Source of the DNA: Nitrosopumilus cobalaminigenes | Lineage (GTDB): Archaea; Thermoproteota; Nitrososphaeria; Nitrososphaerales; Nitrosopumilaceae | Direction of reading: 5' to 3' | Assembly: GCF_013407145.1 (NCBI RefSeq) | Contig: NZ_CP026993.1 | Coordinates: 248,001 to 312,000, forward strand | Length of the DNA: 64,000 bases | Shown here: positions 1-64,000 of the stretch, piece after piece | Layout: every line of letters begins with the position of its first letter | Numbering within the stretch: the first letter of the stretch is position 1 | Made by a program: the position numbers and the translations under genes | Notes under the pieces: generated by a model | Databases searched by the model: none | Told to the model about the DNA's origin: nothing | Seen by the model: the letters and a program-made list of their open reading frames with translations, nothing else

Positions 1-154
1 ATCAAGAGGTGCACATGCAAGAACTGATTTCCCAAAACGTGATGACGCCAACTTTTTACATCACACTCTTGCTTATTATGATCCAAACGGACCAATTATG
101 AAAACCCATCCAGTTACAATTACTAAATATCAGCCAGTGGAGAGGAAATACTAG
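1..154 (+). CDS. sdhA: Succinate dehydrogenase flavoprotein subunit, C-terminal end (partial)
   Basis: Only the last 50 codons are in the window; the frame is open from base 2 and stops with TAG at 152-154. The visible tail begins SRGAHARTDFPKRDD and ends near YQPVERKY. An R-G-A-H-x-R-x-D-F-P-x-R-D-D segment is typical of the C-terminal domain of SdhA/FrdA flavoproteins, which oxidise succinate and pass electrons to SdhB. The next gene starts one base after this stop and SdhC, SdhD and SdhB follow, so operon context supports the call strongly. The 5' part lies outside the window. Confidence 0.85.
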   Translation, partial: SRGAHARTDFPKRDDANFLHHTLAYYDPNGPIMKTHPVTITKYQPVERKY

Positions 155-586
155 ATGCCTAAAGATGATCATAGAGAAGGTATTGGTGGAATGATTAATC
201 CACGTAGATATGGAATTGAACGTGTTGCATATTTGTTAATGAGAATAAGTGGATTGGGATTATTAGCATATTTTATTGGTCATATTTATGAAACAAGTAA
301 TATCCTAAGAGGAAAAGTTGGTTGGAATGAATTTATGGCAATGATATCCACCACTGAAGGACATATCATTATGTCCATTGTAATTGCAATGTGTGTATTT
401 CATACTGTAAATGGTGTTAGAGTAATGTTGGGACATGGTGGAGTTGGCGTAGGTACACCTGCAAGACCTGATTATCCATATGATCCTGCATCCCAAAATT
501 ATAGACATAAAATAGGAATTTACTCTGCAATGGTTCTTGCAGCCATTGCAATGATGTATGGTATAGCGGTAATGTTTGGTGAATAA
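155..586 (+). CDS. sdhC: Succinate dehydrogenase membrane anchor, SdhC-like
   Basis: 143 aa with three predicted membrane helices, at about residues 24-46, 70-95 and 118-141, separated by polar loops. The first helix carries an R-I-S-G-x-G segment followed by G-H-I-Y, and the second carries F-H-T-V-N-G-x-R; such R/S/H positions are typical of quinone- and haem-binding SDH cytochrome b subunits. It starts with ATG directly after the sdhA stop and is followed one base later by sdhD. Role by family and context: anchors SdhAB in the membrane and passes electrons to quinone. Archaeal anchors diverge widely, so the C/D assignment rests on gene order. Confidence 0.8.
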   Translation: MPKDDHREGIGGMINPRRYGIERVAYLLMRISGLGLLAYFIGHIYETSNILRGKVGWNEFMAMISTTEGHIIMSIVIAMCVFHTVNGVRVMLGHGGVGVGTPARPDYPYDPASQNYRHKIGIYSAMVLAAIAMMYGIAVMFGE

Positions 587-587
587 A

Positions 588-932
588 ATGAGAGAAAGCA
601 CAATTATGAAAATTCACTATGGGACTGCTTTAGCAGCTGTGGCTTTAGTTGCAGTTCATATTTTGATGCGTCTTACAATGAACTATGCTGAGTCTCTAGA
701 ATATGAGAATGTACTTGCTAATTACAAATTTATTCCATATGCTATCATGTTAGAACTAATTCTAATTTTATTATCTGTTCATGGATTTAATGGGCTAAGA
801 GTAATCTTACTTGAACTAAAACAAGGAAGAATGTATGAAAAAGCAGTCTCTTATGGATGCCTTGCAGGAATGATTGGATTAATAGCCTACGGCTCAAGAA
901 CAATTATTATGACAAACATGGGGATGGTATAG
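588..932 (+). CDS. sdhD: Succinate dehydrogenase membrane anchor, SdhD-like
   Basis: 114 aa with three predicted membrane helices, at about residues 9-27, 47-70 and 85-108. The second helix contains L-S-V-H-G-F-N-G-L-R, closely resembling the V-F-H-T-V-N-G-V-R segment of the neighbouring SdhC-like protein, so the two anchors look like diverged relatives. The ATG at 588, one base after the sdhC stop, is preferred over an in-frame TTG at 576 inside the sdhC coding sequence. SdhB follows with a 2-bp gap, which argues for one operon and a four-subunit complex. Confidence 0.8.
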   Translation: MRESTIMKIHYGTALAAVALVAVHILMRLTMNYAESLEYENVLANYKFIPYAIMLELILILLSVHGFNGLRVILLELKQGRMYEKAVSYGCLAGMIGLIAYGSRTIIMTNMGMV

Positions 933-934
933 GA

Positions 935-1690
935 ATGGCACAAGTTTCTAGTATTTCAAATGAACAATCTCCCACAGCAAAATCTATCATTCTTAAAATT
1001 TCAAGATTCAATCCAGAACATGATGAGTCAAGTGGATTCATGGAATTTAATATAAAATATGAAAAATGGACAACTGTTCTAGAGGCTATTCTTGATGTGA
1101 AAAAACATTTTGATCATTCTGTTGCAGTTAGATATTCCTGTAGACAAGCTACATGCGGATCTTGTGGAATGATAATAAATGGAAAACCAAAATTAGCATG
1201 TTTTACAAAAATTAGTGAATTAGATTCTAATGTTGTTACAGTTGAACCAATGAATAATTTTCCAGTAATTCGTGATTTGGCTGTTAAATTTGAACAATTA
1301 TTTGATACTCATCAAAAAATTAAACCATATTTGATTCGTGATGATACTGAATTAGTATCTGATGAAAAAGAATTTTTACAATCTCCAGAAGAAGTAGAAC
1401 AATACATCCAATTTGCAAATTGTATCAAATGTGGTCTATGTAATTCTGCATGTCCTACAATGGCAACTGATTCTTCTTTTGTTGGGCCTCAAGCATTAGC
1501 TCAAGCATATCGTTACGTTGCTGATAGTAGAGATAAAGGTAAAGACTCTAGACTAAAAATAATTGATGACTCTCACGGTATTTGGAGATGTCATTTCGCT
1601 GGTTCTTGTAGTCAAGTGTGTCCAAAAGGTGTTGATCCTGCAATGGGAATTCAACTACTTAGAGGCTATATGCTAGGTTTTAGAAGTTAA
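935..1690 (+). CDS. sdhB: Succinate dehydrogenase iron-sulfur subunit
   Basis: 251 aa. The N-terminal ferredoxin domain has C69, C74, C77 and C89, the set for the [2Fe-2S] cluster. The C-terminal domain has C163-x2-C-x2-C-x3-CP and then C219-x5-C-x3-CP, the pattern for the [4Fe-4S] and [3Fe-4S] clusters. The protein transfers electrons from the SdhA flavin to quinone at the SdhC/D anchors. The ATG at 935 is chosen because it lies just after the sdhD stop; the reading frame is open further upstream but overlaps sdhD. The 3' end overlaps the stop of the convergent gene by 4 bp. Confidence 0.93.
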   Translation: MAQVSSISNEQSPTAKSIILKISRFNPEHDESSGFMEFNIKYEKWTTVLEAILDVKKHFDHSVAVRYSCRQATCGSCGMIINGKPKLACFTKISELDSNVVTVEPMNNFPVIRDLAVKFEQLFDTHQKIKPYLIRDDTELVSDEKEFLQSPEEVEQYIQFANCIKCGLCNSACPTMATDSSFVGPQALAQAYRYVADSRDKGKDSRLKIIDDSHGIWRCHFAGSCSQVCPKGVDPAMGIQLLRGYMLGFRS

Positions 1691-2010
1691 CCTAATTTTT
1701 TTGGATTAGGACTATTGTTTACTTGGTTGTTGATTTGTTCTGCCATAAAGTGATTTGACACATTCACTTTCACATCTTTCACTCCATCTACTTTCAATAG
1801 ATTATCGTGAACATCTTGACAAATCTTAAAACCAAACACTGCTGGACAGAACGGACTGGTAAGATGTAAATCAACTTTGACATTACTATCGTTGATATCA
1901 ACTTCATCAATTAATTCCAATTCCACGATTGATGTGTTAATTTCTGGATCTACAATCTTTGATAGCTCATCAAATATTTTCACTCTCATCAGTTTGATAT
2001 CTTGGCTCAT
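1687..2010 (-). CDS. MIP18/SufT-type (DUF59) iron-sulfur assembly protein
   Basis: 107 aa from the ATG at 2010. Sequence features fit the DUF59/MIP18 family: an N-terminal helix followed by L-S-K-I-V-D-P-E-I (a D-P-E motif), a strand ending V-D-L-H-L-T-S-P-F-C-P, and a final strand V-K-D-V-K-V-N-V. The Cys in the S-P-F-C-P loop is the conserved reactive cysteine of this family, which helps insert Fe-S clusters into target proteins. A longer start at 2043 is possible, but it would place the palindromic TATA box at 2031-2038 inside the gene. With the 2010 start that box lies about 25 bp upstream, as expected for a leaderless mRNA. Its position next to the Fe-S-rich SDH operon fits. Confidence 0.8.
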   Translation of the reverse strand: MSQDIKLMRVKIFDELSKIVDPEINTSIVELELIDEVDINDSNVKVDLHLTSPFCPAVFGFKICQDVHDNLLKVDGVKDVKVNVSNHFMAEQINNQVNNSPNPKKLG

Positions 2011-2030
2011 GTCGTGAAAACCATTGTTGC

Positions 2031-2038
2031 TATATATA
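2031..2038. promoter_or_regulatory. Symmetric TATA box shared by the DUF59 gene and argH
   Basis: The sequence tatatata is a perfect palindrome. Its centre lies about 24.5 bp from the ATG of the minus-strand DUF59 gene (2010) and 25.5 bp from the ATG of argH on the plus strand (2060). Both distances fit an archaeal TATA box driving leaderless transcription, so one element may serve both directions. Flanking BRE-like bases were not decisive by eye. Confidence 0.6.
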
Positions 2039-2059
2039 ACCATTATAGAACCTTAGGTA

Positions 2060-3520
2060 ATGTATCGTTCTCGTCTTGGTACTGATTTGAGTGATATTAC
2101 TTTGGATTATGTTTCATCAATTGATGATGATGCTGAAATAGCCATGTATGATATTCTTGGAAGTCAAGCGCATGCTTTGATGCTGTTTCAAAAAAACATT
2201 ATCACAAAAAATGATGCAAAAAAAATCTTAACTGCTTTAGAGAATTTAAAAAATGAAAAATTTGATGCTTCTTCTGGAGCAGAAGATATTCACGAATTAA
2301 TTGAAACATTGGTGATAAAGAAAGCTGGAATGGCAAGCGGTGGAAAAATGCATACTGCAAGATCACGAAATGATCAAGTTGTTTTAGATATTAGAATGAA
2401 AATTAGAGATGACATCAATATTCTATGTAATTGTCTTTTAGATACAATTGAAGCCTTGGTATCTGTGGCTAAAAATCATCAAAAAACCATCATGCCACTT
2501 TACACACATCTTCAACAAGCTCAAGCAGGGCTTTTTTCACATTATCTTTTAGCTCATGCTGATGTTTTAACTCGAGATTTTGAGAGACTGTATAATACGT
2601 TTGAACGAATTAACCATAGTCCCCTTGGAGCAGGACCTGTTGGAGGTACAAGTATTCCAATTGACAGACATAGCACAGCAAAGATGTTGGGTTTTGATGG
2701 CCTTGTTGAAAATTCTATTGATGCTACAAGTACACGTGATTTTGTAGCAGAGTATGTTGCAATGGTTGCTATTTTAATGACAAATCTTAGTAAGATTTCT
2801 GAAGATTTTGTAATTTGGTCTACATCTGAATTTTCTTTCATTGAACTTTCAGATGAATTTACGTCTCCATCAAGTGTAATGCCTCAAAAAAAGAATCCAG
2901 ATATTTTAGAATTAACAAGAGGTAAAACTGCAGAAATTATTGGAAATCTAACTGCAATTCTAACAACTGTCAAAGGTTTAGCATCTGGATATGGACGTGA
3001 TTTACAACAAATAAAATCCTCAATTTGGTCTACATCAAAAATTTCTATTAGTGCTTTGTTAATTTTAAAATCAATTCTTCTAACTTTAAAAGTCAATGAA
3101 AAACAAATGAAAAAAATAACTGAATCAAGTAATCTTATAGCTTTAGATATTGCTGAGAAATTAGTTCAAGAAGGAATTCCGTTTAGAGTAACACACAAAA
3201 TCTCTGGAACTTTGGTTCAATTAGCTCATATTTCAAAAAAACCAATATCCAAATTAACTTTGTCAGAAATTAAAAAATCTGTGGCTGGAACTAAAGTTGA
3301 TCCTAAAATTGTCTCAAAAATTATATCTACAACCACTGTTGTTTCTTCATTAAAAGACAGGACCTCACTGGGTTCTTCAGGATATGATGAACAAAAACGC
3401 ATGATTTCTGATAGAACTCAAAAAATCAATCAGTATAGAAATGATGTATCTCAAAGAGAAAATAAGATCACTTTGTCAATTAGTGATTTAACAAAACAAA
3501 TCAACATAATTCTTGAATGA
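2060..3520 (+). CDS. argH: Argininosuccinate lyase
   Basis: 486 aa, close to the usual length of about 460-490. It belongs to the fumarase/aspartase superfamily and cleaves argininosuccinate to arginine and fumarate, the last step of arginine synthesis. The superfamily signature S-S-V-M-P-Q-K-K-N-P-D lies near residues 272-283. Other conserved blocks are D-I-H near residue 79, A-R-S-R-N-D-Q near 105, and T-H-L-Q-Q-A-Q near 153. The ATG at 2060 sits about 25 bp from a TATA box, so the mRNA is probably leaderless. No other arg gene is adjacent. Confidence 0.95.
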   Translation: MYRSRLGTDLSDITLDYVSSIDDDAEIAMYDILGSQAHALMLFQKNIITKNDAKKILTALENLKNEKFDASSGAEDIHELIETLVIKKAGMASGGKMHTARSRNDQVVLDIRMKIRDDINILCNCLLDTIEALVSVAKNHQKTIMPLYTHLQQAQAGLFSHYLLAHADVLTRDFERLYNTFERINHSPLGAGPVGGTSIPIDRHSTAKMLGFDGLVENSIDATSTRDFVAEYVAMVAILMTNLSKISEDFVIWSTSEFSFIELSDEFTSPSSVMPQKKNPDILELTRGKTAEIIGNLTAILTTVKGLASGYGRDLQQIKSSIWSTSKISISALLILKSILLTLKVNEKQMKKITESSNLIALDIAEKLVQEGIPFRVTHKISGTLVQLAHISKKPISKLTLSEIKKSVAGTKVDPKIVSKIISTTTVVSSLKDRTSLGSSGYDEQKRMISDRTQKINQYRNDVSQRENKITLSISDLTKQINIILE

Positions 3521-3536
3521 ATAAAGTAAAAGAGAG

Positions 3537-3610
3537 CGGGTCTAAAGGGATTCGGACCCTTGACAACCGGATTAAAAGTCCGGTGCGCTACCTGGCTGCG
3601 CCATAGACCC
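3537..3610 (-). tRNA. tRNA-Lys (TTT)
   Basis: Read on the minus strand, a 7-bp acceptor stem GGGTCTA/TAGACCC encloses normal D, anticodon and T arms. The anticodon stem CCGGA/TCCGG has the loop CTTTTAA, giving anticodon TTT. The T loop is TCCGAAT. The discriminator base is G and no CCA is encoded. There is no intron. A TATA-like ctgtataatt lies about 25 bp upstream at 3629-3638. Confidence 0.93.
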
Positions 3611-3706
3611 TCGTAAAAAATGCTTTAACTGTATAATTTAGTCTTTTACAAAATCTAATGTTGTGACAGAAACTTTTAATCTGGCAGTTTGACTCAATGA
3701 AATTGT

Positions 3707-3784
3707 GCCCTTGTAGTATAGCCCGGTCTAGAATTCGGCCCTGTCACGGCTGAGACGCGTGTTCAAATCCCGCCGAGGGCGCCA
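3707..3784 (+). tRNA. tRNA-Asp (GTC), CCA encoded
   Basis: Acceptor stem GCCCTTG/CGAGGGC (one G-T pair), anticodon stem CGGCC/GGCTG with loop CTGTCAC giving anticodon GTC, T loop TTCAAAT. The discriminator G is followed by genomic CCA at 3782-3784. One pair of the T stem (GCGTG against CCCGC) is a T-C mismatch, which is unusual. A TATA-like tttaat lies about 30 bp upstream. No intron. Confidence 0.9.
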
Positions 3785-3920
3785 TTATTTCTATTTCATT
3801 GATAGATGTTCATTTTACATCCGATCAAAATAAAATTCTCAGAAAATATTCTTGAATTAGGATAGTTTGAAGATGAATCTCACAAGAATATTAAAATTCA
3901 GGGAATTTTAGTGAAATTTG

Positions 3921-4640
3921 TTGTCTGAAGAGAAAAAAGAATCTGAAGTCGAAGTAAAACCTACTGAAGATTCAACATCTGAAAAACCATCTTCAGATGA
4001 AACTGTAAAAGCAGCTGAAGAAGCAAAAGCAGCTGAAGAAGCAAAAGCAGCTGAAGAAGCAACATTAAAAGCTGAAGCAGCAGCTAAAGCTGTTGAAGAA
4101 GCAGAACTTGCAGTAAAGGAGGCTCTTGCAAAAGCTGAAGCAGCTAAAGCTGAAGCAGAAGCAGCAGCTGAAGAAGAATACAAAGCAATAGCAGCTGAAG
4201 TAAAAGCAGATGCAGCAGCAAAATCAGATTATACATTTAAGAGACAAGGTGAAGAAATTTTTAGACGAGATATGGGGGAACCTGAATTCTGGTTAGAAAA
4301 GGAAGACCGATTCCCAAGACCAATTCTTTCAGCAGATGAACAAGAATCACTTACTAGAATCGCTGAAATTCCACAAGATCAAACTCCTGCATATATTCCT
4401 GAACATGTTCTTAGTCCTGAATTTGAAGGTGTTTCAAATTATGAACGTGGTGTTGATTCCTTTTTAGAAGAAACCAAACAAAAACTTGAACAATTAAAAA
4501 ATAATCCTGATGCAACTGAAAAAGAAATTAAAGAAACTGAAAATGAAATTATTTACTTGGAATCCTTACATGAAAATTTCTATCTTGGAATGAATGTATT
4601 TAGAACTGCAAAAGGCGGACGTGACAAAATTAGTGCTTAA
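3921..4640 (+). CDS. Ala/Glu-rich coiled-coil protein, function unknown
   Basis: 239 aa. Residues about 1-30 are acidic and Ser/Pro/Glu-rich. Residues about 30-100 are a long Ala-Lys-Glu helix containing tandem copies of A-A-E-E-A-K, almost certainly coiled coil. Residues about 105-239 form a less repetitive domain with F-K-R-Q-G-E-E-I-F-R-R-D and F-W-L-E-K-E-D-R-F-P-R-P segments and a second predicted helix pair near 185-220. I do not recognise the family. The start is one of two adjacent TTG codons (3918 or 3921). An AT-rich TATA-like stretch lies around 3890-3897. The GluTR-like gene follows after 11 bp, so the two are probably co-transcribed and may act together. Confidence 0.75.
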   Translation: MSEEKKESEVEVKPTEDSTSEKPSSDETVKAAEEAKAAEEAKAAEEATLKAEAAAKAVEEAELAVKEALAKAEAAKAEAEAAAEEEYKAIAAEVKADAAAKSDYTFKRQGEEIFRRDMGEPEFWLEKEDRFPRPILSADEQESLTRIAEIPQDQTPAYIPEHVLSPEFEGVSNYERGVDSFLEETKQKLEQLKNNPDATEKEIKETENEIIYLESLHENFYLGMNVFRTAKGGRDKISA

Positions 4641-4651
4641 TGGTGATATGA

Positions 4652-5728
4652 TTGGGTGAAATTAGATTTGATGTATTGAATGCAAGAGTTACATTCAAGA
4701 ATGTACCTTTACATACGTTATCTAAATTTACTTTCAAAGATGTGAATGCTGCATGTGCAGAATTTAAAAAAATTGATGGTGTTGATGAATGTATTATTAT
4801 TCAAACTGCAAGTAGAGTTGAAATATTTACAGTAAGTAATGTTGAAATCGATGATTCTCCAGATGCAAGAAGAGTAGAAGGTAAAACACTTGTGTTAAAC
4901 CAAATTAAAGACACTTGGGTATCTTTATCATCTTTAGAACAAATTGATATAGATCACTTTGATCAAACTCTTGAAGTTTACAAAGGTGATGATGTATATC
5001 TACATCTATTACGATTAGCATCTGGATTAGACTCTGTAGTTGTTGGAAAACAAGAAATTTTTGATGAAATAGTTCAATCTCTGTCAAATGCAAAAGATGC
5101 TGGTGTATCTGGAAATATTCTCAATAAATTATTTGATAGTGTAATTCGTTTAGCCATTAGAATGAGAGATACTACTGGAATTTCTAAAGATGTAATTTCA
5201 TTAGGTGATATTGCAGTAAAATTAGTTGATGAAAAAGCCGGTCTTGATTCCAAGAAAAAAGTACTTGTGATAGGAACTGGTGAGCCTGCAGCCATGCTTG
5301 CAAAAACTCTAAACAAAAAAGGTATTGCATTTGATGTTACTAGTAGAAGTTTAGACCGTGCAACTGGTTTCACAACAATTCTTGGTGGAACTCCTGTTGA
5401 TTTTGATGCTGTTTTAGCAGGATTTGATAAATATGATATTATCTTCGTTGCGACAACTTCTGATTATTTTTTAATCACATATGAAAGAATTAGATTGATA
5501 ATGGAAGAAAAGAAAAAAGGAACTCTTATTCTTGATTTATCAGATCCAAGAACTGTTGATGAAGGAATAACTGCACTACCTGGAATCAAATTGTTGTTCA
5601 GAGATCAGATTGCAGAACTTTATGAAGAAAGTGTAAAAGCTAGAGTTGGAATTGTTCCTGCAGTAGAGAAAATCATTGAAAAAGAACTACCTGTTTTATC
5701 TGCTAGAATGAAAAGACTAGATGCTTAA
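4652..5728 (+). CDS. Glutamyl-tRNA reductase-like protein, catalytic Cys missing
   Basis: 358 aa, related to HemA/GluTR, which reduces glutamyl-tRNA to glutamate-1-semialdehyde for tetrapyrrole synthesis. Family blocks are visible: Q-T-x-S-R-V-E-I at residues 51-58, then H-L-L-R-L-A-S-G-L-D-S-V-V-V-G-K near 113-128, and a Rossmann V-L-V-I-G-T-G-E block near 204-211. The catalytic Cys of the family T-C-N-R-x-E motif is Ala53 here (gca at 4808-4810). The Rossmann fold lacks the usual N-R after the second strand, and the protein ends where the C-terminal dimerisation domain should begin (family usually about 400-460 aa). It may therefore be a non-catalytic paralogue. TTG start preceded by ggtga. 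The partner gene upstream is a coiled-coil protein. Confidence 0.8.
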   Translation: MGEIRFDVLNARVTFKNVPLHTLSKFTFKDVNAACAEFKKIDGVDECIIIQTASRVEIFTVSNVEIDDSPDARRVEGKTLVLNQIKDTWVSLSSLEQIDIDHFDQTLEVYKGDDVYLHLLRLASGLDSVVVGKQEIFDEIVQSLSNAKDAGVSGNILNKLFDSVIRLAIRMRDTTGISKDVISLGDIAVKLVDEKAGLDSKKKVLVIGTGEPAAMLAKTLNKKGIAFDVTSRSLDRATGFTTILGGTPVDFDAVLAGFDKYDIIFVATTSDYFLITYERIRLIMEEKKKGTLILDLSDPRTVDEGITALPGIKLLFRDQIAELYEESVKARVGIVPAVEKIIEKELPVLSARMKRLDA

Positions 5729-5732
5729 TTTA

Positions 5733-5900
5733 CTATAATCCTTGTTTTCTTAAGAGAAACTGCATAACGGCTTCTTTAGAATAATCTATTCCGTGTTCGT
5801 CATCTGTATGGGCTCTAAAATTATCGATTACTTCTTCCATTTCTCCTTCAGCTACAAAATCACACTCAAATCCATAATCATTACACTTGAGTTTTGCCAT
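5733..5900 (-). CDS. DUF1059 family small protein
   Basis: 55 aa from the ATG at 5900. The sequence begins MAKLKCNDYGFECDF and contains two cysteines (C6, C13), an acidic E-G-E-M-E-E helix and a H-x-x-D-E-H-G segment, the pattern of DUF1059 proteins, whose role is unknown but possibly metal-binding. A longer frame starts at 5957, but its extra residues are hydrophobic and overlap a TATA-like box (atataaaaa, 5921-5929) about 25 bp from the 5900 ATG. The gene is convergent with the GluTR-like gene, with a 4-bp gap. Confidence 0.75.
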   Translation of the reverse strand: MAKLKCNDYGFECDFVAEGEMEEVIDNFRAHTDDEHGIDYSKEAVMQFLLRKQGL

Positions 5901-6004
5901 AACTTGGTGAAAAATAATCAATATAAAAATCCACAGGTAAGTAATTAGAAATGACATACATTAGAAATTTCTAATTTAAAATGAACTAAAATTAATTGAA
6001 TTTT

Positions 6005-6847
6005 CTATCCATATGATTCAAACTTGATCCCGAAACTTCCATCTGGTTTTTTCTCATGTTCAGTTACGAATCCTTTAGGACCAAGATACTCAATCACACC
6101 ATCAATTGTTCCTTGATATCCACAAATGTAGATGATGGTGTTATCTGGAGTCAATTCCTCACCCACCATTTCTTCCACTGGTGACAATCCAGATTTTTTA
6201 TCAGGCTTGAAAAATGATTCAACTCTGCCTACATGACCATTCCAAGATCTGTTGAAAAATTCTTTTGGTCTACTAATTGCAGCTCTATATCTGAAATTCC
6301 ATTTGTCTCTTCCCTTTTTTTCACTTTCTAATTCTAGGTCAGTTAACAATCTCTTGTAACTTAATTCATCAACATAACTTGCGCCATGAAGAACAACTAC
6401 TTCTCTTTTATCATTGGTATCGTGAAAATGTTTAGCAAATGCAATGAATGGTGCTAGTCCTGTACCTCCCCCAACACAAATCACTCTTCTGTTATCTTTT
6501 TGCCCATTAGGTAATTTGTCACTAATTTGTAGTGCAGCTCCTGTTGGATCTCCTAGAGATACTTCATCACCAACACTTAGATAAAATAATTCAGTTGTAA
6601 CACGACCTGGAAGTGGTTTTCTAACCCATCTAATTACAAATTCAAAATAATCTCTATTTTCTGCATGCGATGCAATAGAATATGCTCTTCTCACAACTTT
6701 TTTCTCTGCTGGAATTGGAAGGCCTATTGTCAAAAATTGACCTGTTTTGTATTCTGGCATTCCATTTTCTGGAACCAATCTAATTATCACTAAATCTTCT
6801 TTGAGTAACTCCCTATAGACGACCTTTGCTTTCATCTCAGTTACCAT
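6005..6847 (-). CDS. Ferredoxin/flavodoxin-NADP reductase
   Basis: 280 aa. The N-terminal FAD domain has R-R-A-Y-S-I-A-S near residues 53-60 (the R-x-Y-S FAD motif) and a following G-x-V-T-T segment. The C-terminal nucleotide domain has V-G-G-G-T-G-L-A-P-F near 125-134. These place it in the plant/bacterial Fpr family, which exchanges electrons between NADPH and ferredoxin. In an organism with a complex I lacking the NADH module, such an enzyme could supply reduced ferredoxin or NADPH. A TATA-like aaatatattt at 6875-6884 lies 32 bp before the ATG at 6847; an internal ATG at 6835 is also possible. Confidence 0.88.
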   Translation of the reverse strand: MVTEMKAKVVYRELLKEDLVIIRLVPENGMPEYKTGQFLTIGLPIPAEKKVVRRAYSIASHAENRDYFEFVIRWVRKPLPGRVTTELFYLSVGDEVSLGDPTGAALQISDKLPNGQKDNRRVICVGGGTGLAPFIAFAKHFHDTNDKREVVVLHGASYVDELSYKRLLTDLELESEKKGRDKWNFRYRAAISRPKEFFNRSWNGHVGRVESFFKPDKKSGLSPVEEMVGEELTPDNTIIYICGYQGTIDGVIEYLGPKGFVTEHEKKPDGSFGIKFESYG

Positions 6848-6980
6848 ACAAGAAGTTTTTTCCCGACTTTGGTTAAATATATTTCTCTTAGCATATACCT
6901 TGAAAGATCTATTGAAAATTCAAGAATGCTAAATAAATTATCAAACTATTGGCAAAAATTCAATTTTTTATTCTAAAAAC

Positions 6981-7781
6981 TCATTTATTGATTTGTGACA
7001 TTATTTCATCTAAAATTTCCTGATTTGCAGCTGCAATAAAAGAAACTCTTGTCTCATAACTAAGATCTGCATCAAGCGGATTCAGATCTGCATCTAATAG
7101 CATTCCTCCTGCTTCTTTTACAATTACATAACCTGCAGCAATATCTTGGATTCTGATTTTCCCTCGTAAATCAATAAAAATATCCATTAATCCTTTTGCA
7201 AACATTGCCATTTCAAGAGCATTTGCACCAAAATGTCTAGTGTGATTATGATTTTCAAAAATTGGATGTAGTTTATTCATTAATTCAATAGATGAACCAG
7301 ATGTATTGATTCCAACTATTTTGTAAACTGGATCTTTTTTATGTACTTTGATTTGTTTATTGTTAAAAAATGAACCTTTGTTTTTTGATGCCCAATACAT
7401 TTCACCATTTGAAAGATTTGTTATTACGCCATCTGTAATTGAGCTAAGTTTGTTTTCAGTTGCAAATGCTAATGAACTACAGAAAAAAGGAACCCCTCTT
7501 ACTGCATTTGCAGAACCATCAATTGCATCCATAATTACAAATCCTTTTGGTTCATCTGATAATTCAACTCGTCCACATTCTTCACCTAATACTACACATT
7601 CAAAATTAATTTCTTTTAGATAATCTAAAACAGTTTTTTCAGCAACCATGTCTATGTTTCTTGAAATATCTCCTCCTGCTCCAACGCCAAAATCTCCTGC
7701 TGCATCATCTGTTCCAGCAAGATCCTTTACATTTTCATAAATCCTATTCGAAGCTTCACGAAGAATTTCTATAACTTCCAT
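6981..7781 (-). CDS. Inositol monophosphatase / fructose-1,6-bisphosphatase family protein
   Basis: 266 aa. Metal-dependent Li-sensitive phosphatase motifs are clear: G-E-E-C-G near residue 67, D-A-I-D-G-S-A-N near 85-92 (the D-x-I-D-G-T/S motif), and I-Q-D-I-A-A-G near 211-217. In archaea this family often has both inositol-1-phosphatase and fructose-1,6-bisphosphatase activity, so it may serve gluconeogenesis or inositol lipid synthesis. The exact substrate cannot be read from sequence. It stands alone on the minus strand, divergent from the next gene. Confidence 0.85.
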   Translation of the reverse strand: MEVIEILREASNRIYENVKDLAGTDDAAGDFGVGAGGDISRNIDMVAEKTVLDYLKEINFECVVLGEECGRVELSDEPKGFVIMDAIDGSANAVRGVPFFCSSLAFATENKLSSITDGVITNLSNGEMYWASKNKGSFFNNKQIKVHKKDPVYKIVGINTSGSSIELMNKLHPIFENHNHTRHFGANALEMAMFAKGLMDIFIDLRGKIRIQDIAAGYVIVKEAGGMLLDADLNPLDADLSYETRVSFIAAANQEILDEIMSQINK

Positions 7782-7864
7782 ATTGCCAAACTAGTCATTC
7801 GTAATTTAAGTGAAGAAAATATTTCATTTGAAAGCATAAATAACAATAAAGAAGCTAAACGATT

Positions 7865-8980
7865 GTGAGTGGTAAAGATCAATCTGTAATTAGTAAAGAA
7901 GCTTTAATGAGTACAAAACCTGGAAAACAGATCATTAAACAAGCATTGTTCAAATCTAAAGGTTACAAATTATTTAACAAATACAAGGAAGAAACAGAAA
8001 AGCAATTTCCTAATTTTGCAGAGAGATTTGCAAAAGGTCTATTAGATGAGATTCAATCCGACACAAATCCTAATGCTACTCAACAAGCTTTTGGAAATGA
8101 AGTAGGTTCCACCGAAATTATCCTAAATGCGTCTGAAATTGAGCCTATCAAATCAAAATTAGACAATCTTGAAGTAATGCAAGATAGAGTTAATCGAATT
8201 CTAAATTCTAATTTTGTAAAAATGACTTTCCCTGTGTTTAACGGATTATTTGATGCTGCAGCAGAGTATTCTGGAAGAGATGATCCACAACTAAAACAAG
8301 ATATGGTAGAAGGACATATTCTTGCAATTGATCTTAGTGAACCAATGGATAGAATTGTAGATAAGGATGAAGATTTAGAATTTTTAGATGATTACAAATT
8401 AATGAATCCGTACATTCTGAAACTAGCTAGAGATAAAATCTCAAAAGGTGGCGAGCAAGTTCTAAAAGAATTTGAAGCTGGATTTGAAGATGCTAGAATT
8501 GGACAATACTTGGACGAGAAATTAAAATCAAAACCAACGGAAATTACTGAAGAGGAAATGACCTTGTCCTACAAAAAATATCGTGCAGTAATGGGAACTG
8601 CTGGGAGAAATATGGCTTTGGCAGAAAGACCCTTGGGCGAAATTTTCTATTTGGGTATGGCAAGAGCTGCTGAAGGTGTTGGATGTGGAAATGAAATTGA
8701 AGATTCTATTAAAAATGGGTTTGTAAAAATACCTTCGTGGCCACTTTATTATTCATTATTGGCAGATGATGTGAAAAAAGGATTTGATGTTACTTTGGAA
8801 AAAAGTAATTTGTATTTACAAGATGCAAGACTTACCCTTGAATTACTACCTGAAAATTTTTCTCATAAAGAATTTTTAGAATTTTTATTTTTGACTGTAG
8901 AGCATTACAATCAATATTGGTTCAATAAACTACAAAAAGCCAATAAATGGTCAGAGTATCACTCTAAACTCCCTAAGTGA
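7865..8980 (+). CDS. Uncharacterised protein upstream of rfcL
   Basis: 371 aa, largely helical, no signal peptide or membrane segment. I recognise no domain. The N-terminal third is Lys/Gln-rich; the middle has acidic D-K-D-E-D-L-E-F and S-G-R-D-D-P segments; the last third has V-G-C-G-N-E-I-E and L-T-V-E-H-Y-N-Q-Y-W-F. GTG start at 7865 with a TATA-like cataaataac about 25 bp upstream, so probably leaderless. The stop lies 8 bp before the RfcL ATG, indicating an operon with the clamp loader and a link to replication or repair. That link is inference only. Confidence 0.7.
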   Translation: MSGKDQSVISKEALMSTKPGKQIIKQALFKSKGYKLFNKYKEETEKQFPNFAERFAKGLLDEIQSDTNPNATQQAFGNEVGSTEIILNASEIEPIKSKLDNLEVMQDRVNRILNSNFVKMTFPVFNGLFDAAAEYSGRDDPQLKQDMVEGHILAIDLSEPMDRIVDKDEDLEFLDDYKLMNPYILKLARDKISKGGEQVLKEFEAGFEDARIGQYLDEKLKSKPTEITEEEMTLSYKKYRAVMGTAGRNMALAERPLGEIFYLGMARAAEGVGCGNEIEDSIKNGFVKIPSWPLYYSLLADDVKKGFDVTLEKSNLYLQDARLTLELLPENFSHKEFLEFLFLTVEHYNQYWFNKLQKANKWSEYHSKLPK

Positions 8981-8988
8981 TTACCTTG

Positions 8989-10146
8989 ATGTGGTCTGAA
9001 AAATACCGACCTCAGATAATTTCTGACATGGTGGGAAATGAAGAAGCACGAGCAGCAATTACTGAATGGTTTGTCAAATGGAAAAAAGGCACAAAACCAT
9101 TACTTTTAGTTGGTCCTCCTGGAATTGGAAAAACCACAATTGCATATCTTGTAGCAAAACAATTTGGATATGATATGATTGGGTTAAACGCCAGTGATGT
9201 CAGGAGTAAATCTCGAATAAATGAAATTCTTACGCCTGTCTTAGCTAATGTAAGTGTCATGGGAATTCCTATGATTTTTGTCGATGAAGTTGATGGAATT
9301 CATGGTCGTGGAGATTATGGTGGTGCTTCTGCACTTGTAGATATTTTAAAAGAACCAACAGTTCCAATTGTTCTGGCTGCAAATAGTGATACTTCTGATA
9401 AAATGAAAAGTATCAAAAAAGTTGTGAAAACAATTCAATTCAAAAAAATTCCCCCAAGATTATTGCGTGTATATCTTGAAAATATTTTACAAAAACAAAG
9501 TGCAAAACTAAGTCCTGGTTCATTAATTAAAGTAATTGATAAATCAAAAGGAGATATTCGTTCTATGATAAATCTTACACAATCTTTAGTGACTGGATTT
9601 AATCCTCAAACTGAAAAAACTTTTGAAAGTATTAATGTCGAAGATGGTGTAAATGCTTTCTTTAAAGCAAAATCTATTGATGAAGCAAGAAGTGTTCTAT
9701 ATTCAATGCAAATTGATCCAAGAGAAAAAATACACGCATTTTATTCCAGTATAATTACAAGCGAATTGGATAATCCTACACTTACAAAATATTTAGAAAC
9801 AATATCTGAAGCTGACATGCTTTATGGAAGAATAATGAAAACACAAAATTGGAGATTACTTAGATATCTAAATGATATTTTAATTAAATTATATCAAAAT
9901 GATGACAGAATTAGATATGCACAATACAATTTGTCTTGGCCATTACTAAATAGAATTCGTTGGGATGGTGCAAAAATTAAATCATTATCATCTGTTATGG
10001 CACGAAAATTACATTTGTCTTCAAGTTCTTTTGTTTCTATCTGTTTACCATTTGTTTTATTTTGTATCAAAAACAAATCTTTAGAATTAGAATTAGAGGA
10101 AACTTATGGTGATATTATTGAAAAGGAGATTGAACTATTACAATGA
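8989..10146 (+). CDS. rfcL: Replication factor C large subunit
   Basis: 385 aa AAA+ clamp-loader subunit that opens PCNA rings at primer ends. Walker A G-P-P-G-I-G-K-T-T lies at residues 42-50 and Walker B I-F-V-D-E-V-D-G around 97-103. The N-terminus W-S-E-K-Y-R-P matches RFC proteins. In RfcL the arginine-finger S-R-C motif of small subunits is absent, as here. The ATG at 8989 is preferred to an in-frame GTG at 8977 overlapping the previous stop. The protein is at the short end for RfcL and has no Lys-rich PIP tail. It overlaps the next gene by 4 bp (ATGA). Confidence 0.9.
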   Translation: MWSEKYRPQIISDMVGNEEARAAITEWFVKWKKGTKPLLLVGPPGIGKTTIAYLVAKQFGYDMIGLNASDVRSKSRINEILTPVLANVSVMGIPMIFVDEVDGIHGRGDYGGASALVDILKEPTVPIVLAANSDTSDKMKSIKKVVKTIQFKKIPPRLLRVYLENILQKQSAKLSPGSLIKVIDKSKGDIRSMINLTQSLVTGFNPQTEKTFESINVEDGVNAFFKAKSIDEARSVLYSMQIDPREKIHAFYSSIITSELDNPTLTKYLETISEADMLYGRIMKTQNWRLLRYLNDILIKLYQNDDRIRYAQYNLSWPLLNRIRWDGAKIKSLSSVMARKLHLSSSSFVSICLPFVLFCIKNKSLELELEETYGDIIEKEIELLQ

Positions 10147-10454
10147 GCTGGAGAAAAATTCCTATGAAGTTCCCAGGTACCTGTATTGTTTGTAATGAAA
10201 AAATACCTGTTAACGAAATTGGCCTTTGGGCCAAAGGGTTAGGTGTTAAACATGAAAAATGTGCCCAGACAAATGAATTACAATGTATTGTATGTGGGGC
10301 TTCTGCTGGATGCGCTCAATGTGAATTTCAAGAAAACTGTGATATCCCAAATGTCTCTCAATTGTGTATCTGTAAGAAATGTAGTGAAGAAAAAGATACT
10401 TTTGGCTCTTATCAGAAATCCGTGAACAAGAAATTTCCAATTCTTAACACTTGA
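10143..10454 (+). CDS. Cys-rich putative metal-binding protein coupled to rfcL
   Basis: 103 aa with twelve residues suited to bind metal. C14-x2-C17, H37-x2-C40 would make one zinc finger. C48-x2-C51, C57-x2-C60, C66, C75, C77 and C80 form a second dense Cys cluster that could hold zinc or an iron-sulfur cluster. The ATG overlaps the rfcL stop in an ATGA arrangement, so translation is probably coupled and the protein may act in replication or repair. I do not recognise the family. Confidence 0.75.
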   Translation: MSWRKIPMKFPGTCIVCNEKIPVNEIGLWAKGLGVKHEKCAQTNELQCIVCGASAGCAQCEFQENCDIPNVSQLCICKKCSEEKDTFGSYQKSVNKKFPILNT

Positions 10455-10540
10455 TTTTCTAAAAAAAACATCAATCGTTGATATTTCTTAAAATTTTCAT
10501 ATTTTGATATTCTCAAACTAAATTAATATAGGAAACCATC

Positions 10541-12103
10541 TTGATTCAGAATACCGTGCATTCTGAAAAGATTGAAGGATATACTAAAAAAAATAATACA
10601 TCATTACAAGGCGGAGGCCAAGATCGAATCAAGGCTCAGCATGATAAGGGGAAATTAACTGCTCGTGAGAGAATTAATCTTTTGCTTGATGAAGGTACTT
10701 TCACCGAAATTGATCCACTAACCACACATCATTATCATGAATATGATATGCAGAAAAAGAAATTCTTTACAGATGGTGTAGTTGGTGGTTATGGGAATGT
10801 TGATGGAAGGCAAGTCTTTGTCTTTGCATATGATTTCACAGTACTTGGTGGAACACTAAGTCAGATGGGAGCTAAAAAAATCTGTAAACTAATGGATCAT
10901 GCTGTTCAAACAGGATGTCCAATTATAGGTGTCATGGATTCTGGTGGAGCTAGAATCCAAGAAGGCATCATGAGTCTTGATGGATTTGCAGATATCTTTT
11001 ATCATAATCAATTAGCATCTGGTGTAATTCCACAAATTACAGCAAGTATTGGTCCATCAGCAGGTGGTTCTGTATATTCGCCAGCAATGACTGATTTTGT
11101 AATTATGGTTGAAAAAGTAGGAACTATGTTTGTCACAGGCCCTGATGTAGTCAAGACTGTATTGGGTGAGGAAATATCTTTTGATGATTTAGGAGGAGCA
11201 ATGACACATGGTTCCAAAAGTGGTGTGGCCCATTTTGTTGCACAAAATGAATACGAATGTATGGATTATATCAAAAAATTAATTTCATATTTACCTCAAA
11301 ATAATACTGAAGCACCACCTAAAATTAAAACTGATGATGATCCAAACAGAATGGATCATAACTTGATCAATATCATTCCTGAAAATCCTTTACAACCATA
11401 TGATATGAAAGAAATCATAAATTCAATTGTTGATGATCATGAATTCTTTGAAGTCCATGAATTGTTTGCTGCAAACATTGTAGTTGGTTTTGGAAGAATG
11501 AATGGAAAGGTTGTTGGAATTGTCGCAAACCAACCTATTGTACTTGCTGGTGCACTTGACATTGATTCATCAAACAAAGCAGCACGTTTCATTCGATTCT
11601 GTGATTCATTCAATGTTCCAATAATTACTTTAGTTGATACTCCCGGATACATGCCAGGTTCTAATCAAGAACATAACGGTATCATTAGACATGGTAGTAA
11701 GTTACTTTATGCATACTGTGAAGCAACTGTTCCAAGAATTACTTTAGTTATTGGAAAGGCATATGGTGGTGCATACATTGCAATGGGAAGTAAAAATCTT
11801 AGAACTGACATTAACTATGCATGGCCAACTGCAAGATGTGCTGTTTTGGGTGGAGAAGCAGCTGTAAAAATTATGTATAGAAAAGACCTTGCTGAAGCTG
11901 ATGATGCTGAAGCATTAAAGAAACAATTAATCGATGAGTTTACAGAAAAGTTCGAAAATCCATACGTTGCAGCATCTCATGGAACTGTAGATAATGTAAT
12001 TGATCCTGCTGAAACAAGACCGATGTTAATTAAAGCACTTGAAATGCTCGAAAATAAAAGAGCAAAACAATTACCAAGAAAACATGGAAATATCAACCTG
12101 TGA
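10541..12103 (+). CDS. Acyl-CoA (acetyl/propionyl-CoA) carboxylase, carboxyltransferase subunit
   Basis: 520 aa, the usual length of PccB/AccD-type carboxyltransferases. Crotonase-like blocks are visible: G-A-R-I-Q-E-G near residue 141, S-A-G-G-S-V-Y-S-P-A near 175, and V-D-T-P-G-Y-M-P-G near 364 with I-G-K-A-Y-G-G-A-Y near 401. It moves CO2 from biotin to acetyl-CoA or propionyl-CoA. In ammonia-oxidising archaea this bifunctional enzyme fixes carbon in the 3-hydroxypropionate/4-hydroxybutyrate cycle. TTG start at 10541. The biotin carboxylase and biotin carrier follow with 6-bp gaps, so the three form one operon. Confidence 0.93.
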   Translation: MIQNTVHSEKIEGYTKKNNTSLQGGGQDRIKAQHDKGKLTARERINLLLDEGTFTEIDPLTTHHYHEYDMQKKKFFTDGVVGGYGNVDGRQVFVFAYDFTVLGGTLSQMGAKKICKLMDHAVQTGCPIIGVMDSGGARIQEGIMSLDGFADIFYHNQLASGVIPQITASIGPSAGGSVYSPAMTDFVIMVEKVGTMFVTGPDVVKTVLGEEISFDDLGGAMTHGSKSGVAHFVAQNEYECMDYIKKLISYLPQNNTEAPPKIKTDDDPNRMDHNLINIIPENPLQPYDMKEIINSIVDDHEFFEVHELFAANIVVGFGRMNGKVVGIVANQPIVLAGALDIDSSNKAARFIRFCDSFNVPIITLVDTPGYMPGSNQEHNGIIRHGSKLLYAYCEATVPRITLVIGKAYGGAYIAMGSKNLRTDINYAWPTARCAVLGGEAAVKIMYRKDLAEADDAEALKKQLIDEFTEKFENPYVAASHGTVDNVIDPAETRPMLIKALEMLENKRAKQLPRKHGNINL

Positions 12104-12109
12104 TTAAAG

Positions 12110-13597
12110 ATGATTGAAAAAGTACTTATCGCAAACAGAGGAGAAATCGCTTTACGTGTTATTAGAACTTGCAAGGCACTAGGAATTAAGACAGTAGCAG
12201 TTTATTCTGATGAAGATTACAATTCAATGCATGTTAAACAAGCAACTGAAGCATATCATATTGGAGAAGCAGCTCCTGCAAAATCATATCTTAATCAAGA
12301 TAAAATTCTTGAAGTGATGCTCAAATCAGGAACTGATGCAGTGCATCCAGGTTATGGTTTCCTTTCAGAAAATGATGACTTTGCAAACCTATGTCAGAAA
12401 AATAAAATTAATTTTATTGGCCCTACCGCAGAATCTATGAATCTCTGTGGAGATAAAATGAAATGTAAGGATGCAATGTTAAAGGCAAAAGTCCCAACAG
12501 TTCCTGGAAGTCCTGGATTAGTAAAAGATGCAGATGATGCAGAAAAGATTGCAAATGAAATTGGTTATCCTGTAATGCTAAAATCAGTTTATGGTGGTGG
12601 AGGTCGTGGAATTAGAATTGTAACTAATGATCAAGAATTACGTGATGGGTTTGAATCTGTTACTGGAGAATCTATTGCAGCTGTCGGTAAATCTGCAATT
12701 CTAGTAGAAAAATTCCTAGAAAAAACAAGACACATTGAATATCAATTTGCTAGAGATACCCACGGTAATACTGTTCATATCTTTGAAAGAGAATGTTCCA
12801 TTCAAAGACGTAACCAAAAATTAATCGAACAAACCCCCTCACCAGTTGTAGATGAAGAGACAAGAGCTCGTGTAGGTGAATCTGTATGTAGAGCTGCTGA
12901 TGCAGTAGGCTATACAAACATAGGAACTGCAGAATTCTTGAGGGCAGATAACGGAGAATTTTACTTTATTGAAATTAATGCTCGATTACAAGTAGAACAT
13001 CCAATCACTGAATTTGTATCTGGATTAGACTTAGTTAAATTACAACTAGACATTGCAAATGGTGAACCAATTCCATTCAAACAAAGTGACCTCAAAATGA
13101 ATGGCTATGCAATTGAGTGTAGGATTAATGCAGAAGATACTTTCTTAGACTTTGCTCCTTCTACAGGTCCTGTTCCTGACGTGACAATTCCTGCAGGACC
13201 AAGTGTAAGATGTGACACTTATCTTTACCCTGGATGTACTGTTTCTCCATTCTATGATTCACTAATGGCAAAACTTGTTACTTGGGGTCAAACATTTGAA
13301 GAATCACGAACTAGAATGCTTGCAGCACTTAATGACTTTTACATTCAAGGTGTTGAAACTTCAATTCCATTATACAAAACAATACTTGCGTCTGATGAAT
13401 ACAAAAATGGAGATCTTTCAACAGACTTTCTCAAACGTTATGGAATGATTGATAGACTTACTGAAGATCTTAAAAAAGAAAAAGAAGAAAAAAGTGAAGC
13501 CGCATTAGCAGCTGCCATTATTCATTCTGAGTACTTTAAGAGCAGAGCACAAAACAGTACTGCCAATAACTCTAATTGGAAATACAAACTGGATTGA
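12110..13597 (+). CDS. Acyl-CoA carboxylase, biotin carboxylase subunit
   Basis: 495 aa. The N-terminus K-V-L-I-A-N-R-G-E-I-A is the biotin carboxylase start; the ATP-grasp loop Y-G-G-G-G-R-G lies near residues 162-168, and E-I-N-A-R-L-Q-V-E-H-P near 285-295 is the catalytic signature. The enzyme carboxylates the biotin carried by the next gene product using ATP and bicarbonate. The C-terminal 40 residues beyond the family core are Lys/Glu/Ala-rich and may be a linker. It lies 6 bp after the carboxyltransferase gene. Confidence 0.95.
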   Translation: MIEKVLIANRGEIALRVIRTCKALGIKTVAVYSDEDYNSMHVKQATEAYHIGEAAPAKSYLNQDKILEVMLKSGTDAVHPGYGFLSENDDFANLCQKNKINFIGPTAESMNLCGDKMKCKDAMLKAKVPTVPGSPGLVKDADDAEKIANEIGYPVMLKSVYGGGGRGIRIVTNDQELRDGFESVTGESIAAVGKSAILVEKFLEKTRHIEYQFARDTHGNTVHIFERECSIQRRNQKLIEQTPSPVVDEETRARVGESVCRAADAVGYTNIGTAEFLRADNGEFYFIEINARLQVEHPITEFVSGLDLVKLQLDIANGEPIPFKQSDLKMNGYAIECRINAEDTFLDFAPSTGPVPDVTIPAGPSVRCDTYLYPGCTVSPFYDSLMAKLVTWGQTFEESRTRMLAALNDFYIQGVETSIPLYKTILASDEYKNGDLSTDFLKRYGMIDRLTEDLKKEKEEKSEAALAAAIIHSEYFKSRAQNSTANNSNWKYKLD

Positions 13598-13603
13598 TGA
13601 AAA

Positions 13604-14116
13604 ATGGATTATAAAATACAAGACTTAGAAAAATCATTTGATGGAAAGATTATAGAAAATCTTGGAAACAATGATTATGTAATTAAAATTAATGATAATG
13701 AACACAATCTAAAAATCATATCGATGAATTCTAATGGAATTGAATTTATTTTAGATCAAACTTATCATAAAGCTAAATATCTTGAACAATCAACAAATGA
13801 AATGAATATTGTAATTGACAATGTTCCTATCATACTTAATTTACATACTCACTTTGATGAAATTGTTTACAAAAATTCAGGTGGAGGTGGTGCAGGTAAT
13901 GCACAACTAGCTTTGAAGAGTCAGATTCCTGGTAAAGTTGTTTCACTATCAGTTGCAGAAGGTGATGCTGTTAAAAAAGGAGATGTTGTTTGTACATTAG
14001 AATCTATGAAAATGCAAGTTGCAGTAAAATCTCACAAAGACGGTGTCATAAAAACAATCAAAATTAAAGAAACAGCAACTGTTGCAAAAGGCGACGTTAT
14101 TGCAGAAATAGAATAA
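13604..14116 (+). CDS. Biotin carboxyl carrier protein
   Basis: 170 aa. The C-terminal biotinyl domain, about residues 100-170, has the E-S-M-K-M motif with K136 as the residue that is biotinylated. A Gly-rich hinge S-G-G-G-G-A-G at 92-98 links it to an N-terminal beta-rich domain that probably docks to the carboxyltransferase. It completes the three-gene carboxylase operon and converges on the peroxiredoxin gene. Confidence 0.93.
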   Translation: MDYKIQDLEKSFDGKIIENLGNNDYVIKINDNEHNLKIISMNSNGIEFILDQTYHKAKYLEQSTNEMNIVIDNVPIILNLHTHFDEIVYKNSGGGGAGNAQLALKSQIPGKVVSLSVAEGDAVKKGDVVCTLESMKMQVAVKSHKDGVIKTIKIKETATVAKGDVIAEIE

Positions 14117-14121
14117 GTTTT

Positions 14122-14586
14122 TTATTTTAAGAAATTTTTAATTTCATCATAATTTGGTTCTTTTAGTGGATCTTCTGAGACCCATTTGTAACCAATTTTT
14201 CCATCTTCATTAATTATGAAAACAGAACGTTTTGCTGCATTGTAATCTTTTATGTGAAGTAAATCTGGCATTAAAACATCATAATCTCTAATTGTTTTAC
14301 TTGTATAATCAGCTAACAATGGGAAGTTAAAATTGTGTTTTTCGGCAAATGCTTTGTTTGCAAATGGGCCATCATTGCTGATTGCTACTACTTGCACACC
14401 CAGCTTATTCATTTCTTCATAAGAGTCTCTAAATGTACAAAGTTCTACTTCACACACTGGAGAACCAGCTGCTACTATGAATGACAAGACTATTTTTCCG
14501 CCTTTAAATTCATCCAAAGTCCTCATCTTTAATTCAGTATCTGCAAGTTCAAAATCTGGGGCATTGTCTCCTACATTTAATGACAT
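14122..14586 (-). CDS. Peroxiredoxin (AhpC/TSA family, Bcp-like)
   Basis: 154 aa with a thioredoxin-like fold. The active site is S-P-V-C45 followed by C50 (C-x4-C), the arrangement seen in Bcp/PrxQ-type enzymes, where the second Cys resolves the sulfenic acid of the first. The Phe-Tyr-Pro usually before the catalytic Thr is replaced by V-A-A-G-S, a modest departure. It reduces hydrogen peroxide and organic peroxides in the cytoplasm. The stop is 5 bp from the convergent carrier-protein stop. Confidence 0.85.
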   Translation of the reverse strand: MSLNVGDNAPDFELADTELKMRTLDEFKGGKIVLSFIVAAGSPVCEVELCTFRDSYEEMNKLGVQVVAISNDGPFANKAFAEKHNFNFPLLADYTSKTIRDYDVLMPDLLHIKDYNAAKRSVFIINEDGKIGYKWVSEDPLKEPNYDEIKNFLK

Positions 14587-14666
14587 GATCGCGATTTGTC
14601 GTTATCCTATTAAGTTCTTTACAAAAAATATTTTTTTCAAATTTTGATCCAAAAACGAAACATACC

Positions 14667-14676
14667 TTTTTATACA
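14667..14676 (+). promoter_or_regulatory. TATA box of the nuo operon
   Basis: The sequence ttttatacaa is centred about 27 bp upstream of the TTG start of nuoA at 14699. This is the spacing expected for a leaderless archaeal mRNA and is the likely main promoter of the 11-gene operon. Confidence 0.55.
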
Positions 14677-14698
14677 AAAATTAGGGTGAAAAGCTAAA

Positions 14699-15073
14699 TT
14701 GGTCGGGGAATTAGCGGGCAATTACAGTACCGTTGTATTGATGTTTGCGTTTGGCATAGTAGCTATGGCTCCAGCTTTAGTTATTTCAAGAATGATTTCT
14801 CCTAGAAAAAGAAGTAATCCAGTAAAATTTTTGCCAATGGAATGTGGCCAAGTCCCTTCAGGAGAAGGAAGAACGCATTTCATGATGCAATATTATCCGT
14901 ATATTCTGATGTTTGTAATATTTGATGTAATGGCAATTTTCTTGTATGCATGGGGAAGTGTACTTTTAGAAATTCCAAAAGTAGCAACTTTACCAATGAT
15001 GGGCTTTTTAGCTATAATGTTTGGTGCAATGGCATTTGCATTATATCAATCTGGGAGAAGAAGGATATGGTAG
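14699..15073 (+). CDS. nuoA: Complex I subunit NuoA
   Basis: 124 aa with three predicted membrane helices (about residues 11-30, 64-86 and 95-116) and the conserved loop between the first two, including P-M-E-C-G-Q-x-P-S-G-E-G, matching the quinone-site loop of NuoA/ND3. TTG start with a TATA box about 27 bp upstream. It is the first gene of nuoABCDHIJKMLN. Confidence 0.92.
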   Translation: MVGELAGNYSTVVLMFAFGIVAMAPALVISRMISPRKRSNPVKFLPMECGQVPSGEGRTHFMMQYYPYILMFVIFDVMAIFLYAWGSVLLEIPKVATLPMMGFLAIMFGAMAFALYQSGRRRIW

Positions 15074-15113
15074 TTTTTTATATAAATCACATTTACGGGG
15101 ATAGGAGATAAAA

Positions 15114-15638
15114 TTGCTTAAAGACTTAGTAACACCAGAAAATGCAAATGTCTTTGTAGGAAAATTAGGGGATATTTTAGAAAAAGCAATTGATAAACCA
15201 TTGGGCTATGCCATTAACTGGGGTAGAATTTGGTCACTCTGGCCTGTCCACATTGAGACAGCTTGTTGCAGTGTAGAATTTGGTGCAGCATCAAGTCCAA
15301 GATATGATGTTGAAAGATTTGGTATCATTGAAGCATTTGGTTCACTTAGACAATGTGATCTTGTTGTTGTTCAAGGAACCATTACAAGAAAAATGGCACC
15401 ACGTCTCAGATTAGTTTATGATCAAATGCCAGAACCAAAATATGTAATTGCTATGGGAGCTTGTGCAATTACTGGAGGATTGTATTTTGATTCATACAAT
15501 GTACTTCCAGGAATTGATGGAGTAATTCCAGTTGATGTCTATGTTCCAGGTTGCCCACCTAGACCTGAAACTCTTATTCAAGGATGTATGTTATTGCAAG
15601 AGAAAATCAAGAGAATGAAGGCTAGGAAGTTTGTATAA
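15114..15638 (+). CDS. nuoB: Complex I subunit NuoB (N2 cluster protein)
   Basis: 174 aa. The N2 [4Fe-4S] ligands are all present: C51, C52, C117 and C147 in E-T-A-C-C-S-V-E-F, G-A-C-A-I-T-G-G and V-P-G-C-P-P-R. The protein passes electrons to quinone at the junction with NuoD and NuoH. TTG start at 15114, preceded by ggataggag as a possible ribosome-binding site; a TATA-like tttatataaa at 15077-15086 could also give an internal promoter in the 40-bp gap after nuoA. The stop overlaps the nuoC ATG by one base. Confidence 0.95.
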   Translation: MLKDLVTPENANVFVGKLGDILEKAIDKPLGYAINWGRIWSLWPVHIETACCSVEFGAASSPRYDVERFGIIEAFGSLRQCDLVVVQGTITRKMAPRLRLVYDQMPEPKYVIAMGACAITGGLYFDSYNVLPGIDGVIPVDVYVPGCPPRPETLIQGCMLLQEKIKRMKARKFV

Positions 15639-16219
15639 TGAGTACTGAAACTGAAAATCCTCCTGCAGATGCTAAACCTGAAGTTAAATCTCCGCCTCCA
15701 AAACCTGAAACAGCACCTGTTGAGTTACCTGCATTTGAAAAAAGTATTTCTGATAAACTAGTTGAAAAGTTCGGTGATAAAATCGAAGTTGGATTTGTAA
15801 AAGAAGATAGAGTTCGAATTAATGTTGGCAGAGAAAATGTTCATGACGTTGCTGAATTCATTCGTGATGGACTAAATTATGACCACGTTGAATCTGTTTC
15901 AGGCGTAGATTACCCTCAAGATAATGAAATTGAAGTTGTTTATCATATAGGATCTTACACCGAATCATCATTGGCAAGACAAGTTCTTGTTTTGGCTACT
16001 AGAGCTCAGAGAGAAACAAATCCAATTCCTGGAAATGATGCAACTAAACTTCCAACTCTGAGAGATATCTTTTACAGTGTAGAATTTCATGAGAGAGAAG
16101 TTTTTGAAATGTTTGGAGTGTTCTTTGAAGGTCATCCTGATAATAGACGATTACTTTTGCCAGAAGATTGGGCAGATTTACCACCACTTAGAAAGGACTT
16201 TGCAATAAAGGGAAGATAG
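15638..16219 (+). CDS. nuoC: Complex I subunit NuoC
   Basis: 193 aa. The core has the family sequence S-V-E-F-H-E-R-E-V-F-E-M-F-G near residues 146-159 and ends with R-R-L-L-L-P-E-D-W and P-P-L-R-K-D-F. The first 30 residues are Pro/Glu/Lys-rich low complexity, not part of the fold. It is a peripheral-arm subunit that contacts NuoD. C and D are separate genes here. Confidence 0.92.
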   Translation: MSTETENPPADAKPEVKSPPPKPETAPVELPAFEKSISDKLVEKFGDKIEVGFVKEDRVRINVGRENVHDVAEFIRDGLNYDHVESVSGVDYPQDNEIEVVYHIGSYTESSLARQVLVLATRAQRETNPIPGNDATKLPTLRDIFYSVEFHEREVFEMFGVFFEGHPDNRRLLLPEDWADLPPLRKDFAIKGR

Positions 16220-16221
16220 AG

Positions 16222-17358
16222 ATGACTTTTACTTTACCTCCAGGATTAGCACTCCAAAAAGTTGATGAGAGAATCATGACTCTTAATGTCGGACCACAAC
16301 ATCCAGGTTCTGGCCACATGAGAATTGTTGTACAAATTGACGGTGACTATATTGTTGCATGTGATCCTGATCCAGGATATGTCCATCGTGGAGAAGAAAA
16401 AATGGCAGAGTATAGAAATTACATTACTAATATTCCTCACTTAGAAAGACCTGTAATTCACGATTCATGTAATGTTCTATACCCATATGTTTTGGGAGCT
16501 GAAGAACTACTTGGAATTGAAGTTCCTGAACGTGCAAAGTATGTTAGAGTAATTGCATCAGAACTTAACCGATGTATCTACATTATGTACTGGCTTGCAA
16601 TTTACGGAATCTTTTTGGGACATTCTACAATGTTTATGTGGCCTGCAGGAGACCGTGAACTCTTAATTGATTTAATGGAAAAAATGACTGGTGCAAGAGT
16701 AACACATGCACACTTTATTCCAGGTGGAGTTAGAAATGATTTACCACCAAACTTTGAAGATGTTTGTTTAAGACAAGTAAACTATTTTGAGAAACGTATC
16801 AAAGAATATGCTGCAGTCTTTTACGATAATCCTATTCTAATTTCAAGAACTCAAGATACTGGTGTTCTATCAAGAGAAGATGCAATTCGATATGGAACAA
16901 CTGGTTCTGTGCTTCGTGCAAGTGGAGTCGATTATGATCTTAGAGTAAAGGAACCATATGATGTCTATGATGAATTAGACGTCCATACCAATGTAATGAA
17001 AGAAGGTGACTCTTATGCAAGATCCAGAATTCCATGGCTTGATATGTTAGAAAGTTGTAATATTATCAGACAAGCATTACAAAAAATGCCAAAGTCCGGC
17101 TCTGTTAGAACTAAACTAAAACCAAATCCAAAAACCAAAGGACTTGAATCTGTCTACAAACGTGTAGAATCCGGTAGAGGTTCACTTGGTTGCTATATTG
17201 TATCTGATGCTAAAACAGAACCATATAGAGTAAAGTTGAGTGTTCCTTCCTTTAGAAATCTCATTGCTTTACCAAATCTTCTAAAAGGTGAAAAGCTTGG
17301 TAACATGCCATCAGTTTACTGGAGTCTAAATTATTGGCCAGTGGAGGCAGACCGATAA
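16222..17358 (+). CDS. nuoD: Complex I subunit NuoD (49-kDa type)
   Basis: 378 aa. The N-terminus has M-T-L-N-V-G-P-Q-H-P-G-S-G-H-M-R, the quinone-site histidine loop, and Y-V-H-R-G-E-E-K near residues 54-61. The C-terminal block has S-G-R-G-S-L-G-C-Y near 312-320, where [NiFe]-hydrogenase relatives hold metal ligands that complex I lacks. With NuoB it forms the quinone-reducing site. Start 2 bp after nuoC. Confidence 0.95.
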   Translation: MTFTLPPGLALQKVDERIMTLNVGPQHPGSGHMRIVVQIDGDYIVACDPDPGYVHRGEEKMAEYRNYITNIPHLERPVIHDSCNVLYPYVLGAEELLGIEVPERAKYVRVIASELNRCIYIMYWLAIYGIFLGHSTMFMWPAGDRELLIDLMEKMTGARVTHAHFIPGGVRNDLPPNFEDVCLRQVNYFEKRIKEYAAVFYDNPILISRTQDTGVLSREDAIRYGTTGSVLRASGVDYDLRVKEPYDVYDELDVHTNVMKEGDSYARSRIPWLDMLESCNIIRQALQKMPKSGSVRTKLKPNPKTKGLESVYKRVESGRGSLGCYIVSDAKTEPYRVKLSVPSFRNLIALPNLLKGEKLGNMPSVYWSLNYWPVEADR

Positions 17359-18657
17359 ATGTCCGTCATTGCACCAAATTTCAAACTAAGTGAGTTTATC
17401 AAATCATTACTTGATAATATTTTTTGGATTATCTTCCTTGTAGTTTTAATTGGTCTTCCAGCAATTATGATGATTCTATTTGTAATTGAAATGCCAGTAA
17501 TTGATGGAGAATTACTTACACCGTTCCTTGCATTTACTTGGATGGCTGATCCTACACGTATTCTTCCAGTTGTTCAAGCATTCATGGCAACTGATATTTT
17601 TAGAGTTATGGCATTTCCAGGATTTGGATTTGCTGCATTAATCGCTGCTGGTACTATCTTTATTGAAAGAAAGATGCTTGCAAAATTACAATTAAGAGTT
17701 GGACCTTTCTACTGTGGAAAGTTTGAAGGTATTTTACAATTAATGGGAGATGGCTTAAAATTAATCTCAAAAGAAATTATTATTCCAGCAAAAGCTGACA
17801 AACCTATTTTCTGGGCAGCACCTGTATTGTTTGTTGCAACTGCAGCAGCATTTGTTGCGTTTATCCCTGTAGCACCTGGTTGGGTTGTTGCAGATGTAGA
17901 AATGGGATTACTTGGTGTCTTTGCAGTAATTGGATTTTTCCCAATCGTTACAATTCTTTCAGCATGGTCTGCAAACAGTAAATTCCCATTCATTGGTGGT
18001 ATCAGAGCATTATTCCAAATGGTCTCATTTGAAATTCCATTAATTTTGTCTTTGTTGGGTGCTGTAATGTTAACTGGTTCTCTTAATTTATCTGAAATTG
18101 CAGCTAGTCAATCCAGTTTCCCATGGATTGTATTTTTGCCAATTGGTGCAATAGTATTTTTCATTACTATGTTAGCTGAATTAGAAAGAATTCCATTTGA
18201 TCTTCCAGAGGCAGAAAGTGAAATTGTAGCTGGATGGCTAACTGAATTATCTGGAATGATGTATGGTCTTGTTCAATTAGGAACTTATCTCAAACTTTAT
18301 GCGTTTGCAGGATTGTTTGTTGTTATTTTCCTTGGTGGATGGAATGGCCCAATGGTTGTACCTCCATTCCCAGAAGAATTACTTACGGGAGTTGAAATGG
18401 GCCCTGTGGTAGTTGGACCTTTCCCTGGATTGCCATTATTTGATCAAGAAATGCTTAATGGCGCACTATGGTTTGTATTGAAAACTGTCGCTGTCATATT
18501 CTTCATATTGTTACCTAGAGGTGTATTCCCAAGAATTAGAGTTGACATGTTATTGAATCTTGGATGGACCAAATTAATTGGACTAGCTTTCGTTAACATC
18601 TTTATTGCACTTGGCCTGCTTTACGCTGGAGTGCTAGGACCAGGAGGATTACAATAA
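17359..18657 (+). CDS. nuoH: Complex I subunit NuoH
   Basis: 432 aa, about nine predicted membrane helices. Conserved E-R-K-M near residue 97, L-R-V-G-P near 104 and E-x-E-R-I-P-F-D-L-P-E-A-E-S-E near 274-288 form the quinone channel loop of NuoH/ND1. It is longer than the usual 320-340 aa, with an extra N-terminal helix region (residues about 15-80) and an inserted loop near 330-360. It directly abuts nuoD and overlaps nuoI by one base. Confidence 0.94.
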   Translation: MSVIAPNFKLSEFIKSLLDNIFWIIFLVVLIGLPAIMMILFVIEMPVIDGELLTPFLAFTWMADPTRILPVVQAFMATDIFRVMAFPGFGFAALIAAGTIFIERKMLAKLQLRVGPFYCGKFEGILQLMGDGLKLISKEIIIPAKADKPIFWAAPVLFVATAAAFVAFIPVAPGWVVADVEMGLLGVFAVIGFFPIVTILSAWSANSKFPFIGGIRALFQMVSFEIPLILSLLGAVMLTGSLNLSEIAASQSSFPWIVFLPIGAIVFFITMLAELERIPFDLPEAESEIVAGWLTELSGMMYGLVQLGTYLKLYAFAGLFVVIFLGGWNGPMVVPPFPEELLTGVEMGPVVVGPFPGLPLFDQEMLNGALWFVLKTVAVIFFILLPRGVFPRIRVDMLLNLGWTKLIGLAFVNIFIALGLLYAGVLGPGGLQ

Positions 18658-19154
18658 TGGGAACTGCAACTGGAATTATTCGTGCACTTAACTCTGGAAT
18701 TAAACATATTGCTACTAAACGATTTACCCTTCGATATCCTGAAGAAAAATTAAAGTTTGTAGGTGATGGGTATCAATTTGATCCATCCACTGGTGTTGGT
18801 ATTGCTGGATTAAAAGGACGCCATATGCTATTCCATGATCACTGTACTGGTTGCCAATTATGTTCAATTGCATGTGAAGGAGTTGCAGAAGCAATTGCAA
18901 TGGTAAAGGTTCCAGAAGAACAAAAACAAAATAAAAAATCAATTATGCCACAAATCGATTATGGAAAATGTGTTTTTTGTGGTCTTTGTGTTGATGCATG
19001 TCCATTTTATGCACTTTACATGACAAATGATTATGAATTATCTTCCTTTTCAAAAGAAGGTCTGATTTACACTCCTGCGCAACTACAGGTAAAACCATAT
19101 GTTGCACAGGATAGTGAAATCCAAATATCTGATAGAGGTGCAACACATGGCTGA
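18657..19154 (+). CDS. nuoI: Complex I subunit NuoI (2x[4Fe-4S] ferredoxin)
   Basis: 165 aa. Two ferredoxin motifs bind N6a and N6b: C63-x2-C66-x2-C69-x3-C73 and C105-x2-C108-x2-C111-x3-C115-P. The first motif ends C-E-G instead of the usual C-P. The N-terminal 20 residues form an amphipathic segment for membrane contact. As NuoE, F and G are not in this operon, NuoI is probably where an external donor such as ferredoxin enters. Overlaps nuoJ by 8 bp. Confidence 0.94.
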   Translation: MGTATGIIRALNSGIKHIATKRFTLRYPEEKLKFVGDGYQFDPSTGVGIAGLKGRHMLFHDHCTGCQLCSIACEGVAEAIAMVKVPEEQKQNKKSIMPQIDYGKCVFCGLCVDACPFYALYMTNDYELSSFSKEGLIYTPAQLQVKPYVAQDSEIQISDRGATHG

Positions 19155-19659
19155 TGCTGCGTTTCTTGCACTAGCAGTAATTACAATTGGTTCTGCAATT
19201 GCAGCACTTGAAATGAGATCATTGATTTATGGTTCTATTGCTTTGATGGGAACTTTGGGTGGTGTTGCCGGATTCTTTTTCCTACTTGATGCTCCATTTG
19301 TTGCATTATTCCAAATAGCAGTTTATGTTGGCTCTATCGCTGTTTTGATTTTGTTTACTGTAATGTTAGTAAAGAGAGAATTAATCTTCAAAAAAATTGA
19401 AGACAAACGTAGAAAATTTGCAGGCATTGGTTTGATGCTTATTATTATGATTTCATTAGGTGCAGTGTTCTTAGATTCTGGTATCAAAACAATAACTACT
19501 GATGAACCTGCTGCTGACTTTAAAGACATAGGTGTTGACTTTGTAACCTATTATTGGCCTGCATTAATTCTGATGGGATTACTTTTAGCAGGTTCTGTTA
19601 CTGGAGCATTAGTTTTAGCCAAACGTGAGGATGTGGAGAATGACCAACGAGCTAATTGA
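19147..19659 (+). CDS. nuoJ: Complex I subunit NuoJ
   Basis: 170 aa with about five predicted membrane helices and the conserved third-helix segment A-V-Y-V-G-S-I-A-V-L-I-L-F near residues 58-70, matching NuoJ/ND6. The ATG at 19147 inside the nuoI end is preferred over an in-frame upstream start at 19099. It overlaps nuoK by 20 bp. Confidence 0.9.
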   Translation: MADAAFLALAVITIGSAIAALEMRSLIYGSIALMGTLGGVAGFFFLLDAPFVALFQIAVYVGSIAVLILFTVMLVKRELIFKKIEDKRRKFAGIGLMLIIMISLGAVFLDSGIKTITTDEPAADFKDIGVDFVTYYWPALILMGLLLAGSVTGALVLAKREDVENDQRAN

Positions 19660-19945
19660 TTTTACTTTAGTATCTGTTGCCTTACTCGGCATAGGAATCT
19701 ATGGCCTTGCAGTAAAACGTAATTTTATCCGAATGTTGTTTGCAGTTGAAATTATTATCAATGCAGCAAACTTGAACATTGTTGCTTTTGGCAGATTCTT
19801 ACCTCATAGTGGTGGCCAAACTATGGCATTGTTCTCCATAGCTATTGCGGCAGCAGAAGTTGCAGTTGGTTTATCATTAATCATTGTCGCTTACCGTATG
19901 TATCAGAATGTCGATATTGCAGACTTTAGGAGCTTGAAGGGATAA
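19640..19945 (+). CDS. nuoK: Complex I subunit NuoK
   Basis: 101 aa, three predicted membrane helices. E-I-I-I-N-A-A-N-L near residues 36-44 and A-A-A-E-V-A-V-G near 72-79 carry the two conserved membrane glutamates used in proton transfer by NuoK/ND4L. The ATG at 19640 lies inside the nuoJ end; an upstream start at 19625 is also open but less likely. The stop overlaps the nuoM ATG by one base. Confidence 0.92.
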   Translation: MTNELIDFTLVSVALLGIGIYGLAVKRNFIRMLFAVEIIINAANLNIVAFGRFLPHSGGQTMALFSIAIAAAEVAVGLSLIIVAYRMYQNVDIADFRSLKG

Positions 19946-21498
19946 TGGAATACGCATTATTACAGGCAGTTTTCTTACCACTACTCTTGTCTCCGGTAGC
20001 TTACATTATTGGAAGAAAAGTAGGACCAACTCCTGCAATGTGGTTTACATTTGCAATTCTATTGTATACTACAATACTTGTAATCAATGCAGCCCTATCT
20101 GGTACCGTAGAGGAACACTATCCATGGACTGAACAGTTCGGTGAATTTGGTCTCTTGTTAGATGGATTGGCATCACCATTTGCAATAATGATTTATGTTT
20201 TGTCTACCATATTGGCAATTTACTCAAAACCATACATGATTCATAAATTCCATGAGCAGTTTGAAGAAGAACAGAAAATCAACACATCAAGTGGTGGTCA
20301 ATCATCTGTCATCGAATCATCATCCCTTACGAATTATGTTAATGCAAAATCTGGACTTTACTTTGCACTATACCTTGTCTTTGCAATGGGTATGCTTGGT
20401 ACAGTTCTTTCAACTAATCTAATTGAATTTTACATCTTCTTTGAAGTAATGCTAATTCCTGGTTTCTTTTTGGTAGCACTTTGGGGTGATGGTCCTAGAA
20501 GAAAAATTGGTTTAATGTTCTTGTTCTGGACTCATGCAGGTGCAGTAGTTTTACTATTGGGCTTTTTGATGATTGGACTCACACTTGGAAGCTTTGACTT
20601 TGCAGATATCAGAGAATCTGAAATTCCTCCAGATATTGCAATGTATTCTGCAGTTGCAATTGCAATTGGACTTGGAGTTAAACTGGCAGTCTTTATGTTC
20701 CATGTTTGGCTACCCTACGTTCACGGTTCAGCACCCACACCAATCAGTGCGCTGTTATCTCCTGCCATGATCGGAATTGGTGCTTATGGTGTTTTCAGAT
20801 TAATTGTAGAATTCTTACCATTGACATTTGCAGAACTATCAATTTGGTTACACATCTGGGGTCTTGTTACTATGATTTATGGTGGTGCAATGGCTTTGAT
20901 GCAAGATGATCTAAAACGTTTGCTTGCTTATTCTAGTATTAGTCAGATGGGTTACATCCTGTTTGGTATTGGTTCGATATCTGTACTTGGTCTTGCCGGT
21001 GCAGAAATGATGTATGTAACACACGCAATTGGAAAAGGCATTCTGTTTATGATGGCTGGAATTATTATTGTTAAAGTAGGAACTAGAAGCATTTCAAAAT
21101 TAGGTGGATTGGCAGGAAAGATGCCAATCACTGCAGTATGTGCGGTAATTGGTGCATTAACAATCATGGGAGTTCCACCAACAGGTGGTTTCATGGGCGA
21201 ATGGCCTCTATTCTTTGGTGCTTTAGAGACTGCTATTGAAGAAGGTTCCACTGTTAGAGCAGTAACATTTGGTTTGGGTCTTGTTGCAACTGCACTTACA
21301 ATGTCATACATGCTTTGGATGCTAAAACGTGTATTCTTTGGAAAAACTCCTGAACATCTTGAAAAAGTGAAGGAAGGAAGTTGGTACATGACAGCACCAA
21401 TGATGGTTTTAGCAGGATTCTCAATTGTAGTTGGTATTTATCCAGATATTTTCTTGAAGACAATAATTCCGTACATGAGTGGAGTGTTGGGAGTATAG
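19945..21498 (+). CDS. nuoM: Complex I antiporter-like subunit NuoM
   Basis: 517 aa, about fourteen membrane helices. The conserved Glu in F-Y-I-F-F-E-V-M-L-I-P near residues 162-172, the lysine in K-L-A-V-F-M-F-H-V-W-L-P near 248-259, and L-K-R-L-L-A-Y-S-S-I-S-Q-M-G near 320-333 identify a NuoM/ND4-type proton channel. A hydrophilic insert rich in Glu/Gln/Ser lies around residues 105-130. Confidence 0.94.
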   Translation: MEYALLQAVFLPLLLSPVAYIIGRKVGPTPAMWFTFAILLYTTILVINAALSGTVEEHYPWTEQFGEFGLLLDGLASPFAIMIYVLSTILAIYSKPYMIHKFHEQFEEEQKINTSSGGQSSVIESSSLTNYVNAKSGLYFALYLVFAMGMLGTVLSTNLIEFYIFFEVMLIPGFFLVALWGDGPRRKIGLMFLFWTHAGAVVLLLGFLMIGLTLGSFDFADIRESEIPPDIAMYSAVAIAIGLGVKLAVFMFHVWLPYVHGSAPTPISALLSPAMIGIGAYGVFRLIVEFLPLTFAELSIWLHIWGLVTMIYGGAMALMQDDLKRLLAYSSISQMGYILFGIGSISVLGLAGAEMMYVTHAIGKGILFMMAGIIIVKVGTRSISKLGGLAGKMPITAVCAVIGALTIMGVPPTGGFMGEWPLFFGALETAIEEGSTVRAVTFGLGLVATALTMSYMLWMLKRVFFGKTPEHLEKVKEGSWYMTAPMMVLAGFSIVVGIYPDIFLKTIIPYMSGVLGV

Positions 21499-21501
21499 AT
21501 T

Positions 21502-23580
21502 ATGGCAACTGAAGCTTTTGGATTACCATTTGAAGTTGGAACACTTAGTGCATGGTTAGTTTGGATTTTACCATTTGCCGCTGCAATGATTATTCCTGGT
21601 GTTGGAAAATTATCAAAACATGCAACTGGATATGTTGCAGTTGCTTTTGCTTTAATGAGTGCATTATCTGCTGCCACAATGATTCCTGTAGCTTTGGAAG
21701 CACACGAAATGCATCATCAAATTATGTGGATAGAAGCACTTGGTCTTAAAGGCGGTGTTTTAGCAGATCCTCTTTCAATTATAATGGCAAATGTAGTCGG
21801 TTGGATTTCCTTCTTGATTATGATTTACAGTACTGGTTACATGAAAGGTGACAAAGACATTACAAGATTCTGGTTCTGGATGATGTTCTTTATTGGTTCA
21901 ATGCAATTAATTGTATTATCTGACAACTTGTTACAAGTATTCTTTGGATGGGAAGGTGTCGGACTTGCATCTTATGCTTTGATCAGCTTTTGGTATCGTG
22001 ATAAAAAGAAAGATCATGTTGGTGTTGAAGGTAGAACTGTTCTTGGTATGTTAGATTACTATGCACCAACACATGCCGGTATGAAGGCATTCATCATGAC
22101 CAAAGTCGGTGATGTGATGATGATTGCAGGTATGCTTTTGATATTCTTGTATGCAGGTACATTTGGATTTAAAGAACTGATGGATTCTACTGATTGGGCA
22201 ATTGCAATGCAAGCTGAGGGACTATTAGTTCCTGCATTCGTTTTGCTATTTGGTGGTGCTATCGGAAAGTCAGCCCAATTCCCACTAAACGAATGGTTGT
22301 TAGAAGCAATGACTGGTCCTACCGCAGTTTCTGCATTGATTCACGCAGCAACAATGGTAAAAGCAGGTGTCTTCTTGGTAGCAAGAATTGGTCCACTTGT
22401 GTTTGCATTAGGTGCTGCTGGAATTATGGCAGACCAGTTCTTTGAAATTATTGCTTGGGTTGGTGCAATTACTGCATTATTACTTGCAACACAAGGTATG
22501 GTTAATCCTGAAATTAAGAAAGTTCTTGCATATTCTACTGGTTCTCAAATTGGTTACATGATGATGGCATTAGGTGTTGCAGGATTATCTCACCAATATG
22601 TTGATGGTTACACTGCAGGATTCTTCCATTTAATTTCTCACGCAATGTTCAAGGCTTCATTATTCATGGCAGCAGGTTCTCTGTTGCATATTGTTGGTTC
22701 TAGATTTATGACCGATATGGGAGGTTTGAGAAAACAGATGAAGAAAACTTATGCATTCATGTGGGCTGCAGGTCTTGGCTTGATGGGTGCACCATTTATC
22801 ACAACAGGTTTCTGGAGTAAGGATGCAATCTTTGCCGCAGTTTATACCTCTGGAAACGAATGGGCAATGCCACTTTACATCATCGCTGTACTAACTGCCG
22901 TTATCACTGCATTTTACACAACAAGAATGATTGGAATGGTCTTCTTTGGAAAGAAGAGCAAACATATCGAAAAGATGGAGGAAGAAGGACATCATATTCA
23001 TGAAGCATCATTATCAATGTGGATTCCATATGGAATTCTTGCAGTACTTACTATTGGAATTGGACTTATTGGATTATCTACAGAACAAGGACTACATCAT
23101 TTGTTTGAAGAATATCTTGAACACTCCTTTGGAATTCATTCTTCACATGCAGCAGATGAAGCATCAATCTTACCTGAATTCTTACAAGGACTTAATCCAG
23201 TTGCACTTGGTTCATCATTAGTAGCATTTGCTACAGGAATAGGACTAGGTTACATATTCTACATTGGAAGATGGGTTGATCCAATCAAGTTTGTTAATTC
23301 AAATATTTTCTTTTACTCTCTTCATAAACTCATCTTAAACAGATGGTACCTAAACGCAATAATCTACTGGTGCTTTGTAGTAGCCCCACTATGGTTGGCA
23401 AGAGGTGTATTCCGATACTTTGAAAAGACCGCTATCGATTACGGTATGAATGCTGGAGTCCAAAAAGCAGTTGGATGGAGTGCTAAAGTTGTACAAGGAA
23501 CTCAAACCGGTGTCTCACAATCTTATCTATTCGTATTTGGAGCAGGATTACTATTCGTAGTCTTGATATTGTTGATATAG
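21502..23580 (+). CDS. nuoL: Complex I antiporter-like subunit NuoL
   Basis: 692 aa, about sixteen membrane helices. V-F-F-G-W-E-G-V-G-L-A-S-Y near residues 147-159, P-L-N-E-W-L-L-E-A-M-T-G-P-T-A-V near 262-277 and K-K-V-L-A-Y-S-T-G-S-Q-I-G near 338-350 are the NuoL/ND5 signatures. The long C-terminal part fits the lateral helix of this subunit. Spacing to nuoM is 3 bp; M precedes L, an order seen in archaeal operons. Confidence 0.94.
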   Translation: MATEAFGLPFEVGTLSAWLVWILPFAAAMIIPGVGKLSKHATGYVAVAFALMSALSAATMIPVALEAHEMHHQIMWIEALGLKGGVLADPLSIIMANVVGWISFLIMIYSTGYMKGDKDITRFWFWMMFFIGSMQLIVLSDNLLQVFFGWEGVGLASYALISFWYRDKKKDHVGVEGRTVLGMLDYYAPTHAGMKAFIMTKVGDVMMIAGMLLIFLYAGTFGFKELMDSTDWAIAMQAEGLLVPAFVLLFGGAIGKSAQFPLNEWLLEAMTGPTAVSALIHAATMVKAGVFLVARIGPLVFALGAAGIMADQFFEIIAWVGAITALLLATQGMVNPEIKKVLAYSTGSQIGYMMMALGVAGLSHQYVDGYTAGFFHLISHAMFKASLFMAAGSLLHIVGSRFMTDMGGLRKQMKKTYAFMWAAGLGLMGAPFITTGFWSKDAIFAAVYTSGNEWAMPLYIIAVLTAVITAFYTTRMIGMVFFGKKSKHIEKMEEEGHHIHEASLSMWIPYGILAVLTIGIGLIGLSTEQGLHHLFEEYLEHSFGIHSSHAADEASILPEFLQGLNPVALGSSLVAFATGIGLGYIFYIGRWVDPIKFVNSNIFFYSLHKLILNRWYLNAIIYWCFVVAPLWLARGVFRYFEKTAIDYGMNAGVQKAVGWSAKVVQGTQTGVSQSYLFVFGAGLLFVVLILLI

Positions 23581-23593
23581 GAGAAATGATGAA

Positions 23594-25078
23594 ATGTTAG
23601 AAATTAGTTCAACTCCATTGGTATTAATTGCAATTTTGGGAACGGTTGGAATTTTACTTCCAATCATTAGCATAGCAAGAAAAGAACAAGGATCAAATTC
23701 ATTTTATGCAGTCATTGCATTTGCAGCATTAATTGTATCCATGGGATATGTTGGATACCAATTTTATACCGAAAACATTGCTTCTTCTGCATTATTTTCT
23801 GAAGACGTAATTGTTGATGATGCATTTGGTGGATTCTTTGCAATTGCAATGCTTATTGTCGCTATTTTCACAACTGTAGGCTCTTTCAATTATATGCGAA
23901 AGCATAACTCTCCTGCTGTTTACTATTCACTAATTTTACTTGCCACTATTGGTATGGTGCTAGTTGCCTATTCTACTGATTTGATTATGTTATTTGTTGC
24001 ATGGGAACTCATGAGTATTCCAACTTACATTTTGGTCGGATACATGAAAAAGAACCCAAGTTCAAATGAAGCCGCTCTAAAATACTTCCTCTTTGGTGCA
24101 CTATCTTCTGCAATAATTGTTTACGGAATTTCAATCTCTTATGGATTAACAGGTTCTACAAATATTGGAGAAGTCATACAAGGTTATTCAACACTTGATC
24201 CTTCTATGTTGCCACTTGCATTACTTTCAGTTGGAATGTTTATTGCAGGATTTGGATTTAAAATGGGACTTGTTCCATTCCATCAATGGTTACCTGATAC
24301 TTATGAGGGAGCTCCGCCTGCAATCACCGCACTATTAGCTGCTGCAACAAAGAAAGCAGGATTTGCAGCAACAATTAGAATTGTAGTTCTTGGAATGGTA
24401 GTTCTAAATCTTGATTGGACGTTGGCACTTGGAATTATTGCAGTTATGACCATGACGATAGGAAATGTTGCGGCAATTATGCAAAAGAACATTTCAAGAA
24501 TGTTGGCATATTCTAGTATAGCCCATGCAGGATACATTTTGATTGGACTTGCAGTAGCACCACATAGTTCTCTAGGATTACAAGGTTCTTTGTATCAAAT
24601 TATGAATCACGCAGTCATGAAAGGTGCTGCCTTTATTGCAATTACAGGAATTGTAACCACTCTTGCAGTCACTCACATTGACAAATTAAAAGGACTTGGA
24701 AGAAGAATGCCAATTACTGCTTTAGGTTTAGTTATTGCTCTATTTGCACTCGCTGGAGTTCCACCACTTTCTGGATTCTGGAGTAAATTGATGTTATTTG
24801 GCAGTGCATTAGATGCATCTTCTGCATTATGGTGGGCACCATGGCTTGCAATTGCTGGTGTCCTTAACAGTGCATTATCTCTTGCATACTATGGTTGGAT
24901 TACAAGAAAGATGTACTTTGAAGGAGAAACCGAAAAGAGGATTGCAGAACCAAAATCTATTATCGCTGTAATGATCTTCTCGACAATCTTCTTGGTAGGA
25001 TTTGGTGTTTATCCAGAACCACTACTAAAGTTTGTAGAGTTTGCAACACCAGTAATTAGTTTAGGACTTATGCCTTAA
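23594..25078 (+). CDS. nuoN: Complex I antiporter-like subunit NuoN
   Basis: 494 aa, about fourteen membrane helices. W-E-L-M-S-I-P-T-Y near residues 137-145 holds the key Glu; V-P-F-H-Q-W-L-P-D-T-Y-E-G-A-P near 227-241 and R-M-L-A-Y-S-S-I-A-H-A-G-Y near 300-312 match NuoN/ND2. Last gene of the operon, 13 bp after nuoL. Its 3' end overlaps the convergent prenyl synthase gene by 11 bp. Confidence 0.94.
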   Translation: MLEISSTPLVLIAILGTVGILLPIISIARKEQGSNSFYAVIAFAALIVSMGYVGYQFYTENIASSALFSEDVIVDDAFGGFFAIAMLIVAIFTTVGSFNYMRKHNSPAVYYSLILLATIGMVLVAYSTDLIMLFVAWELMSIPTYILVGYMKKNPSSNEAALKYFLFGALSSAIIVYGISISYGLTGSTNIGEVIQGYSTLDPSMLPLALLSVGMFIAGFGFKMGLVPFHQWLPDTYEGAPPAITALLAAATKKAGFAATIRIVVLGMVVLNLDWTLALGIIAVMTMTIGNVAAIMQKNISRMLAYSSIAHAGYILIGLAVAPHSSLGLQGSLYQIMNHAVMKGAAFIAITGIVTTLAVTHIDKLKGLGRRMPITALGLVIALFALAGVPPLSGFWSKLMLFGSALDASSALWWAPWLAIAGVLNSALSLAYYGWITRKMYFEGETEKRIAEPKSIIAVMIFSTIFLVGFGVYPEPLLKFVEFATPVISLGLMP

Positions 25079-25934
25079 ACGAAGTAAATTTAATTAAATT
25101 ATCTAGATTTATCTTTGCATCACTGTCTGGCACTTTTCTTAAACTAGATCTAGCTTTTTCTGAATATTCTTTTAGTAATTCTTCCATTTTGTTAAAAACA
25201 TCTCTAGGATCAGAACTTTTCTTAATTAACAAATTGAATAGCTTATCTTCATTTTTCCAATCTAACAAATCATCTCTGATTTGGTATGCAATCCCAAGAT
25301 TAATTCCATATTCGGATAATGCCTCAATTTGTTCTTCGCTCCCATTTGCAATTATCGCACCTGTTCTAGCTGCAACTTGAAATGCAGTAGCTGTTTTGTA
25401 TTCAATTACTTTTAGATAATCATCAAATGTAACATCTTCACTAGTTTCTAATCTGCCTTCAATCATTTCTCCTTCACTCATGAGCATTGCAGTTGTAGCC
25501 AAATCTTTTGTTATTCTAGCATTGTCTAATCTAGATGATATTGCAAGAATCAACCCCAAAACAAAATCCCCTGTTAACACACTTGTATTGTATCCGTATT
25601 TTACATGAAATGGTTCTTTTTGTCTTCTCATGGTTTCTTCATCAATAATATCATCGTGGATAATTGATTCCATGTGGAGAAATTCAACAGCACATGATGC
25701 AGATAATACATTTTCATCAATTTTACCCACACTCTCAGCTGCTAAATTCAAAATAATAGGTCTAATTCGCTTCCCACCTTCAAGGGAATATTTTAGAGGT
25801 TCAATAAATTCAGATTCAGAATAAATTGCAAGTTCATTGTCCAACGCCTGATCTATTCGTTGAATGTACTTTCCATAGGTTTCAAGCAGAGGATTAATCT
25901 CGATATTTTTCCTGTCCAAGATGGGCCTGATCAA
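25068..25934 (-). CDS. Polyprenyl diphosphate synthase (first of two)
   Basis: 288 aa from the TTG at 25934. Both Asp-rich motifs of trans-prenyl synthases are present: H-D-D-I-I-D-E-E (first) and R-D-D-L-L-D-W-K (second). G-G-K-R-I-R-P near residue 40 binds isopentenyl diphosphate. It probably makes geranylgeranyl or a longer diphosphate for membrane lipids or quinone tails. The frame is open to 26087, but that extension runs through tRNA-Glu and cannot be the start; TTG at 25934 or 25919 are the candidates. The tRNA lies only 27 bp upstream, so the two may share a transcript. The second motif lacks the usual G-D after it, suggesting a subfamily different from the copy at 46574. Confidence 0.85.
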   Translation of the reverse strand: MIRPILDRKNIEINPLLETYGKYIQRIDQALDNELAIYSESEFIEPLKYSLEGGKRIRPIILNLAAESVGKIDENVLSASCAVEFLHMESIIHDDIIDEETMRRQKEPFHVKYGYNTSVLTGDFVLGLILAISSRLDNARITKDLATTAMLMSEGEMIEGRLETSEDVTFDDYLKVIEYKTATAFQVAARTGAIIANGSEEQIEALSEYGINLGIAYQIRDDLLDWKNEDKLFNLLIKKSSDPRDVFNKMEELLKEYSEKARSSLRKVPDSDAKINLDNLIKFTSFKA

Positions 25935-25961
25935 AAAACTTTCCCATAAGTAAATAAATCT

Positions 25962-26040
25962 TGGTGCTCCAGCCGGGATTTGAACCCGGGATCTTTGCCT
26001 TGAAAGGGCAAAATGCTTGACCGGTCTACACCACTGGAAC
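25962..26040 (-). tRNA. tRNA-Glu (TTC), CCA encoded
   Basis: Read on the minus strand, acceptor GTTCCAG/CTGGAGC encloses normal arms. The anticodon stem TTGCC/GGCAA has the loop CTTTCAA, anticodon TTC. The T arm is CCGGG-TTCAAAT-CCCGG. Discriminator A is followed by encoded CCA (25962-25964 in plus coordinates). No intron. It is the immediate 5' neighbour of the prenyl synthase on the same strand and diverges from the CADD-like gene. Confidence 0.93.
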
Positions 26041-26120
26041 CCATGAAAATTCTGCATTATCATCATAAAATCTTTTGTAAACCACAAAGATTTTTTTATT
26101 GGCAGTATTGGAGATGAATC

Positions 26121-26753
26121 ATGAATATTATACAGAAAATTGATGAAATGATTGAAGAAAGAAGTTTACTAAAACATCCGTTTTACCAAATGTGGTCTGA
26201 TGGAAAATTAACACAGGAATCTCTTGCAGGTTATTCAAAAGAATATTTTCAACTTGTAAAATCTGTTCCTTCTTTCATGACTCCAATTATTGCAAAGTCT
26301 CCAGAGTCAGTAGTTGGTGAATTAGTTGAAAACCAACAAGAAGAATCTGATCATATTAAACCATGGATTGCTTTTGCTGGAGAACTAGGAATTCCTGAAG
26401 ATGAATTAATTTCATATTCTGGAACAGCTAAAACACAAAAAGCTGTATCTGATTTGAATCAACTAATGGATACTTTTGATGGAGGGGCATGTGCAATGTA
26501 TGCCTTTGAAAAAGAAATTCCTAAAATCAGTCAAACAAAACTTGATGGATTGGCTGAATTCTATGGAATGACAAGTAATGAAGCTACAGAATATTTCAAA
26601 CTTCATACTGAAGCTGACATTAGACATGCTGCATCCTGGAGAAATATCCTTGAAAAATCCTCCGTTGACTCTAGCAACTTAATTGAAATTGCAGACAAAT
26701 CAATTTCAGCACAAAATTTGTTGCTTGATAGTTGTTACAAAGAATACTGTTAA
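26121..26753 (+). CDS. Haem-oxygenase-fold metalloenzyme, TenA/PqqC/CADD-like
   Basis: 210 aa, all helical. A candidate metal set can be read: E70 or E74 with H78, E130, then H162-x3-D166-x2-H169. From memory of the chlamydial CADD protein, the H-x3-D-x2-H spacing and the 32-residue distance back to a Glu match it, and its reactive Lys aligns with K140. CADD makes p-aminobenzoate for folate by consuming its own Tyr and Lys. A similar role here, in an organism that lacks many standard pABA genes, is inference; a TenA thiamin-salvage role is the main alternative, but TenA usually has a catalytic Cys in place of the metal site. ATG at 26121, TATA-like ttttttatt about 27 bp upstream. Confidence 0.8.
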   Translation: MNIIQKIDEMIEERSLLKHPFYQMWSDGKLTQESLAGYSKEYFQLVKSVPSFMTPIIAKSPESVVGELVENQQEESDHIKPWIAFAGELGIPEDELISYSGTAKTQKAVSDLNQLMDTFDGGACAMYAFEKEIPKISQTKLDGLAEFYGMTSNEATEYFKLHTEADIRHAASWRNILEKSSVDSSNLIEIADKSISAQNLLLDSCYKEYC

Positions 26754-26794
26754 TCTCATAACATTTTATACCTGAGAAAAAATTCCTTTGCTTA

Positions 26795-26868
26795 GGGCCC
26801 GTAACTCAGCTTGGTAGAGTAACCGGCTCATAACCGGTGAGCCAAGGGATCGAAGCCCTTCGGGCCCA
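26795..26868 (+). tRNA. tRNA with anticodon CAT (elongator Met or Ile2)
   Basis: Acceptor GGGCCCG/CGGGCCC, anticodon stem ACCGG/CCGGT with loop CTCATAA, anticodon CAT, T loop ATCGAAG. Discriminator A; no CCA encoded. It does not have the A1-containing start and three G-C anticodon pairs expected of an archaeal initiator. Whether the C is modified to agmatidine (Ile2) cannot be decided by eye. A TATA-like ttttata at 26764-26770 lies about 27 bp upstream. Confidence 0.9.
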
Positions 26869-26909
26869 TTATTTTCAATTAGTTTTAAAATGAGCCCATT
26901 CAAAATTAT

Positions 26910-26977
26910 TTGGCCGCAATGAAGAATCAGAGTTATATCTGAATTGATGATTGGAAGGCATTTGACTGAGCTGCCAA
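26910..26977 (+). ncRNA. Probable C/D box sRNA
   Basis: The order of boxes fits an archaeal C/D guide RNA: C box ATGAAGA at 26919-26925 (one mismatch to RTGATGA), D' box CTGA at 26939-26942, C' box TTGATGA at 26944-26950, and D box CTGA at 26966-26969. The guides are 13 nt and 15 nt. A terminal stem forms between TTGGC at 26910-26914 and GCCAA at 26973-26977, extended by GC/GC next to the boxes. A TATA-like tttaaaa lies about 24 bp upstream. The C' box follows D' after only one base, short for the class. It would direct 2'-O-methylation of rRNA or tRNA; the target was not identified. Confidence 0.6.
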
Positions 26978-26980
26978 AAT

Positions 26981-27586
26981 TTACTTGTTGATTTGTTTTT
27001 TCACTTTTTCTAATATGTCTTCGCCAATTAGATTTTGTTCAAACAAGGCTTCTGTGATTTGTAAAATGTTTAGAATTGAATGCATTTTCACTCCTAATTC
27101 TAAAAGTGCTTCATCAGCTCCCTCCATTCTATTTACAATAACATATGCGTCTTTTACTGAAATGTTAACTTCTTTTAGAGATTTCACTGCATTTACAACT
27201 GAACCTCCTGTTGTAGCTACATCATCAATCATAACGACTTTCATATTGTCGTGGATTTTTCCTTCTACAGACTTTGATGTACCATAATCTTTTGGTTTGC
27301 TTCTGACATAGATTAGTGGTTTGACTGTTTCAATTGCTAGTGCAGATGCAATTACTAAACCTCCTGTTGGAACTGAGACAATTGAATCAAAATTATCTAA
27401 TCCAACATCTTCACCAATCTGATTTTCAAGATATTTTACCATTTTTCTAAATTCAATAGGATAACTTGGTACTAATCTTAAATCTACATAATACGAACTG
27501 TGTTTTCCACTTGCTAGTGTAAAATCACCGAATTTTATAATGCCTTTTTGATGCAAAAATGTTGCAAACTCTTTTACAAATTCCAT
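26981..27586 (-). CDS. pyrE: Orotate phosphoribosyltransferase
   Basis: 201 aa. The PRPP-binding loop V-V-M-I-D-D-V-A-T-T-G-G-S near residues 115-127 is diagnostic of type I phosphoribosyltransferases, and the N-terminal F-T-L-A-S-G-K-H-S-S-Y-Y-V-D is the PyrE block. It converts orotate to OMP in pyrimidine synthesis. The ATG at 27586 lies 51 bp from the ATG of the divergent LarA-like gene, with one AT-rich TATA-like element halfway between. Confidence 0.93.
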   Translation of the reverse strand: MEFVKEFATFLHQKGIIKFGDFTLASGKHSSYYVDLRLVPSYPIEFRKMVKYLENQIGEDVGLDNFDSIVSVPTGGLVIASALAIETVKPLIYVRSKPKDYGTSKSVEGKIHDNMKVVMIDDVATTGGSVVNAVKSLKEVNISVKDAYVIVNRMEGADEALLELGVKMHSILNILQITEALFEQNLIGEDILEKVKKQINK

Positions 27587-27605
27587 ACAAAAGTTAACTA
27601 CACTG

Positions 27606-27615
27606 GATTTATTTT
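27606..27615. promoter_or_regulatory. TATA-like element midway between pyrE and the LarA-like gene
   Basis: The sequence gatttatttt (aaaataaatc on the other strand) is centred about 25 bp from both divergent ATG codons (27586 minus, 27637 plus). It is the only good TATA candidate in the 50-bp gap, so both genes may use it. The match to TATA is better on the minus strand. Confidence 0.45.
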
Positions 27616-27636
27616 GTTTTGTATTGAGTGATAATT

Positions 27637-28719
27637 ATGCCTGAAATTTGGTTAAATTATGGAATTACAGATGTAGTTTTGGATATAAAGGCAGAAAATC
27701 TTGAGCAAAAAATTGATTCTGAAGGCAAAATTTTAGATGATTCCGCGATCAATGAAAAACTAAACACTCTTGATTTGTCAAAACCTATGGAACTTGTAGT
27801 ATTACATAATTCTAAAACTATTCTAAAAATCATCTCTTCCTTGTTTACTCTATGTGAACAAAAATCTAAACCATTCCCAAAAATATTAACTGATAAAAAA
27901 ATTCTCAATCTGGTAAAGTCTGGATTACCTGAAGGAAGTTCAATCAATGAATTTGATGATGTTGGTATTGAAAACTCTAATCTTGTATTTATGGGAGAGA
28001 TGGAATTTAATGGATTATTTGGATATGAGACTATTTCTACACGTCTAATCAAAAAATTTGGTCAAGAATCAATGCTTGCAGCATATGCTAAAAGACAAGG
28101 AAATATTCCAACTCCAGGACAATATTCTGAAAGTCTAACTGAAGCAAAAAAATTTACTGATAATTTTGAAATTCAAGGAATTGAAATAGTTGCAAATTCA
28201 GAAGGCATTTTAGATTTTACCATTGGTCATCCTTCAGAAACAACATCTTCAACAAAAATTTTGGAATCTAATTCTATCAAAGATGTAGGTGAACATAAAA
28301 CAATGGTGATTAGTACTGGAAAAGATGCAAGTAATGACAACCTTGGAAATTCATTTTCTTCTCTTTGGAATTGCTCTAATGCTATCAAAAAAGATGGTCT
28401 TGCTATCTTGGTTGCAGAATGTAAGGGTGGATTAGGATCTGATGCTCTACAACAATACATTGAAGATAGATTAACCATTGAACAATTAAAAAATCCTACC
28501 AAGTACATTAACGGAATGGAGGATTTGTTATTCCTCTCTGAAATACAAAAGAAATTCCAAGTTGGCCTAGTTTCAATTTTACCTGAATTTTACGCAAAAA
28601 AACTCAACATGGTTTCTATGCAAGGGATAAAATATTCTATGGATTATATTCTCAAAACTCAAGGTGCACGACAAAAAGTTGCAGTAGTAACTGATGGCGC
28701 TAGATTATTGTTAAGGTAA
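27637..28719 (+). CDS. LarA/DUF2088-like protein, probably divergent
   Basis: 360 aa. The N-terminus W-L-N-Y-G-I-T-D-V-V-L-D-I resembles the start of lactate racemase LarA. A C-terminal block M-V-I-S-T-G-K-D-A-S-N-D-N-L, followed by A-I-K-K-D-G-L-A-I-L-V-A-E-C-K-G-G-L-G, resembles the LarA block that ends in V-A-E-C-x-x-G-L-G. The Asp-x-Thr-Arg-Pro segment that binds the nickel-pincer cofactor is not recognisable. It may be a structural relative with another role; the function is unknown. ATG at 27637 is preferred to GTG at 27628 because of TATA spacing. Its end overlaps the convergent protease gene by 9 bp. Confidence 0.55.
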   Translation: MPEIWLNYGITDVVLDIKAENLEQKIDSEGKILDDSAINEKLNTLDLSKPMELVVLHNSKTILKIISSLFTLCEQKSKPFPKILTDKKILNLVKSGLPEGSSINEFDDVGIENSNLVFMGEMEFNGLFGYETISTRLIKKFGQESMLAAYAKRQGNIPTPGQYSESLTEAKKFTDNFEIQGIEIVANSEGILDFTIGHPSETTSSTKILESNSIKDVGEHKTMVISTGKDASNDNLGNSFSSLWNCSNAIKKDGLAILVAECKGGLGSDALQQYIEDRLTIEQLKNPTKYINGMEDLLFLSEIQKKFQVGLVSILPEFYAKKLNMVSMQGIKYSMDYILKTQGARQKVAVVTDGARLLLR

Positions 28720-29820
28720 AATCCCTGGCAAAAAACTTGATGGCAGTGGTGCACACAAAACTGCTAACACAATTATTCCAATGTATGCAATTTTTCTATT
28801 TCTTGATAGTGGTGAGACATCATCTAATGGAGATGCACTAGGATTTCTCGAACTCATGAAGAGAATCAAAAGTGCCATTAACCAATAGTTCAGCAAAACA
28901 AGAATTAGCATACTTCCATAGGTTGCATATTTGTGAATCTTTACACCAAGTAATGTTCTTGCCATATGCCCACCATCCAATTGCCATGCTGGAAGTAAAT
29001 TCAAAAATGTGATCAAAAATCCAATCCACGCGGCAAACATTACGGGAGTTAGAATTACTTCATGACCTGTTCCACCTTTACCAAATAATGCTAAACTAGC
29101 ACTCATGAGTAAAGGCTCACCTTGATTCCATTCAATTAATTTAGATTCTTCAAATAACCCTGCTGCAATTTCTGGATCTAAAACTGGTGCAGTATATGCG
29201 CCATAAATTGAAACTATGACTGCAATTACCAAACCTGCAATAGGACCTGCAATTGCAACATCAAATAAAATTTCTCGATTAATTGTTAATCCTTTTGACT
29301 GAATAAATGCACCAAATGTCGGAATGCCAATTACTGGAAGTCCTGGAATAAAATAAGGCCAAGTCGTTTTTAGTCCATGTGCTTTTGCTGCAACAATGTG
29401 ACCAAGTTCATGAACGCCTAAAATTCCTAATAATGATAGAGTGTAAACTGCTGCCATTTCAAGAGGATCGCCAATCTCTACAATTGAATTTGTACCTGAT
29501 GTTCTATAGTATCCGTCAATCATTACAAATGAAATAACTATTGCAAACAATATTCTTGGAGTCCATGAAGTACTCATCCATTTTCTTTGTTTTTTTGGAG
29601 AAAATTTTTGAATAATTACATAAAGACCCTCATCCTCCATCTTTTCTAATTTACAAACATAACTCATATTTTCTAATTTTCTTGCTAAACTCTCAAACTT
29701 TGATTTAAAATCAGTGTCATCTATTTGAAACTCTAGTGAAAATTCAGTTTTTGTAAAGTCACTCACCTGGAAAATCGAATTAACTATAGAAATTATCTCT
29801 TCTTGTGAGGGGTCGTCCAC
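28711..29820 (-). CDS. Site-2-type intramembrane metalloprotease (M50, EGY1-like)
   Basis: 369 aa. An N-terminal soluble region of about 120 residues is followed by six or more membrane helices. The zinc motif H-E-L-G-H near residues 140-144 and the third ligand motif L-D-G-G-H near 280-284 are intact. The block F-G-A-F-I-Q-S-K-G near 172-180 resembles that of the plant EGY1/EGY2 proteases. Such enzymes cut membrane-bound regulators or pre-proteins. GTG start with a TATA-like attaaatgg about 26 bp upstream. Substrate unknown. Confidence 0.88.
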   Translation of the reverse strand: MDDPSQEEIISIVNSIFQVSDFTKTEFSLEFQIDDTDFKSKFESLARKLENMSYVCKLEKMEDEGLYVIIQKFSPKKQRKWMSTSWTPRILFAIVISFVMIDGYYRTSGTNSIVEIGDPLEMAAVYTLSLLGILGVHELGHIVAAKAHGLKTTWPYFIPGLPVIGIPTFGAFIQSKGLTINREILFDVAIAGPIAGLVIAVIVSIYGAYTAPVLDPEIAAGLFEESKLIEWNQGEPLLMSASLALFGKGGTGHEVILTPVMFAAWIGFLITFLNLLPAWQLDGGHMARTLLGVKIHKYATYGSMLILVLLNYWLMALLILFMSSRNPSASPLDDVSPLSRNRKIAYIGIIVLAVLCAPLPSSFLPGILP

Positions 29821-29893
29821 TCTTTAAGACTAGATTTTTCCATTAAATGGTCTTTTGGTTTAAAATTAAATATTGACAATATCATATACTATC

Positions 29894-30391
29894 ATGCAAG
29901 TAATTCTTCGACAATTGGGGGATTGTAATATTAGAAGAGCAGAACCAAGCGATCTAATCTCTGTCATGGAAATAAATCTAAAAACTCTACCTGAACATTA
30001 TTCTGATTATTTCTATGAAAGCTTACTTTCTGAACTACCTGAAGCTTTCTTAGTGGCTGAAATTGGAAGAAAACATGTTGGATACATTATGTGTAAAACT
30101 GAATTTGGGTTTTCAAATTTTAAGAAATTAGGTTTTGTCAAAAAAGGTCATGTTGTTTCAATTGCGGTAGTTGAAGAACACAGAAAAAAAGGTATTGGAA
30201 ATGCACTAGTTGAAGAATCAGTTAATGGTGTAAAATTACGAAAATGTGATGAATTCTATTTAGAAGTACGATGTAGTAATACTGAGGCTGTTCGATTATA
30301 TGAAAAACAAGGATTTGTAATTCGACAACAACTAAACGCCTATTATCGAGATGGCGAAGATGCATATCTTATGGCTATTGAATTACAATAG
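29894..30391 (+). CDS. GNAT N-acetyltransferase, RimI/Ard1-like
   Basis: 165 aa. The acetyl-CoA loop R-K-K-G-I-G-N-A-L near residues 97-105 (R/Q-x-x-G-x-G/A) follows the V-S-I-A-V-V strand, and the C-terminus has E-A-V-R-L-Y-E-K-Q-G-F, typical of RimI. Archaeal members acetylate protein N-termini. ATG at 29894 is chosen over the frame's upstream start at 29873 because the TATA-like taaatattg at 29867-29875 then sits at the right distance. Confidence 0.85.
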   Translation: MQVILRQLGDCNIRRAEPSDLISVMEINLKTLPEHYSDYFYESLLSELPEAFLVAEIGRKHVGYIMCKTEFGFSNFKKLGFVKKGHVVSIAVVEEHRKKGIGNALVEESVNGVKLRKCDEFYLEVRCSNTEAVRLYEKQGFVIRQQLNAYYRDGEDAYLMAIELQ

Positions 30392-30428
30392 TTCAAACCA
30401 ATAAATAACTCACAAAAAATTCCTCGCC

Positions 30429-30647
30429 ATGGACAAACGAAAAGGAATGGGCATTACAATTTTTGTACTTTGTATTGGTGGCTTTTTCCTTTATGCATAT
30501 TTGTTGATGTTGTCTGAATGGAGTCCAATTGTATTACAATTATCAGTATTGATGATTGCTGGAGGAATTTTGGGAGTAGTTGCATGGATTGGATATGTAA
30601 TGGCAACAACAAAACCATCCCCTGCTTCAATAACCTCTGACGATTAA
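30429..30647 (+). CDS. Small membrane protein, function unknown
   Basis: 72 aa with a basic N-terminus M-D-K-R-K-G, two predicted membrane helices (about residues 8-27 and 36-60) and a short polar tail. No family recognised. ATG start, 37 bp after the acetyltransferase gene. It converges with the Trm5 gene with a 1-bp gap. Confidence 0.65.
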   Translation: MDKRKGMGITIFVLCIGGFFLYAYLLMLSEWSPIVLQLSVLMIAGGILGVVAWIGYVMATTKPSPASITSDD

Positions 30648-30648
30648 T

Positions 30649-31476
30649 TCATTTAGAAATTTTTACATCTACAACTGTTTGATAGTATCTTGGACCAACT
30701 GCTCGTACAATTTTTGAATCTAAAATTTCTGATTTTACAGGTGTAACACTAAGATAATGTTCTTCAGAGAGTTTTCCAGCATCTGTTTTTTTATCTGCAT
30801 GAATATGTGAATAATAATGAATGATCCCTCCATTTTTTGTTGTATCTATTGCAGATTGTAAAAATTCATCAGATCTTTCTGGCAACAACATCAATGTTCT
30901 ATCTGATTTGTCTATTAATTGCTCTCTAACAATCTCAGAAGCATCACCGTTGATGGAAATTACCTTTCCTGTAAGTTTGTTTAGTTCAATATTGGTCTCA
31001 CATAATTTTGAAGCCACTGGATTGATATCTAGACTATACACTGTACATTCCTTTTTCTTTGCAGCCATGATGGAAAACATGCCAATTCCCGCAAACATGT
31101 TTGTCATTATTTCGCCATTTTGAATCAAATTTGCAATTCTCTCCCTTTCAGTAGATAATCTGGGTGAAAAAAACGCATTTTTTACATCTACCCTGAATCT
31201 ACATCCAAATTCTTTGTATTCCGTTTCAGTATTGTCTTCCCCCGCAAGAATTTCTAGATCTCGCGTTCTAAAATTCCCCTCTACGGCTGAAGCTTGATAA
31301 AACACGCTTCTTACAATTTTTACCTCATCTAACAAGGCTTGTCCTATAATTTTCTTTTTTGAAAGCAAAGAATCTGGAATTCTAACAATAATTATTTCGC
31401 CTATCTGGTCAAACGCTGAAATTAATTCATCACTTTCTTTTTCTGTAAGCACATTTTCTAGTGCTTTTTTTAACAT
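30649..31476 (-). CDS. trm5: tRNA (guanine37-N1)-methyltransferase, Trm5 family
   Basis: 275 aa. The N-terminal region has G-E-I-I-I-V-R-I-P typical of the Trm5 D2 domain; then F-R-V-D-V-K-N-A-F-F-S-P-R-L leads into the SAM fold with M-F-A-G-I-G-M-F-S near residues 128-136, Y-S-L-D-I-N-P near 149-155 and L-M-L-L-P-E-R-S near 196-203. It methylates G37 of tRNA; the related wyosine enzyme Taw2 has the same fold, so this is the main alternative. The D1 domain of some archaeal Trm5 is absent. ATG at 31476 lies 5 bp after the ABCE1 stop; a TTG at 31485 is also open. Same operon as ABCE1. Confidence 0.85.
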   Translation of the reverse strand: MLKKALENVLTEKESDELISAFDQIGEIIIVRIPDSLLSKKKIIGQALLDEVKIVRSVFYQASAVEGNFRTRDLEILAGEDNTETEYKEFGCRFRVDVKNAFFSPRLSTERERIANLIQNGEIMTNMFAGIGMFSIMAAKKKECTVYSLDINPVASKLCETNIELNKLTGKVISINGDASEIVREQLIDKSDRTLMLLPERSDEFLQSAIDTTKNGGIIHYYSHIHADKKTDAGKLSEEHYLSVTPVKSEILDSKIVRAVGPRYYQTVVDVKISK

Positions 31477-31481
31477 TCGAG

Positions 31482-33269
31482 TCAATGCTTGTAATAGAAG
31501 TTTCCAGTTGTTTTTTGATCCTTATCTAATCTACTTTCTAATTTATTTACACGTGGTCTTAGACTTTTTTCATCTCTTCTAAACGACATGTCTAGTGATT
31601 TTAGAAATCTGTTCATGGCATCAGCCTTTGGCATTGGTGATGTTGCTTTACCTGCAGCACCCGACTCTCCTTCAAATATTACCATTGTGTCTGAAACTAA
31701 ATCCATTAATTGTAAATCATGATCAATTATGATTGCGGATTTTCCAAAAGAGCGAACAAATTTTTGTAAGAACTTTGCAACTGCAATTCTATCCTCTACA
31801 TCCAAAAATGCTGAAGGTTCATCTAATGCATACAAATCAACTTTTTGTAACAGGCATGATGCAACTGCTATTTTTTGAAGTTCTCCTCCGGAAAGATTTT
31901 TGATAGATTTATTGTAGAGTTTTTTAATTTTTAATGGATCAAGAATTTGTTCTTCTTCCATACTTCCTTCTACTGGATCTCCATTTGCTTTATCTAGAAC
32001 TGAAATTACTTCCACGTCAAGATCATTTTGAAGATATTGCGGTTTGTAAGCAATCTTAATTTTTTTATCCACACTACCAGAATCTGGTTTTTCAACACCA
32101 GCTATCATTTTCATCATTGTAGTTTTACCTAGTGCATTTGCACCCATTATACCCACAACCTCTCCTTTTCTTACCCTTCCAGGCTCAATTTCTACTGAAA
32201 ATGAAGGATATTTTTTTACTAATTTTGGATATGAAACAATATCGCTACCTTCTTGGAAAATGTCTGTAGTTGAAGATGATACGTCCATTGAAAATTTCTT
32301 ATCTCTAAATCTTACATTTTCAGTTGGTAAATATCCATCTAAAAACACATTGATTCCAATTTTGGTTGATAAAATATTTGAAACAATTCCATATGCTGTT
32401 GGTTCACCATACAATACCTCTATGTAATCACTTAGAAAATCTAATAATGTTAAATCATGTTCTACTACCATCACACTTTTTCCTATCTTTGCTAAATTTT
32501 GTATAACTCGTGCAACTCCTGTTCTTTGAAAAACATCGTTGTAAGATGATGGTTCATCGAAAAAATAAAATTCTGTATCTTTTGATGCAGATGCAGCAAC
32601 TGCAATTCTTTGTAATTCACCACCACTTAATTCCTTCAAACTCTGTTCCATTGAATTTTCTAATCCTAATTCTTTGATTAGTTCTCTTGAAACTCCTCGT
32701 TCATCATATTTGTCAAGAAGTTCTTTTCCGGTACCATCAAATGCTTGAGCAATATGATGGACTTGTTGTGGTTTAATTGATGCACGAATTTGATTTTGTT
32801 TAATTTTTTCAAAATGTTGTTTTAATTCAGTTCCACTATAATGTTTTAAAATTTCATCCCATTCAGGAGGATTTTCATATCTGCCCAAATTTGGTTTAAG
32901 ATTCCCTGACAGAATATTTACAACAGTACTTTTACCCATTCCATTTCTTCCTAATAATCCTACAACTTCACCTTTCTTTGGTGTAGGCAATTTGTAAAGT
33001 CTAAATGAGTTCATTCCATATTGATGAATTTTGTCAGTAGCTAATTCACTTGCTAGATTCACAATTGTAATTGCATCAAATGGACATACTTTGACACAAA
33101 TTCCACAACCATTACAAATGTCTTCATCAATCTGGGCTTTCTTTGACTCTTCGTTGATAGTAACACATTCTGAGCCTGATTTATTGACTGGACAGTATTT
33201 GATACACTCTAGGCCACATTTTTGTGGTTGACACAGATCTTGATCTAAAACGGCTACTCTATGAGTCAT
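31482..33269 (-). CDS. Ribosome-recycling ATPase ABCE1/Rli1
   Basis: 595 aa from the ATG at 33269. The N-terminal domain binds two [4Fe-4S] clusters, with C-Q-P-Q-K-C-G-L-E-C and C-N-G-C-G-I-C-V-K-V-C-P. Two ABC domains follow, with Walker A G-R-N-G-M-G-K-S-T and G-A-N-A-L-G-K-T-T and two L-S-G-G-E-L-Q signatures. It splits ribosomes after termination. The frame is open to 33374, but that extension overlaps 5S rRNA and a TATA-like element (33293-33299) 27 bp from 33269, and the start M-T-H-R-V-A-V-L-D matches the family. The second Walker A has A-L in place of the more usual G-I. Confidence 0.95.
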   Translation of the reverse strand: MTHRVAVLDQDLCQPQKCGLECIKYCPVNKSGSECVTINEESKKAQIDEDICNGCGICVKVCPFDAITIVNLASELATDKIHQYGMNSFRLYKLPTPKKGEVVGLLGRNGMGKSTVVNILSGNLKPNLGRYENPPEWDEILKHYSGTELKQHFEKIKQNQIRASIKPQQVHHIAQAFDGTGKELLDKYDERGVSRELIKELGLENSMEQSLKELSGGELQRIAVAASASKDTEFYFFDEPSSYNDVFQRTGVARVIQNLAKIGKSVMVVEHDLTLLDFLSDYIEVLYGEPTAYGIVSNILSTKIGINVFLDGYLPTENVRFRDKKFSMDVSSSTTDIFQEGSDIVSYPKLVKKYPSFSVEIEPGRVRKGEVVGIMGANALGKTTMMKMIAGVEKPDSGSVDKKIKIAYKPQYLQNDLDVEVISVLDKANGDPVEGSMEEEQILDPLKIKKLYNKSIKNLSGGELQKIAVASCLLQKVDLYALDEPSAFLDVEDRIAVAKFLQKFVRSFGKSAIIIDHDLQLMDLVSDTMVIFEGESGAAGKATSPMPKADAMNRFLKSLDMSFRRDEKSLRPRVNKLESRLDKDQKTTGNFYYKH

Positions 33270-33363
33270 GTTGTAAACCGGTATTTTCTTTGCTTTATAC
33301 CTATTTTGAGCATATTTCAAATCTGGCGTTACGTTAATAGATGAGAATTTGACATCAATTTTC

Positions 33364-33480
33364 AAGCCGGCCATAGCGTTAGGGTGCGACCCAATCCCGT
33401 TCCGAACTTGGAAGTCAAACCTGATGTCGCTGTTGTGCTACTAAGATGCGAGAGCTCTTGGGAAGCAACAGTGCTGGCAT
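33364..33480 (+). rRNA. 5S ribosomal RNA
   Basis: About 117 nt. The conserved core ccgttccgaacttggaagtc (loop A to C) at 33398-33417 is unmistakable. Helix I forms between GCCGGC (33366-33371) and GCTGGC (33473-33478). It stands alone, far from 16S/23S genes in this window, as is usual in thaumarchaea. It is divergent from ABCE1. End positions are estimated within a few bases. Confidence 0.9.
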
Positions 33481-33536
33481 TTTCTACTTTACAATCAATC
33501 TTTTAATATTCAATTAATTGGATTGATGTGAATTAA

Positions 33537-33665
33537 ATGCCTAATTGTAGTGTTTGTGGAGAACTATGTGACAATGATATTAGATTGTTAAATCACATGA
33601 TGGAAAAACATGGTTGGAGAAATCCAAATGTTGGAACTCCTGATAGAAATAGTCGTGGTTACTAA
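33537..33665 (+). CDS. 42-aa single C2H2 zinc-finger protein
   Basis: The translation has 42 residues with C4-x2-C7-x13-H21-x4-H26, a classic C2H2 spacing, followed by a polar tail rich in Asn/Arg/Gly. ATG at 33537, TATA-like ttttaatatt at 33501-33510 about 30 bp upstream, stop TAA. It follows 5S rRNA by 56 bp and converges with leucyl aminopeptidase (2-bp gap). It is probably a small nucleic-acid- or protein-binding factor; function unknown. Confidence 0.7.
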   Translation: MPNCSVCGELCDNDIRLLNHMMEKHGWRNPNVGTPDRNSRGY

Positions 33666-33667
33666 CT

Positions 33668-35137
33668 CTACAAATTTTGTAAATAATCTAAAATTAATCT
33701 TACACCAAAGCCTGTAGCACCTTTTGGATTGTATGATTTTTCTTTTGTAGCTCCCTGCGTCCATGCAACTCCTGCTATATCGATATGTGTCCAAGGTGTT
33801 TTTTCAATTGCATTTTTTAAAAATGCAGCAGCAGTAATTGTTCCAGCTGCTCTTCCAATACCTACATTTTTCATATCTGCAACATCTGATTTTATCATAT
33901 CCATATAGTCTTGATTCAATGGTAGCTCCCAAACTTCTTCAGTTGTTCTTTTAGAAGAATCGTTGATTTTCTTTGTTAGTTTTTCATCATTTGATATAAT
34001 TGCTGCTACATTGGTTCCAAGTGCTACAATACATGCACCTGTAAGAGTGGCAAAATCAATAATTGCCTTTGGAGAATAATGTTTTTCTCCATATGATAAA
34101 GCATCAGCTAAAATCAATCTACCTTCTGCATCTGTATTTAGAATTTCAGCAGTTTTTCCACTGTATAGTTTTATGATATCTCCAGGTCTATATGATTCTC
34201 CACCTGGCATATTTTCAACTGAAGGAACAATCCCTACAACATTGATTGGTAACTTTAGTTCAGAAATTGATTTCATTATACCTAGAACTGTACAACCTCC
34301 ACATTTGTCAAATTTCATTTCATCCATGGCTGCACCAGGTTTTAATGAAATGCCACCTGTGTCAAATGTTACTGCTTTTCCTACAAGAACAGTTGGTTTG
34401 TCATTTTTTCTACCACCATTATGTTCAAGAATAATCAATTTTGGGTGATTACTACTTCCTTGACCTACTGCTGATATTCCTCCAAATCCTCTCTTCTTTA
34501 ATTCAGGCTCTGAAATAATATTACATTTCATTTTATTTTTCTTTGACATACTTTTTGCAAAGTTAGCTAATGTAGTAGGGGTACATTCGTTTGGAGGCAA
34601 ATTGGCAATATTTTTTGTAAATATTACTCCATCTGCAACAATTTCAGCTGTTTTGATAGCTTTTGAAATTTTATTTGATTTTGAAACAATGATGGTGAGA
34701 TTTGGTGAAGTTTCTATTTTTTCGGTCTTGAATTTTTCAAATTTGTAGAGAGCCATTTTTGCACCTTCAATGATCTGAGACACTGAAGAAATTGGTTCAA
34801 TAACAAAACTTGGAGGAGATATAATTGAAAATTCAGATAGTTTTAACTCCCTTGCTTTTTGAGCAATTTTTCCTGAGACAAATCTAATGGTATCTTTTGT
34901 TAGATTTTCTTTTTTTCCTATGCCTGCAAGCAGGACTCTTTGTATGGGTTTTCCAGGTATTGGAACTAGACTAAGTTTTCCTAATTTCCCTTCCATATCT
35001 TTTAGAGACTGGTTAATTGCCAATGTAGTTTTAGTGTCAAATTTTGGTAATCCTAGAACTTTGTTTGAATTTTCTAATACAAATCCACACAGAAGACTCG
35101 TTTTCTTTTTTGTAGAACTTTGAGTTTTAATTTTCAT
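33668..35137 (-). CDS. pepA: Leucyl aminopeptidase (M17)
   Basis: 489 aa. The family signature N-T-D-A-E-G-R-L lies near residues 336-343, with metal-binding K-x-V-T-F-D-T-G-G near 254-262 and M-K-x-D-K-C-G near 272-278. It removes N-terminal residues from peptides with two metal ions, usually as a hexamer. The N-terminal domain (about 1-160) is more divergent, as is normal. ATG at 35137. Confidence 0.94.
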   Translation of the reverse strand: MKIKTQSSTKKKTSLLCGFVLENSNKVLGLPKFDTKTTLAINQSLKDMEGKLGKLSLVPIPGKPIQRVLLAGIGKKENLTKDTIRFVSGKIAQKARELKLSEFSIISPPSFVIEPISSVSQIIEGAKMALYKFEKFKTEKIETSPNLTIIVSKSNKISKAIKTAEIVADGVIFTKNIANLPPNECTPTTLANFAKSMSKKNKMKCNIISEPELKKRGFGGISAVGQGSSNHPKLIILEHNGGRKNDKPTVLVGKAVTFDTGGISLKPGAAMDEMKFDKCGGCTVLGIMKSISELKLPINVVGIVPSVENMPGGESYRPGDIIKLYSGKTAEILNTDAEGRLILADALSYGEKHYSPKAIIDFATLTGACIVALGTNVAAIISNDEKLTKKINDSSKRTTEEVWELPLNQDYMDMIKSDVADMKNVGIGRAAGTITAAAFLKNAIEKTPWTHIDIAGVAWTQGATKEKSYNPKGATGFGVRLILDYLQNL

Positions 35138-35174
35138 AATGAAATTCTCTTTTTTGAAGTATTATTTAGATTTA

Positions 35175-35552
35175 TTATAGATCTATTGTCTTACTATTCG
35201 TAATTAGACTTGCTGATCTTACAAAAACTGCTTTGACTGTTTTGCAATCATACTCACACCCATCATTAATTTTTGACATTGATGATTTTTTTGTTTTTGT
35301 AGATAAAATTGATTTTATTAATGGCAGTAAAGCGGCTCTTCCTCCACAAGCTCGTTTTTTATTAATAAACCAAAACATTTCCAATGCCGATTCATCTAAA
35401 ATGTCATTTCTAATTTTTTCCCCAAATTCTGAATAATGTCCTACCATTGCAATTTTACCTCTAGCAAAAAAATTAATTGCACTTGCAAATTTCATACACA
35501 AATAACATTGATTATCAAACAATACGATGGGAAAATTTTCTTTTATTTCCAT
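35175..35552 (-). CDS. DCC-family (DUF393) thiol-disulfide oxidoreductase-like protein
   Basis: 125 aa. The N-terminus V-L-F-D-N-Q-C-Y-L-C has the family's D-x-x-C-x-x-C motif (C16, C19); G-K-I-A-M-V-G-H and a later C-G-G-R-A-A-L-L-P segment also fit the group. A further Cys pair, C-E-Y-D-C, lies near the C-terminus. Thiol-disulfide chemistry is assumed from the family, not proven. Divergent from the YkgJ-like gene by 68 bp. Confidence 0.65.
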   Translation of the reverse strand: MEIKENFPIVLFDNQCYLCMKFASAINFFARGKIAMVGHYSEFGEKIRNDILDESALEMFWFINKKRACGGRAALLPLIKSILSTKTKKSSMSKINDGCEYDCKTVKAVFVRSASLITNSKTIDL

Positions 35553-35620
35553 AACAATACATAGAAACGATCAAATTAAAATTTTACAAACTTAATACCT
35601 GAAATCTATTTTGATAATTT

Positions 35621-36187
35621 ATGACATTAATTGTAGATAGTCATGATTCTAGTCATAATAAAACTGGAGAATTCCCTTGTGTTTCATGTCATACTGATTG
35701 TTGTAAAGAATATGTGATATTTGTAAATGCTCATGATGTTTACAGATTGTCTAAAGGATTACAAATGGCTCCTGAAAAATTCTTAGAAATTTATGGTGCA
35801 AAAGATTATTCTCTTGGAATAAATCTGGAAGAAGGTTTGATTGATCTTGCCTTGAAACAAAAAAATGGTGGATGTCAATTCCTTGAAGAAACCAAAGATG
35901 TTTTTAGATGCACAGTTAATGATTTCAAGCCTGGAGTGTGCAAATCATATCCTTTTGCAATGAAAAATGGAAAATTAATTCAGATGGATAAGATAATGTG
36001 TCCCGTAGATTGGGATCTTGCCGAATTTGAGAAAATGATGGTAACTCATCTTAAAAAAGATGAATTTGAGTGGAAGTTCTATGATGAACTTGTTAAGGAA
36101 TGGAATGCAAAACATGGGGAAAAAAAGTCTCTGTCTGAGTTTTTGAAATTTATGTTGGATAAAGTAGAATCTTCTTTATTCTCTTGA
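35621..36187 (+). CDS. YkgJ-like Cys-cluster (Zn/Fe chelating) protein
   Basis: 188 aa. The N-terminal cluster C20-x2-C23-x3-C27-C28 together with later C-Q-F-L-E and C-T-V-N-D-F-K-P-G-V-C-K-S-Y-P-F blocks matches the YkgJ family, thought to hold zinc or iron. Role uncertain. ATG at 35621, with a TATA-like cttaata about 27 bp upstream. Confidence 0.8.
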   Translation: MTLIVDSHDSSHNKTGEFPCVSCHTDCCKEYVIFVNAHDVYRLSKGLQMAPEKFLEIYGAKDYSLGINLEEGLIDLALKQKNGGCQFLEETKDVFRCTVNDFKPGVCKSYPFAMKNGKLIQMDKIMCPVDWDLAEFEKMMVTHLKKDEFEWKFYDELVKEWNAKHGEKKSLSEFLKFMLDKVESSLFS

Positions 36188-36277
36188 GAATTTGATTTGT
36201 ATTTTTAAGATCTCACACGTTATAATTTTCAAATTTGCTCTTTTCTTTAGAAGTAGATTTTTATTCAATTTGTAAGG

Positions 36278-37957
36278 ATGATGTTGCAGATGGGGCTTAA
36301 CTATTACCAAATTAAGAAAAATATTCTTCGAGCTCGTAAATTGGTAATTAAAGGAACCAATATTGCAGGATCTGGCCATCCTGGAGGTTCATTTTCAATG
36401 GCAGAAATTTTGGGATGTTTATTCAACAAATATCTAAAATTTGATCCTAAAAATCCACAATGGGAAGATCGAGATAGATTAGTTTTGTCAAAAGGTCATG
36501 CAGCTCCTGGATTATTTTCAAACATGGCTGTTGCAGGATATTTTCCAGAATCTGAAATTGAAACACTAAGAAAATTTGGAAGTAAATTACAAGGTCATCC
36601 TGACCTCAAGTGTCCTGGTGTAGAATTTTGTGGAGGCTCTTTGGGTACTGGGTTATCGTACTCCGTTGGAATTGCACTAGCTGCAAAAATTGATTCCAAA
36701 GATCATCATGTCTATACAATTATTGGAGATGGAGAGTCTGATGAAGGACAAGTTTGGGAGGCTGCAATGACTGCTTCAAAATACAAAGTAGATAATCTAA
36801 CTGCATTTTTAGATAGAAATTTCATTCAACAGGATTCATACACTGAAAAAATAATGCCTCTTGATGAAAAATTAGAAGGTGACAATCTATCTGAAATGTG
36901 GAAGGATGCATCTCGTTGGAAAACAGGTGACAAATGGAGATCTTTTGGATGGAATGTTATTGAAATCGATGGACACAGGGTTGAACAAATTGATGCAGCT
37001 ATTGCAAAAGCAAATGCAACAAAAGGAGTACCCACTATGATAATTTCAAGAACAATTAAAGGAAAATCTGTAGAACACATGGAAGATAATCCCCAATGGC
37101 ATGGAAAAGCTCCTGATAATGATGTTGTTCCAATAATTAATCTTGAATTAGATTCACAATTCATGATATCCCCATCTATCATTGCTGGTGATATGACAAA
37201 TTTAGAAAATGAAGTTAAGCGATGTGTAACTGGTAGAGCTGATTACATTCATCTTGATGTTATGGATGGACAATTTGTTCCCACAAAAACTTTTGATCAT
37301 ACCAAAATTAAAGAACTTAGACCCCTAACCGTAATTCCATTTGATACTCATTTGATGATTAATGAACCTGTAAAATATGTCAAAGACTACATTGATGCTG
37401 GTAGTGATATAATTACAGTTCATGCTGAAGTAACTGATGAATCCAGTTTTGGTGAAATCCATGATTTGTTAAAACAAAATCAAGTCGGTGTTGGATTTTC
37501 AATAAATCCTGACACTGAATTACCTGAATGGTCTTACAAATTTTTAGCATCTCTTGATCAATTAATTGTAATGTCTGTAGTACCGGGAAAATCTGGTCAA
37601 AAATACATTGAAGAAACTCATACAAAAATGACCAGGTTGAATTCTATTCTAAAAGAACATGATTTTACAGGTTATATTGAGGCTGACGGAGGAGTAAATC
37701 TTGAAAATATTGGATCTGTGTTTACTGATGGTGCACGTGCTTTTGTTGGAGGTGGTGCAATTATTGGACAACAAGATGTTAGAGCAGCAATTAGAGATTT
37801 TAGAACTGAGGTTTTAAAATCTCGAAGACGAAGTCTACTTGATAAAGCAAATGAATTGGGTGGATCTGAATTAGTAAACAAATGGATTGGTTTGCATGTA
37901 GTTGGAGAAAAACAAGAACAACTTAAAAAAATTGCACAGGAGGCAGGATACCTTTGA
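36278..37957 (+). CDS. Transketolase N-half fused to ribulose-phosphate 3-epimerase
   Basis: 559 aa with two enzyme domains in one frame. Residues about 1-290 are the thiamin-diphosphate-binding half of transketolase: S-G-H-P-G-G-S near 32-38, S-K-G-H-A-A-P near 71-77, and the G-D-G motif at 150-152 with N181 at the usual distance. Residues about 294-515 are a complete ribulose-5-phosphate 3-epimerase: I-S-P-S-I-I-A-G-D at 297-305, metal ligands H325 and D327, H358 in T-H-L-M, and D470 in E-A-D-G-G-V. Residues 516-559 form a helical tail. The next gene supplies the other transketolase half. The start may be ATG 36278, 36281 or 36290. No frameshift or stop lies at the junction, so the fusion looks genuine. 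Confidence 0.9.
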   Translation: MMLQMGLNYYQIKKNILRARKLVIKGTNIAGSGHPGGSFSMAEILGCLFNKYLKFDPKNPQWEDRDRLVLSKGHAAPGLFSNMAVAGYFPESEIETLRKFGSKLQGHPDLKCPGVEFCGGSLGTGLSYSVGIALAAKIDSKDHHVYTIIGDGESDEGQVWEAAMTASKYKVDNLTAFLDRNFIQQDSYTEKIMPLDEKLEGDNLSEMWKDASRWKTGDKWRSFGWNVIEIDGHRVEQIDAAIAKANATKGVPTMIISRTIKGKSVEHMEDNPQWHGKAPDNDVVPIINLELDSQFMISPSIIAGDMTNLENEVKRCVTGRADYIHLDVMDGQFVPTKTFDHTKIKELRPLTVIPFDTHLMINEPVKYVKDYIDAGSDIITVHAEVTDESSFGEIHDLLKQNQVGVGFSINPDTELPEWSYKFLASLDQLIVMSVVPGKSGQKYIEETHTKMTRLNSILKEHDFTGYIEADGGVNLENIGSVFTDGARAFVGGGAIIGQQDVRAAIRDFRTEVLKSRRRSLLDKANELGGSELVNKWIGLHVVGEKQEQLKKIAQEAGYL

Positions 37958-38928
37958 ATGATCCTGTGATGACTGACATGCGTTCAGAATATTCTAAATC
38001 ATTAATTCAAGTGGGAAAAGATGATCCAAATGTTGTTGTTTTGGGTGCAGATACAACTGACTCTCTAAAAACTTCTGGATTTGGAAAAGAATTTCCTAAT
38101 AGATTTTTTAATGTGGGAATTGCTGAAGCTAATCTTGTAACTGTTTCAGCAGGATTGGCAGTATCTGGAAAAATTTCATTTGCCAGTACTTATGCGATAT
38201 TTTTACCTGGACGAGCAGTTGATCAAATTCGAAATAATATTGCTTATCCTTCACCTCCAGGAAAAAAAGGCCTTAATGTAAAACTGGTAACATCTCATGG
38301 TGGTCTATCTGTAGGACCTGATGGAGGTTCCCATCAAACTATAGAAGATATTGCAATAATGAGAGTAATTCCAAATTTTCGAGTTTTCATTCCTGCTGAC
38401 ACTGTTGCAGTTTCAAAATTAACTCACTTAATGGCAAGAGAATATGGCCCATTTTACATGAGAATGGCAAGATCTAAAACACCTCTTGTACATTCAGAGT
38501 CTCAAGAATTTCAAATTGGAAAAGGAATTACATTGCGAGATGGATCAGATTGCACCATTGCTGCATGTGGCATTACTGTAAGAATGGCTTTGGAAGCTGC
38601 TGAATCGTTACAACAAGAAGGAATTTCTTGTAGAGTGTTAGACATGTTCTCGATTAAACCCATTGATGATGAAATTTTAGAAAAAGCTGCAAGAGAGACT
38701 GGATGCATTGTAACTACTGAAGAACATAATATTGTAGGTGGAATGGGCTCAGCAGTAGCAGAATCTGTTTCTGAATCTTACCCTGTACCAATTAAGAGAA
38801 TTGGAGCCCAAGATATGTTTGGAGAATCTGCTCGTGATAATGAAGTTCCACTACTCTTGGAAAAACATGGAATAACATCTTTTAATATGGCAAAACAAGT
38901 CAAAGAAATTAGGAGTAAAAAATTATGA
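37954..38928 (+). CDS. Transketolase, C-terminal half
   Basis: 324 aa, covering the pyrimidine-binding and C-terminal domains of transketolase: V-G-I-A-E-A-N near residues 52-58 holds the catalytic Glu, and S-H-G-G-L-S-V-G-P-D-G-G-S-H-Q near 113-127 matches the active-site loop. It needs the N-half encoded just upstream. TTG start overlapping the preceding stop by 4 bp (TTGA), so translation is probably coupled at about equal amounts. Transaldolase follows with another 4-bp overlap. Confidence 0.93.
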   Translation: MNDPVMTDMRSEYSKSLIQVGKDDPNVVVLGADTTDSLKTSGFGKEFPNRFFNVGIAEANLVTVSAGLAVSGKISFASTYAIFLPGRAVDQIRNNIAYPSPPGKKGLNVKLVTSHGGLSVGPDGGSHQTIEDIAIMRVIPNFRVFIPADTVAVSKLTHLMAREYGPFYMRMARSKTPLVHSESQEFQIGKGITLRDGSDCTIAACGITVRMALEAAESLQQEGISCRVLDMFSIKPIDDEILEKAARETGCIVTTEEHNIVGGMGSAVAESVSESYPVPIKRIGAQDMFGESARDNEVPLLLEKHGITSFNMAKQVKEIRSKKL

Positions 38929-39590
38929 AAATTTTTCTAGATACTGCTAATCTTGAATCAATTAGAAAATTTAACGATATGGGATTGCTTGATGGAATTA
39001 CAACCAATCCCTCATTGATGTCAAAAGAAGGAGGAAATCCTAAAGATGCAATGGAGGAAATTACAAAAATTATCAAAGGCGATGTAAGTTTAGAAGTTGT
39101 TAGTACTGAATATTCTGGAATGATGGAAGAAGGTAAACGTCTTCGTCAATATGGAGAAAATGTTGTTGTAAAAGTTCCCATGACTCCAGATGGTCTTAAA
39201 GCATGTAAATCACTTTCTTCTGAAGGTATTCCAGTAAATGTTACATTGATCTTTTCTGCAAATCAAGCTTTACTTGCAGCAAAATCTGGTGCAAAATATG
39301 TTAGTCCATTTATTGGAAGATTGGATGATGTTGGCCAAGATGGAATGCAATTAATTCAAGAAATTAAAGAAATCTTTTCTAATTATGATTTTGGAACTCA
39401 AATTTTGGTTGCTAGTGTACGTCATCCATTACATGTAGTTGATGCAGCAAAAATTGGAGCTGATGTTGTAACTTTACCTCCTGGGGTACTTGATAAGATG
39501 ATGTTACATCCTTTGACAAAAATTGGTTTGGAAAACTTTCTAGCTGATTGGGACAAGCTAAAATCTGGAAATCCTGACATCAAAATTTAG
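38925..39590 (+). CDS. Transaldolase (small, TalC/MipB type)
   Basis: 221 aa. M-K-I-F-L-D-T-A-N at the start, G-I-T-T-N-P-S-L near residues 24-31, and V-V-K-V-P-M-T near 84-90 with the Schiff-base lysine identify a small-subfamily transaldolase or fructose-6-phosphate aldolase. With the transketolase halves and the epimerase it completes most of the non-oxidative pentose phosphate route. The ATG overlaps the preceding stop by 4 bp. Confidence 0.93.
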   Translation: MKIFLDTANLESIRKFNDMGLLDGITTNPSLMSKEGGNPKDAMEEITKIIKGDVSLEVVSTEYSGMMEEGKRLRQYGENVVVKVPMTPDGLKACKSLSSEGIPVNVTLIFSANQALLAAKSGAKYVSPFIGRLDDVGQDGMQLIQEIKEIFSNYDFGTQILVASVRHPLHVVDAAKIGADVVTLPPGVLDKMMLHPLTKIGLENFLADWDKLKSGNPDIKI

Positions 39591-39626
39591 GTACCATTAA
39601 AAAATAAAATTATAAAAATTAAAAAT

Positions 39627-39905
39627 CTAGGCTTTATCTGAACCTTTGTTAGTACTTTTTCTTGAGCTAGTTCCTCTACCTGTACTTCTAGTCATTCCTT
39701 CAGTAGAAGGTCTTGCTTTTGGATCTGGCATATCGCCTAGTTTTCTTGAACCAGTTCCACGACCAGTGTGGACCATTCTACCTGCTGATGCTTTTTTTCT
39801 TGCTTCTTGGATCTTTCTGAATTCATCTCCAGACCATTTTGAAGCGTCTTCATCAACTTCGATAGTTCCTGTACCTCTACCGGTTCGTATTCTAATTTTC
39901 CCCAT
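39627..39905 (-). CDS. Basic protein with three TGRGT repeats, function unknown
   Basis: 92 aa, very rich in Gly, Arg, Ser, Thr and Lys. The motif T-G-R-G-T appears three times, near residues 8, 47 and 75, followed by G or S. The middle part has a helix W-S-G-D-E-F-R-K-I-Q-E-A-R-K-K. The sequence looks mostly disordered and could bind nucleic acid, but I do not recognise a family. ATG at 39905 with a TATA-like element about 25 bp upstream. Confidence 0.65.
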   Translation of the reverse strand: MGKIRIRTGRGTGTIEVDEDASKWSGDEFRKIQEARKKASAGRMVHTGRGTGSRKLGDMPDPKARPSTEGMTRSTGRGTSSRKSTNKGSDKA

Positions 39906-39973
39906 GTTTAAGGTTAAATTATCTTGTATTTATCTAAGCTTATTTTTTATGAGTAGATCTGGATTTTTAATTT

Positions 39974-40996
39974 TTAACTACTGATCCAGCCTAATTTTTT
40001 GAAATATGTAAACATCATGATTGCAGGTATTGCTGATGCAATGATCACAATAATGAATGTAGTAAATGGTCCTAAAATCATTGAATTACTTCCAATTCCT
40101 CCCGGTAAATCAACATTCATTCCATAGAATGTACCAATTACTGTAGATGGTATTGCTAGTGTGAATATTATTGTCAATACTGCAAGGACTTTGTTTGTTT
40201 TTTCAGTACTTAACACAAAATCTGTATCTTTGTAAATTTCCATGGTTTCCCTTGACTCTTCCAATGTTTCAATTACTTTGTCAATGTGGTCTATTACGTC
40301 ATCATAGAATAATGTAAGTTCATCATCTTCACTACCTGAAAATCGTTTTACATTTTTTGCTATTTCCAAGACAAATTTCTTTAATGGATTTGCGATTCTT
40401 CTTAATCTATTAATTTCTCTTCTAAGCAATGCAATACTTCTTGCAACTGGTTTTGTTTCATCAAAGACTCTGTCTTCAATTTCATCTAGATTTGCAATAA
40501 TTTTTCTTGATGTATGTAAAAGATCATCTACTAAAACATCTAAGATTTCGTGTAGTAGCAATCCTGATGATTTTCCTAATAATCTGTTTTTTCTTTGTTG
40601 ATCTGCATCTGATTTGCAAATATCAACCAATTCTACCAGTGGCTTAAGATCTCCTTGATGTACCGTAACTAGAAAATCTTTTCCTACAAATATTGATAAT
40701 TGACTATTTTTTGAAATCCCTATTTTTTGAGCTAGTGGAGGAAAATGAAGAATTACAAAGAAGTGGTCATCATAACTATCTAATTTTGGAAGCTCAAATT
40801 TAGTCATACAATCTTCAATGTTTAATGCATTGAAATTGTATTTTTCAGCCAATTTTTCAACTTCATTCCTATCTGGATTTTGCAAATCAATCCACACAAA
40901 TTTCTCTCCTTGAATAGTTTCCATCTTATTTTCAATAGGAATCTCTACTGATTTTCTGTTAGAACGTAGTCTATTTGTGATGAATCCTTTTCTCAT
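39974..40996 (-). CDS. corA: CorA-type magnesium/divalent cation channel
   Basis: 340 aa. The signature Y-G-M-N that lines the pore mouth lies near residues 292-295 between two C-terminal membrane helices (about 270-290 and 307-327). The long N-terminal cytoplasmic domain has the expected mix of strands and long helices. ATG at 40996 with a TATA-like aatttaaag about 25 bp upstream. It imports Mg2+ or related ions. Confidence 0.93.
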   Translation of the reverse strand: MRKGFITNRLRSNRKSVEIPIENKMETIQGEKFVWIDLQNPDRNEVEKLAEKYNFNALNIEDCMTKFELPKLDSYDDHFFVILHFPPLAQKIGISKNSQLSIFVGKDFLVTVHQGDLKPLVELVDICKSDADQQRKNRLLGKSSGLLLHEILDVLVDDLLHTSRKIIANLDEIEDRVFDETKPVARSIALLRREINRLRRIANPLKKFVLEIAKNVKRFSGSEDDELTLFYDDVIDHIDKVIETLEESRETMEIYKDTDFVLSTEKTNKVLAVLTIIFTLAIPSTVIGTFYGMNVDLPGGIGSNSMILGPFTTFIIVIIASAIPAIMMFTYFKKLGWISS

Positions 40997-41100
40997 GTCG
41001 AAGAGTACCCTAATCTAACAAATTTAAAGCGATCGCTATGTTAAACCCAAATTAATTTTATAATTAAATTGAGGCTAATTCAGTTTGAATAAATTATTCA

Positions 41101-41181
41101 TTATACCCACGGGAGAAGATAGTTGACTCCAACCCATACTACTGCAATTGTTGCTGCCATTGCTGCCCACCAAAGACGCAT
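41101..41181 (-). CDS. 26-aa single-helix membrane peptide
   Basis: The frame encodes MRLWWAAMAATI followed by AVVWVGVNYLLPWV and TAA, 26 residues. It begins with one Arg, then a nearly continuous hydrophobic helix rich in Trp and Ala. A TATA-like element (aataataaatc, 41202-41212) is centred about 26 bp upstream of the ATG, so a leaderless mRNA is plausible. Its size and layout resemble the tiny accessory subunits of respiratory complexes, but no partner is adjacent. No family recognised. Confidence 0.55.
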   Translation of the reverse strand: MRLWWAAMAATIAVVWVGVNYLLPWV

Positions 41182-41275
41182 ACTAGTTATTCAAATTAGT
41201 CAATAATAAATCTACAGCCCAATTTCCAACAAAATCTTAAAGATTATTACAGGATGAACAAATTTCTTTTTTTGT

Positions 41276-41348
41276 GGCCCTCGTAGTACAGTGGTTAGTA
41301 TAGAGGATTGTGGATCCTCGGACAGGAGTTCGATTCCCCTCGAGGGCC
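41276..41348 (+). tRNA. tRNA-His (GTG)
   Basis: Acceptor GCCCTCG/CGAGGGC with an extra 5' G (G-1) opposite C73, the hallmark of tRNA-His. The anticodon stem GAGGA/TCCTC has loop TTGTGGA, anticodon GTG. T loop TTCGATT. No CCA encoded; no intron. A TATA-like cttaaaga lies about 26 bp upstream. Confidence 0.94.
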
Positions 41349-41358
41349 CTCTATAATT

Positions 41359-41706
41359 TTAAAAAATTCCGAACTTACTAGATTCCATTTCTTCTTTAAT
41401 GGCTAGTTTGAATCTAGGTGATTTAGATTCTACATTTTTTGATAACCATGATAAAAATTTTTTATCTGTCCCTTTTCCTTTTAATTTCTCAAAATCTGGA
41501 CCCATAGTTTCAGCCAATTTTTCAATTAATGATCTGTTTACACTTAATACAAAAAAATGCCAACCAAAGGCAAATTCTGAATCTGTCATCACAAAATCTT
41601 CTCCTCCATGAACCATTTCTTCTAAAAGTGATAATTGATGGGTTAATGCCTTGCTAGTTTTATCATAATCTACTGCGGATACATTGACGTTTAATCTACT
41701 TTCCAT
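41359..41706 (-). CDS. Uncharacterised 115-aa protein
   Basis: 115 aa, soluble and mainly helical, with no membrane segment. It contains F-A-F-G-W-H-F-F-V-L near the middle and a basic C-terminal helix. The family is not recognised. ATG at 41706. Its stop lies 10 bp beyond the end of the convergent tRNA-His gene. Confidence 0.6.
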   Translation of the reverse strand: MESRLNVNVSAVDYDKTSKALTHQLSLLEEMVHGGEDFVMTDSEFAFGWHFFVLSVNRSLIEKLAETMGPDFEKLKGKGTDKKFLSWLSKNVESKSPRFKLAIKEEMESSKFGIF

Positions 41707-41746
41707 GTCTTATTTACATAAAAACAAAATAAAAGGATTACACAGA

Positions 41747-42508
41747 TTATTCTTTTAATAGATATTCAAAATCAATGTCAAAATGCATCTTCATGATGCT
41801 AATGTAAGTTTTAATCGATTCAGGAATTTCATCTCCACACACAACTCCTAATTTTTTTGCATTAATCCAAATCATCAAAGTTTGTATAATTGTCAAAAAT
41901 CGATCATTTTTGATTTCAGGAGATCCAATAGATTTGGTATACCTTTCTGCAAATTCCCACGCTGTAACAAAATCTACACATTTCACACCAAAAATTGCCA
42001 ATAACTGTTCTTGCATATTTTGTGCCTTTTTGAAGGGAACTTTGTTGATAATATATGGAAAATCAACTTTGTCTGGAAGACAATCTGGGAGAGGTCCCCA
42101 AATTGTAATTATTTTGGTTTCAGGTTTTAGAGTTTCAAACTTTTCTACCATCTTATTGATTACATTTTCATCTGTAAACCAGAACAAAATTACTGAAGCA
42201 TCTGAAATATCTGATTCTTCTATATTTTGGCAAATTAATTTACCTTTAGAATTATTTTTTTCCAGAACTTTCTTTGCATTTTCTATTTTTTCTGAATTGT
42301 TATCAATTCCAATTGCATTTTTTACATCAAATTCGTTAATAGCTATTGAAATTCCCTTTTCATCACCACACCCTAAATGATAAAAAATATCGTCTTTACC
42401 TAATTCTGTAAATTTGAAAATTTCTCTAAATGATTTTTCAGGTAACTGAACGTCTTCGCCGCTTAGTAAATTATTTGGCAAAGTTTCCAAATATTCTTCG
42501 ATTTTCAT
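41747..42508 (-). CDS. Class I SAM-dependent methyltransferase (possibly DOT1/aKMT-like)
   Basis: 253 aa. Motif I is D-D-I-F-Y-H-L-G-C-G-D-E near residues 39-50, followed by A-I-G-I-D-N-N near 65-71. The D-x-F-Y-x-L-G-C-G-x-G/E pattern resembles the archaeal DOT1-like lysine methyltransferases such as aKMT, but the C-terminal 110 residues look unrelated and may be a separate domain. Substrate unknown. The motif-I third Gly is replaced by Glu (G-C-G-D-E), a modest departure. Confidence 0.65.
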   Translation of the reverse strand: MKIEEYLETLPNNLLSGEDVQLPEKSFREIFKFTELGKDDIFYHLGCGDEKGISIAINEFDVKNAIGIDNNSEKIENAKKVLEKNNSKGKLICQNIEESDISDASVILFWFTDENVINKMVEKFETLKPETKIITIWGPLPDCLPDKVDFPYIINKVPFKKAQNMQEQLLAIFGVKCVDFVTAWEFAERYTKSIGSPEIKNDRFLTIIQTLMIWINAKKLGVVCGDEIPESIKTYISIMKMHFDIDFEYLLKE

Positions 42509-42533
42509 AATAATGACTACACTTGACGAGAAT

Positions 42534-42803
42534 TTATTCTCTTATGCTTTCTAGTTTTGAAACTGCTTGCCATAATTGTGTCCTAACGTAAGATGGCATG
42601 TTTGGATCTTGTGTTACATCATCTAGCAAACTAATGGTGTTGGCAGCTCTAACTGATAATGAATATTCAGGATTATTAAGATCAGCAATTAAATCTGTGA
42701 TTGATTTTTTAATTGTTTTAGGTGTTGAATTACTTGCTGTAATTTGTTCTAGTGTTTCAATTGCTTCTTTCATTGATTCTTTATTTTGAGTATCGTCAGC
42801 CAT
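42534..42803 (-). CDS. UPF0147 family protein
   Basis: 89 aa from the ATG at 42803. The C-terminal block D-P-N-M-P-S-Y-V-R-T-Q-L-W-Q-A-V-S-K-L-E is the UPF0147 signature, and the preceding R-A-A-N-T-I-S-L-L-D fits too. The family is archaeal and uncharacterised. A GTG start at 42812 is also possible. The Rieske gene lies upstream on the same strand, and a TATA-like actatatact at 42831-42840 overlaps its stop. Confidence 0.8.
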   Translation of the reverse strand: MADDTQNKESMKEAIETLEQITASNSTPKTIKKSITDLIADLNNPEYSLSVRAANTISLLDDVTQDPNMPSYVRTQLWQAVSKLESIRE

Positions 42804-42839
42804 TTTTAACACATTTTCTTAAAATTTAGAAGTATATAG

Positions 42840-43154
42840 TTACATCTCTACAAAGACATTGTCTGATTCAACTACAACATTGTATGACGTTAAATCTCGA
42901 ATTTTTGCTGGGAATTTAACTAATTTCCCAGTCTTACAATCAAATTCTGCTTTGTGCCATCCACAAGTAATTGTACACCCGTCTAGCGTTCCTTCTGATA
43001 AACTGGAACCTGAATGAGTACAAGAGTCATCTGTAGCAGAATATTCGCCATCAATATTTGCAACTAAAATATCTCTCCCATCAATTGACACCTTAATCAT
43101 TTTTCCAGGTGGAATTTCTGATGTTTTTCCAGCTATAATTTTTCCCATTGACAT
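42840..43154 (-). CDS. Rieske-type [2Fe-2S] ferredoxin
   Basis: 104 aa. Cluster ligands are C45-x-H47 and C64-x2-H67, the complete Rieske set, in a small soluble protein of the NirD/ring-dioxygenase ferredoxin type without a membrane anchor. It probably serves as an electron carrier; its partner enzyme is not adjacent. ATG at 43154; a TATA-like gtatatta lies about 29 bp upstream. Confidence 0.88.
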   Translation of the reverse strand: MSMGKIIAGKTSEIPPGKMIKVSIDGRDILVANIDGEYSATDDSCTHSGSSLSEGTLDGCTITCGWHKAEFDCKTGKLVKFPAKIRDLTSYNVVVESDNVFVEM

Positions 43155-43190
43155 TTTTATCTGATCATTCTTAATAATTTTTTGTATATT

Positions 43191-43976
43191 ATGAATTTGA
43201 AAATTAGAAATGCAAATAATTCAGACAAAACTGAAATTCTAAAATTTTGTAAAGATACTTTTTCTTGGGGTGATTATGTAGAGCACGTTTGGGATTATTG
43301 GTTGTCTGAAGACCACTTGTTCTTAGCAGAAAAACAATCTTCTGTTGGTATTTGTCATGCATTTTATTCTAAAGATCAAATTTGGATAGAAGGTATTAGA
43401 GTAAAATCTAATTTTCGACGTCAAAATATTGCTACAAATCTAGTAAAATTTGCTGAAACTATTGGAAAACAAAAAGATCTATCTATTTCTTACATGCTAA
43501 TTGATACTGAAAACTCTACATCTCTTTCTATGGCAAATTCTCTAAATTATTATATTTTTCAAACTTGGAATTTTTATTCTCTTGATCCAAAAATTAACTC
43601 AAACCATAATGTTACATTTGAAAAATCCATTGACACTCAACTTTATTCTCATTATGTAAAATCTTGGAGATGGCTTCCAATTGATGATAAAACATTGAAA
43701 TCTTTATGTGATGAAAATAAAATTTTGCAGTCTTCAATTGATGAAAATAACTCCATTGCCATTCTCAGTGATTCTGAACATTTTGATAACACTTTGATTG
43801 TTACTTTATTTTCGAAATCTGATGATTCTGCAGTTGAAATCCTGGCATTTCTTCAAAATTTAGGTATTGAAAAAAACTATGAGCGAATTCAAATTTTAAC
43901 CAAAGAAAAATTACCCTGTTTTGATACTTTAGAGCATAAATTATCCTTTCATTTAATGAAGAAATCCCTAATTTGA
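43191..43976 (+). CDS. GNAT acetyltransferase with C-terminal extension
   Basis: 261 aa. The N-terminal 130 residues have the GNAT fold, with I-R-V-K-S-N-F-R-R-Q-N-I-A near residues 70-82 as the acetyl-CoA loop (the usual Gly is Asn here). The C-terminal half has no recognised family; it may be a second, degenerate acetyltransferase-like domain. ATG at 43191 is preferred to TTG at 43182. The 3' end overlaps the convergent FAH gene by 9 bp. Confidence 0.72.
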   Translation: MNLKIRNANNSDKTEILKFCKDTFSWGDYVEHVWDYWLSEDHLFLAEKQSSVGICHAFYSKDQIWIEGIRVKSNFRRQNIATNLVKFAETIGKQKDLSISYMLIDTENSTSLSMANSLNYYIFQTWNFYSLDPKINSNHNVTFEKSIDTQLYSHYVKSWRWLPIDDKTLKSLCDENKILQSSIDENNSIAILSDSEHFDNTLIVTLFSKSDDSAVEILAFLQNLGIEKNYERIQILTKEKLPCFDTLEHKLSFHLMKKSLI

Positions 43977-44837
43977 TTTTACAATTTTAATTGTATTGTT
44001 TAATTTTCCCAATTTTTCAATTTCCATTTCCACTTTATCTCCATCTTTCAAAAATACTGCATTTGGTTTGTTTAGCATTACTCCTGCTGGAGTTCCTGTA
44101 GAAATAATATCTCCTTTTTCAAGTGTCATTACTTTAGAAATTTTTGAAATGATTTCTGGAATTTTGATGAACATGTTGTTTGATGAAGAATTCTGTCTTA
44201 GTTCTCCATTGATTTTGGTTGTCATTTTTAGATTTTGAGGATTTTGAATTTCATCTTTTGTTGTAATCCATGGACCACAAGGTGCAAAAGAATCGAAACT
44301 TTTTCCTCTGGTAAATTGTTTATCTTTGAATTGAATATCTCGTGCAGAAACATCATTGAATACCATGTAGCCAAAAATTGCACTGTTTGCATCCTCCACG
44401 CTAATATTTTTACAATTTTTACCAATAATCAGGGCTAATTCTATTTCGTAATCTAATTGAGTAACAAAATCAGGACATATGATATCTGAGTCTGTGCTGT
44501 TTAATGCAGTACGTGGTTTGATAACAATGGCAGGATCTTCAGGTGCTTGTAATCCCTGCTCTTTTGCATGGTCTATGTAGTTAAATGCCAGACAAATTAT
44601 TTTGTTTGGGTTTGGTATGGGTGGCAATAATTTGTATTTTGAAATATTTTCCTCAAATGACAAATCATCAATTTTATTTTTGATTTCATCATACCATCCG
44701 TCAAAAAGAAAATCTTTTACATTTAGAGGAATTGGCACACCTGTTAAGTAAGTGATTTCATCCTTTGTAGATACTTTATCGCCATTAACAAAACCATATG
44801 TCTCATTGTTGTTATGTGATAACCTTGCTATTTTCAT
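43968..44837 (-). CDS. Fumarylacetoacetate hydrolase family protein
   Basis: 289 aa. I-I-C-L-A-F-N-Y-I-D-H-A-K-E-Q-G near residues 78-93, P-A-I-V-I-K-P near 99-105 and D-Y-E-I-E-L-A-L-I-I-G near 123-133 are the FAH metal-binding blocks; I-S-T-G-T-P-A-G-V near 252-260 closes the active site. The family includes hydrolases and isomerases of oxo-acids; the exact substrate is unknown. ATG at 44837, 6 bp after the GluRS stop, so it may be expressed from that operon. Confidence 0.88.
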   Translation of the reverse strand: MKIARLSHNNNETYGFVNGDKVSTKDEITYLTGVPIPLNVKDFLFDGWYDEIKNKIDDLSFEENISKYKLLPPIPNPNKIICLAFNYIDHAKEQGLQAPEDPAIVIKPRTALNSTDSDIICPDFVTQLDYEIELALIIGKNCKNISVEDANSAIFGYMVFNDVSARDIQFKDKQFTRGKSFDSFAPCGPWITTKDEIQNPQNLKMTTKINGELRQNSSSNNMFIKIPEIISKISKVMTLEKGDIISTGTPAGVMLNKPNAVFLKDGDKVEMEIEKLGKLNNTIKIVKSN

Positions 44838-44843
44838 TATTGA

Positions 44844-46553
44844 TCACTTATGTGTAAAAATTGCTTGATTTTGTGAATCTTTTCTACAATATCCAAATCT
44901 AACAAACTGAATTTCTTCTCCTTCTTTTAATTGTAGATAATGTGGTTCTGTATAAACGTCTAATTCTTCTAAACTGTCTTCATTAAATTCATCTTCATTG
45001 AACAAAGTTTTTGGAATTACCATTTTAATTTCATGTGCTGTCTTTTGAGGAACCCATTGTATTTTCACTATGTTTGCTGTTTCGCCATTTTCAACAAAAT
45101 CTCCTTCTAATTCAATTCCTGCTTTTGTAATGGATACATTTCCTAACCCTAGAAGACGAATTTGTGTTCCTTCTTTGATATTTTGTGCATCATCACCTGA
45201 AATGTAGAAATTTCCATCTATCTCGATTTTTCTTTTTCCCATGTCATTAATTGGATGATTTGGAATTTCAACTGATGTCATTGGCATGTTTTGTACTTTG
45301 AGTTTTTTTGCATTATTTACCATGAATAATCTAATACTGCTTGCGTCTACAAATTTCCTGTTAAATGCTTCAAGGGAATCAAATGGTGCTAGAGTATTTG
45401 CTTTAGTTAAACCCAAAGACATTATGAATTTCCTGATTGCCTCGGGTTTGATTCCCCTTCGCTTTAATGCCTCTAGAGTTGGCAATCTGGGATCATCATA
45501 CCATGAAACTTTCCCTTCTTCAATCAAAGGCTTGATTATTCTTTTTGAAATGGGCATTCCTTTGAATTCTAGTCGTGAGAAAAACCCCTGTGCCGGCTTT
45601 CTCATGTTAAGTGCATCCAAGATTGCATCGATTAGCTCTTTTCTTAGTTCAAATTCCTTAGAACGAAAAGCATGAGTAACTCCATCTATGCTATCTTCAA
45701 TGGCTACAGCCATATCATAACTTGGCCAAATTCTATATTTCTCTCCTAATGTGTAATGTTTCCCTTCAATAATTCTGAATAAAACTGGATCTCGCATAAC
45801 TGCGTTATCAGCTTTCATATCTCCACGGAATCTTACTATAGCGTCTCCGGGTTTGAATTTCTCATTCATCTTTTCCCAATTTTTATTATTTTTTTCAATA
45901 TTTTCAGTGCTGCATTTACAAGCTTTTCTCTCTCTTCTGTTTTTACTAATGTCTTCTCTCTTACAAGTACATACGTAAGCTTTACCTGAATTGATCAATT
46001 CATTTCCTTTTTCATAAAACAATTCCATGTCATCTGATGTACTTTTTACCGTATCAAATTCTATGCCTAGCCATTCTAATCCTACTTTAATTGCTGCATG
46101 ATACTCCATTCTTTCTGCTTCGGGATTTGTATCATCCATTCTTAGAATGAATTTACCGCCATACATCTTTGCATATTCTGAATTAATGATAGCAGCTTTA
46201 GCATGACCGATGTGAGGGTATCCATTTGGTTCAGGGGGAAATCTTGTAATGACTTTTCCTTGTTCTGCATCTTTTAGTTTTGGAAGTCCTTCTCTTTCTT
46301 CAATTTTTTCTTTAGGTGCTAAAAGTTCTGGAAAGTTTTCTTTGATTTCTTTTTCTTGCGCTTCCGATGTTAATTGATTTACAGATGAAACAATTTCAGA
46401 AATCTCTGGTGATATTTCTTTTACTTTACTTCGAAATTCTGGTTTTGTTCCCAAAATTTTTCCTAAAATAATCTTGTCTCTGGTTTCTCCACCATGCTCA
46501 AAAGCATTTTGAAGGGCCATTTTCCTAATTTCCTTTCTTAGTTCTTCATCCAT
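44844..46553 (-). CDS. gltX: Glutamyl-tRNA synthetase (archaeal type)
   Basis: 569 aa. The class I signature H-I-G-H appears in P-P-E-P-N-G-Y-P-H-I-G-H near residues 110-121, and P-I-S-K-R-I-I is the K-M-S-K-S equivalent near 333. A Cys cluster C-T-C and C-K-C near 205-230 may bind zinc. The start R-F-P-P-E-P-N-G resembles eukaryotic GlnRS/GluRS, as archaeal GluRS does. It probably charges tRNA-Glu and also tRNA-Gln, with an amidotransferase elsewhere. It is followed upstream on the same strand by isoprenoid genes. Confidence 0.93.
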   Translation of the reverse strand: MDEELRKEIRKMALQNAFEHGGETRDKIILGKILGTKPEFRSKVKEISPEISEIVSSVNQLTSEAQEKEIKENFPELLAPKEKIEEREGLPKLKDAEQGKVITRFPPEPNGYPHIGHAKAAIINSEYAKMYGGKFILRMDDTNPEAERMEYHAAIKVGLEWLGIEFDTVKSTSDDMELFYEKGNELINSGKAYVCTCKREDISKNRRERKACKCSTENIEKNNKNWEKMNEKFKPGDAIVRFRGDMKADNAVMRDPVLFRIIEGKHYTLGEKYRIWPSYDMAVAIEDSIDGVTHAFRSKEFELRKELIDAILDALNMRKPAQGFFSRLEFKGMPISKRIIKPLIEEGKVSWYDDPRLPTLEALKRRGIKPEAIRKFIMSLGLTKANTLAPFDSLEAFNRKFVDASSIRLFMVNNAKKLKVQNMPMTSVEIPNHPINDMGKRKIEIDGNFYISGDDAQNIKEGTQIRLLGLGNVSITKAGIELEGDFVENGETANIVKIQWVPQKTAHEIKMVIPKTLFNEDEFNEDSLEELDVYTEPHYLQLKEGEEIQFVRFGYCRKDSQNQAIFTHK

Positions 46554-46573
46554 GTTAATTCCTCGCTATGTGA

Positions 46574-47554
46574 CTATACACTTCGTTTTACTACAAAATC
46601 CAATAGTGAGATTAGCTCTGTTTTGGCAGGACCTGAATATTTTGCTAATGATTTTTCCGCCTTTTCTGCATATTTTAGTGCCTGTTTTCTCACATTTTGT
46701 TCAATTCCTAAGGATCTGATGACCTCTACTGATTTGTTTAGGTCCTTTCTTGAAATTTTTGAATTCCCAAATGCTTTTAGAATAATTTTCTTATCATTAC
46801 CTTTTGCTAATTTGATTGCCATCAAAATTGGAAGTGATTTTTTACCTTCTCTAAGATCATTTCCTACTGGTTTCTTTGTAATTTTTGGATCTCCCATCAC
46901 TCCAATTAGATCATCTGTTATTTGGAATGCAATTCCTAAGTTCCTTCCAAATGATGACAGATTTGAAATGTCTATTGGTTTATTTGTTGCACAAATTGCT
47001 CCCATTGCACAAGAAACATCAAACAATGCAGCGGTTTTTTTACCTATCATAGAAATATATTCAGCTTGAGAAGGAATTTTTTTTTCCTCGGCCATTTTTA
47101 CATCTAGTAGTTGCCCTTCACAAATATCTACACAAGCTTTTGAAAGTCTAGAAACAAGTTGTGTGGTTGCACTTGCTGATAATTTTGAATCAGTAATCAC
47201 TTGAAATGCTTTAGAAAATAACACATCTCCAGCAAGGATTGCAATTGGCATGCCAAATTTTTTATGTACAGTTGGTACACCATGTCGCATTTCATCATTA
47301 TCCATTATGTCATCATGAACTAATGAGAAATTATGTACCATTTCTACAGCACTTGCAGCAGGCATTGCATTGGAAACTTTACCTTTTAAAATTTGACAAC
47401 TTCTAATAACCATGTATGGTCTGAGTCTTTTCCCACCATTTACAATTAGATGACCTGCTGCATCATAGAGCTTTTTTGGATTGCCCTTTAATTTTGAGTT
47501 AAGATACTTGTTTACTGTTTTTGCATTTTGTTCGATTTGTTTAGTTTTTTTCAT
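46574..47554 (-). CDS. Geranylgeranyl-type polyprenyl diphosphate synthase (second copy)
   Basis: 326 aa. First Asp-rich motif D-D-I-M-D-N-D near residues 81-87, second D-D-L-I-G-V-M-G-D near 219-227, and G-G-K-R-L-R-P near 41-47. It probably makes the C20 or C25 chain for archaeal membrane lipids; the chain length depends on residues before the first motif (Phe-Ser-Leu-Val), which I did not model. It overlaps the IDI gene by 14 bp in one operon with IPK and mevalonate kinase. Confidence 0.92.
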   Translation of the reverse strand: MKKTKQIEQNAKTVNKYLNSKLKGNPKKLYDAAGHLIVNGGKRLRPYMVIRSCQILKGKVSNAMPAASAVEMVHNFSLVHDDIMDNDEMRHGVPTVHKKFGMPIAILAGDVLFSKAFQVITDSKLSASATTQLVSRLSKACVDICEGQLLDVKMAEEKKIPSQAEYISMIGKKTAALFDVSCAMGAICATNKPIDISNLSSFGRNLGIAFQITDDLIGVMGDPKITKKPVGNDLREGKKSLPILMAIKLAKGNDKKIILKAFGNSKISRKDLNKSVEVIRSLGIEQNVRKQALKYAEKAEKSLAKYSGPAKTELISLLDFVVKRSV

Positions 47555-48191
47555 TTACTAATCTCCATTTATCTTCTGGTAGATGAATTTTGATTGCTTT
47601 TTGCAATTCATCATGAACTTCACTATTCATCCATGTAGATAAGACATTTGCATGCTTTTCAAGCATAGATTTGTTTGATTTTTCTAATAATTCAAGTGCA
47701 ATTAGCATCCATGGACAATAAATTTCTGGATTTGTTTTTAATTCTAAAAGTAATTCTTTGGATGAGATCCATTTTATCTCATCAATTTCTCCTTCAATTT
47801 CTTTTAATTCTATAGATTTATCAATAATTCCAATTAATGTTCCACAAATTTCGTTTTCAGAACCTACATCTTTGTAGGGGACATGATATTCAAATTTGTG
47901 TAGGTAATCTAAAGTTCCTTCAATTCCTAATTCTTCTGGCATTCTTCTTTCTCCAGATGAAACATAAGTTTCGGATTCTCTTGGATGGCTTGCAAATGTT
48001 CCATCCCAATCATTTGGCCATAACATTTTTTCTTTAGCTCTTCGCGTAAGCACCAATCTCCCTTCATTATCAAACAATAATGCGGTAAATGCTCTGTGTA
48101 ATTTTCCATTTGGTAAATGACATTTTACTTTTTCTTCACGTCCTATTGGATTATCATTTTCATCAACTAAAATTACAAATTCTTCAGACAT
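47541..48191 (-). CDS. idi: Isopentenyl-diphosphate delta-isomerase, type I-like (catalytic Cys replaced)
   Basis: 216 aa from the ATG at 48191. It is a Nudix-fold IDI: metal ligands H25, H32 and H69 are present, with E112-N-E114 matching the E-x-E pair of the active site. The catalytic Cys of bacterial and eukaryotic IDI-1 (Cys67 in E. coli) is Ala67 here, in the block F-A-S-H-P. Similar A-S-H-P sequences occur, as far as I recall, in haloarchaeal relatives, so activity may use another mechanism or another substrate. The gene lies 1 bp after the IPK stop. Confidence 0.82.
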   Translation of the reverse strand: MSEEFVILVDENDNPIGREEKVKCHLPNGKLHRAFTALLFDNEGRLVLTRRAKEKMLWPNDWDGTFASHPRESETYVSSGERRMPEELGIEGTLDYLHKFEYHVPYKDVGSENEICGTLIGIIDKSIELKEIEGEIDEIKWISSKELLLELKTNPEIYCPWMLIALELLEKSNKSMLEKHANVLSTWMNSEVHDELQKAIKIHLPEDKWRLVNEKN

Positions 48192-48192
48192 T

Positions 48193-48936
48193 TCATTTAC
48201 CTCTAAACAACGTTCCTTCAAAAGTCCTATTTTTAACCGCTTTCACAATTCTTTCAGGCTTTTTCCCATTTACAAAGAATACGTTTAATCCCATCTTGGC
48301 AATTTTTGATGCTTCTTCTACTTTTCTAGTCATTCCTCCTGTAACATCCATTTTATTTTCAGAAATAGTTGGTAATTCGCCTTGTAATTCATAAATCAAT
48401 TTTTTCGTTTTTAAATCTGAATATAACCCATCTTCATTAAGTGCAAAAATACAAAGTTTAGGTTTTAGTATTTTTGCAAGGTGAGTCATGATTTTATCTC
48501 CTGACAAAATGTATGTTTTATTCTGACCATACCACAATGCATCTCCATATGTGACTGGAATCAAGCCTGATTTTGCAATTTTTTCTATCTCTTTAATTTT
48601 TTTAGTAATTGGTTTATTTCCAGACATAAAGTCTGTTGGTGGAAGACAGTAAGGATTTAGTTTATTTTTTAACATTGAATCTAAAATTATTTTATTTAAT
48701 TCAATCATTGAGTTTTTAACAATTGCCACTCCTCTAAGATCATATTTTTCTTCTTTTGTATGCATATCATATTTTACTGACCAATAATGTCCATAGGAGC
48801 CTCCTCCATGTACTATGATTATTGGTTCACTAATTTTCTTCAAACTTTTTGAAAGATTCTCAATTGTTTTTTTTCTAGATGATAATGGTTTTTCTTTATT
48901 TGTGATTATTGAACCTCCTAATTTTATTAGAATCAT
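48193..48936 (-). CDS. Isopentenyl phosphate kinase
   Basis: 247 aa, amino-acid-kinase fold. M-I-L-I-K-L-G-G-S at the start, G-G-G-S-Y-G-H with the IPK-specific catalytic His near residue 50, and D-V-T-G-G-M near 197-202. It phosphorylates isopentenyl phosphate to isopentenyl diphosphate, the last step of the archaeal alternative mevalonate pathway. The ATG at 48936 is preferred to a TTG at 48945. Confidence 0.92.
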   Translation of the reverse strand: MILIKLGGSIITNKEKPLSSRKKTIENLSKSLKKISEPIIIVHGGGSYGHYWSVKYDMHTKEEKYDLRGVAIVKNSMIELNKIILDSMLKNKLNPYCLPPTDFMSGNKPITKKIKEIEKIAKSGLIPVTYGDALWYGQNKTYILSGDKIMTHLAKILKPKLCIFALNEDGLYSDLKTKKLIYELQGELPTISENKMDVTGGMTRKVEEASKIAKMGLNVFFVNGKKPERIVKAVKNRTFEGTLFRGK

Positions 48937-48959
48937 ATTGTTCAAACTTATCTGATCAA

Positions 48960-49901
48960 TTAAAAAGTATCCAGACCTTTAAAATCAATTTTTACTGAAA
49001 AACAATCAATATTCTCATCTTTGAATTGATTCATGGTCTCTTCAAGATTTGATTCATCAGTTAAAGCAAAAACACATCCGCCTCCTCCTGCCCCAGTAAT
49101 TTTTGTACCAAATGATTTGTTTTGACCTATCTGGACCATTTTTCTTAATTTATCATTTGAAATTCCTATGGTTTCTAAATATTCTTGATTTTTTGTAATT
49201 TTGTTTCCTAGTTCACTGATGTTGTTTTCTTTTAATAGTTCTAAAACATCTTCTACTAATTTTGATTCTTTTTTACACAATGTAGAAAATGTATTTTCAT
49301 TTCTTTCTTTAAACTCCTTTACTCCTTCAACCACTGATTTAGTTGAATGCTCTATCTTTGAATTTGCAATTACTAAATGAAAATTAGGCTCAGATTCTAT
49401 TTTACTAAATCCATTTTTCTTATCATATTCCATTATTCCTCCATATGTACAAACAGTACAATCTGCACCCGATGTATTTTCAAAAATTGTTTTTTCAGCT
49501 TCTATTGCGAGTTCTAAAATTGCTTCTTTAGATATTTTTTTAAACAATCCTGAGATAGCCGCAGCTCCTGCAACACAACAGGCAGATGATGACCCCAATC
49601 CTACACCTAATGGAATATCTGATTCTACATTGATTTGAATTCCCCCTTTTTGACTCCTTATCATTTTGTTTGCTAAATAATAGAAAGGCTTTAGAGGTGA
49701 ATTGATTTCTGTAATTTCCCCCCCTGGTTCTAATTCTAAATTACCTATGTTTGATTTGATTGAAATTTTATTCTCTTCAATTGTTTCTGCAGTTACTGTG
49801 ATTCTTTTGTTTATTGCACATAGAATTGCTTTAACCCCATACACTACAAAATGTTCGCCAAAAAGAATTACTTTTGCAGGTGCAGAAGCTTTGGATTTCA
49901 A
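48960..49901 (-). CDS. Mevalonate kinase
   Basis: 313 aa, GHMP-kinase family. P-A-K-V-I-L-F-G-E-H-F-V-V-Y-G at the N-terminus, the ATP loop P-L-G-V-G-L-G-S-S-S-A near residues 95-105, and G-A-G-G-G-G-C near 271-277 near the C-terminus. It phosphorylates mevalonate. It is the first gene of the isoprenoid run MVK-IPK-IDI-prenyl synthase. Confidence 0.93.
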   Translation of the reverse strand: MKSKASAPAKVILFGEHFVVYGVKAILCAINKRITVTAETIEENKISIKSNIGNLELEPGGEITEINSPLKPFYYLANKMIRSQKGGIQINVESDIPLGVGLGSSSACCVAGAAAISGLFKKISKEAILELAIEAEKTIFENTSGADCTVCTYGGIMEYDKKNGFSKIESEPNFHLVIANSKIEHSTKSVVEGVKEFKERNENTFSTLCKKESKLVEDVLELLKENNISELGNKITKNQEYLETIGISNDKLRKMVQIGQNKSFGTKITGAGGGGCVFALTDESNLEETMNQFKDENIDCFSVKIDFKGLDTF

Positions 49902-49925
49902 AAGAACACTGTAAAATTATGAAAA

Positions 49926-50549
49926 TTATTCGATTTCTTCTTCGGTAATCTTTGTTTCAAAATCATCTATTTCTTCTTTCATTGGTTCATCTTCTTTTAA
50001 TTCTCCTCTTTCGATTAGAACTTGACGTACCAATAACCAGTAAACTGTTGCAAGAGCTTTTCTTCCTCTATTGTTTGCTGGAATAATTACATCTAGGTTT
50101 GATGTAATGTTGTCTGTATTTGCAATTCCGATAATTGGAATACCTGCATTTGTTGCTTCGATAATAGCTTGTTCATCAACTTGTGGGTCTGAAATCAAAA
50201 CTAATTTTGGTTCAATGTAATATGGTAATGATGGGTTTGTTAGAGTTCCTGGCATAAATCTTCCAAGTAACTTCTTTGAGCCTAAACTTTCACAGAATTT
50301 CTCAATTGGGGTTTCTGCATATTGTCTGCCTGAACAAACTATGACATTTTCAGCCCCTAGTCTATTGATGAATTTGGCAGCTGTCTGAATTTTTTCTAAT
50401 GTGATGTCCAAATCAAGCATGTATAGTCCTTCAGGACTGGCTTTGGTGATGAATGATTTCATGAATTTTGTCTTTACTTGTGTTCCTACCCTAATTCCGG
50501 TAGCTAGAACTTTCTTTTTGATGTCCGTTGCTTCAGTTTGTTGGCTCAT
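49926..50549 (-). CDS. rpsB: Ribosomal protein S2
   Basis: 207 aa, archaeal type (uS2). G-A-E-N-V-I-V-C-S-G-R-Q-Y near residues 64-76, F-M-P-G-T-L-T-N-P near 97-105 and I-P-I-I-G-I-A-N-T-D near 134-143 are uS2 blocks. The tail is acidic (E-E-I-D-D-F-E-T-K). It lies 7 bp after the enolase stop and is part of the RpoN-enolase-S2 operon, a common archaeal arrangement. Confidence 0.95.
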   Translation of the reverse strand: MSQQTEATDIKKKVLATGIRVGTQVKTKFMKSFITKASPEGLYMLDLDITLEKIQTAAKFINRLGAENVIVCSGRQYAETPIEKFCESLGSKKLLGRFMPGTLTNPSLPYYIEPKLVLISDPQVDEQAIIEATNAGIPIIGIANTDNITSNLDVIIPANNRGRKALATVYWLLVRQVLIERGELKEDEPMKEEIDDFETKITEEEIE

Positions 50550-50556
50550 GACGATT

Positions 50557-51795
50557 TTAAATCTCTGCCATACCGCGTATTAAATCATGCTCTGATAGTC
50601 GTAATAATTCATTGAGTTTTGCCACCCTTTCTCCACCTACGATGCCTACTTTGAGCATTTTTGACTTAGTAGCAAGTCCAATGTGTGATATTTGTGAATC
50701 TGTAGATTCACCAGATCTATGTGATGTGATTAACTTGATATTATTTTGAGATGCCTCATCAGCAAATTCTAAAGCATCAAAAAGGCTACCTGCTTGGTTT
50801 ACTTTTAGGATTGCTGCATTACAGGATTTGCCTTCAATTGCTTTTTTCAAGATATTCTTGTTTGTGACAGTAAGATCATCTCCTGTAACCAATGTGTTAG
50901 GGAATTTTTTTGTCAACTCTGACATATCTTCAAATGCTTCTTCATGAACAGCATCTTCAGCATAAATTAATTTGAAATTATCAATAATATTTGCAGCAAA
51001 ATCTATTTGCTCTCCAGTTGAATTTTCAAATCCTGCTCTATCGTAGATGTATTTTCCTTTCTCTTCATTCCATTGTGTTGATGATGCAAAATCAACTCCC
51101 AATGATACTTCTTTTCCTAAAGTAAATCCTAAATTCTCACATGCTTTTGCTGAAATTTCTAATGCTTTTTGATTATCTAATTTTGGTGCCCATCCACCTT
51201 CGTCTCCTCTTCCATTTGTAAAGTTAGGATCTTCTTTTTCTAAAACTCGACGTAATTCTTTGTGTACTGATAAATTGGTTTCAATAGATTCTTCGATGGT
51301 TTTTGAACCTGTAGCGCAAATTAAAATTTCTTGAATATCTGGAGTACCAGGACCTGCATGTGCTCCTCCTCCCAAAATATTCCCTAATGGATATGGAAAT
51401 TTGAATGACGATTCTGATGATAATGTCCTAAAGAGTGGTTCGCCTGATGCTTTTGATGCTGATTCCATTGATGCAATTGTAACAGCAAAAGCTAGTGCAC
51501 CGCCAATTACTGAATAATTTGTAGTTCCATCTATTTCTTTTAGAACGCCATGAATTCCTTTAAGATCTGATGATTCTAATCCGATAAATTTTTGAGAATT
51601 TTCTTTTAAAATTCTGAGACTTTGTTCAGGTTTTCCATCCGGAAAACTAACTGCTTCATATTTTCCTACGCTTGCACCAGATGGAGCACATACTCGTCCC
51701 AAAAATTGATTATCTGATATAACATCAACTTCTACTGTTTTACTTCCTCTACTATTGTATAGAATACGTCCTTCAATTGAGGATATCTTAGCCAA
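50557..51795 (-). CDS. eno: Enolase
   Basis: 412 aa. Metal- and substrate-binding blocks D-D-L-T-V-T-N near residues 306-312, I-L-K-V-N-Q-A-G-S-L near 328-337 and S-H-R-S-G-E near 356-361 are intact. It interconverts 2-phosphoglycerate and phosphoenolpyruvate in gluconeogenesis. It lies 1 bp after the RpoN stop. Confidence 0.95.
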   Translation of the reverse strand: MAKISSIEGRILYNSRGSKTVEVDVISDNQFLGRVCAPSGASVGKYEAVSFPDGKPEQSLRILKENSQKFIGLESSDLKGIHGVLKEIDGTTNYSVIGGALAFAVTIASMESASKASGEPLFRTLSSESSFKFPYPLGNILGGGAHAGPGTPDIQEILICATGSKTIEESIETNLSVHKELRRVLEKEDPNFTNGRGDEGGWAPKLDNQKALEISAKACENLGFTLGKEVSLGVDFASSTQWNEEKGKYIYDRAGFENSTGEQIDFAANIIDNFKLIYAEDAVHEEAFEDMSELTKKFPNTLVTGDDLTVTNKNILKKAIEGKSCNAAILKVNQAGSLFDALEFADEASQNNIKLITSHRSGESTDSQISHIGLATKSKMLKVGIVGGERVAKLNELLRLSEHDLIRGMAEI

Positions 51796-51796
51796 G

Positions 51797-52033
51797 TTAT
51801 TCTAACTCAGATTGAACTTCTTGTTTTCTTCTCTGAATTGCTTCGTAGAACGGAATTACCTGTTGAATTGTTTCTACGGTAGTCAAAAGCATTCTTCTAC
51901 AACAATATCTTTCAAGACCTAAAGAATCAAGAGTTTTTGTAGGATCTTCTCCTGCTTTAATTTTATTTTGATAATCATCAAATTTATCGGCAATTAATTT
52001 TCCACAAGTCAAACATCTAACAGGAATTAACAC
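51797..52033 (-). CDS. rpoN: RNA polymerase subunit N (Rpb10)
   Basis: 78 aa from the GTG at 52033. The N-terminus is I-P-V-R-C-L-T-C-G-K, and later Y-C-C-R-R-M completes the zinc site of Rpb10. The C-terminal tail is longer than usual for the subunit (about 65-70 aa). A longer frame starts at 52051, but the family start and a TATA-like ttataaaa at 52055-52062, centred 25.5 bp away, support 52033. First gene of the operon with enolase and S2. Confidence 0.93.
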   Translation of the reverse strand: MLIPVRCLTCGKLIADKFDDYQNKIKAGEDPTKTLDSLGLERYCCRRMLLTTVETIQQVIPFYEAIQRRKQEVQSELE

Positions 52034-52054
52034 GAACGAAAAAGTAACCAAGGA

Positions 52055-52062
52055 TTATAAAA
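52055..52062. promoter_or_regulatory. TATA box midway between rpoN and tRNA-Leu
   Basis: The sequence ttataaaa is centred at 52058.5, exactly 25.5 bp from the GTG of rpoN (52033, minus) and from the first base of tRNA-Leu (52084, plus). It is the only TATA-like stretch in the 50-bp gap. Shared use by a protein gene and a tRNA gene is inferred from spacing. Confidence 0.6.
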
Positions 52063-52083
52063 ACCATGCAAGAAAATTTCTTT

Positions 52084-52171
52084 GCGGACGTCGCCCAGCC
52101 TGGCCAAAGGCGCTAGCTTGAGGGGCTAGTCTCTCAGGAGTTCGTGGGTTCAAATCCCATCGTCCGCACCA
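52084..52171 (+). tRNA. tRNA-Leu (GAG), CCA encoded
   Basis: Class II tRNA with a long variable arm. Acceptor GCGGACG/CGTCCGC, anticodon stem CTAGC/GCTAG with loop TTGAGGG, anticodon GAG. T arm GTGGG-TTCAAAT-CCCAT. Discriminator A followed by genomic CCA (52169-52171). No intron. Confidence 0.93.
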
Positions 52172-52180
52172 CTGTTTTAG

Positions 52181-52795
52181 CTATTTCTCTAATTTTCGTA
52201 AAATTTTGATTAATTCTGTTCGTCTTTTTTCTTCAGTAATTACCGATCTTACATCATCTACTAGAATTCTATTTACATCAATTTTCCTTCTTGCTTCTTT
52301 GACAACTTTGTCATACATTGAAAAAGTATACAGTTGAAGATACAAACTCTCCATTATTTCAAACATTCTTGTTGCATCCTCAATTTCATCCATTCTAATT
52401 TTATCAAATACTTGTCTTTTCAATTCGCCAATACAATCAAGTAATCCTAAGACATATGATTCTGGCATTACTGATAATTTTTTATCTGAAGGGATTTCTT
52501 TTTTCTCAACAATTGCGATTAAACATGCGGCTTCTACAAATTCCTGTTCCGGTGTAATTAGATATCTACTTAGTCCTCCTGTTGCCTTTTTCTTGTATTT
52601 TTTTAATAATGTCTCTGCTTGTTTTAAGTTATTTTTCCCAGTTGTTAAATCTCCTTTGTGAACAGCGATTATTGATTTGCTGCAAAGAATGATAATTTCT
52701 CTTGTGTTTTTTAATAGAAATTCTCTAGCATCTTGAGTCTCTCCTAAATTTTTTGCAATCTTGTTTAATGATGGTTTTACATTCTTTAATGTCAT
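52181..52795 (-). CDS. Translin family protein
   Basis: 204 aa, all helical. The N-terminal R-E-F-L-L-K-N-T-R-E-I-I and the block Y-V-L-G-L-L-D-C-I-G-E-L-K-R near residues 113-126 are translin features. Translins bind single-stranded nucleic acids and in some cases act as RNases in complex with TRAX; archaeal relatives have been linked to tRNA or RNA processing. ATG at 52795. Converges with tRNA-Leu (9-bp gap) and diverges from the NnrE-like gene. Confidence 0.82.
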   Translation of the reverse strand: MTLKNVKPSLNKIAKNLGETQDAREFLLKNTREIIILCSKSIIAVHKGDLTTGKNNLKQAETLLKKYKKKATGGLSRYLITPEQEFVEAACLIAIVEKKEIPSDKKLSVMPESYVLGLLDCIGELKRQVFDKIRMDEIEDATRMFEIMESLYLQLYTFSMYDKVVKEARRKIDVNRILVDDVRSVITEEKRRTELIKILRKLEK

Positions 52796-52868
52796 GTTTA
52801 CCCATCTTTTGAAACTAGGATAAAGCCGTTTGCTAAACTCTTATTTTGGATATTATTTCATAATAGAT

Positions 52869-53516
52869 ATGGAAATTACTGTTGATCAAATGTATAATAT
52901 TGAAAATAAAGGTCATGACATGGGATTTTTGAAAAAATTCATGATGGAAAATGCAGGAGCTGCAGCTGTTAGAAGATTACTTGAAAAAATTGGAAATGCA
53001 GAATCAAAAAATATTTTGATTTTTGTAGGATTAGGCAATAATGGTGGCGATGGTTTGGTAATGGCAAGGCATTTGGCAGGATATGGTGCTAAAGTTACAG
53101 TAATGCTTCTTGGCAGTCCTGATAAAATAAAGACTGAGGAAAGTAATTGGAATTGGTCAATATTGGAAAAAATGCCTTCTGTAAAGTTAATGTCTGGAGA
53201 TTCTTTAGAATTTAATTTTAAACCTGATGTTATAATTGATGGAATTTTAGGTACTGGAATCACTGGAGAGATTAGAGAACCATATGCCTCTGCAATAAAT
53301 TATATCAATGAAACTGATTGTTACAAATTTGCAGTAGATGTTCCATCCGGATTAGATCCGCAAACTGGTGAAACAGCAAATATTTTCACAAAGTGCAACA
53401 TGACAGTAACTTTTCACAAAATGAAGGAAGGGATTCCTAAACGAAAAGATTTGACTGGTGAATTATATGCTGAAAAAATTGGAATTCCTCCTGAAGCTGA
53501 AGAGGGTATACTATGA
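52869..53516 (+). CDS. nnrE: NAD(P)H-hydrate epimerase
   Basis: 215 aa, YjeF N-terminal domain. The block V-G-L-G-N-N-G-G-D-G-L near residues 55-65 is the nucleotide-binding signature, with D-G-I-L-G-T-G near 124-130 and V-D-V-P-S-G-L-D near 155-162. It repairs damaged NAD(P)HX. Only the epimerase domain is present; the dehydratase (NnrD) is not fused here. ATG at 52869 with a TATA-like cttatttt about 26 bp upstream. It overlaps the MBL gene by 4 bp (ATGA). Confidence 0.88.
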   Translation: MEITVDQMYNIENKGHDMGFLKKFMMENAGAAAVRRLLEKIGNAESKNILIFVGLGNNGGDGLVMARHLAGYGAKVTVMLLGSPDKIKTEESNWNWSILEKMPSVKLMSGDSLEFNFKPDVIIDGILGTGITGEIREPYASAINYINETDCYKFAVDVPSGLDPQTGETANIFTKCNMTVTFHKMKEGIPKRKDLTGELYAEKIGIPPEAEEGIL

Positions 53517-54121
53517 AAGTTCATCAAATCCAAGTAGGAAATATGCAGAATTTCTCATACATTGTTGAAGATGAAGAAACCAGCGAGTCCATCATAATTG
53601 ATCCCTCTTGGGATTTGATAGAATTAGAAATGATCATAAAAGAAAATAATCTGAAAATAAAATACATTGTAAATACTCATCACCATTTTGATCATACTTT
53701 AGGTAATGAGGCCATGGTTGAATCTACAAAAGCTCCAATAATTCAACATGAAAAATCAGAATTAAAACACGACATTACAGTTAAGGATGGTGATTTTATT
53801 GAATTTGGAAATTCAAAATTAAAAGTACTTCACACTCCAGGTCATTCACAAGATAGTATTTGCCTTGTAGGTGATGGGAAAATTTTCTCTGGAGATACAC
53901 TGTTTGTTGGAAATTGTGGACGAATTGATTTACCTGGTGGTTCGGCCAAAGACCTCTATCATAGCCTTTTTGATGTTTTACATAAATTGGATGAAAATCT
54001 AGTCATGTATTCAGGTCATAATTACGGTTCTGCTGAAACCTCTACTCTTGGACAAGAAAAACTCACCAACCATGTAATGCAAAAACGAACTGAACAACAG
54101 TTTCTTGATATGATGGGTTAA
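53513..54121 (+). CDS. Metallo-beta-lactamase-fold hydrolase (glyoxalase II-like)
   Basis: 202 aa. The zinc motif T-H-H-H-F-D-H near residues 58-64, H-T-P-G-H-S near 107-112, F-S-G-D-T-L-F near 125-131 and S-G-H-N-Y-G near 167-172 are all present, as in glyoxalase II and persulfide dioxygenase relatives. Substrate unknown. Coupled to nnrE by a 4-bp overlap, so perhaps also involved in metabolite repair. Confidence 0.88.
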   Translation: MKVHQIQVGNMQNFSYIVEDEETSESIIIDPSWDLIELEMIIKENNLKIKYIVNTHHHFDHTLGNEAMVESTKAPIIQHEKSELKHDITVKDGDFIEFGNSKLKVLHTPGHSQDSICLVGDGKIFSGDTLFVGNCGRIDLPGGSAKDLYHSLFDVLHKLDENLVMYSGHNYGSAETSTLGQEKLTNHVMQKRTEQQFLDMMG

Positions 54122-54130
54122 GGGATTTTA

Positions 54131-55195
54131 ATGGAAAATTTTGAACTCTTTGGAAATATAGATCAAGGACAAAGTTTTCTCGAGTCAATGAAATCTAAAA
54201 AATTTCTTTTTTCCTTTGTAATCTCATATACTGAAACATGTGAAATTCCTGGAATTACTTTTGCAGGTGCTGATAAGGACTCTATACAATACACGCCACC
54301 AGCAGATGCTGAATATCTTCATTATGGTTATTGCAAATCAATTGATAAAATCCCGATGACTCCTGATGGAAAACCTACTCCTGGATTACTTACAAAGACT
54401 GCATTAGAATCTGCAAGTATTTCTCATTTGACAATTAATGCTGGAAGTAAAATTTCACCTCAACTTCCATTTATGGATACTGGTATGACATTTGGAAAAA
54501 ATATTTCAACAGAAGATGCTATGACTGATTCTCAAGTTTCACATGCTGTTGATTATGGAAGAATCGTTGGTAGAAGTATGGCCTCTTTAACTGATTGTTT
54601 AATAATTGGAGAAAGTATTCCTGGCGGTACTACTACAGCATTAGCAGTTTTGAAAGCATTGGGATTTGATGCAAAAGTTAGCTCCAGCATCCCAAATAAT
54701 CCAATAGAGTTGAAAAATCAAATTGTCAATTCTGCTCTAGAAAGAATAGATTCTGAACACCCTTACAGTATTGTTGCAAAGGTTGGTGATCCTATGATTC
54801 CATTTGTTGCAGGAATGTTGAGTTCTGCATCTAGTGTATCAAATGTAATGTTAGCTGGTGGAACTCAAATGGCAGCTGTTTTGGCATTTGCATCAAAAAT
54901 TGGTTTTAACGAAGAAAATACATCAATTGGAACAACTTCATACATCACTGATGACAAGACTGCAAATTTCACTAGTCTTGTAAAAGAAATTGCTGATATT
55001 CCTGCAATTTCAGTAAATCCAGGCTTGAAGAATTCACAATATCCAGGTTTGAAAGCATTTTCTGAAGGATTTGCAAAAGAAGGTGTTGGAGCTGGTGGAA
55101 GTATTATTTCTTCAATGATAAAAACTGGAAATAATTCTACAAAATTTTTAGAGATGACTGAAAAAGAATATGACAGATTATTTACTTCACAGTAA
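54131..55195 (+). CDS. Nicotinate-nucleotide-dimethylbenzimidazole phosphoribosyltransferase (CobT)-like
   Basis: 354 aa. The signature G-E-S-I-P-G-G-T-T-T-A lies near residues 157-167, with L-T-I-N-A-G-S near 97-103 and V-M-L-A-G-G-T-Q-M-A-A near 239-249. This matches the archaeal CobT-like family, which activates the lower ligand base for cobamide synthesis. Ammonia-oxidising archaea make cobalamin. ATG at 54131, 9 bp after the MBL gene. The 3' end overlaps the glmS end by 14 bp. Confidence 0.85.
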   Translation: MENFELFGNIDQGQSFLESMKSKKFLFSFVISYTETCEIPGITFAGADKDSIQYTPPADAEYLHYGYCKSIDKIPMTPDGKPTPGLLTKTALESASISHLTINAGSKISPQLPFMDTGMTFGKNISTEDAMTDSQVSHAVDYGRIVGRSMASLTDCLIIGESIPGGTTTALAVLKALGFDAKVSSSIPNNPIELKNQIVNSALERIDSEHPYSIVAKVGDPMIPFVAGMLSSASSVSNVMLAGGTQMAAVLAFASKIGFNEENTSIGTTSYITDDKTANFTSLVKEIADIPAISVNPGLKNSQYPGLKAFSEGFAKEGVGAGGSIISSMIKTGNNSTKFLEMTEKEYDRLFTSQ

Positions 55196-56942
55196 CTGAT
55201 TTTGCAAGATTTCTAGGATAATCTGGATCTGCATCTTTTTCCAAAGCTGCATAATATGCCAAAAATTGAATTGGAATTATTTCTGAAATTGGATACAACA
55301 CTTGATCTATTTTTGGCATTTCAATCCAATAATCATAAACATCACTTTCGATATCAGAAATGCCGATAATTTTTGCACCACGAGCTTTGATTTCTCTTGC
55401 ACTTGTTAGCGTATCAGCATATGTAGAATCATTTGGATTAAAAATAATTACAAATACATTTGAATCCATTAATGCAAGAGGTCCATGTTTTAATTCTCCT
55501 CCTGGGATTCCTTCAGCATGCATGTATGTTAGTTCTTTAAGTTTTAGTGCGGCTTCTATTGCAATTGGATAATTTATCCCTCTACCTAAAATGTAGACAT
55601 CTGAAACATCTTTTAATTTTGTAGCAATCTGTTGAATATTTTTAGGATTTTCTAATATTTTTACAATTGACTCTGCAAATTTTTCAAAATTAATTGTGAT
55701 TTTGTCATCACTTAATTTTTGCACAATTTTATACAAAATTACAAGTTGAGATGTGAAACTTTTTGTTGCAGCAACTCCAATTTCAGGCCCACAATTCATT
55801 CCTATTACTACGTCTGCTTCTCTTGCAAGTGATGATGTCATCAAATTAACAATAGCTATAATTTTACAATTGGCTTGTTTTCCTATTTTTACTGCTTCTA
55901 AAACATCAGCGCTTTCCCCACTTTGAGACATTGCAATTATGATTGAATTTTCTTCAATACTGTCAGGTGCGAATTGAAGTTCACTTGACATGATGGGTTC
56001 AGCCTTAATTTTTACATATTTTGAAAAAATCTGCTTTGCAATTAGTGCAGAATTGTAACTAGTTCCACTTCCTGTAATGTAGATATTTTTGGCATGTTTG
56101 ATGTAATCTGCTGTCTTTTCAATTGCTTCTTGAGTTTTTTCTCCTGCTTTCAATATTGTTTCATGCTGCTCGTAGATTTCCTTTAACGTATAATGTGCAT
56201 AATCTCCTTTGTAGGCATCTCCAAATTCTTTAGATACTTTTGTTATTCCATATTTTGCATGTTCTCCCTGAAAATCTAAAATTTGAAATTTATTTTCCTC
56301 CAAAATTACAAAATTTCCATTTTCTAAATAAATTGCATCATCTGTGAATTCAATAAAACCCAAAACATCACTAGACAAAAAGAAATCATCTTGACCCACT
56401 CCTACAATTAGTGGTTCATGAAATCTTGCAGCAGCTAATTGGCCATTTTCAAACATTGCTACAAAGGCGTAATGTCCTTTGATTACTGAAACCGTTTTCA
56501 AAATTGTTTCTTTAACATCATTTGTTTCTTCAAAATATTTTTGAAGCAGATTTGCAATGATTTCACTATCTGTTTCACTTTTAAAACGATATCCTTCTTC
56601 TTCTAGTTGTTTCTTTAACTCTTCAAAATTTTCAATAATTCCATTATGTACTATAGCAATTTTTCCTGAGTTACTTGGATGTGGATGTGCATTAAAGTCT
56701 GTAACTTTTCCATGAGTTGCCCATCTGGTATGCCCAATTCCAATTTTTCCTGGAAGTGAATCAAGTTGAATTTTTGAATTTACTTCATTTACTTTGCCAA
56801 TTCCTTTTTTTAATTCAATTTGATTCTCAGATTCTGTTGCAACTCCGACACTATCATATCCTCGATATTCCATTCTTTTTAGTCCCTTGACTATGATGGG
56901 TGCAGCAAATTCTTTTCCGTAATAACCGATAATTGAACACAT
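55182..56942 (-). CDS. glmS: Glutamine-fructose-6-phosphate aminotransferase
   Basis: 586 aa. The N-terminal nucleophile glutaminase begins M-C-S-I-I-G with C2 as nucleophile, and has G-I-G-H-T-R-W-A-T-H-G near residues 69-79. Two SIS sugar-isomerase domains follow (about 270-400 and 440-570), with I-T-G-S-G-T-S near 288 and A-A-T-K-S-F-T near 387. It makes glucosamine-6-phosphate for surface glycans. ATG at 56942. Confidence 0.95.
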   Translation of the reverse strand: MCSIIGYYGKEFAAPIIVKGLKRMEYRGYDSVGVATESENQIELKKGIGKVNEVNSKIQLDSLPGKIGIGHTRWATHGKVTDFNAHPHPSNSGKIAIVHNGIIENFEELKKQLEEEGYRFKSETDSEIIANLLQKYFEETNDVKETILKTVSVIKGHYAFVAMFENGQLAAARFHEPLIVGVGQDDFFLSSDVLGFIEFTDDAIYLENGNFVILEENKFQILDFQGEHAKYGITKVSKEFGDAYKGDYAHYTLKEIYEQHETILKAGEKTQEAIEKTADYIKHAKNIYITGSGTSYNSALIAKQIFSKYVKIKAEPIMSSELQFAPDSIEENSIIIAMSQSGESADVLEAVKIGKQANCKIIAIVNLMTSSLAREADVVIGMNCGPEIGVAATKSFTSQLVILYKIVQKLSDDKITINFEKFAESIVKILENPKNIQQIATKLKDVSDVYILGRGINYPIAIEAALKLKELTYMHAEGIPGGELKHGPLALMDSNVFVIIFNPNDSTYADTLTSAREIKARGAKIIGISDIESDVYDYWIEMPKIDQVLYPISEIIPIQFLAYYAALEKDADPDYPRNLAKSVTVK

Positions 56943-56994
56943 TATGATTCTCTTTGATAATTGGGGTTATTTACTGATAAGCCTATTTTTTTGA

Positions 56995-57603
56995 TTATTC
57001 TGTTGAAGAACTTTCGCTTTTTGGGGCTTCGGTTGCTTTTTCAGTTGCAGGAGCCTCAGTGTCTTCTTCAGTTGCAGGAGCCTCTACTGGTTCCTCTTTC
57101 TTTGTTTTTTCTAACATTTCAGGAATCTTCGATTCTGGTGCAAAATGAACACTATCTTCTTCTTCAACTGTAACGGTGTATGATGGAATATCGATTTTTC
57201 TTTCTCCAACCATGATGTGGCCATGAATCACTGCTTGTCTTGCTTGATATGGTGTTTTGAATCCAAGTTTATTTGAAACAATAGTTTGTAATCTTCTTGA
57301 AAGCAGATCTGTTGCATTTAGGTTAAGTACATCATCTAATGTGGCATCCTTACTTACCAAACCAATTCTTGCAAGAGAATTCATTAAGATTGGTTCTTTT
57401 TCTGCTCTAATTTCTTGTCTCAATGAAAGTAATGATCTAGCTTGTTTTCTTACCCGGGCTAATTCTGTATGTGCTTTCCATAATTCTCTTTTAGTTCTTA
57501 ATCCAAAAGTTCCGAGAGTTTTTAGCTCTTCCATTTTTAATTCATAATTAAGAGGTCGTTTTGGTTTTTTCCATACTTTACGTGAGTATTTTGGATCTCC
57601 CAT
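56995..57603 (-). CDS. rps4: Ribosomal protein S4 with acidic tail
   Basis: 202 aa, archaeal uS4. The start M-G-D-P-K-Y-S-R-K and the S4 RNA-binding domain, with R-Q-A-V-I-H-G-H-I near residues 117-125, are clear. Residues about 163-202 are a Glu/Ala/Pro/Thr/Ser tail encoded partly by a repeated 17-bp unit. Such a tail is not part of the ribosomal fold. It lies 9 bp after S13 in the same operon. Confidence 0.93.
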   Translation of the reverse strand: MGDPKYSRKVWKKPKRPLNYELKMEELKTLGTFGLRTKRELWKAHTELARVRKQARSLLSLRQEIRAEKEPILMNSLARIGLVSKDATLDDVLNLNATDLLSRRLQTIVSNKLGFKTPYQARQAVIHGHIMVGERKIDIPSYTVTVEEEDSVHFAPESKIPEMLEKTKKEEPVEAPATEEDTEAPATEKATEAPKSESSSTE

Positions 57604-57612
57604 TCAAAACAC

Positions 57613-58194
57613 CTATTCTTTTTTCTCCGCTGCTGGAGCTGGGGTTTCTGCTGCTGGAGCTGCTGCACCTTCTGCTGGAGCTGCTGCACCTTCTGCTGGA
57701 GCTGCTGCTGGAGCGCCTGCTCCTCCTTTCTTAACTGGAGCTGCCATTCCACCTTTGGCTACACCAACTGCACCGCCTTTTCTACCGGTACATCTAGTTC
57801 TTTGTCCTCTAACTTTGAGACCACTTAGATGACGATAACCTCTCCAACTTGCAGAGACTCTTTCTCTTTCAATATCGTTTCTTAATGTAAATGGAATATC
57901 TGAAGTCAACAAATGCATATCCTTACCAGTTTCAATATCCTTTCTTCTATTGAGGAACCATGTTGGAAATTTGCTAGCAATCGGATCTGTAATTAATTTT
58001 TCAATTGCTTGAACATTTTCTTCTGTAAGATTACCGATATTGGAATTTGGATTAATTTTTAGAGTATCAAGAATTGCAGTTGCAAAATTATAGCCAAGAC
58101 CCTTTATCTGAGTCAATCCGATAATCATTTTCTTCTCTCCTCTGATATCGTTTCCGACTATTCTGACAATGTGTCTATATTCTTGTGCACTCAA
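57613..58194 (-). CDS. rps13: Ribosomal protein S13 with Ala/Pro/Gly-rich tail
   Basis: 193 aa, archaeal uS13. H-I-V-R-I at the N-terminus, I-K-G-L-G near residues 30-34 and [12 protein letters not shown] near 122-133 are family blocks. Residues about 150-193 are a low-complexity Ala/Pro/Gly/Glu tail encoded by a 21-bp tandem repeat (about 57645-57710). TTG start at 58194. S13 and S4 form the start of the conserved S13-S4 ribosomal operon. Confidence 0.93.
57645..57712. repeat. 21-bp tandem repeat coding the S13 tail
   Basis: The unit tctgctggagctgctgcacc occurs twice in full and once in part in a row. It encodes Ala/Pro/Gly/Glu units on the minus strand. Its in-frame length (21 bp, seven codons) would let the tail grow or shrink without a frameshift. 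Confidence 0.75.
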
Positions 58195-58318
58195 GTATTC
58201 AAAAATTCAAAGAATCCCCGATAAAAACCATGCTAGGCATCAAATTAAATAATTTTTGAAATGTATGTTGATTTTAATATTAAGTTCATGCCTAATTTTG
58301 CCAAATTTTTCAGCTTTA

Positions 58319-58471
58319 TTATCTAAAGTCCTCATCACTTGTCCAGTCATTACCCTGTACATTCCATTGATTACATTTACAGCATTTTTTGATACCTCTT
58401 TGAGCGTCAATATCTACACAAAAACAGTGTACTCCCTTTCCAGATGGATCTTTACTACAGAGTTTTTGCAT
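58319..58471 (-). CDS. 50-aa Cys-rich protein, function unknown
   Basis: The 50 residues include C5, C16, C18, C30, C31 and C33, with two local patterns H-C-F-C and K-K-C-C-K-C, which could bind one or two metal ions. The acidic tail ends T-S-D-E-D-F-R. ATG at 58471; an AT-rich ttaagaaataat stretch lies 15-26 bp upstream. It fills the otherwise empty 360-bp gap between S13 and the HTH gene on the opposite strand to the HTH gene. The family is not recognised; residue composition argues that it is real. Confidence 0.6.
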   Translation of the reverse strand: MQKLCSKDPSGKGVHCFCVDIDAQRGIKKCCKCNQWNVQGNDWTSDEDFR

Positions 58472-58555
58472 GGTTTTGTGAAGGCATTATTTCTTAATTA
58501 TCCTATTGGAAGAAATATTCAAAAAGTTATAACTTTCATAATTTTTCATTTAATT

Positions 58556-58867
58556 ATGAATGAGACCTTTGATCGGGAAAAAATTGTTGAATGTATGTTT
58601 GATCCAATTACATCTTCAATTTTAGCTGAGCTAGAAAATGGTGAAAAAGAATGTTCATTCTTAGCTGAACAATCATCTATTTCTGAATCTGAAGTACTTG
58701 AACGACTTGCATATTTGATTGAACATGGCTTTATTTCAAAAAATTCTGATGATGGAAAATGTGTAATATCTGCCAATTCTGAAAAACTAACTAGTATTGT
58801 TGAAGATGGTGGTAACTTTGATGCCACTATCAGTGGCTTAGAAAAAATGGATAGTTATCTAAACTGA
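58556..58867 (+). CDS. Winged-helix (ArsR-like) HTH transcription factor
   Basis: 103 aa from the ATG at 58556. The helix-turn-helix region runs about residues 15-65: I-T-S-S-I-L-A-E-L-E-N-G, then S-F-L-A-E-Q-S-S-I-S-E-S-E-V-L-E-R-L-A-Y and G-F-I. Such short ArsR-like regulators are common in Nitrosopumilus. The open frame extends to 58256, but a gttataact TATA box centred 26 bp before 58556 and the hydrophobic extension argue for this start. Its end overlaps the convergent gene by 9 bp. Target unknown; the metal genes nearby are candidates. Confidence 0.75.
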   Translation: MNETFDREKIVECMFDPITSSILAELENGEKECSFLAEQSSISESEVLERLAYLIEHGFISKNSDDGKCVISANSEKLTSIVEDGGNFDATISGLEKMDSYLN

Positions 58868-59365
58868 TTTTTTTCTGTTTTTAATTTCTATTATTCCGGT
58901 AACAGCTAATCCTGCCATACCTATTATTAGAATGATTAATGACATGCTAGAAAGAATTATTTTTTTGCCTGCATCTGGAAGTGGACCTATTGCCCCTGCT
59001 ACATAAATTTCATCATCATCTGAACTCTCAATAACTAATTGATAATTTCCTGTTTCAAATACTTGAAACTCTTGTTCAATAGTTTCCTCATTTATTTTCT
59101 GAGAAATTATTTCTATATTTGATGGGTCTAAAATTTTTGCAGAAATTGTATTTTCTTTGAATTCCATAATCTGAACTGCAAAAATTCCTGTCTGTGTAAT
59201 TTCTTTATCAATGCCTACTGTAACTGTTACAGTTTCAGCCACACTTACTTTTCCATTTCCTTGATTAATCCCTTCTAATGTGATTTGATTTTCTATTACT
59301 GAAACAGCTAATCCTGCCACAATCAATAGCCCAAAAATTACTATTACTAATCCTGATTTTTGCAT
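58859..59365 (-). CDS. Membrane-anchored protein with outer beta domain, function unknown
   Basis: 168 aa. N-terminal hydrophobic helix (about residues 5-25, signal anchor), a central Thr/Val/Ile/Glu-rich region of beta strands (about 40-125), and a C-terminal membrane helix (about 135-158) with a basic K-N-R-K-K end. It probably exposes the beta domain outside the membrane. ATG at 59365. It lies between the HTH gene and the multicopper oxidase and may belong functionally to that group; no family recognised. Confidence 0.65.
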   Translation of the reverse strand: MQKSGLVIVIFGLLIVAGLAVSVIENQITLEGINQGNGKVSVAETVTVTVGIDKEITQTGIFAVQIMEFKENTISAKILDPSNIEIISQKINEETIEQEFQVFETGNYQLVIESSDDDEIYVAGAIGPLPDAGKKIILSSMSLIILIIGMAGLAVTGIIEIKNRKKSV

Positions 59366-59428
59366 AGATTTAGGCTGACTTTCTTTGTTTTAAACCTAAT
59401 TTTTGAAAAATCATTAATCTGATACAAG

Positions 59429-59465
59429 AAAGTTAGATTAGGCTAAAAAAGTTAGCTTAGGGTAA
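59429..59465 (+). promoter_or_regulatory. Paired 18-bp direct repeats before the multicopper oxidase (operator candidate)
   Basis: Two near-identical 18-mers, aaagttagattaggctaa (59429-59446) and aaagttagcttagggtaa (59448-59465), differ at two positions and start 19 bp apart. Each contains a TTAG...TAA-type inverted half. They sit directly before the AT-rich TATA candidate taaataaag (59469-59477). The TTAGG/CCTAA-like core resembles operators of DtxR-family metal regulators. Regulation by metal is inference. Confidence 0.6.
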
Positions 59466-59498
59466 CTTTAAATAAAGAATTTTAATTTTCTATATATC

Positions 59499-60554
59499 TT
59501 GAGAATAGGTCGTTCAACTGTAATGATTTTACTACTATCATTAGTTGTTGGATTTTCTGCAGTTGTATTTTTTCCTAGTTTTTCAGATGCTCAATCTGAA
59601 CCAAAAACGTTTGTTACACATTCTGGTGCCGTAGTCCAAACATCTGGTGAAATAATTGATCCTTTGTATACTGTTTCTACTGTGGAATTTGATCCAGATG
59701 AATTTTTGAGGAATTTTGAATATGGAAGAGTGTCCACTTCTGAAAGTGGACAGACAATTAGAGATTATACAATTATTGCTGAAGATGACAGAGTCCAAGA
59801 AATTTCACCTGGTATTTCTTTTAATGTTTGGACTTTTAATGGAACTGTTCCAGGTCCAACCATAAGAGCTACTGAAGGAGATATCGTTAGAATCAAATTC
59901 ATCAACAATGGCTCAAAAGAACACACAATGCATTTTCATGGAATTCATCCTGCTGGAATGGATGGAGTCTTTGAACCTGTAGGGGGTAATGGAGGACAAT
60001 TTGTATATGAATTTGAAGCAGGACCTGTTGGGGTTCACCCATATCATTGCCATATTATGCCCCTTGAGGAACATATTGTACGTGGTCTTTATGGTGTCTT
60101 CATAGTTGATCCAAAAGAGGGGAGACCTGCAGCAGATGAAATGGTGATGGTTCTAAATGGTTTGGATATGGATTTTGATGGGGAAAACAATTTCTATGCT
60201 GCAAACACAATTCCTTTTTACTATCAACATCATCCTATCCAAATCAATACTGGTGAATTAATCCGAGTTTACGTAGTCAATATGGTGGAATTTGATCCAA
60301 TAAACAATTTACATCTTCATGGTAATTTGTACAAGTATTATCCTACGGGAACTGATCTTGTTCCGTCATTTTATACAGATATGATAACTATGTCTCAAAC
60401 TGAGCGTGGAATTATGGAATTTGAGTATGAATATCCTGGTAAATACCTCTTCCATGCTCACAAGGTAGAGTTCTCAGAGAAAGGATGGGTTGGAATATTT
60501 CTTGTAAAAGATAATCCAGACAAATCTATACAGGACATAGAATATGGAACTTAG
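59499..60554 (+). CDS. Two-domain multicopper oxidase, exported
   Basis: 351 aa with a signal peptide (about residues 1-32). Domain 1 (about 90-205) has H142, H145-F-H147, H183-C184-H185 and H192: a type 1 copper site plus trinuclear-site His. Domain 2 (about 215-340) has H272-L-H274 and H319-A-H321, with no Cys, so type 1 copper is in domain 1 only, the arrangement of type C two-domain oxidases. Trimers would form the trinuclear sites between subunits. Possible roles are metal (Cu/Fe/Mn) oxidation or a NirK-like function; the lack of the NirK axial-Met pattern favours an oxidase. TTG at 59499; ATG at 59523 is an alternative. It overlaps the ZIP gene by 11 bp. Confidence 0.88.
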   Translation: MRIGRSTVMILLLSLVVGFSAVVFFPSFSDAQSEPKTFVTHSGAVVQTSGEIIDPLYTVSTVEFDPDEFLRNFEYGRVSTSESGQTIRDYTIIAEDDRVQEISPGISFNVWTFNGTVPGPTIRATEGDIVRIKFINNGSKEHTMHFHGIHPAGMDGVFEPVGGNGGQFVYEFEAGPVGVHPYHCHIMPLEEHIVRGLYGVFIVDPKEGRPAADEMVMVLNGLDMDFDGENNFYAANTIPFYYQHHPIQINTGELIRVYVVNMVEFDPINNLHLHGNLYKYYPTGTDLVPSFYTDMITMSQTERGIMEFEYEYPGKYLFHAHKVEFSEKGWVGIFLVKDNPDKSIQDIEYGT

Positions 60555-61722
60555 TGATAAGTCATCTAAAGGAAGAGTCATTGCAAGTGGAGTGATTCCA
60601 TTTGCTTTTGTAATTTTGATGATGGTGTACATTTTTGGTCCTGGCGCTGATTTGTTAGATTTAGGAATTCCTTTACCTGAAATAACTATTGAAAAAGTTG
60701 ATTTCGTTGATTCTGAAATTCAAGCAACTGTTAGAAACACAGGACCAATTCCTGTTGAAGTAGCTATGGCAGATGTAAATGATAGAATCCAACCTGCTGC
60801 TGTAGAACCTGATAGATTCCTTGAAAGATTTGAGACAACTTTGGTTAGAATTCCATTTGAATGGAATGAGGCAGAACCATACATTATTGGAATAACAATT
60901 GAAGATGGAACCAGATTTGAAAAAGAAGTTGAAGCTGCTGCTCCCGCATTAGAACCTAGTTTAGATCTTGCTATCTTTTTTGCAATTATTGGAACTTATG
61001 TTGGAATTATTCCTGTGATGATTGGATTATTGTGGCTTCCTTTTATCAAGAAGATAAGCAAACAAAAATTCCATTTCTTTTTAGCATTAACTGCAGGATT
61101 ATTGCTTTTCTTAGCAATTGATTCTATTGAGGAAGCCATGGAAGTTTCTGATGAAAGCCTGGCAGGAAGCTTCAATGGTGGTTTACTGGTCGCTACTGTA
61201 ACAATATTGTCTTTTCTTGGATTATACTATTCTGGAAACAAGCTTGTTGAAAGAGCTAGTTCATCAAAACTTTCAAAACCAGTTGCAATAGCACTAATGA
61301 TTTCTATTGGAATAGGATTGCATAATTTTGGTGAAGGTCTTGCAATCGGTGCAGCAGTTGGATTGGGGTCTGTTGCATTTAGCACGTTTCTGATTGTAGG
61401 CTTTGCTTTACACAATACCACTGAAGGAATAGCTATTGCTGCACCAATGTCCAGAGGAAAATTAATGATTGGAAAATTGGCAGCTATGGGAATGATAGCA
61501 GGAGCCCCTGCTATTTTTGGTGCGTGGATTGGTGGCTTTTCTTATTCTCCGTTCACTTCGGTGATTTTTCTCTCAATTGGTGCCGGTGCAATATTTCAGG
61601 TAATTATTGTGATAATGAAATGGATTAGAGACGAGGGTGACAATAATCTTTCAAGTGCCTCAGTAGCATCTGGTTTTGCAGTAGGAATGTTGGTAATGTA
61701 TCTAACTAGCATTTTGGTCTAA
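60544..61722 (+). CDS. ZIP-family metal transporter with outer N-terminal domain
   Basis: 392 aa. After an N-terminal helix (about 12-32) comes an external-looking domain of about 100 residues (40-138), then about eight membrane helices. The metal path has H260-N-F-G-E264 and H290-N-T-T-E294, the two H-N-x-x-E ZIP signatures. It probably moves Zn, Fe or Mn into the cytoplasm. The N-terminal domain contains no His cluster and may contact the oxidase encoded just before. Its ATG overlaps the oxidase end by 11 bp, so the two are translationally linked. Confidence 0.9.
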   Translation: MELSDKSSKGRVIASGVIPFAFVILMMVYIFGPGADLLDLGIPLPEITIEKVDFVDSEIQATVRNTGPIPVEVAMADVNDRIQPAAVEPDRFLERFETTLVRIPFEWNEAEPYIIGITIEDGTRFEKEVEAAAPALEPSLDLAIFFAIIGTYVGIIPVMIGLLWLPFIKKISKQKFHFFLALTAGLLLFLAIDSIEEAMEVSDESLAGSFNGGLLVATVTILSFLGLYYSGNKLVERASSSKLSKPVAIALMISIGIGLHNFGEGLAIGAAVGLGSVAFSTFLIVGFALHNTTEGIAIAAPMSRGKLMIGKLAAMGMIAGAPAIFGAWIGGFSYSPFTSVIFLSIGAGAIFQVIIVIMKWIRDEGDNNLSSASVASGFAVGMLVMYLTSILV

Positions 61723-63071
61723 TATGGCTCTGGATGTATGGTGATTACTGAATTATTGATTTCTGCTCTAATAATATGCTCTATTTCTGATGTTAAATCA
61801 TGAACTTTTTCAATTGACAAATCTTTGTCAAATGAACAATCAATATCTATTTTCAGAATATTCTCAAATTTCAAAGATAATATTCTTCCAATTTTTTTGA
61901 TGTCTGAATATCTTTCTAATATTGTTTTAATTTTCTCTTCAGTTTCTATATCTTCAATATGGAATTTTTCTGGAACAGTAACAAATGGTTCTAAATGGAT
62001 TGTGGCATGAGATATTTCTGGAATCTGCTCTTGAATTTTTTGTTCTATAATTTCAGAAATTTTATGAGCTGATAAAAGATTGATTTCTCTATCTACCATT
62101 ACGTGTAGATTTGAAAACGATTTTCCTTTTGTTTTATGCGTACTGACATTATGAACTCCTTTAACACCCTCTATACTTTTGGCAATTTCTAAAATTTTTG
62201 CATCTAGGGGAACATCTTTCCAATTTGGTTCAAAATGAATAGTAGTTGATGCATTTGGGATTTTATTTTTAATATTTTCTTCTACACTGTCACTTATTTC
62301 ATGGGCTTTATCAAAACTAGTGTCTCCTCTTAAGGAAATGGTGACATCTGCAAAAATTGTATCCCCTGATCTTCTCATAAGAATTGGTCCTGCATTAATT
62401 ACGCCTTCTGTTGTTACTGAAATCTCTCTAACTTTTTTTACAAGTTCAGGAGATATTACATCAGTCAAATCTAATGCTGTTTTGTATACTAGTTTCACGC
62501 TTAGTCCGGCTAACAGAATTCCTAAGATTAATGCTGCAACAAAATCTCCAAAATACAATCCATATGAAACTAAAACAATTCCAATAATTGCAACTAAAGT
62601 TGAACCCAAATCCATGAAGGCATGATAAAAATCTGCTTTCAAAGTAGCACCGCCAATTTTTTTGATAGATCTTCTCAAAAGAATAATTCTGAAAAAATCA
62701 ATTCCAATTGTGTATAATCCACCAATTATGGCAAATAATCCTGGCAAAACACTTGGTGGGGGACTTTGTAATCTGTTGATTGATTCGTAAATGAAATAAC
62801 AAGCAATCAAAAAAATTGCTATTCCTCCAATCAGTCCTCCAAGAGATTCGATTTTTCCATGCCCATACGTATGCTCAGCATCTGGTGGTTTAATTGCCCA
62901 TCTTGCAGCTAAAAGTAAAACAAGTGTAACAACACTATCTAGTAATGCATGAATACTATCTGTGATTAATGCTAAACTGTTTGAAATTAAACCAAAAATT
63001 AATTCCACCAAAAATGCTGAAAATATAGCTAATAGTGATATCTGTAAAACTCTGGTTCTTTGAACAAACAT
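61719..63071 (-). CDS. CDF cation efflux protein with three C-terminal domains
   Basis: 450 aa. Residues 1-205 are a six-helix CDF transporter with H41-x3-D45 in helix 2 and H150-x3-D154 in helix 5, the zinc-type metal site. Residues about 207-450 contain three tandem copies of the cytoplasmic CDF domain, each ending in T-I-H-x-E-P (277-282, 357-362, 444-449). Most CDF proteins have one copy. It exports Zn, Mn, Fe or similar ions. ATG at 63071. The end overlaps the ZIP stop by 4 bp, so import and export genes are convergent neighbours. Confidence 0.9.
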   Translation of the reverse strand: MFVQRTRVLQISLLAIFSAFLVELIFGLISNSLALITDSIHALLDSVVTLVLLLAARWAIKPPDAEHTYGHGKIESLGGLIGGIAIFLIACYFIYESINRLQSPPPSVLPGLFAIIGGLYTIGIDFFRIILLRRSIKKIGGATLKADFYHAFMDLGSTLVAIIGIVLVSYGLYFGDFVAALILGILLAGLSVKLVYKTALDLTDVISPELVKKVREISVTTEGVINAGPILMRRSGDTIFADVTISLRGDTSFDKAHEISDSVEENIKNKIPNASTTIHFEPNWKDVPLDAKILEIAKSIEGVKGVHNVSTHKTKGKSFSNLHVMVDREINLLSAHKISEIIEQKIQEQIPEISHATIHLEPFVTVPEKFHIEDIETEEKIKTILERYSDIKKIGRILSLKFENILKIDIDCSFDKDLSIEKVHDLTSEIEHIIRAEINNSVITIHPEPY

Positions 63072-63167
63072 TTTCCTTCTTTTTGATAATTTGAATCACG
63101 TATTACCGTTTTCTAAGAAGCAATCATACGACAACGTTATTTGTGATGAAAATGTGTTTTACGCATA

Positions 63168-64000
63168 TTGGATAGGAAATTTTTTGGTTTAGTGGCTACT
63201 TTGTCTATAATGTTACTTTTCACTACTGTTGATGTTGAAGCATCAAGTAATGATAATCTATTCGTCTCAGCTGAAAATTCTAGATTTGACAATAATTTTG
63301 CTGGTTCTATGATAATTGAAGTAGTGGTAAATGACCCAAATCTAAAAGACACTGGTGAAGGAAAGGGAGAACCTGATGTGACAATTAATGGAAAATCATT
63401 AAGAATGGTTCAGGCAACAGATGGCAATTGGTATGCATATTTTGCAAATGTACAGAAAGCCAAAGAAGCAGATTCTACAGTTGGTTTAGCAGGTGAAGGG
63501 TTGGATTTTGGTGTTTTTTGTAGTCGCAATACTGCTTCCTCTATAATTGGAATATCTCTTTCAGACACTGATGGATTTGCAATTCCACGTTCTGCTGTTG
63601 GTTCAACTAATGGAAACACATCCTTCTCTGAATGTACTGGATCTCCATCTGGAACAAATGTAAATAATGTTGTTAGAAATGCAAAAGCCATCAACACCAA
63701 CTCCAATATTCCCTCTGGACAAATTGGATTGGATCCTGATGCTTGGCCATTAATACAACTTTATTCATTTGATAACATTAACATCCAATACAACCCTGGT
63801 GGTCAATCACAACAGGTTTCATTAGAATATGATGAAATCCAAAACATATCTTTGAATGTTGACAGAGATCTTTTTCCAAATAATGCAGAAGTTTTCTTGA
63901 CTGTAAATGATTTTCAATTAAATCAAGACCCAACTGATGAAGATTCTTGGACATTTGATATAGGTTCTACTCCCTCAATATTTTATCAAGCATATGATGA
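63168..64000 (+). CDS. Thaumarchaeal S-layer protein, N-terminal part (partial)
   Basis: 277 codons are visible, running off the window's right edge without a stop. The start is TTG at 63168: M-D-R-K-F-F-G-L followed by a hydrophobic segment and a signal-peptidase-like V-E-A-S site near residue 25. The mature part begins N-D-N-L-F-V-S-A-E-N-S, then I-I-E-V-V-V-N-D-P and G-E-P-D-V-T-I-N-G-K. It is Asn/Asp/Ser/Gly-rich with repeated beta strands. It matches my memory of the major S-layer protein of Nitrosopumilus maritimus, which coats the cell and sieves ammonium. No stop codon or frameshift in the visible part. No clear TATA box at the leaderless distance; a 5' leader is likely. Confidence 0.85.
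   Translation, partial: MDRKFFGLVATLSIMLLFTTVDVEASSNDNLFVSAENSRFDNNFAGSMIIEVVVNDPNLKDTGEGKGEPDVTINGKSLRMVQATDGNWYAYFANVQKAKEADSTVGLAGEGLDFGVFCSRNTASSIIGISLSDTDGFAIPRSAVGSTNGNTSFSECTGSPSGTNVNNVVRNAKAINTNSNIPSGQIGLDPDAWPLIQLYSFDNINIQYNPGGQSQQVSLEYDEIQNISLNVDRDLFPNNAEVFLTVNDFQLNQDPTDEDSWTFDIGSTPSIFYQAYD

Follow-up and report, generated by a model that had tools for sequence, protein, structure and literature searches.

What can a protein with the fold of glutamyl-tRNA reductase (GluTR, HemA) do when catalytic residues of its active site are lost? This question is raised by the hemAL gene of the window, the whole 64,000-nucleotide stretch of Nitrosopumilus cobalaminigenes DNA that was analysed (Table 1). 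The gene is read from a TTG start codon, and comparison of its product, HemAL, with Pfam gave GlutR_N at 101.2 bits (cut-off 27) together with Shikimate_DH. The score against TIGR01035, the hemA equivalog model, was 187.4, which is under the cut-off of 209.55; the other HemA of the same genome scored 340.8. The top Foldseek match was the GluTR structure 1gpj (E 3e-22), and the HemAL part of the AlphaFold fusion model described below showed a confident GluTR-like fold, with pLDDT mostly about 80–95.

Table 1. Features around hemAL, in positions of the window (AOA, ammonia-oxidising archaea).
Feature	Position	Strand	Basis or remark
up240L, partner in operon with hemAL, 240 aa, low-complexity N-terminus	3918–4640	+	No Pfam or PDB match
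up240L segment with FRRDMGEPEFW (consensus FRREMGEPEFF)	4224–4379	+	Only in hemAL genomes
up240 core domain, AOA-wide, predicted helical hairpin	4380–4631	+	Stands alone in short proteins directly 5′ of pccB in other AOA
hemAL, HemA paralogue, catalytically dead by sequence, 358 aa	4652–5728	+	ORF, Pfam, alignment; about 130 of the 200 family genomes have an orthologue
Codons 53–55 of hemAL: Ala-Ser-Arg where HemA has Cys-Asn-Arg	4808–4816	+	ORF translation, alignment
hemAL-specific 15-residue insert, residues 60–74	4829–4873	+	Alignment; D71 and R73 invariant in 65/65
Rossmann motif GTGE, residues 208–211 of HemAL	5273–5284	+	Identical in the canonical HemA of the genome
DUF1059 protein, 55 aa, between hemAL and reductase	5733–5900	−	32.4 bits, cut-off 21.1; matched in other loci; candidate unit member at most
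hemAL-linked FAD/NAD(P) oxidoreductase, ferredoxin-NADP-reductase-like	6005–6847	−	Second copy outside the window, G000:C1:242891

The catalytic residues of GluTR are a Cys, a His and a Gln, with an Arg for the substrate. The earlier note, made from the letters of the window, had proposed that the catalytic Cys is replaced by Ala53 (gca at 4808–4810), and the alignment was in full agreement with this proposal: HemAL reads QT-A-S-R-V-E where the canonical HemA of the same genome reads QT-C-N-R-I-E, and Cys was found at this site in none of 65 aligned orthologues. Two further exchanges, of the active-site Asn to Ser54 and of the Gln to Glu135, had not been mentioned there, nor had the insert listed in Table 1 or the partner gene up240L. 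The Cys-thioester mechanism of GluTR and the role of its third domain are summarised in PMC6399207.

Position 53 is occupied by A, S, G, T, Q, H, N or P in the 65 orthologues, and all of 79 orthologues from named genomes showed a non-Cys motif, TCNR never being found. What the relatives share is the absence of Cys; the Ala, whose conservation the earlier note had thought worth checking, varies. A DNA-level scan of 20 genomes for the Ala-type motif was of little use, its pattern being too narrow for a site that varies. Residue 54, at which HemA has Asn, is occupied by S, T or F in the orthologues (Asn 0/65), the active-site Gln is likewise absent (0/65), and the His is present in 38, including the HemAL of the window, and lost in 27. 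Q51, R55 and E57 are kept in 65/65, the Arg and Glu of the substrate pocket being retained, and residues D71 and R73 (both in the insert), L80, H102, Q105, G197 and D271 are invariant or near-invariant among the 65 orthologues and found in the paralogue only.

Searches for hemAL covered 200 genomes of the family Nitrosopumilaceae and 250 genomes of the class. The gene was found throughout the genus Nitrosopumilus and, within the family, in many further genera, the named records including Nitrosopumilus, Nitrosarchaeum, Nitrosopelagicus and some Nitrosotenuis; in the class genomes, the other families showed single HemA matches, none of them hemAL-like by score. A quick maximum-likelihood tree placed 50 paralogue rows in one clade (support 100). 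Because this clade is nested in the canonical HemA of the family, hemAL is, on this tree, a duplication of single origin within Nitrosopumilaceae, the precise branching point being unsure in a tree of this kind.

The chain ends before the dimerisation domain, as the earlier note had also stated. HemAL closes with ‘...MKRLDA*’ where canonical HemA continues in the alignment with ‘MKRLDAEPLVKDVF...’, Pfam gave no match for the C-terminal dimerisation domain in HemAL, and no remnant of the domain was detected downstream of hemAL in the window. An early C-terminal end was found in the clade of the window (25 rows, support 99) and in at least three other lineages, and orthologues of 412–426 aa in several genera still have the domain. 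Since so many orthologues retain it, its absence is, by comparison of the orthologues, a late and repeated loss and not the defining property of hemAL. The loss would be recent in loci L071 and L066, because readable remnants, of the entire domain in the former and of part of it in the latter, follow the stop. The in-frame stop of L071 (4789–5046, minus strand), with the dimerisation domain otherwise readable, may represent recent loss or an assembly error.

Translational coupling of hemAL with the partner gene up240L is shown by the gene spacing. The two genes are 0–22 nt apart or overlap in the loci examined, and a larger gap was found only in L045, in which the start of hemAL had been called too far downstream and the hemAL frame is readable within the gap. 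Up240 was without an accepted match in Pfam, a sequence match in the PDB or a significant match in Foldseek. Its core, the last ~85 residues, was present in all tested genomes of the family and also occurs in three further families of the order, and ten genomes from the other families examined lacked it; we infer that these three families are AOA and the others are not.

Upstream of the core, the Up240L proteins of hemAL genomes contain a segment with the consensus FTxKRxxExIFRREMGEPEFF that is absent from the short forms. Segment and hemAL were both present in 128 of the 200 family genomes and both absent from 66, with three genomes showing hemAL only and three the segment only. Fragments of hemAL, on other or split contigs, are present in all three segment-only genomes. 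In the three hemAL-only genomes hemAL is cut at its start, in one of them at base 2 of the contig, and in the remaining two the open frames are consistent with a contig end, which is the likely cause. The same all-or-nothing pattern was observed inside genera g3 and g17. In the latter, the hemAL-containing members G017 and G076 show two genes for up240 and two close copies of the reductase, and four congeners devoid of hemAL have one up240 and one reductase each. The all-or-nothing co-occurrence of segment and hemAL is the strongest hint, drawn from gene content, of a direct functional tie between the two. The MGEPEFF stretch weakly resembles the LGEPQIL motif of HemA, a likeness too short to count.

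In the AlphaFold model of Up240L alone (pLDDT 70) the core forms a helical hairpin and the shared segment is disordered. In a fusion of Up240L and HemAL obtained by reading through the stop codon (38 loci; shallow alignment), the pLDDT of the segment was about 54, as compared with 43–48 without HemAL. Binding of HemAL to Up240L is unsupported by this model, and we infer it from the genetics.

A ferredoxin-NADP-reductase-like gene was nearly always found close to hemAL, the remaining neighbours varying between loci, and in the reductase tree the hemAL-linked copies were on one side of a branch with modest support (79). In genomes without hemAL a short up240 gene lies directly 5′ of pccB, which is followed by accC and a biotin carrier gene. 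This location, on the same strand as pccB, was found in 12/12 listed family loci (hemAL-less or second-copy, with pccB on the contig), and up240 was directly upstream of pccB also in 5/5 loci of other AOA families. The up240L gene of Nitrosopumilus is not directly upstream of pccB; the unit is located by argH, about 5 kb from pccB, which is at 10541 in the window. Several hemAL genomes outside this genus have the order up240L, hemAL, reductase, pccB, and because of this order the comparison suggests that hemAL and the reductase gene were inserted between up240 and pccB, the trio later having moved together. In the window, a tRNA-Lys (3536–3610, minus strand) and a tRNA-Asp (3707–3784, plus strand) are found between argH and up240L, at what seems to be the new site of the unit in Nitrosopumilus. 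In four loci of other AOA families (L138, L140, L141 and L142, at about 1480–1730) a helical protein of 70–76 aa is encoded 5′ of pccB; this protein may be a small component of the carboxylase system that has gone unrecognised.

With a probability of about 60%, the best explanation of these data is that HemAL is a non-catalytic subunit with the GluTR fold working with Up240L and the linked reductase; HemAL is probably a subunit for binding or regulation and not a haem-synthesis enzyme. HemAL would be a pseudoenzyme, derived from a duplicated HemA of which it has kept the fold, the Gly-rich Rossmann motif and the pocket Arg and Glu. It would be unable to form the glutamyl thioester and, for this reason, would make no glutamate-1-semialdehyde. 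Binding to Up240L would take place via the FRREMGEPEFF segment, presumably gained by Up240L together with hemAL, and the two proteins would act as a unit with the linked flavin reductase, the kept pocket and the Rossmann motif possibly binding a carboxylate and NAD(P)H.

Such a unit may act near a carboxylase, and the leading candidate target would be the acetyl/propionyl-CoA carboxylase of the 3HP/4HB cycle, because elsewhere the coding sequence of the Up240 core immediately precedes pccB-accC. The proximity of Up240L to pccB may be historical, since in Nitrosopumilus the unit has its place by argH. As regards a role as carboxylase accessory, no similarity of the Up240 core to a known carboxylase subunit was found by Pfam, PDB sequence or fold comparison. 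It is doubtful that HemAL and Up240L are a pair of regulatory subunits of this carboxylase, the GluTR fold reading the NADP(H)/carboxylate state and Up240 relaying it to the enzyme. If they were, the signal would reach the CO2-fixing enzyme of abundant marine archaea. Ammonia-oxidising archaea belong to the most abundant cells of the ocean.

Regulation of tetrapyrrole synthesis by HemAL, through binding of HemA, HemL or Glu-tRNA and competition with or scaffolding of the active enzyme, is unlikely. HemAL is a close paralogue of the HemA of its own genome (44.9% identity) with the pocket Arg and Glu retained, HemA is known to bind HemL (PMC6399207), and the dimerisation domain of some orthologues means that heterodimers were once possible; this domain has, however, been lost repeatedly. 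The genome (1.56 Mb, one contig) does contain, as the earlier note had considered, a canonical HemA with T-C-N-R, encoded at C1:452004 (minus strand; 423 aa) by the sole other GlutR_N gene, and this gene adjoins one whose product, as judged by eye, resembles a Met8-type precorrin-2 dehydrogenase. Normal HemA is kept in genomes with and without hemAL. The hemAL gene is unlinked to hem genes and lies outside the tetrapyrrole gene cluster: in a 2010 survey the only HemA of N. maritimus is NMAR_0510, in the cluster NMAR_0490–0512 (PMC3004389), and hemAL is located elsewhere. The role in haem or cobalamin synthesis considered by the earlier note is thus unsupported, hemAL being tied to Up240L and the reductase in a region shared with acyl-CoA carboxylase genes. 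One genome (G027, genus g6, 95% complete) showed zero GlutR_N matches, unlike its relatives, possibly owing to an assembly gap.

Rather improbable is an active NAD(P)H oxidoreductase that acts on a carboxylate or aldehyde in some other reaction, without a thioester. The G208-T209-G210 residues of the Rossmann motif are present in 65/65 orthologues, GTGE is intact in a Rossmann domain of the Shikimate_DH type, new near-invariant residues (D71, R73, H102 and Q105) are located in the N-terminal half and a flavin reductase gene is linked, but site 53 has no conserved new nucleophile and position 232, at which an Arg touching the NADPH phosphate would be expected, has R in 37/65 orthologues and M, K, Q or L in the other 28. 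The statement of the earlier note that the NADPH-binding fold is altered is overstated and only partly right: in the HemAL of the window R232 is kept and GTGE is the same as in canonical HemA, and comparison with this HemA gives no support to an altered Rossmann fold as a hallmark of hemAL.

Pairwise dN/dS values of hemAL were 0.015–0.24, mostly <0.1, and the gene evolves under purifying selection, in agreement with the view of the earlier note that the fold is under selection. A functionless decaying duplicate or a sequencing error, to which the lost catalytic residues, the repeated C-terminal truncation and the stop of L071 inside a readable dimerisation domain could point, is highly improbable in view of the dN/dS values, the number of genomes, the invariant new residues and the conserved partner. 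A pseudogene was ruled out by dN/dS and conservation, and a sequence error or an only copy of hemA by the presence of canonical HemA and the absence of Cys across the relatives. The two outcomes that the earlier note would have taken as refuting its view, an only hemA and relatives with Cys, are both excluded.

Among known systems, HemAL is like HemA (TIGR01035; PDB 1gpj, Methanopyrus kandleri) in its fold, its GlutR_N and Rossmann domains and its pocket Arg and Glu, and it is nested in archaeal HemA. It differs in the orthologue-wide absence of the active-site Cys, Asn and Gln, the insert, the usually missing dimerisation domain, the score under the family cut-off and the genome context. The short HemA model NF001909 (PRK00676, 338 aa) is similar in length and in its short C-terminus, but the HemAL match was weak (35.4 bits, cut-off 478) and this is not a close relative. 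The proposed complex would be like that of the GluTR-binding regulators (plant GBP, PDB 4n7r and 5yjl) in combining a non-catalytic partner with a GluTR fold; unlike plant GBP, the dead partner HemAL would itself have the GluTR fold, and Up240L has no PDB sequence match. The combination of a duplicated fold, lost catalytic residues and a structure under selection is that of pseudoenzymes in general (reviewed in PMC10211241). No GluTR-family pseudoenzyme was found in the literature searched, nor any paper on hemAL or a dead GluTR, in a search covering few subscription journals, and guessed N. maritimus locus numbers for hemAL led to no literature.

Annotation by similarity would call hemAL a second glutamyl-tRNA reductase, and its recognition as a conserved dead paralogue would remove this error from metabolic reconstructions. 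As an example of a pseudoenzyme recruited with its partner, the matched occurrence of the Up240L segment and HemAL would be unusually clean, and hemAL is a testable lead to a protein complex that may touch carbon fixation.

Two other conserved genes of the window without a Pfam match, at 7865–8980 (371 aa) and 10143–10454 (103 aa, with CxxC motifs), travel with an RFC large-subunit-like gene.
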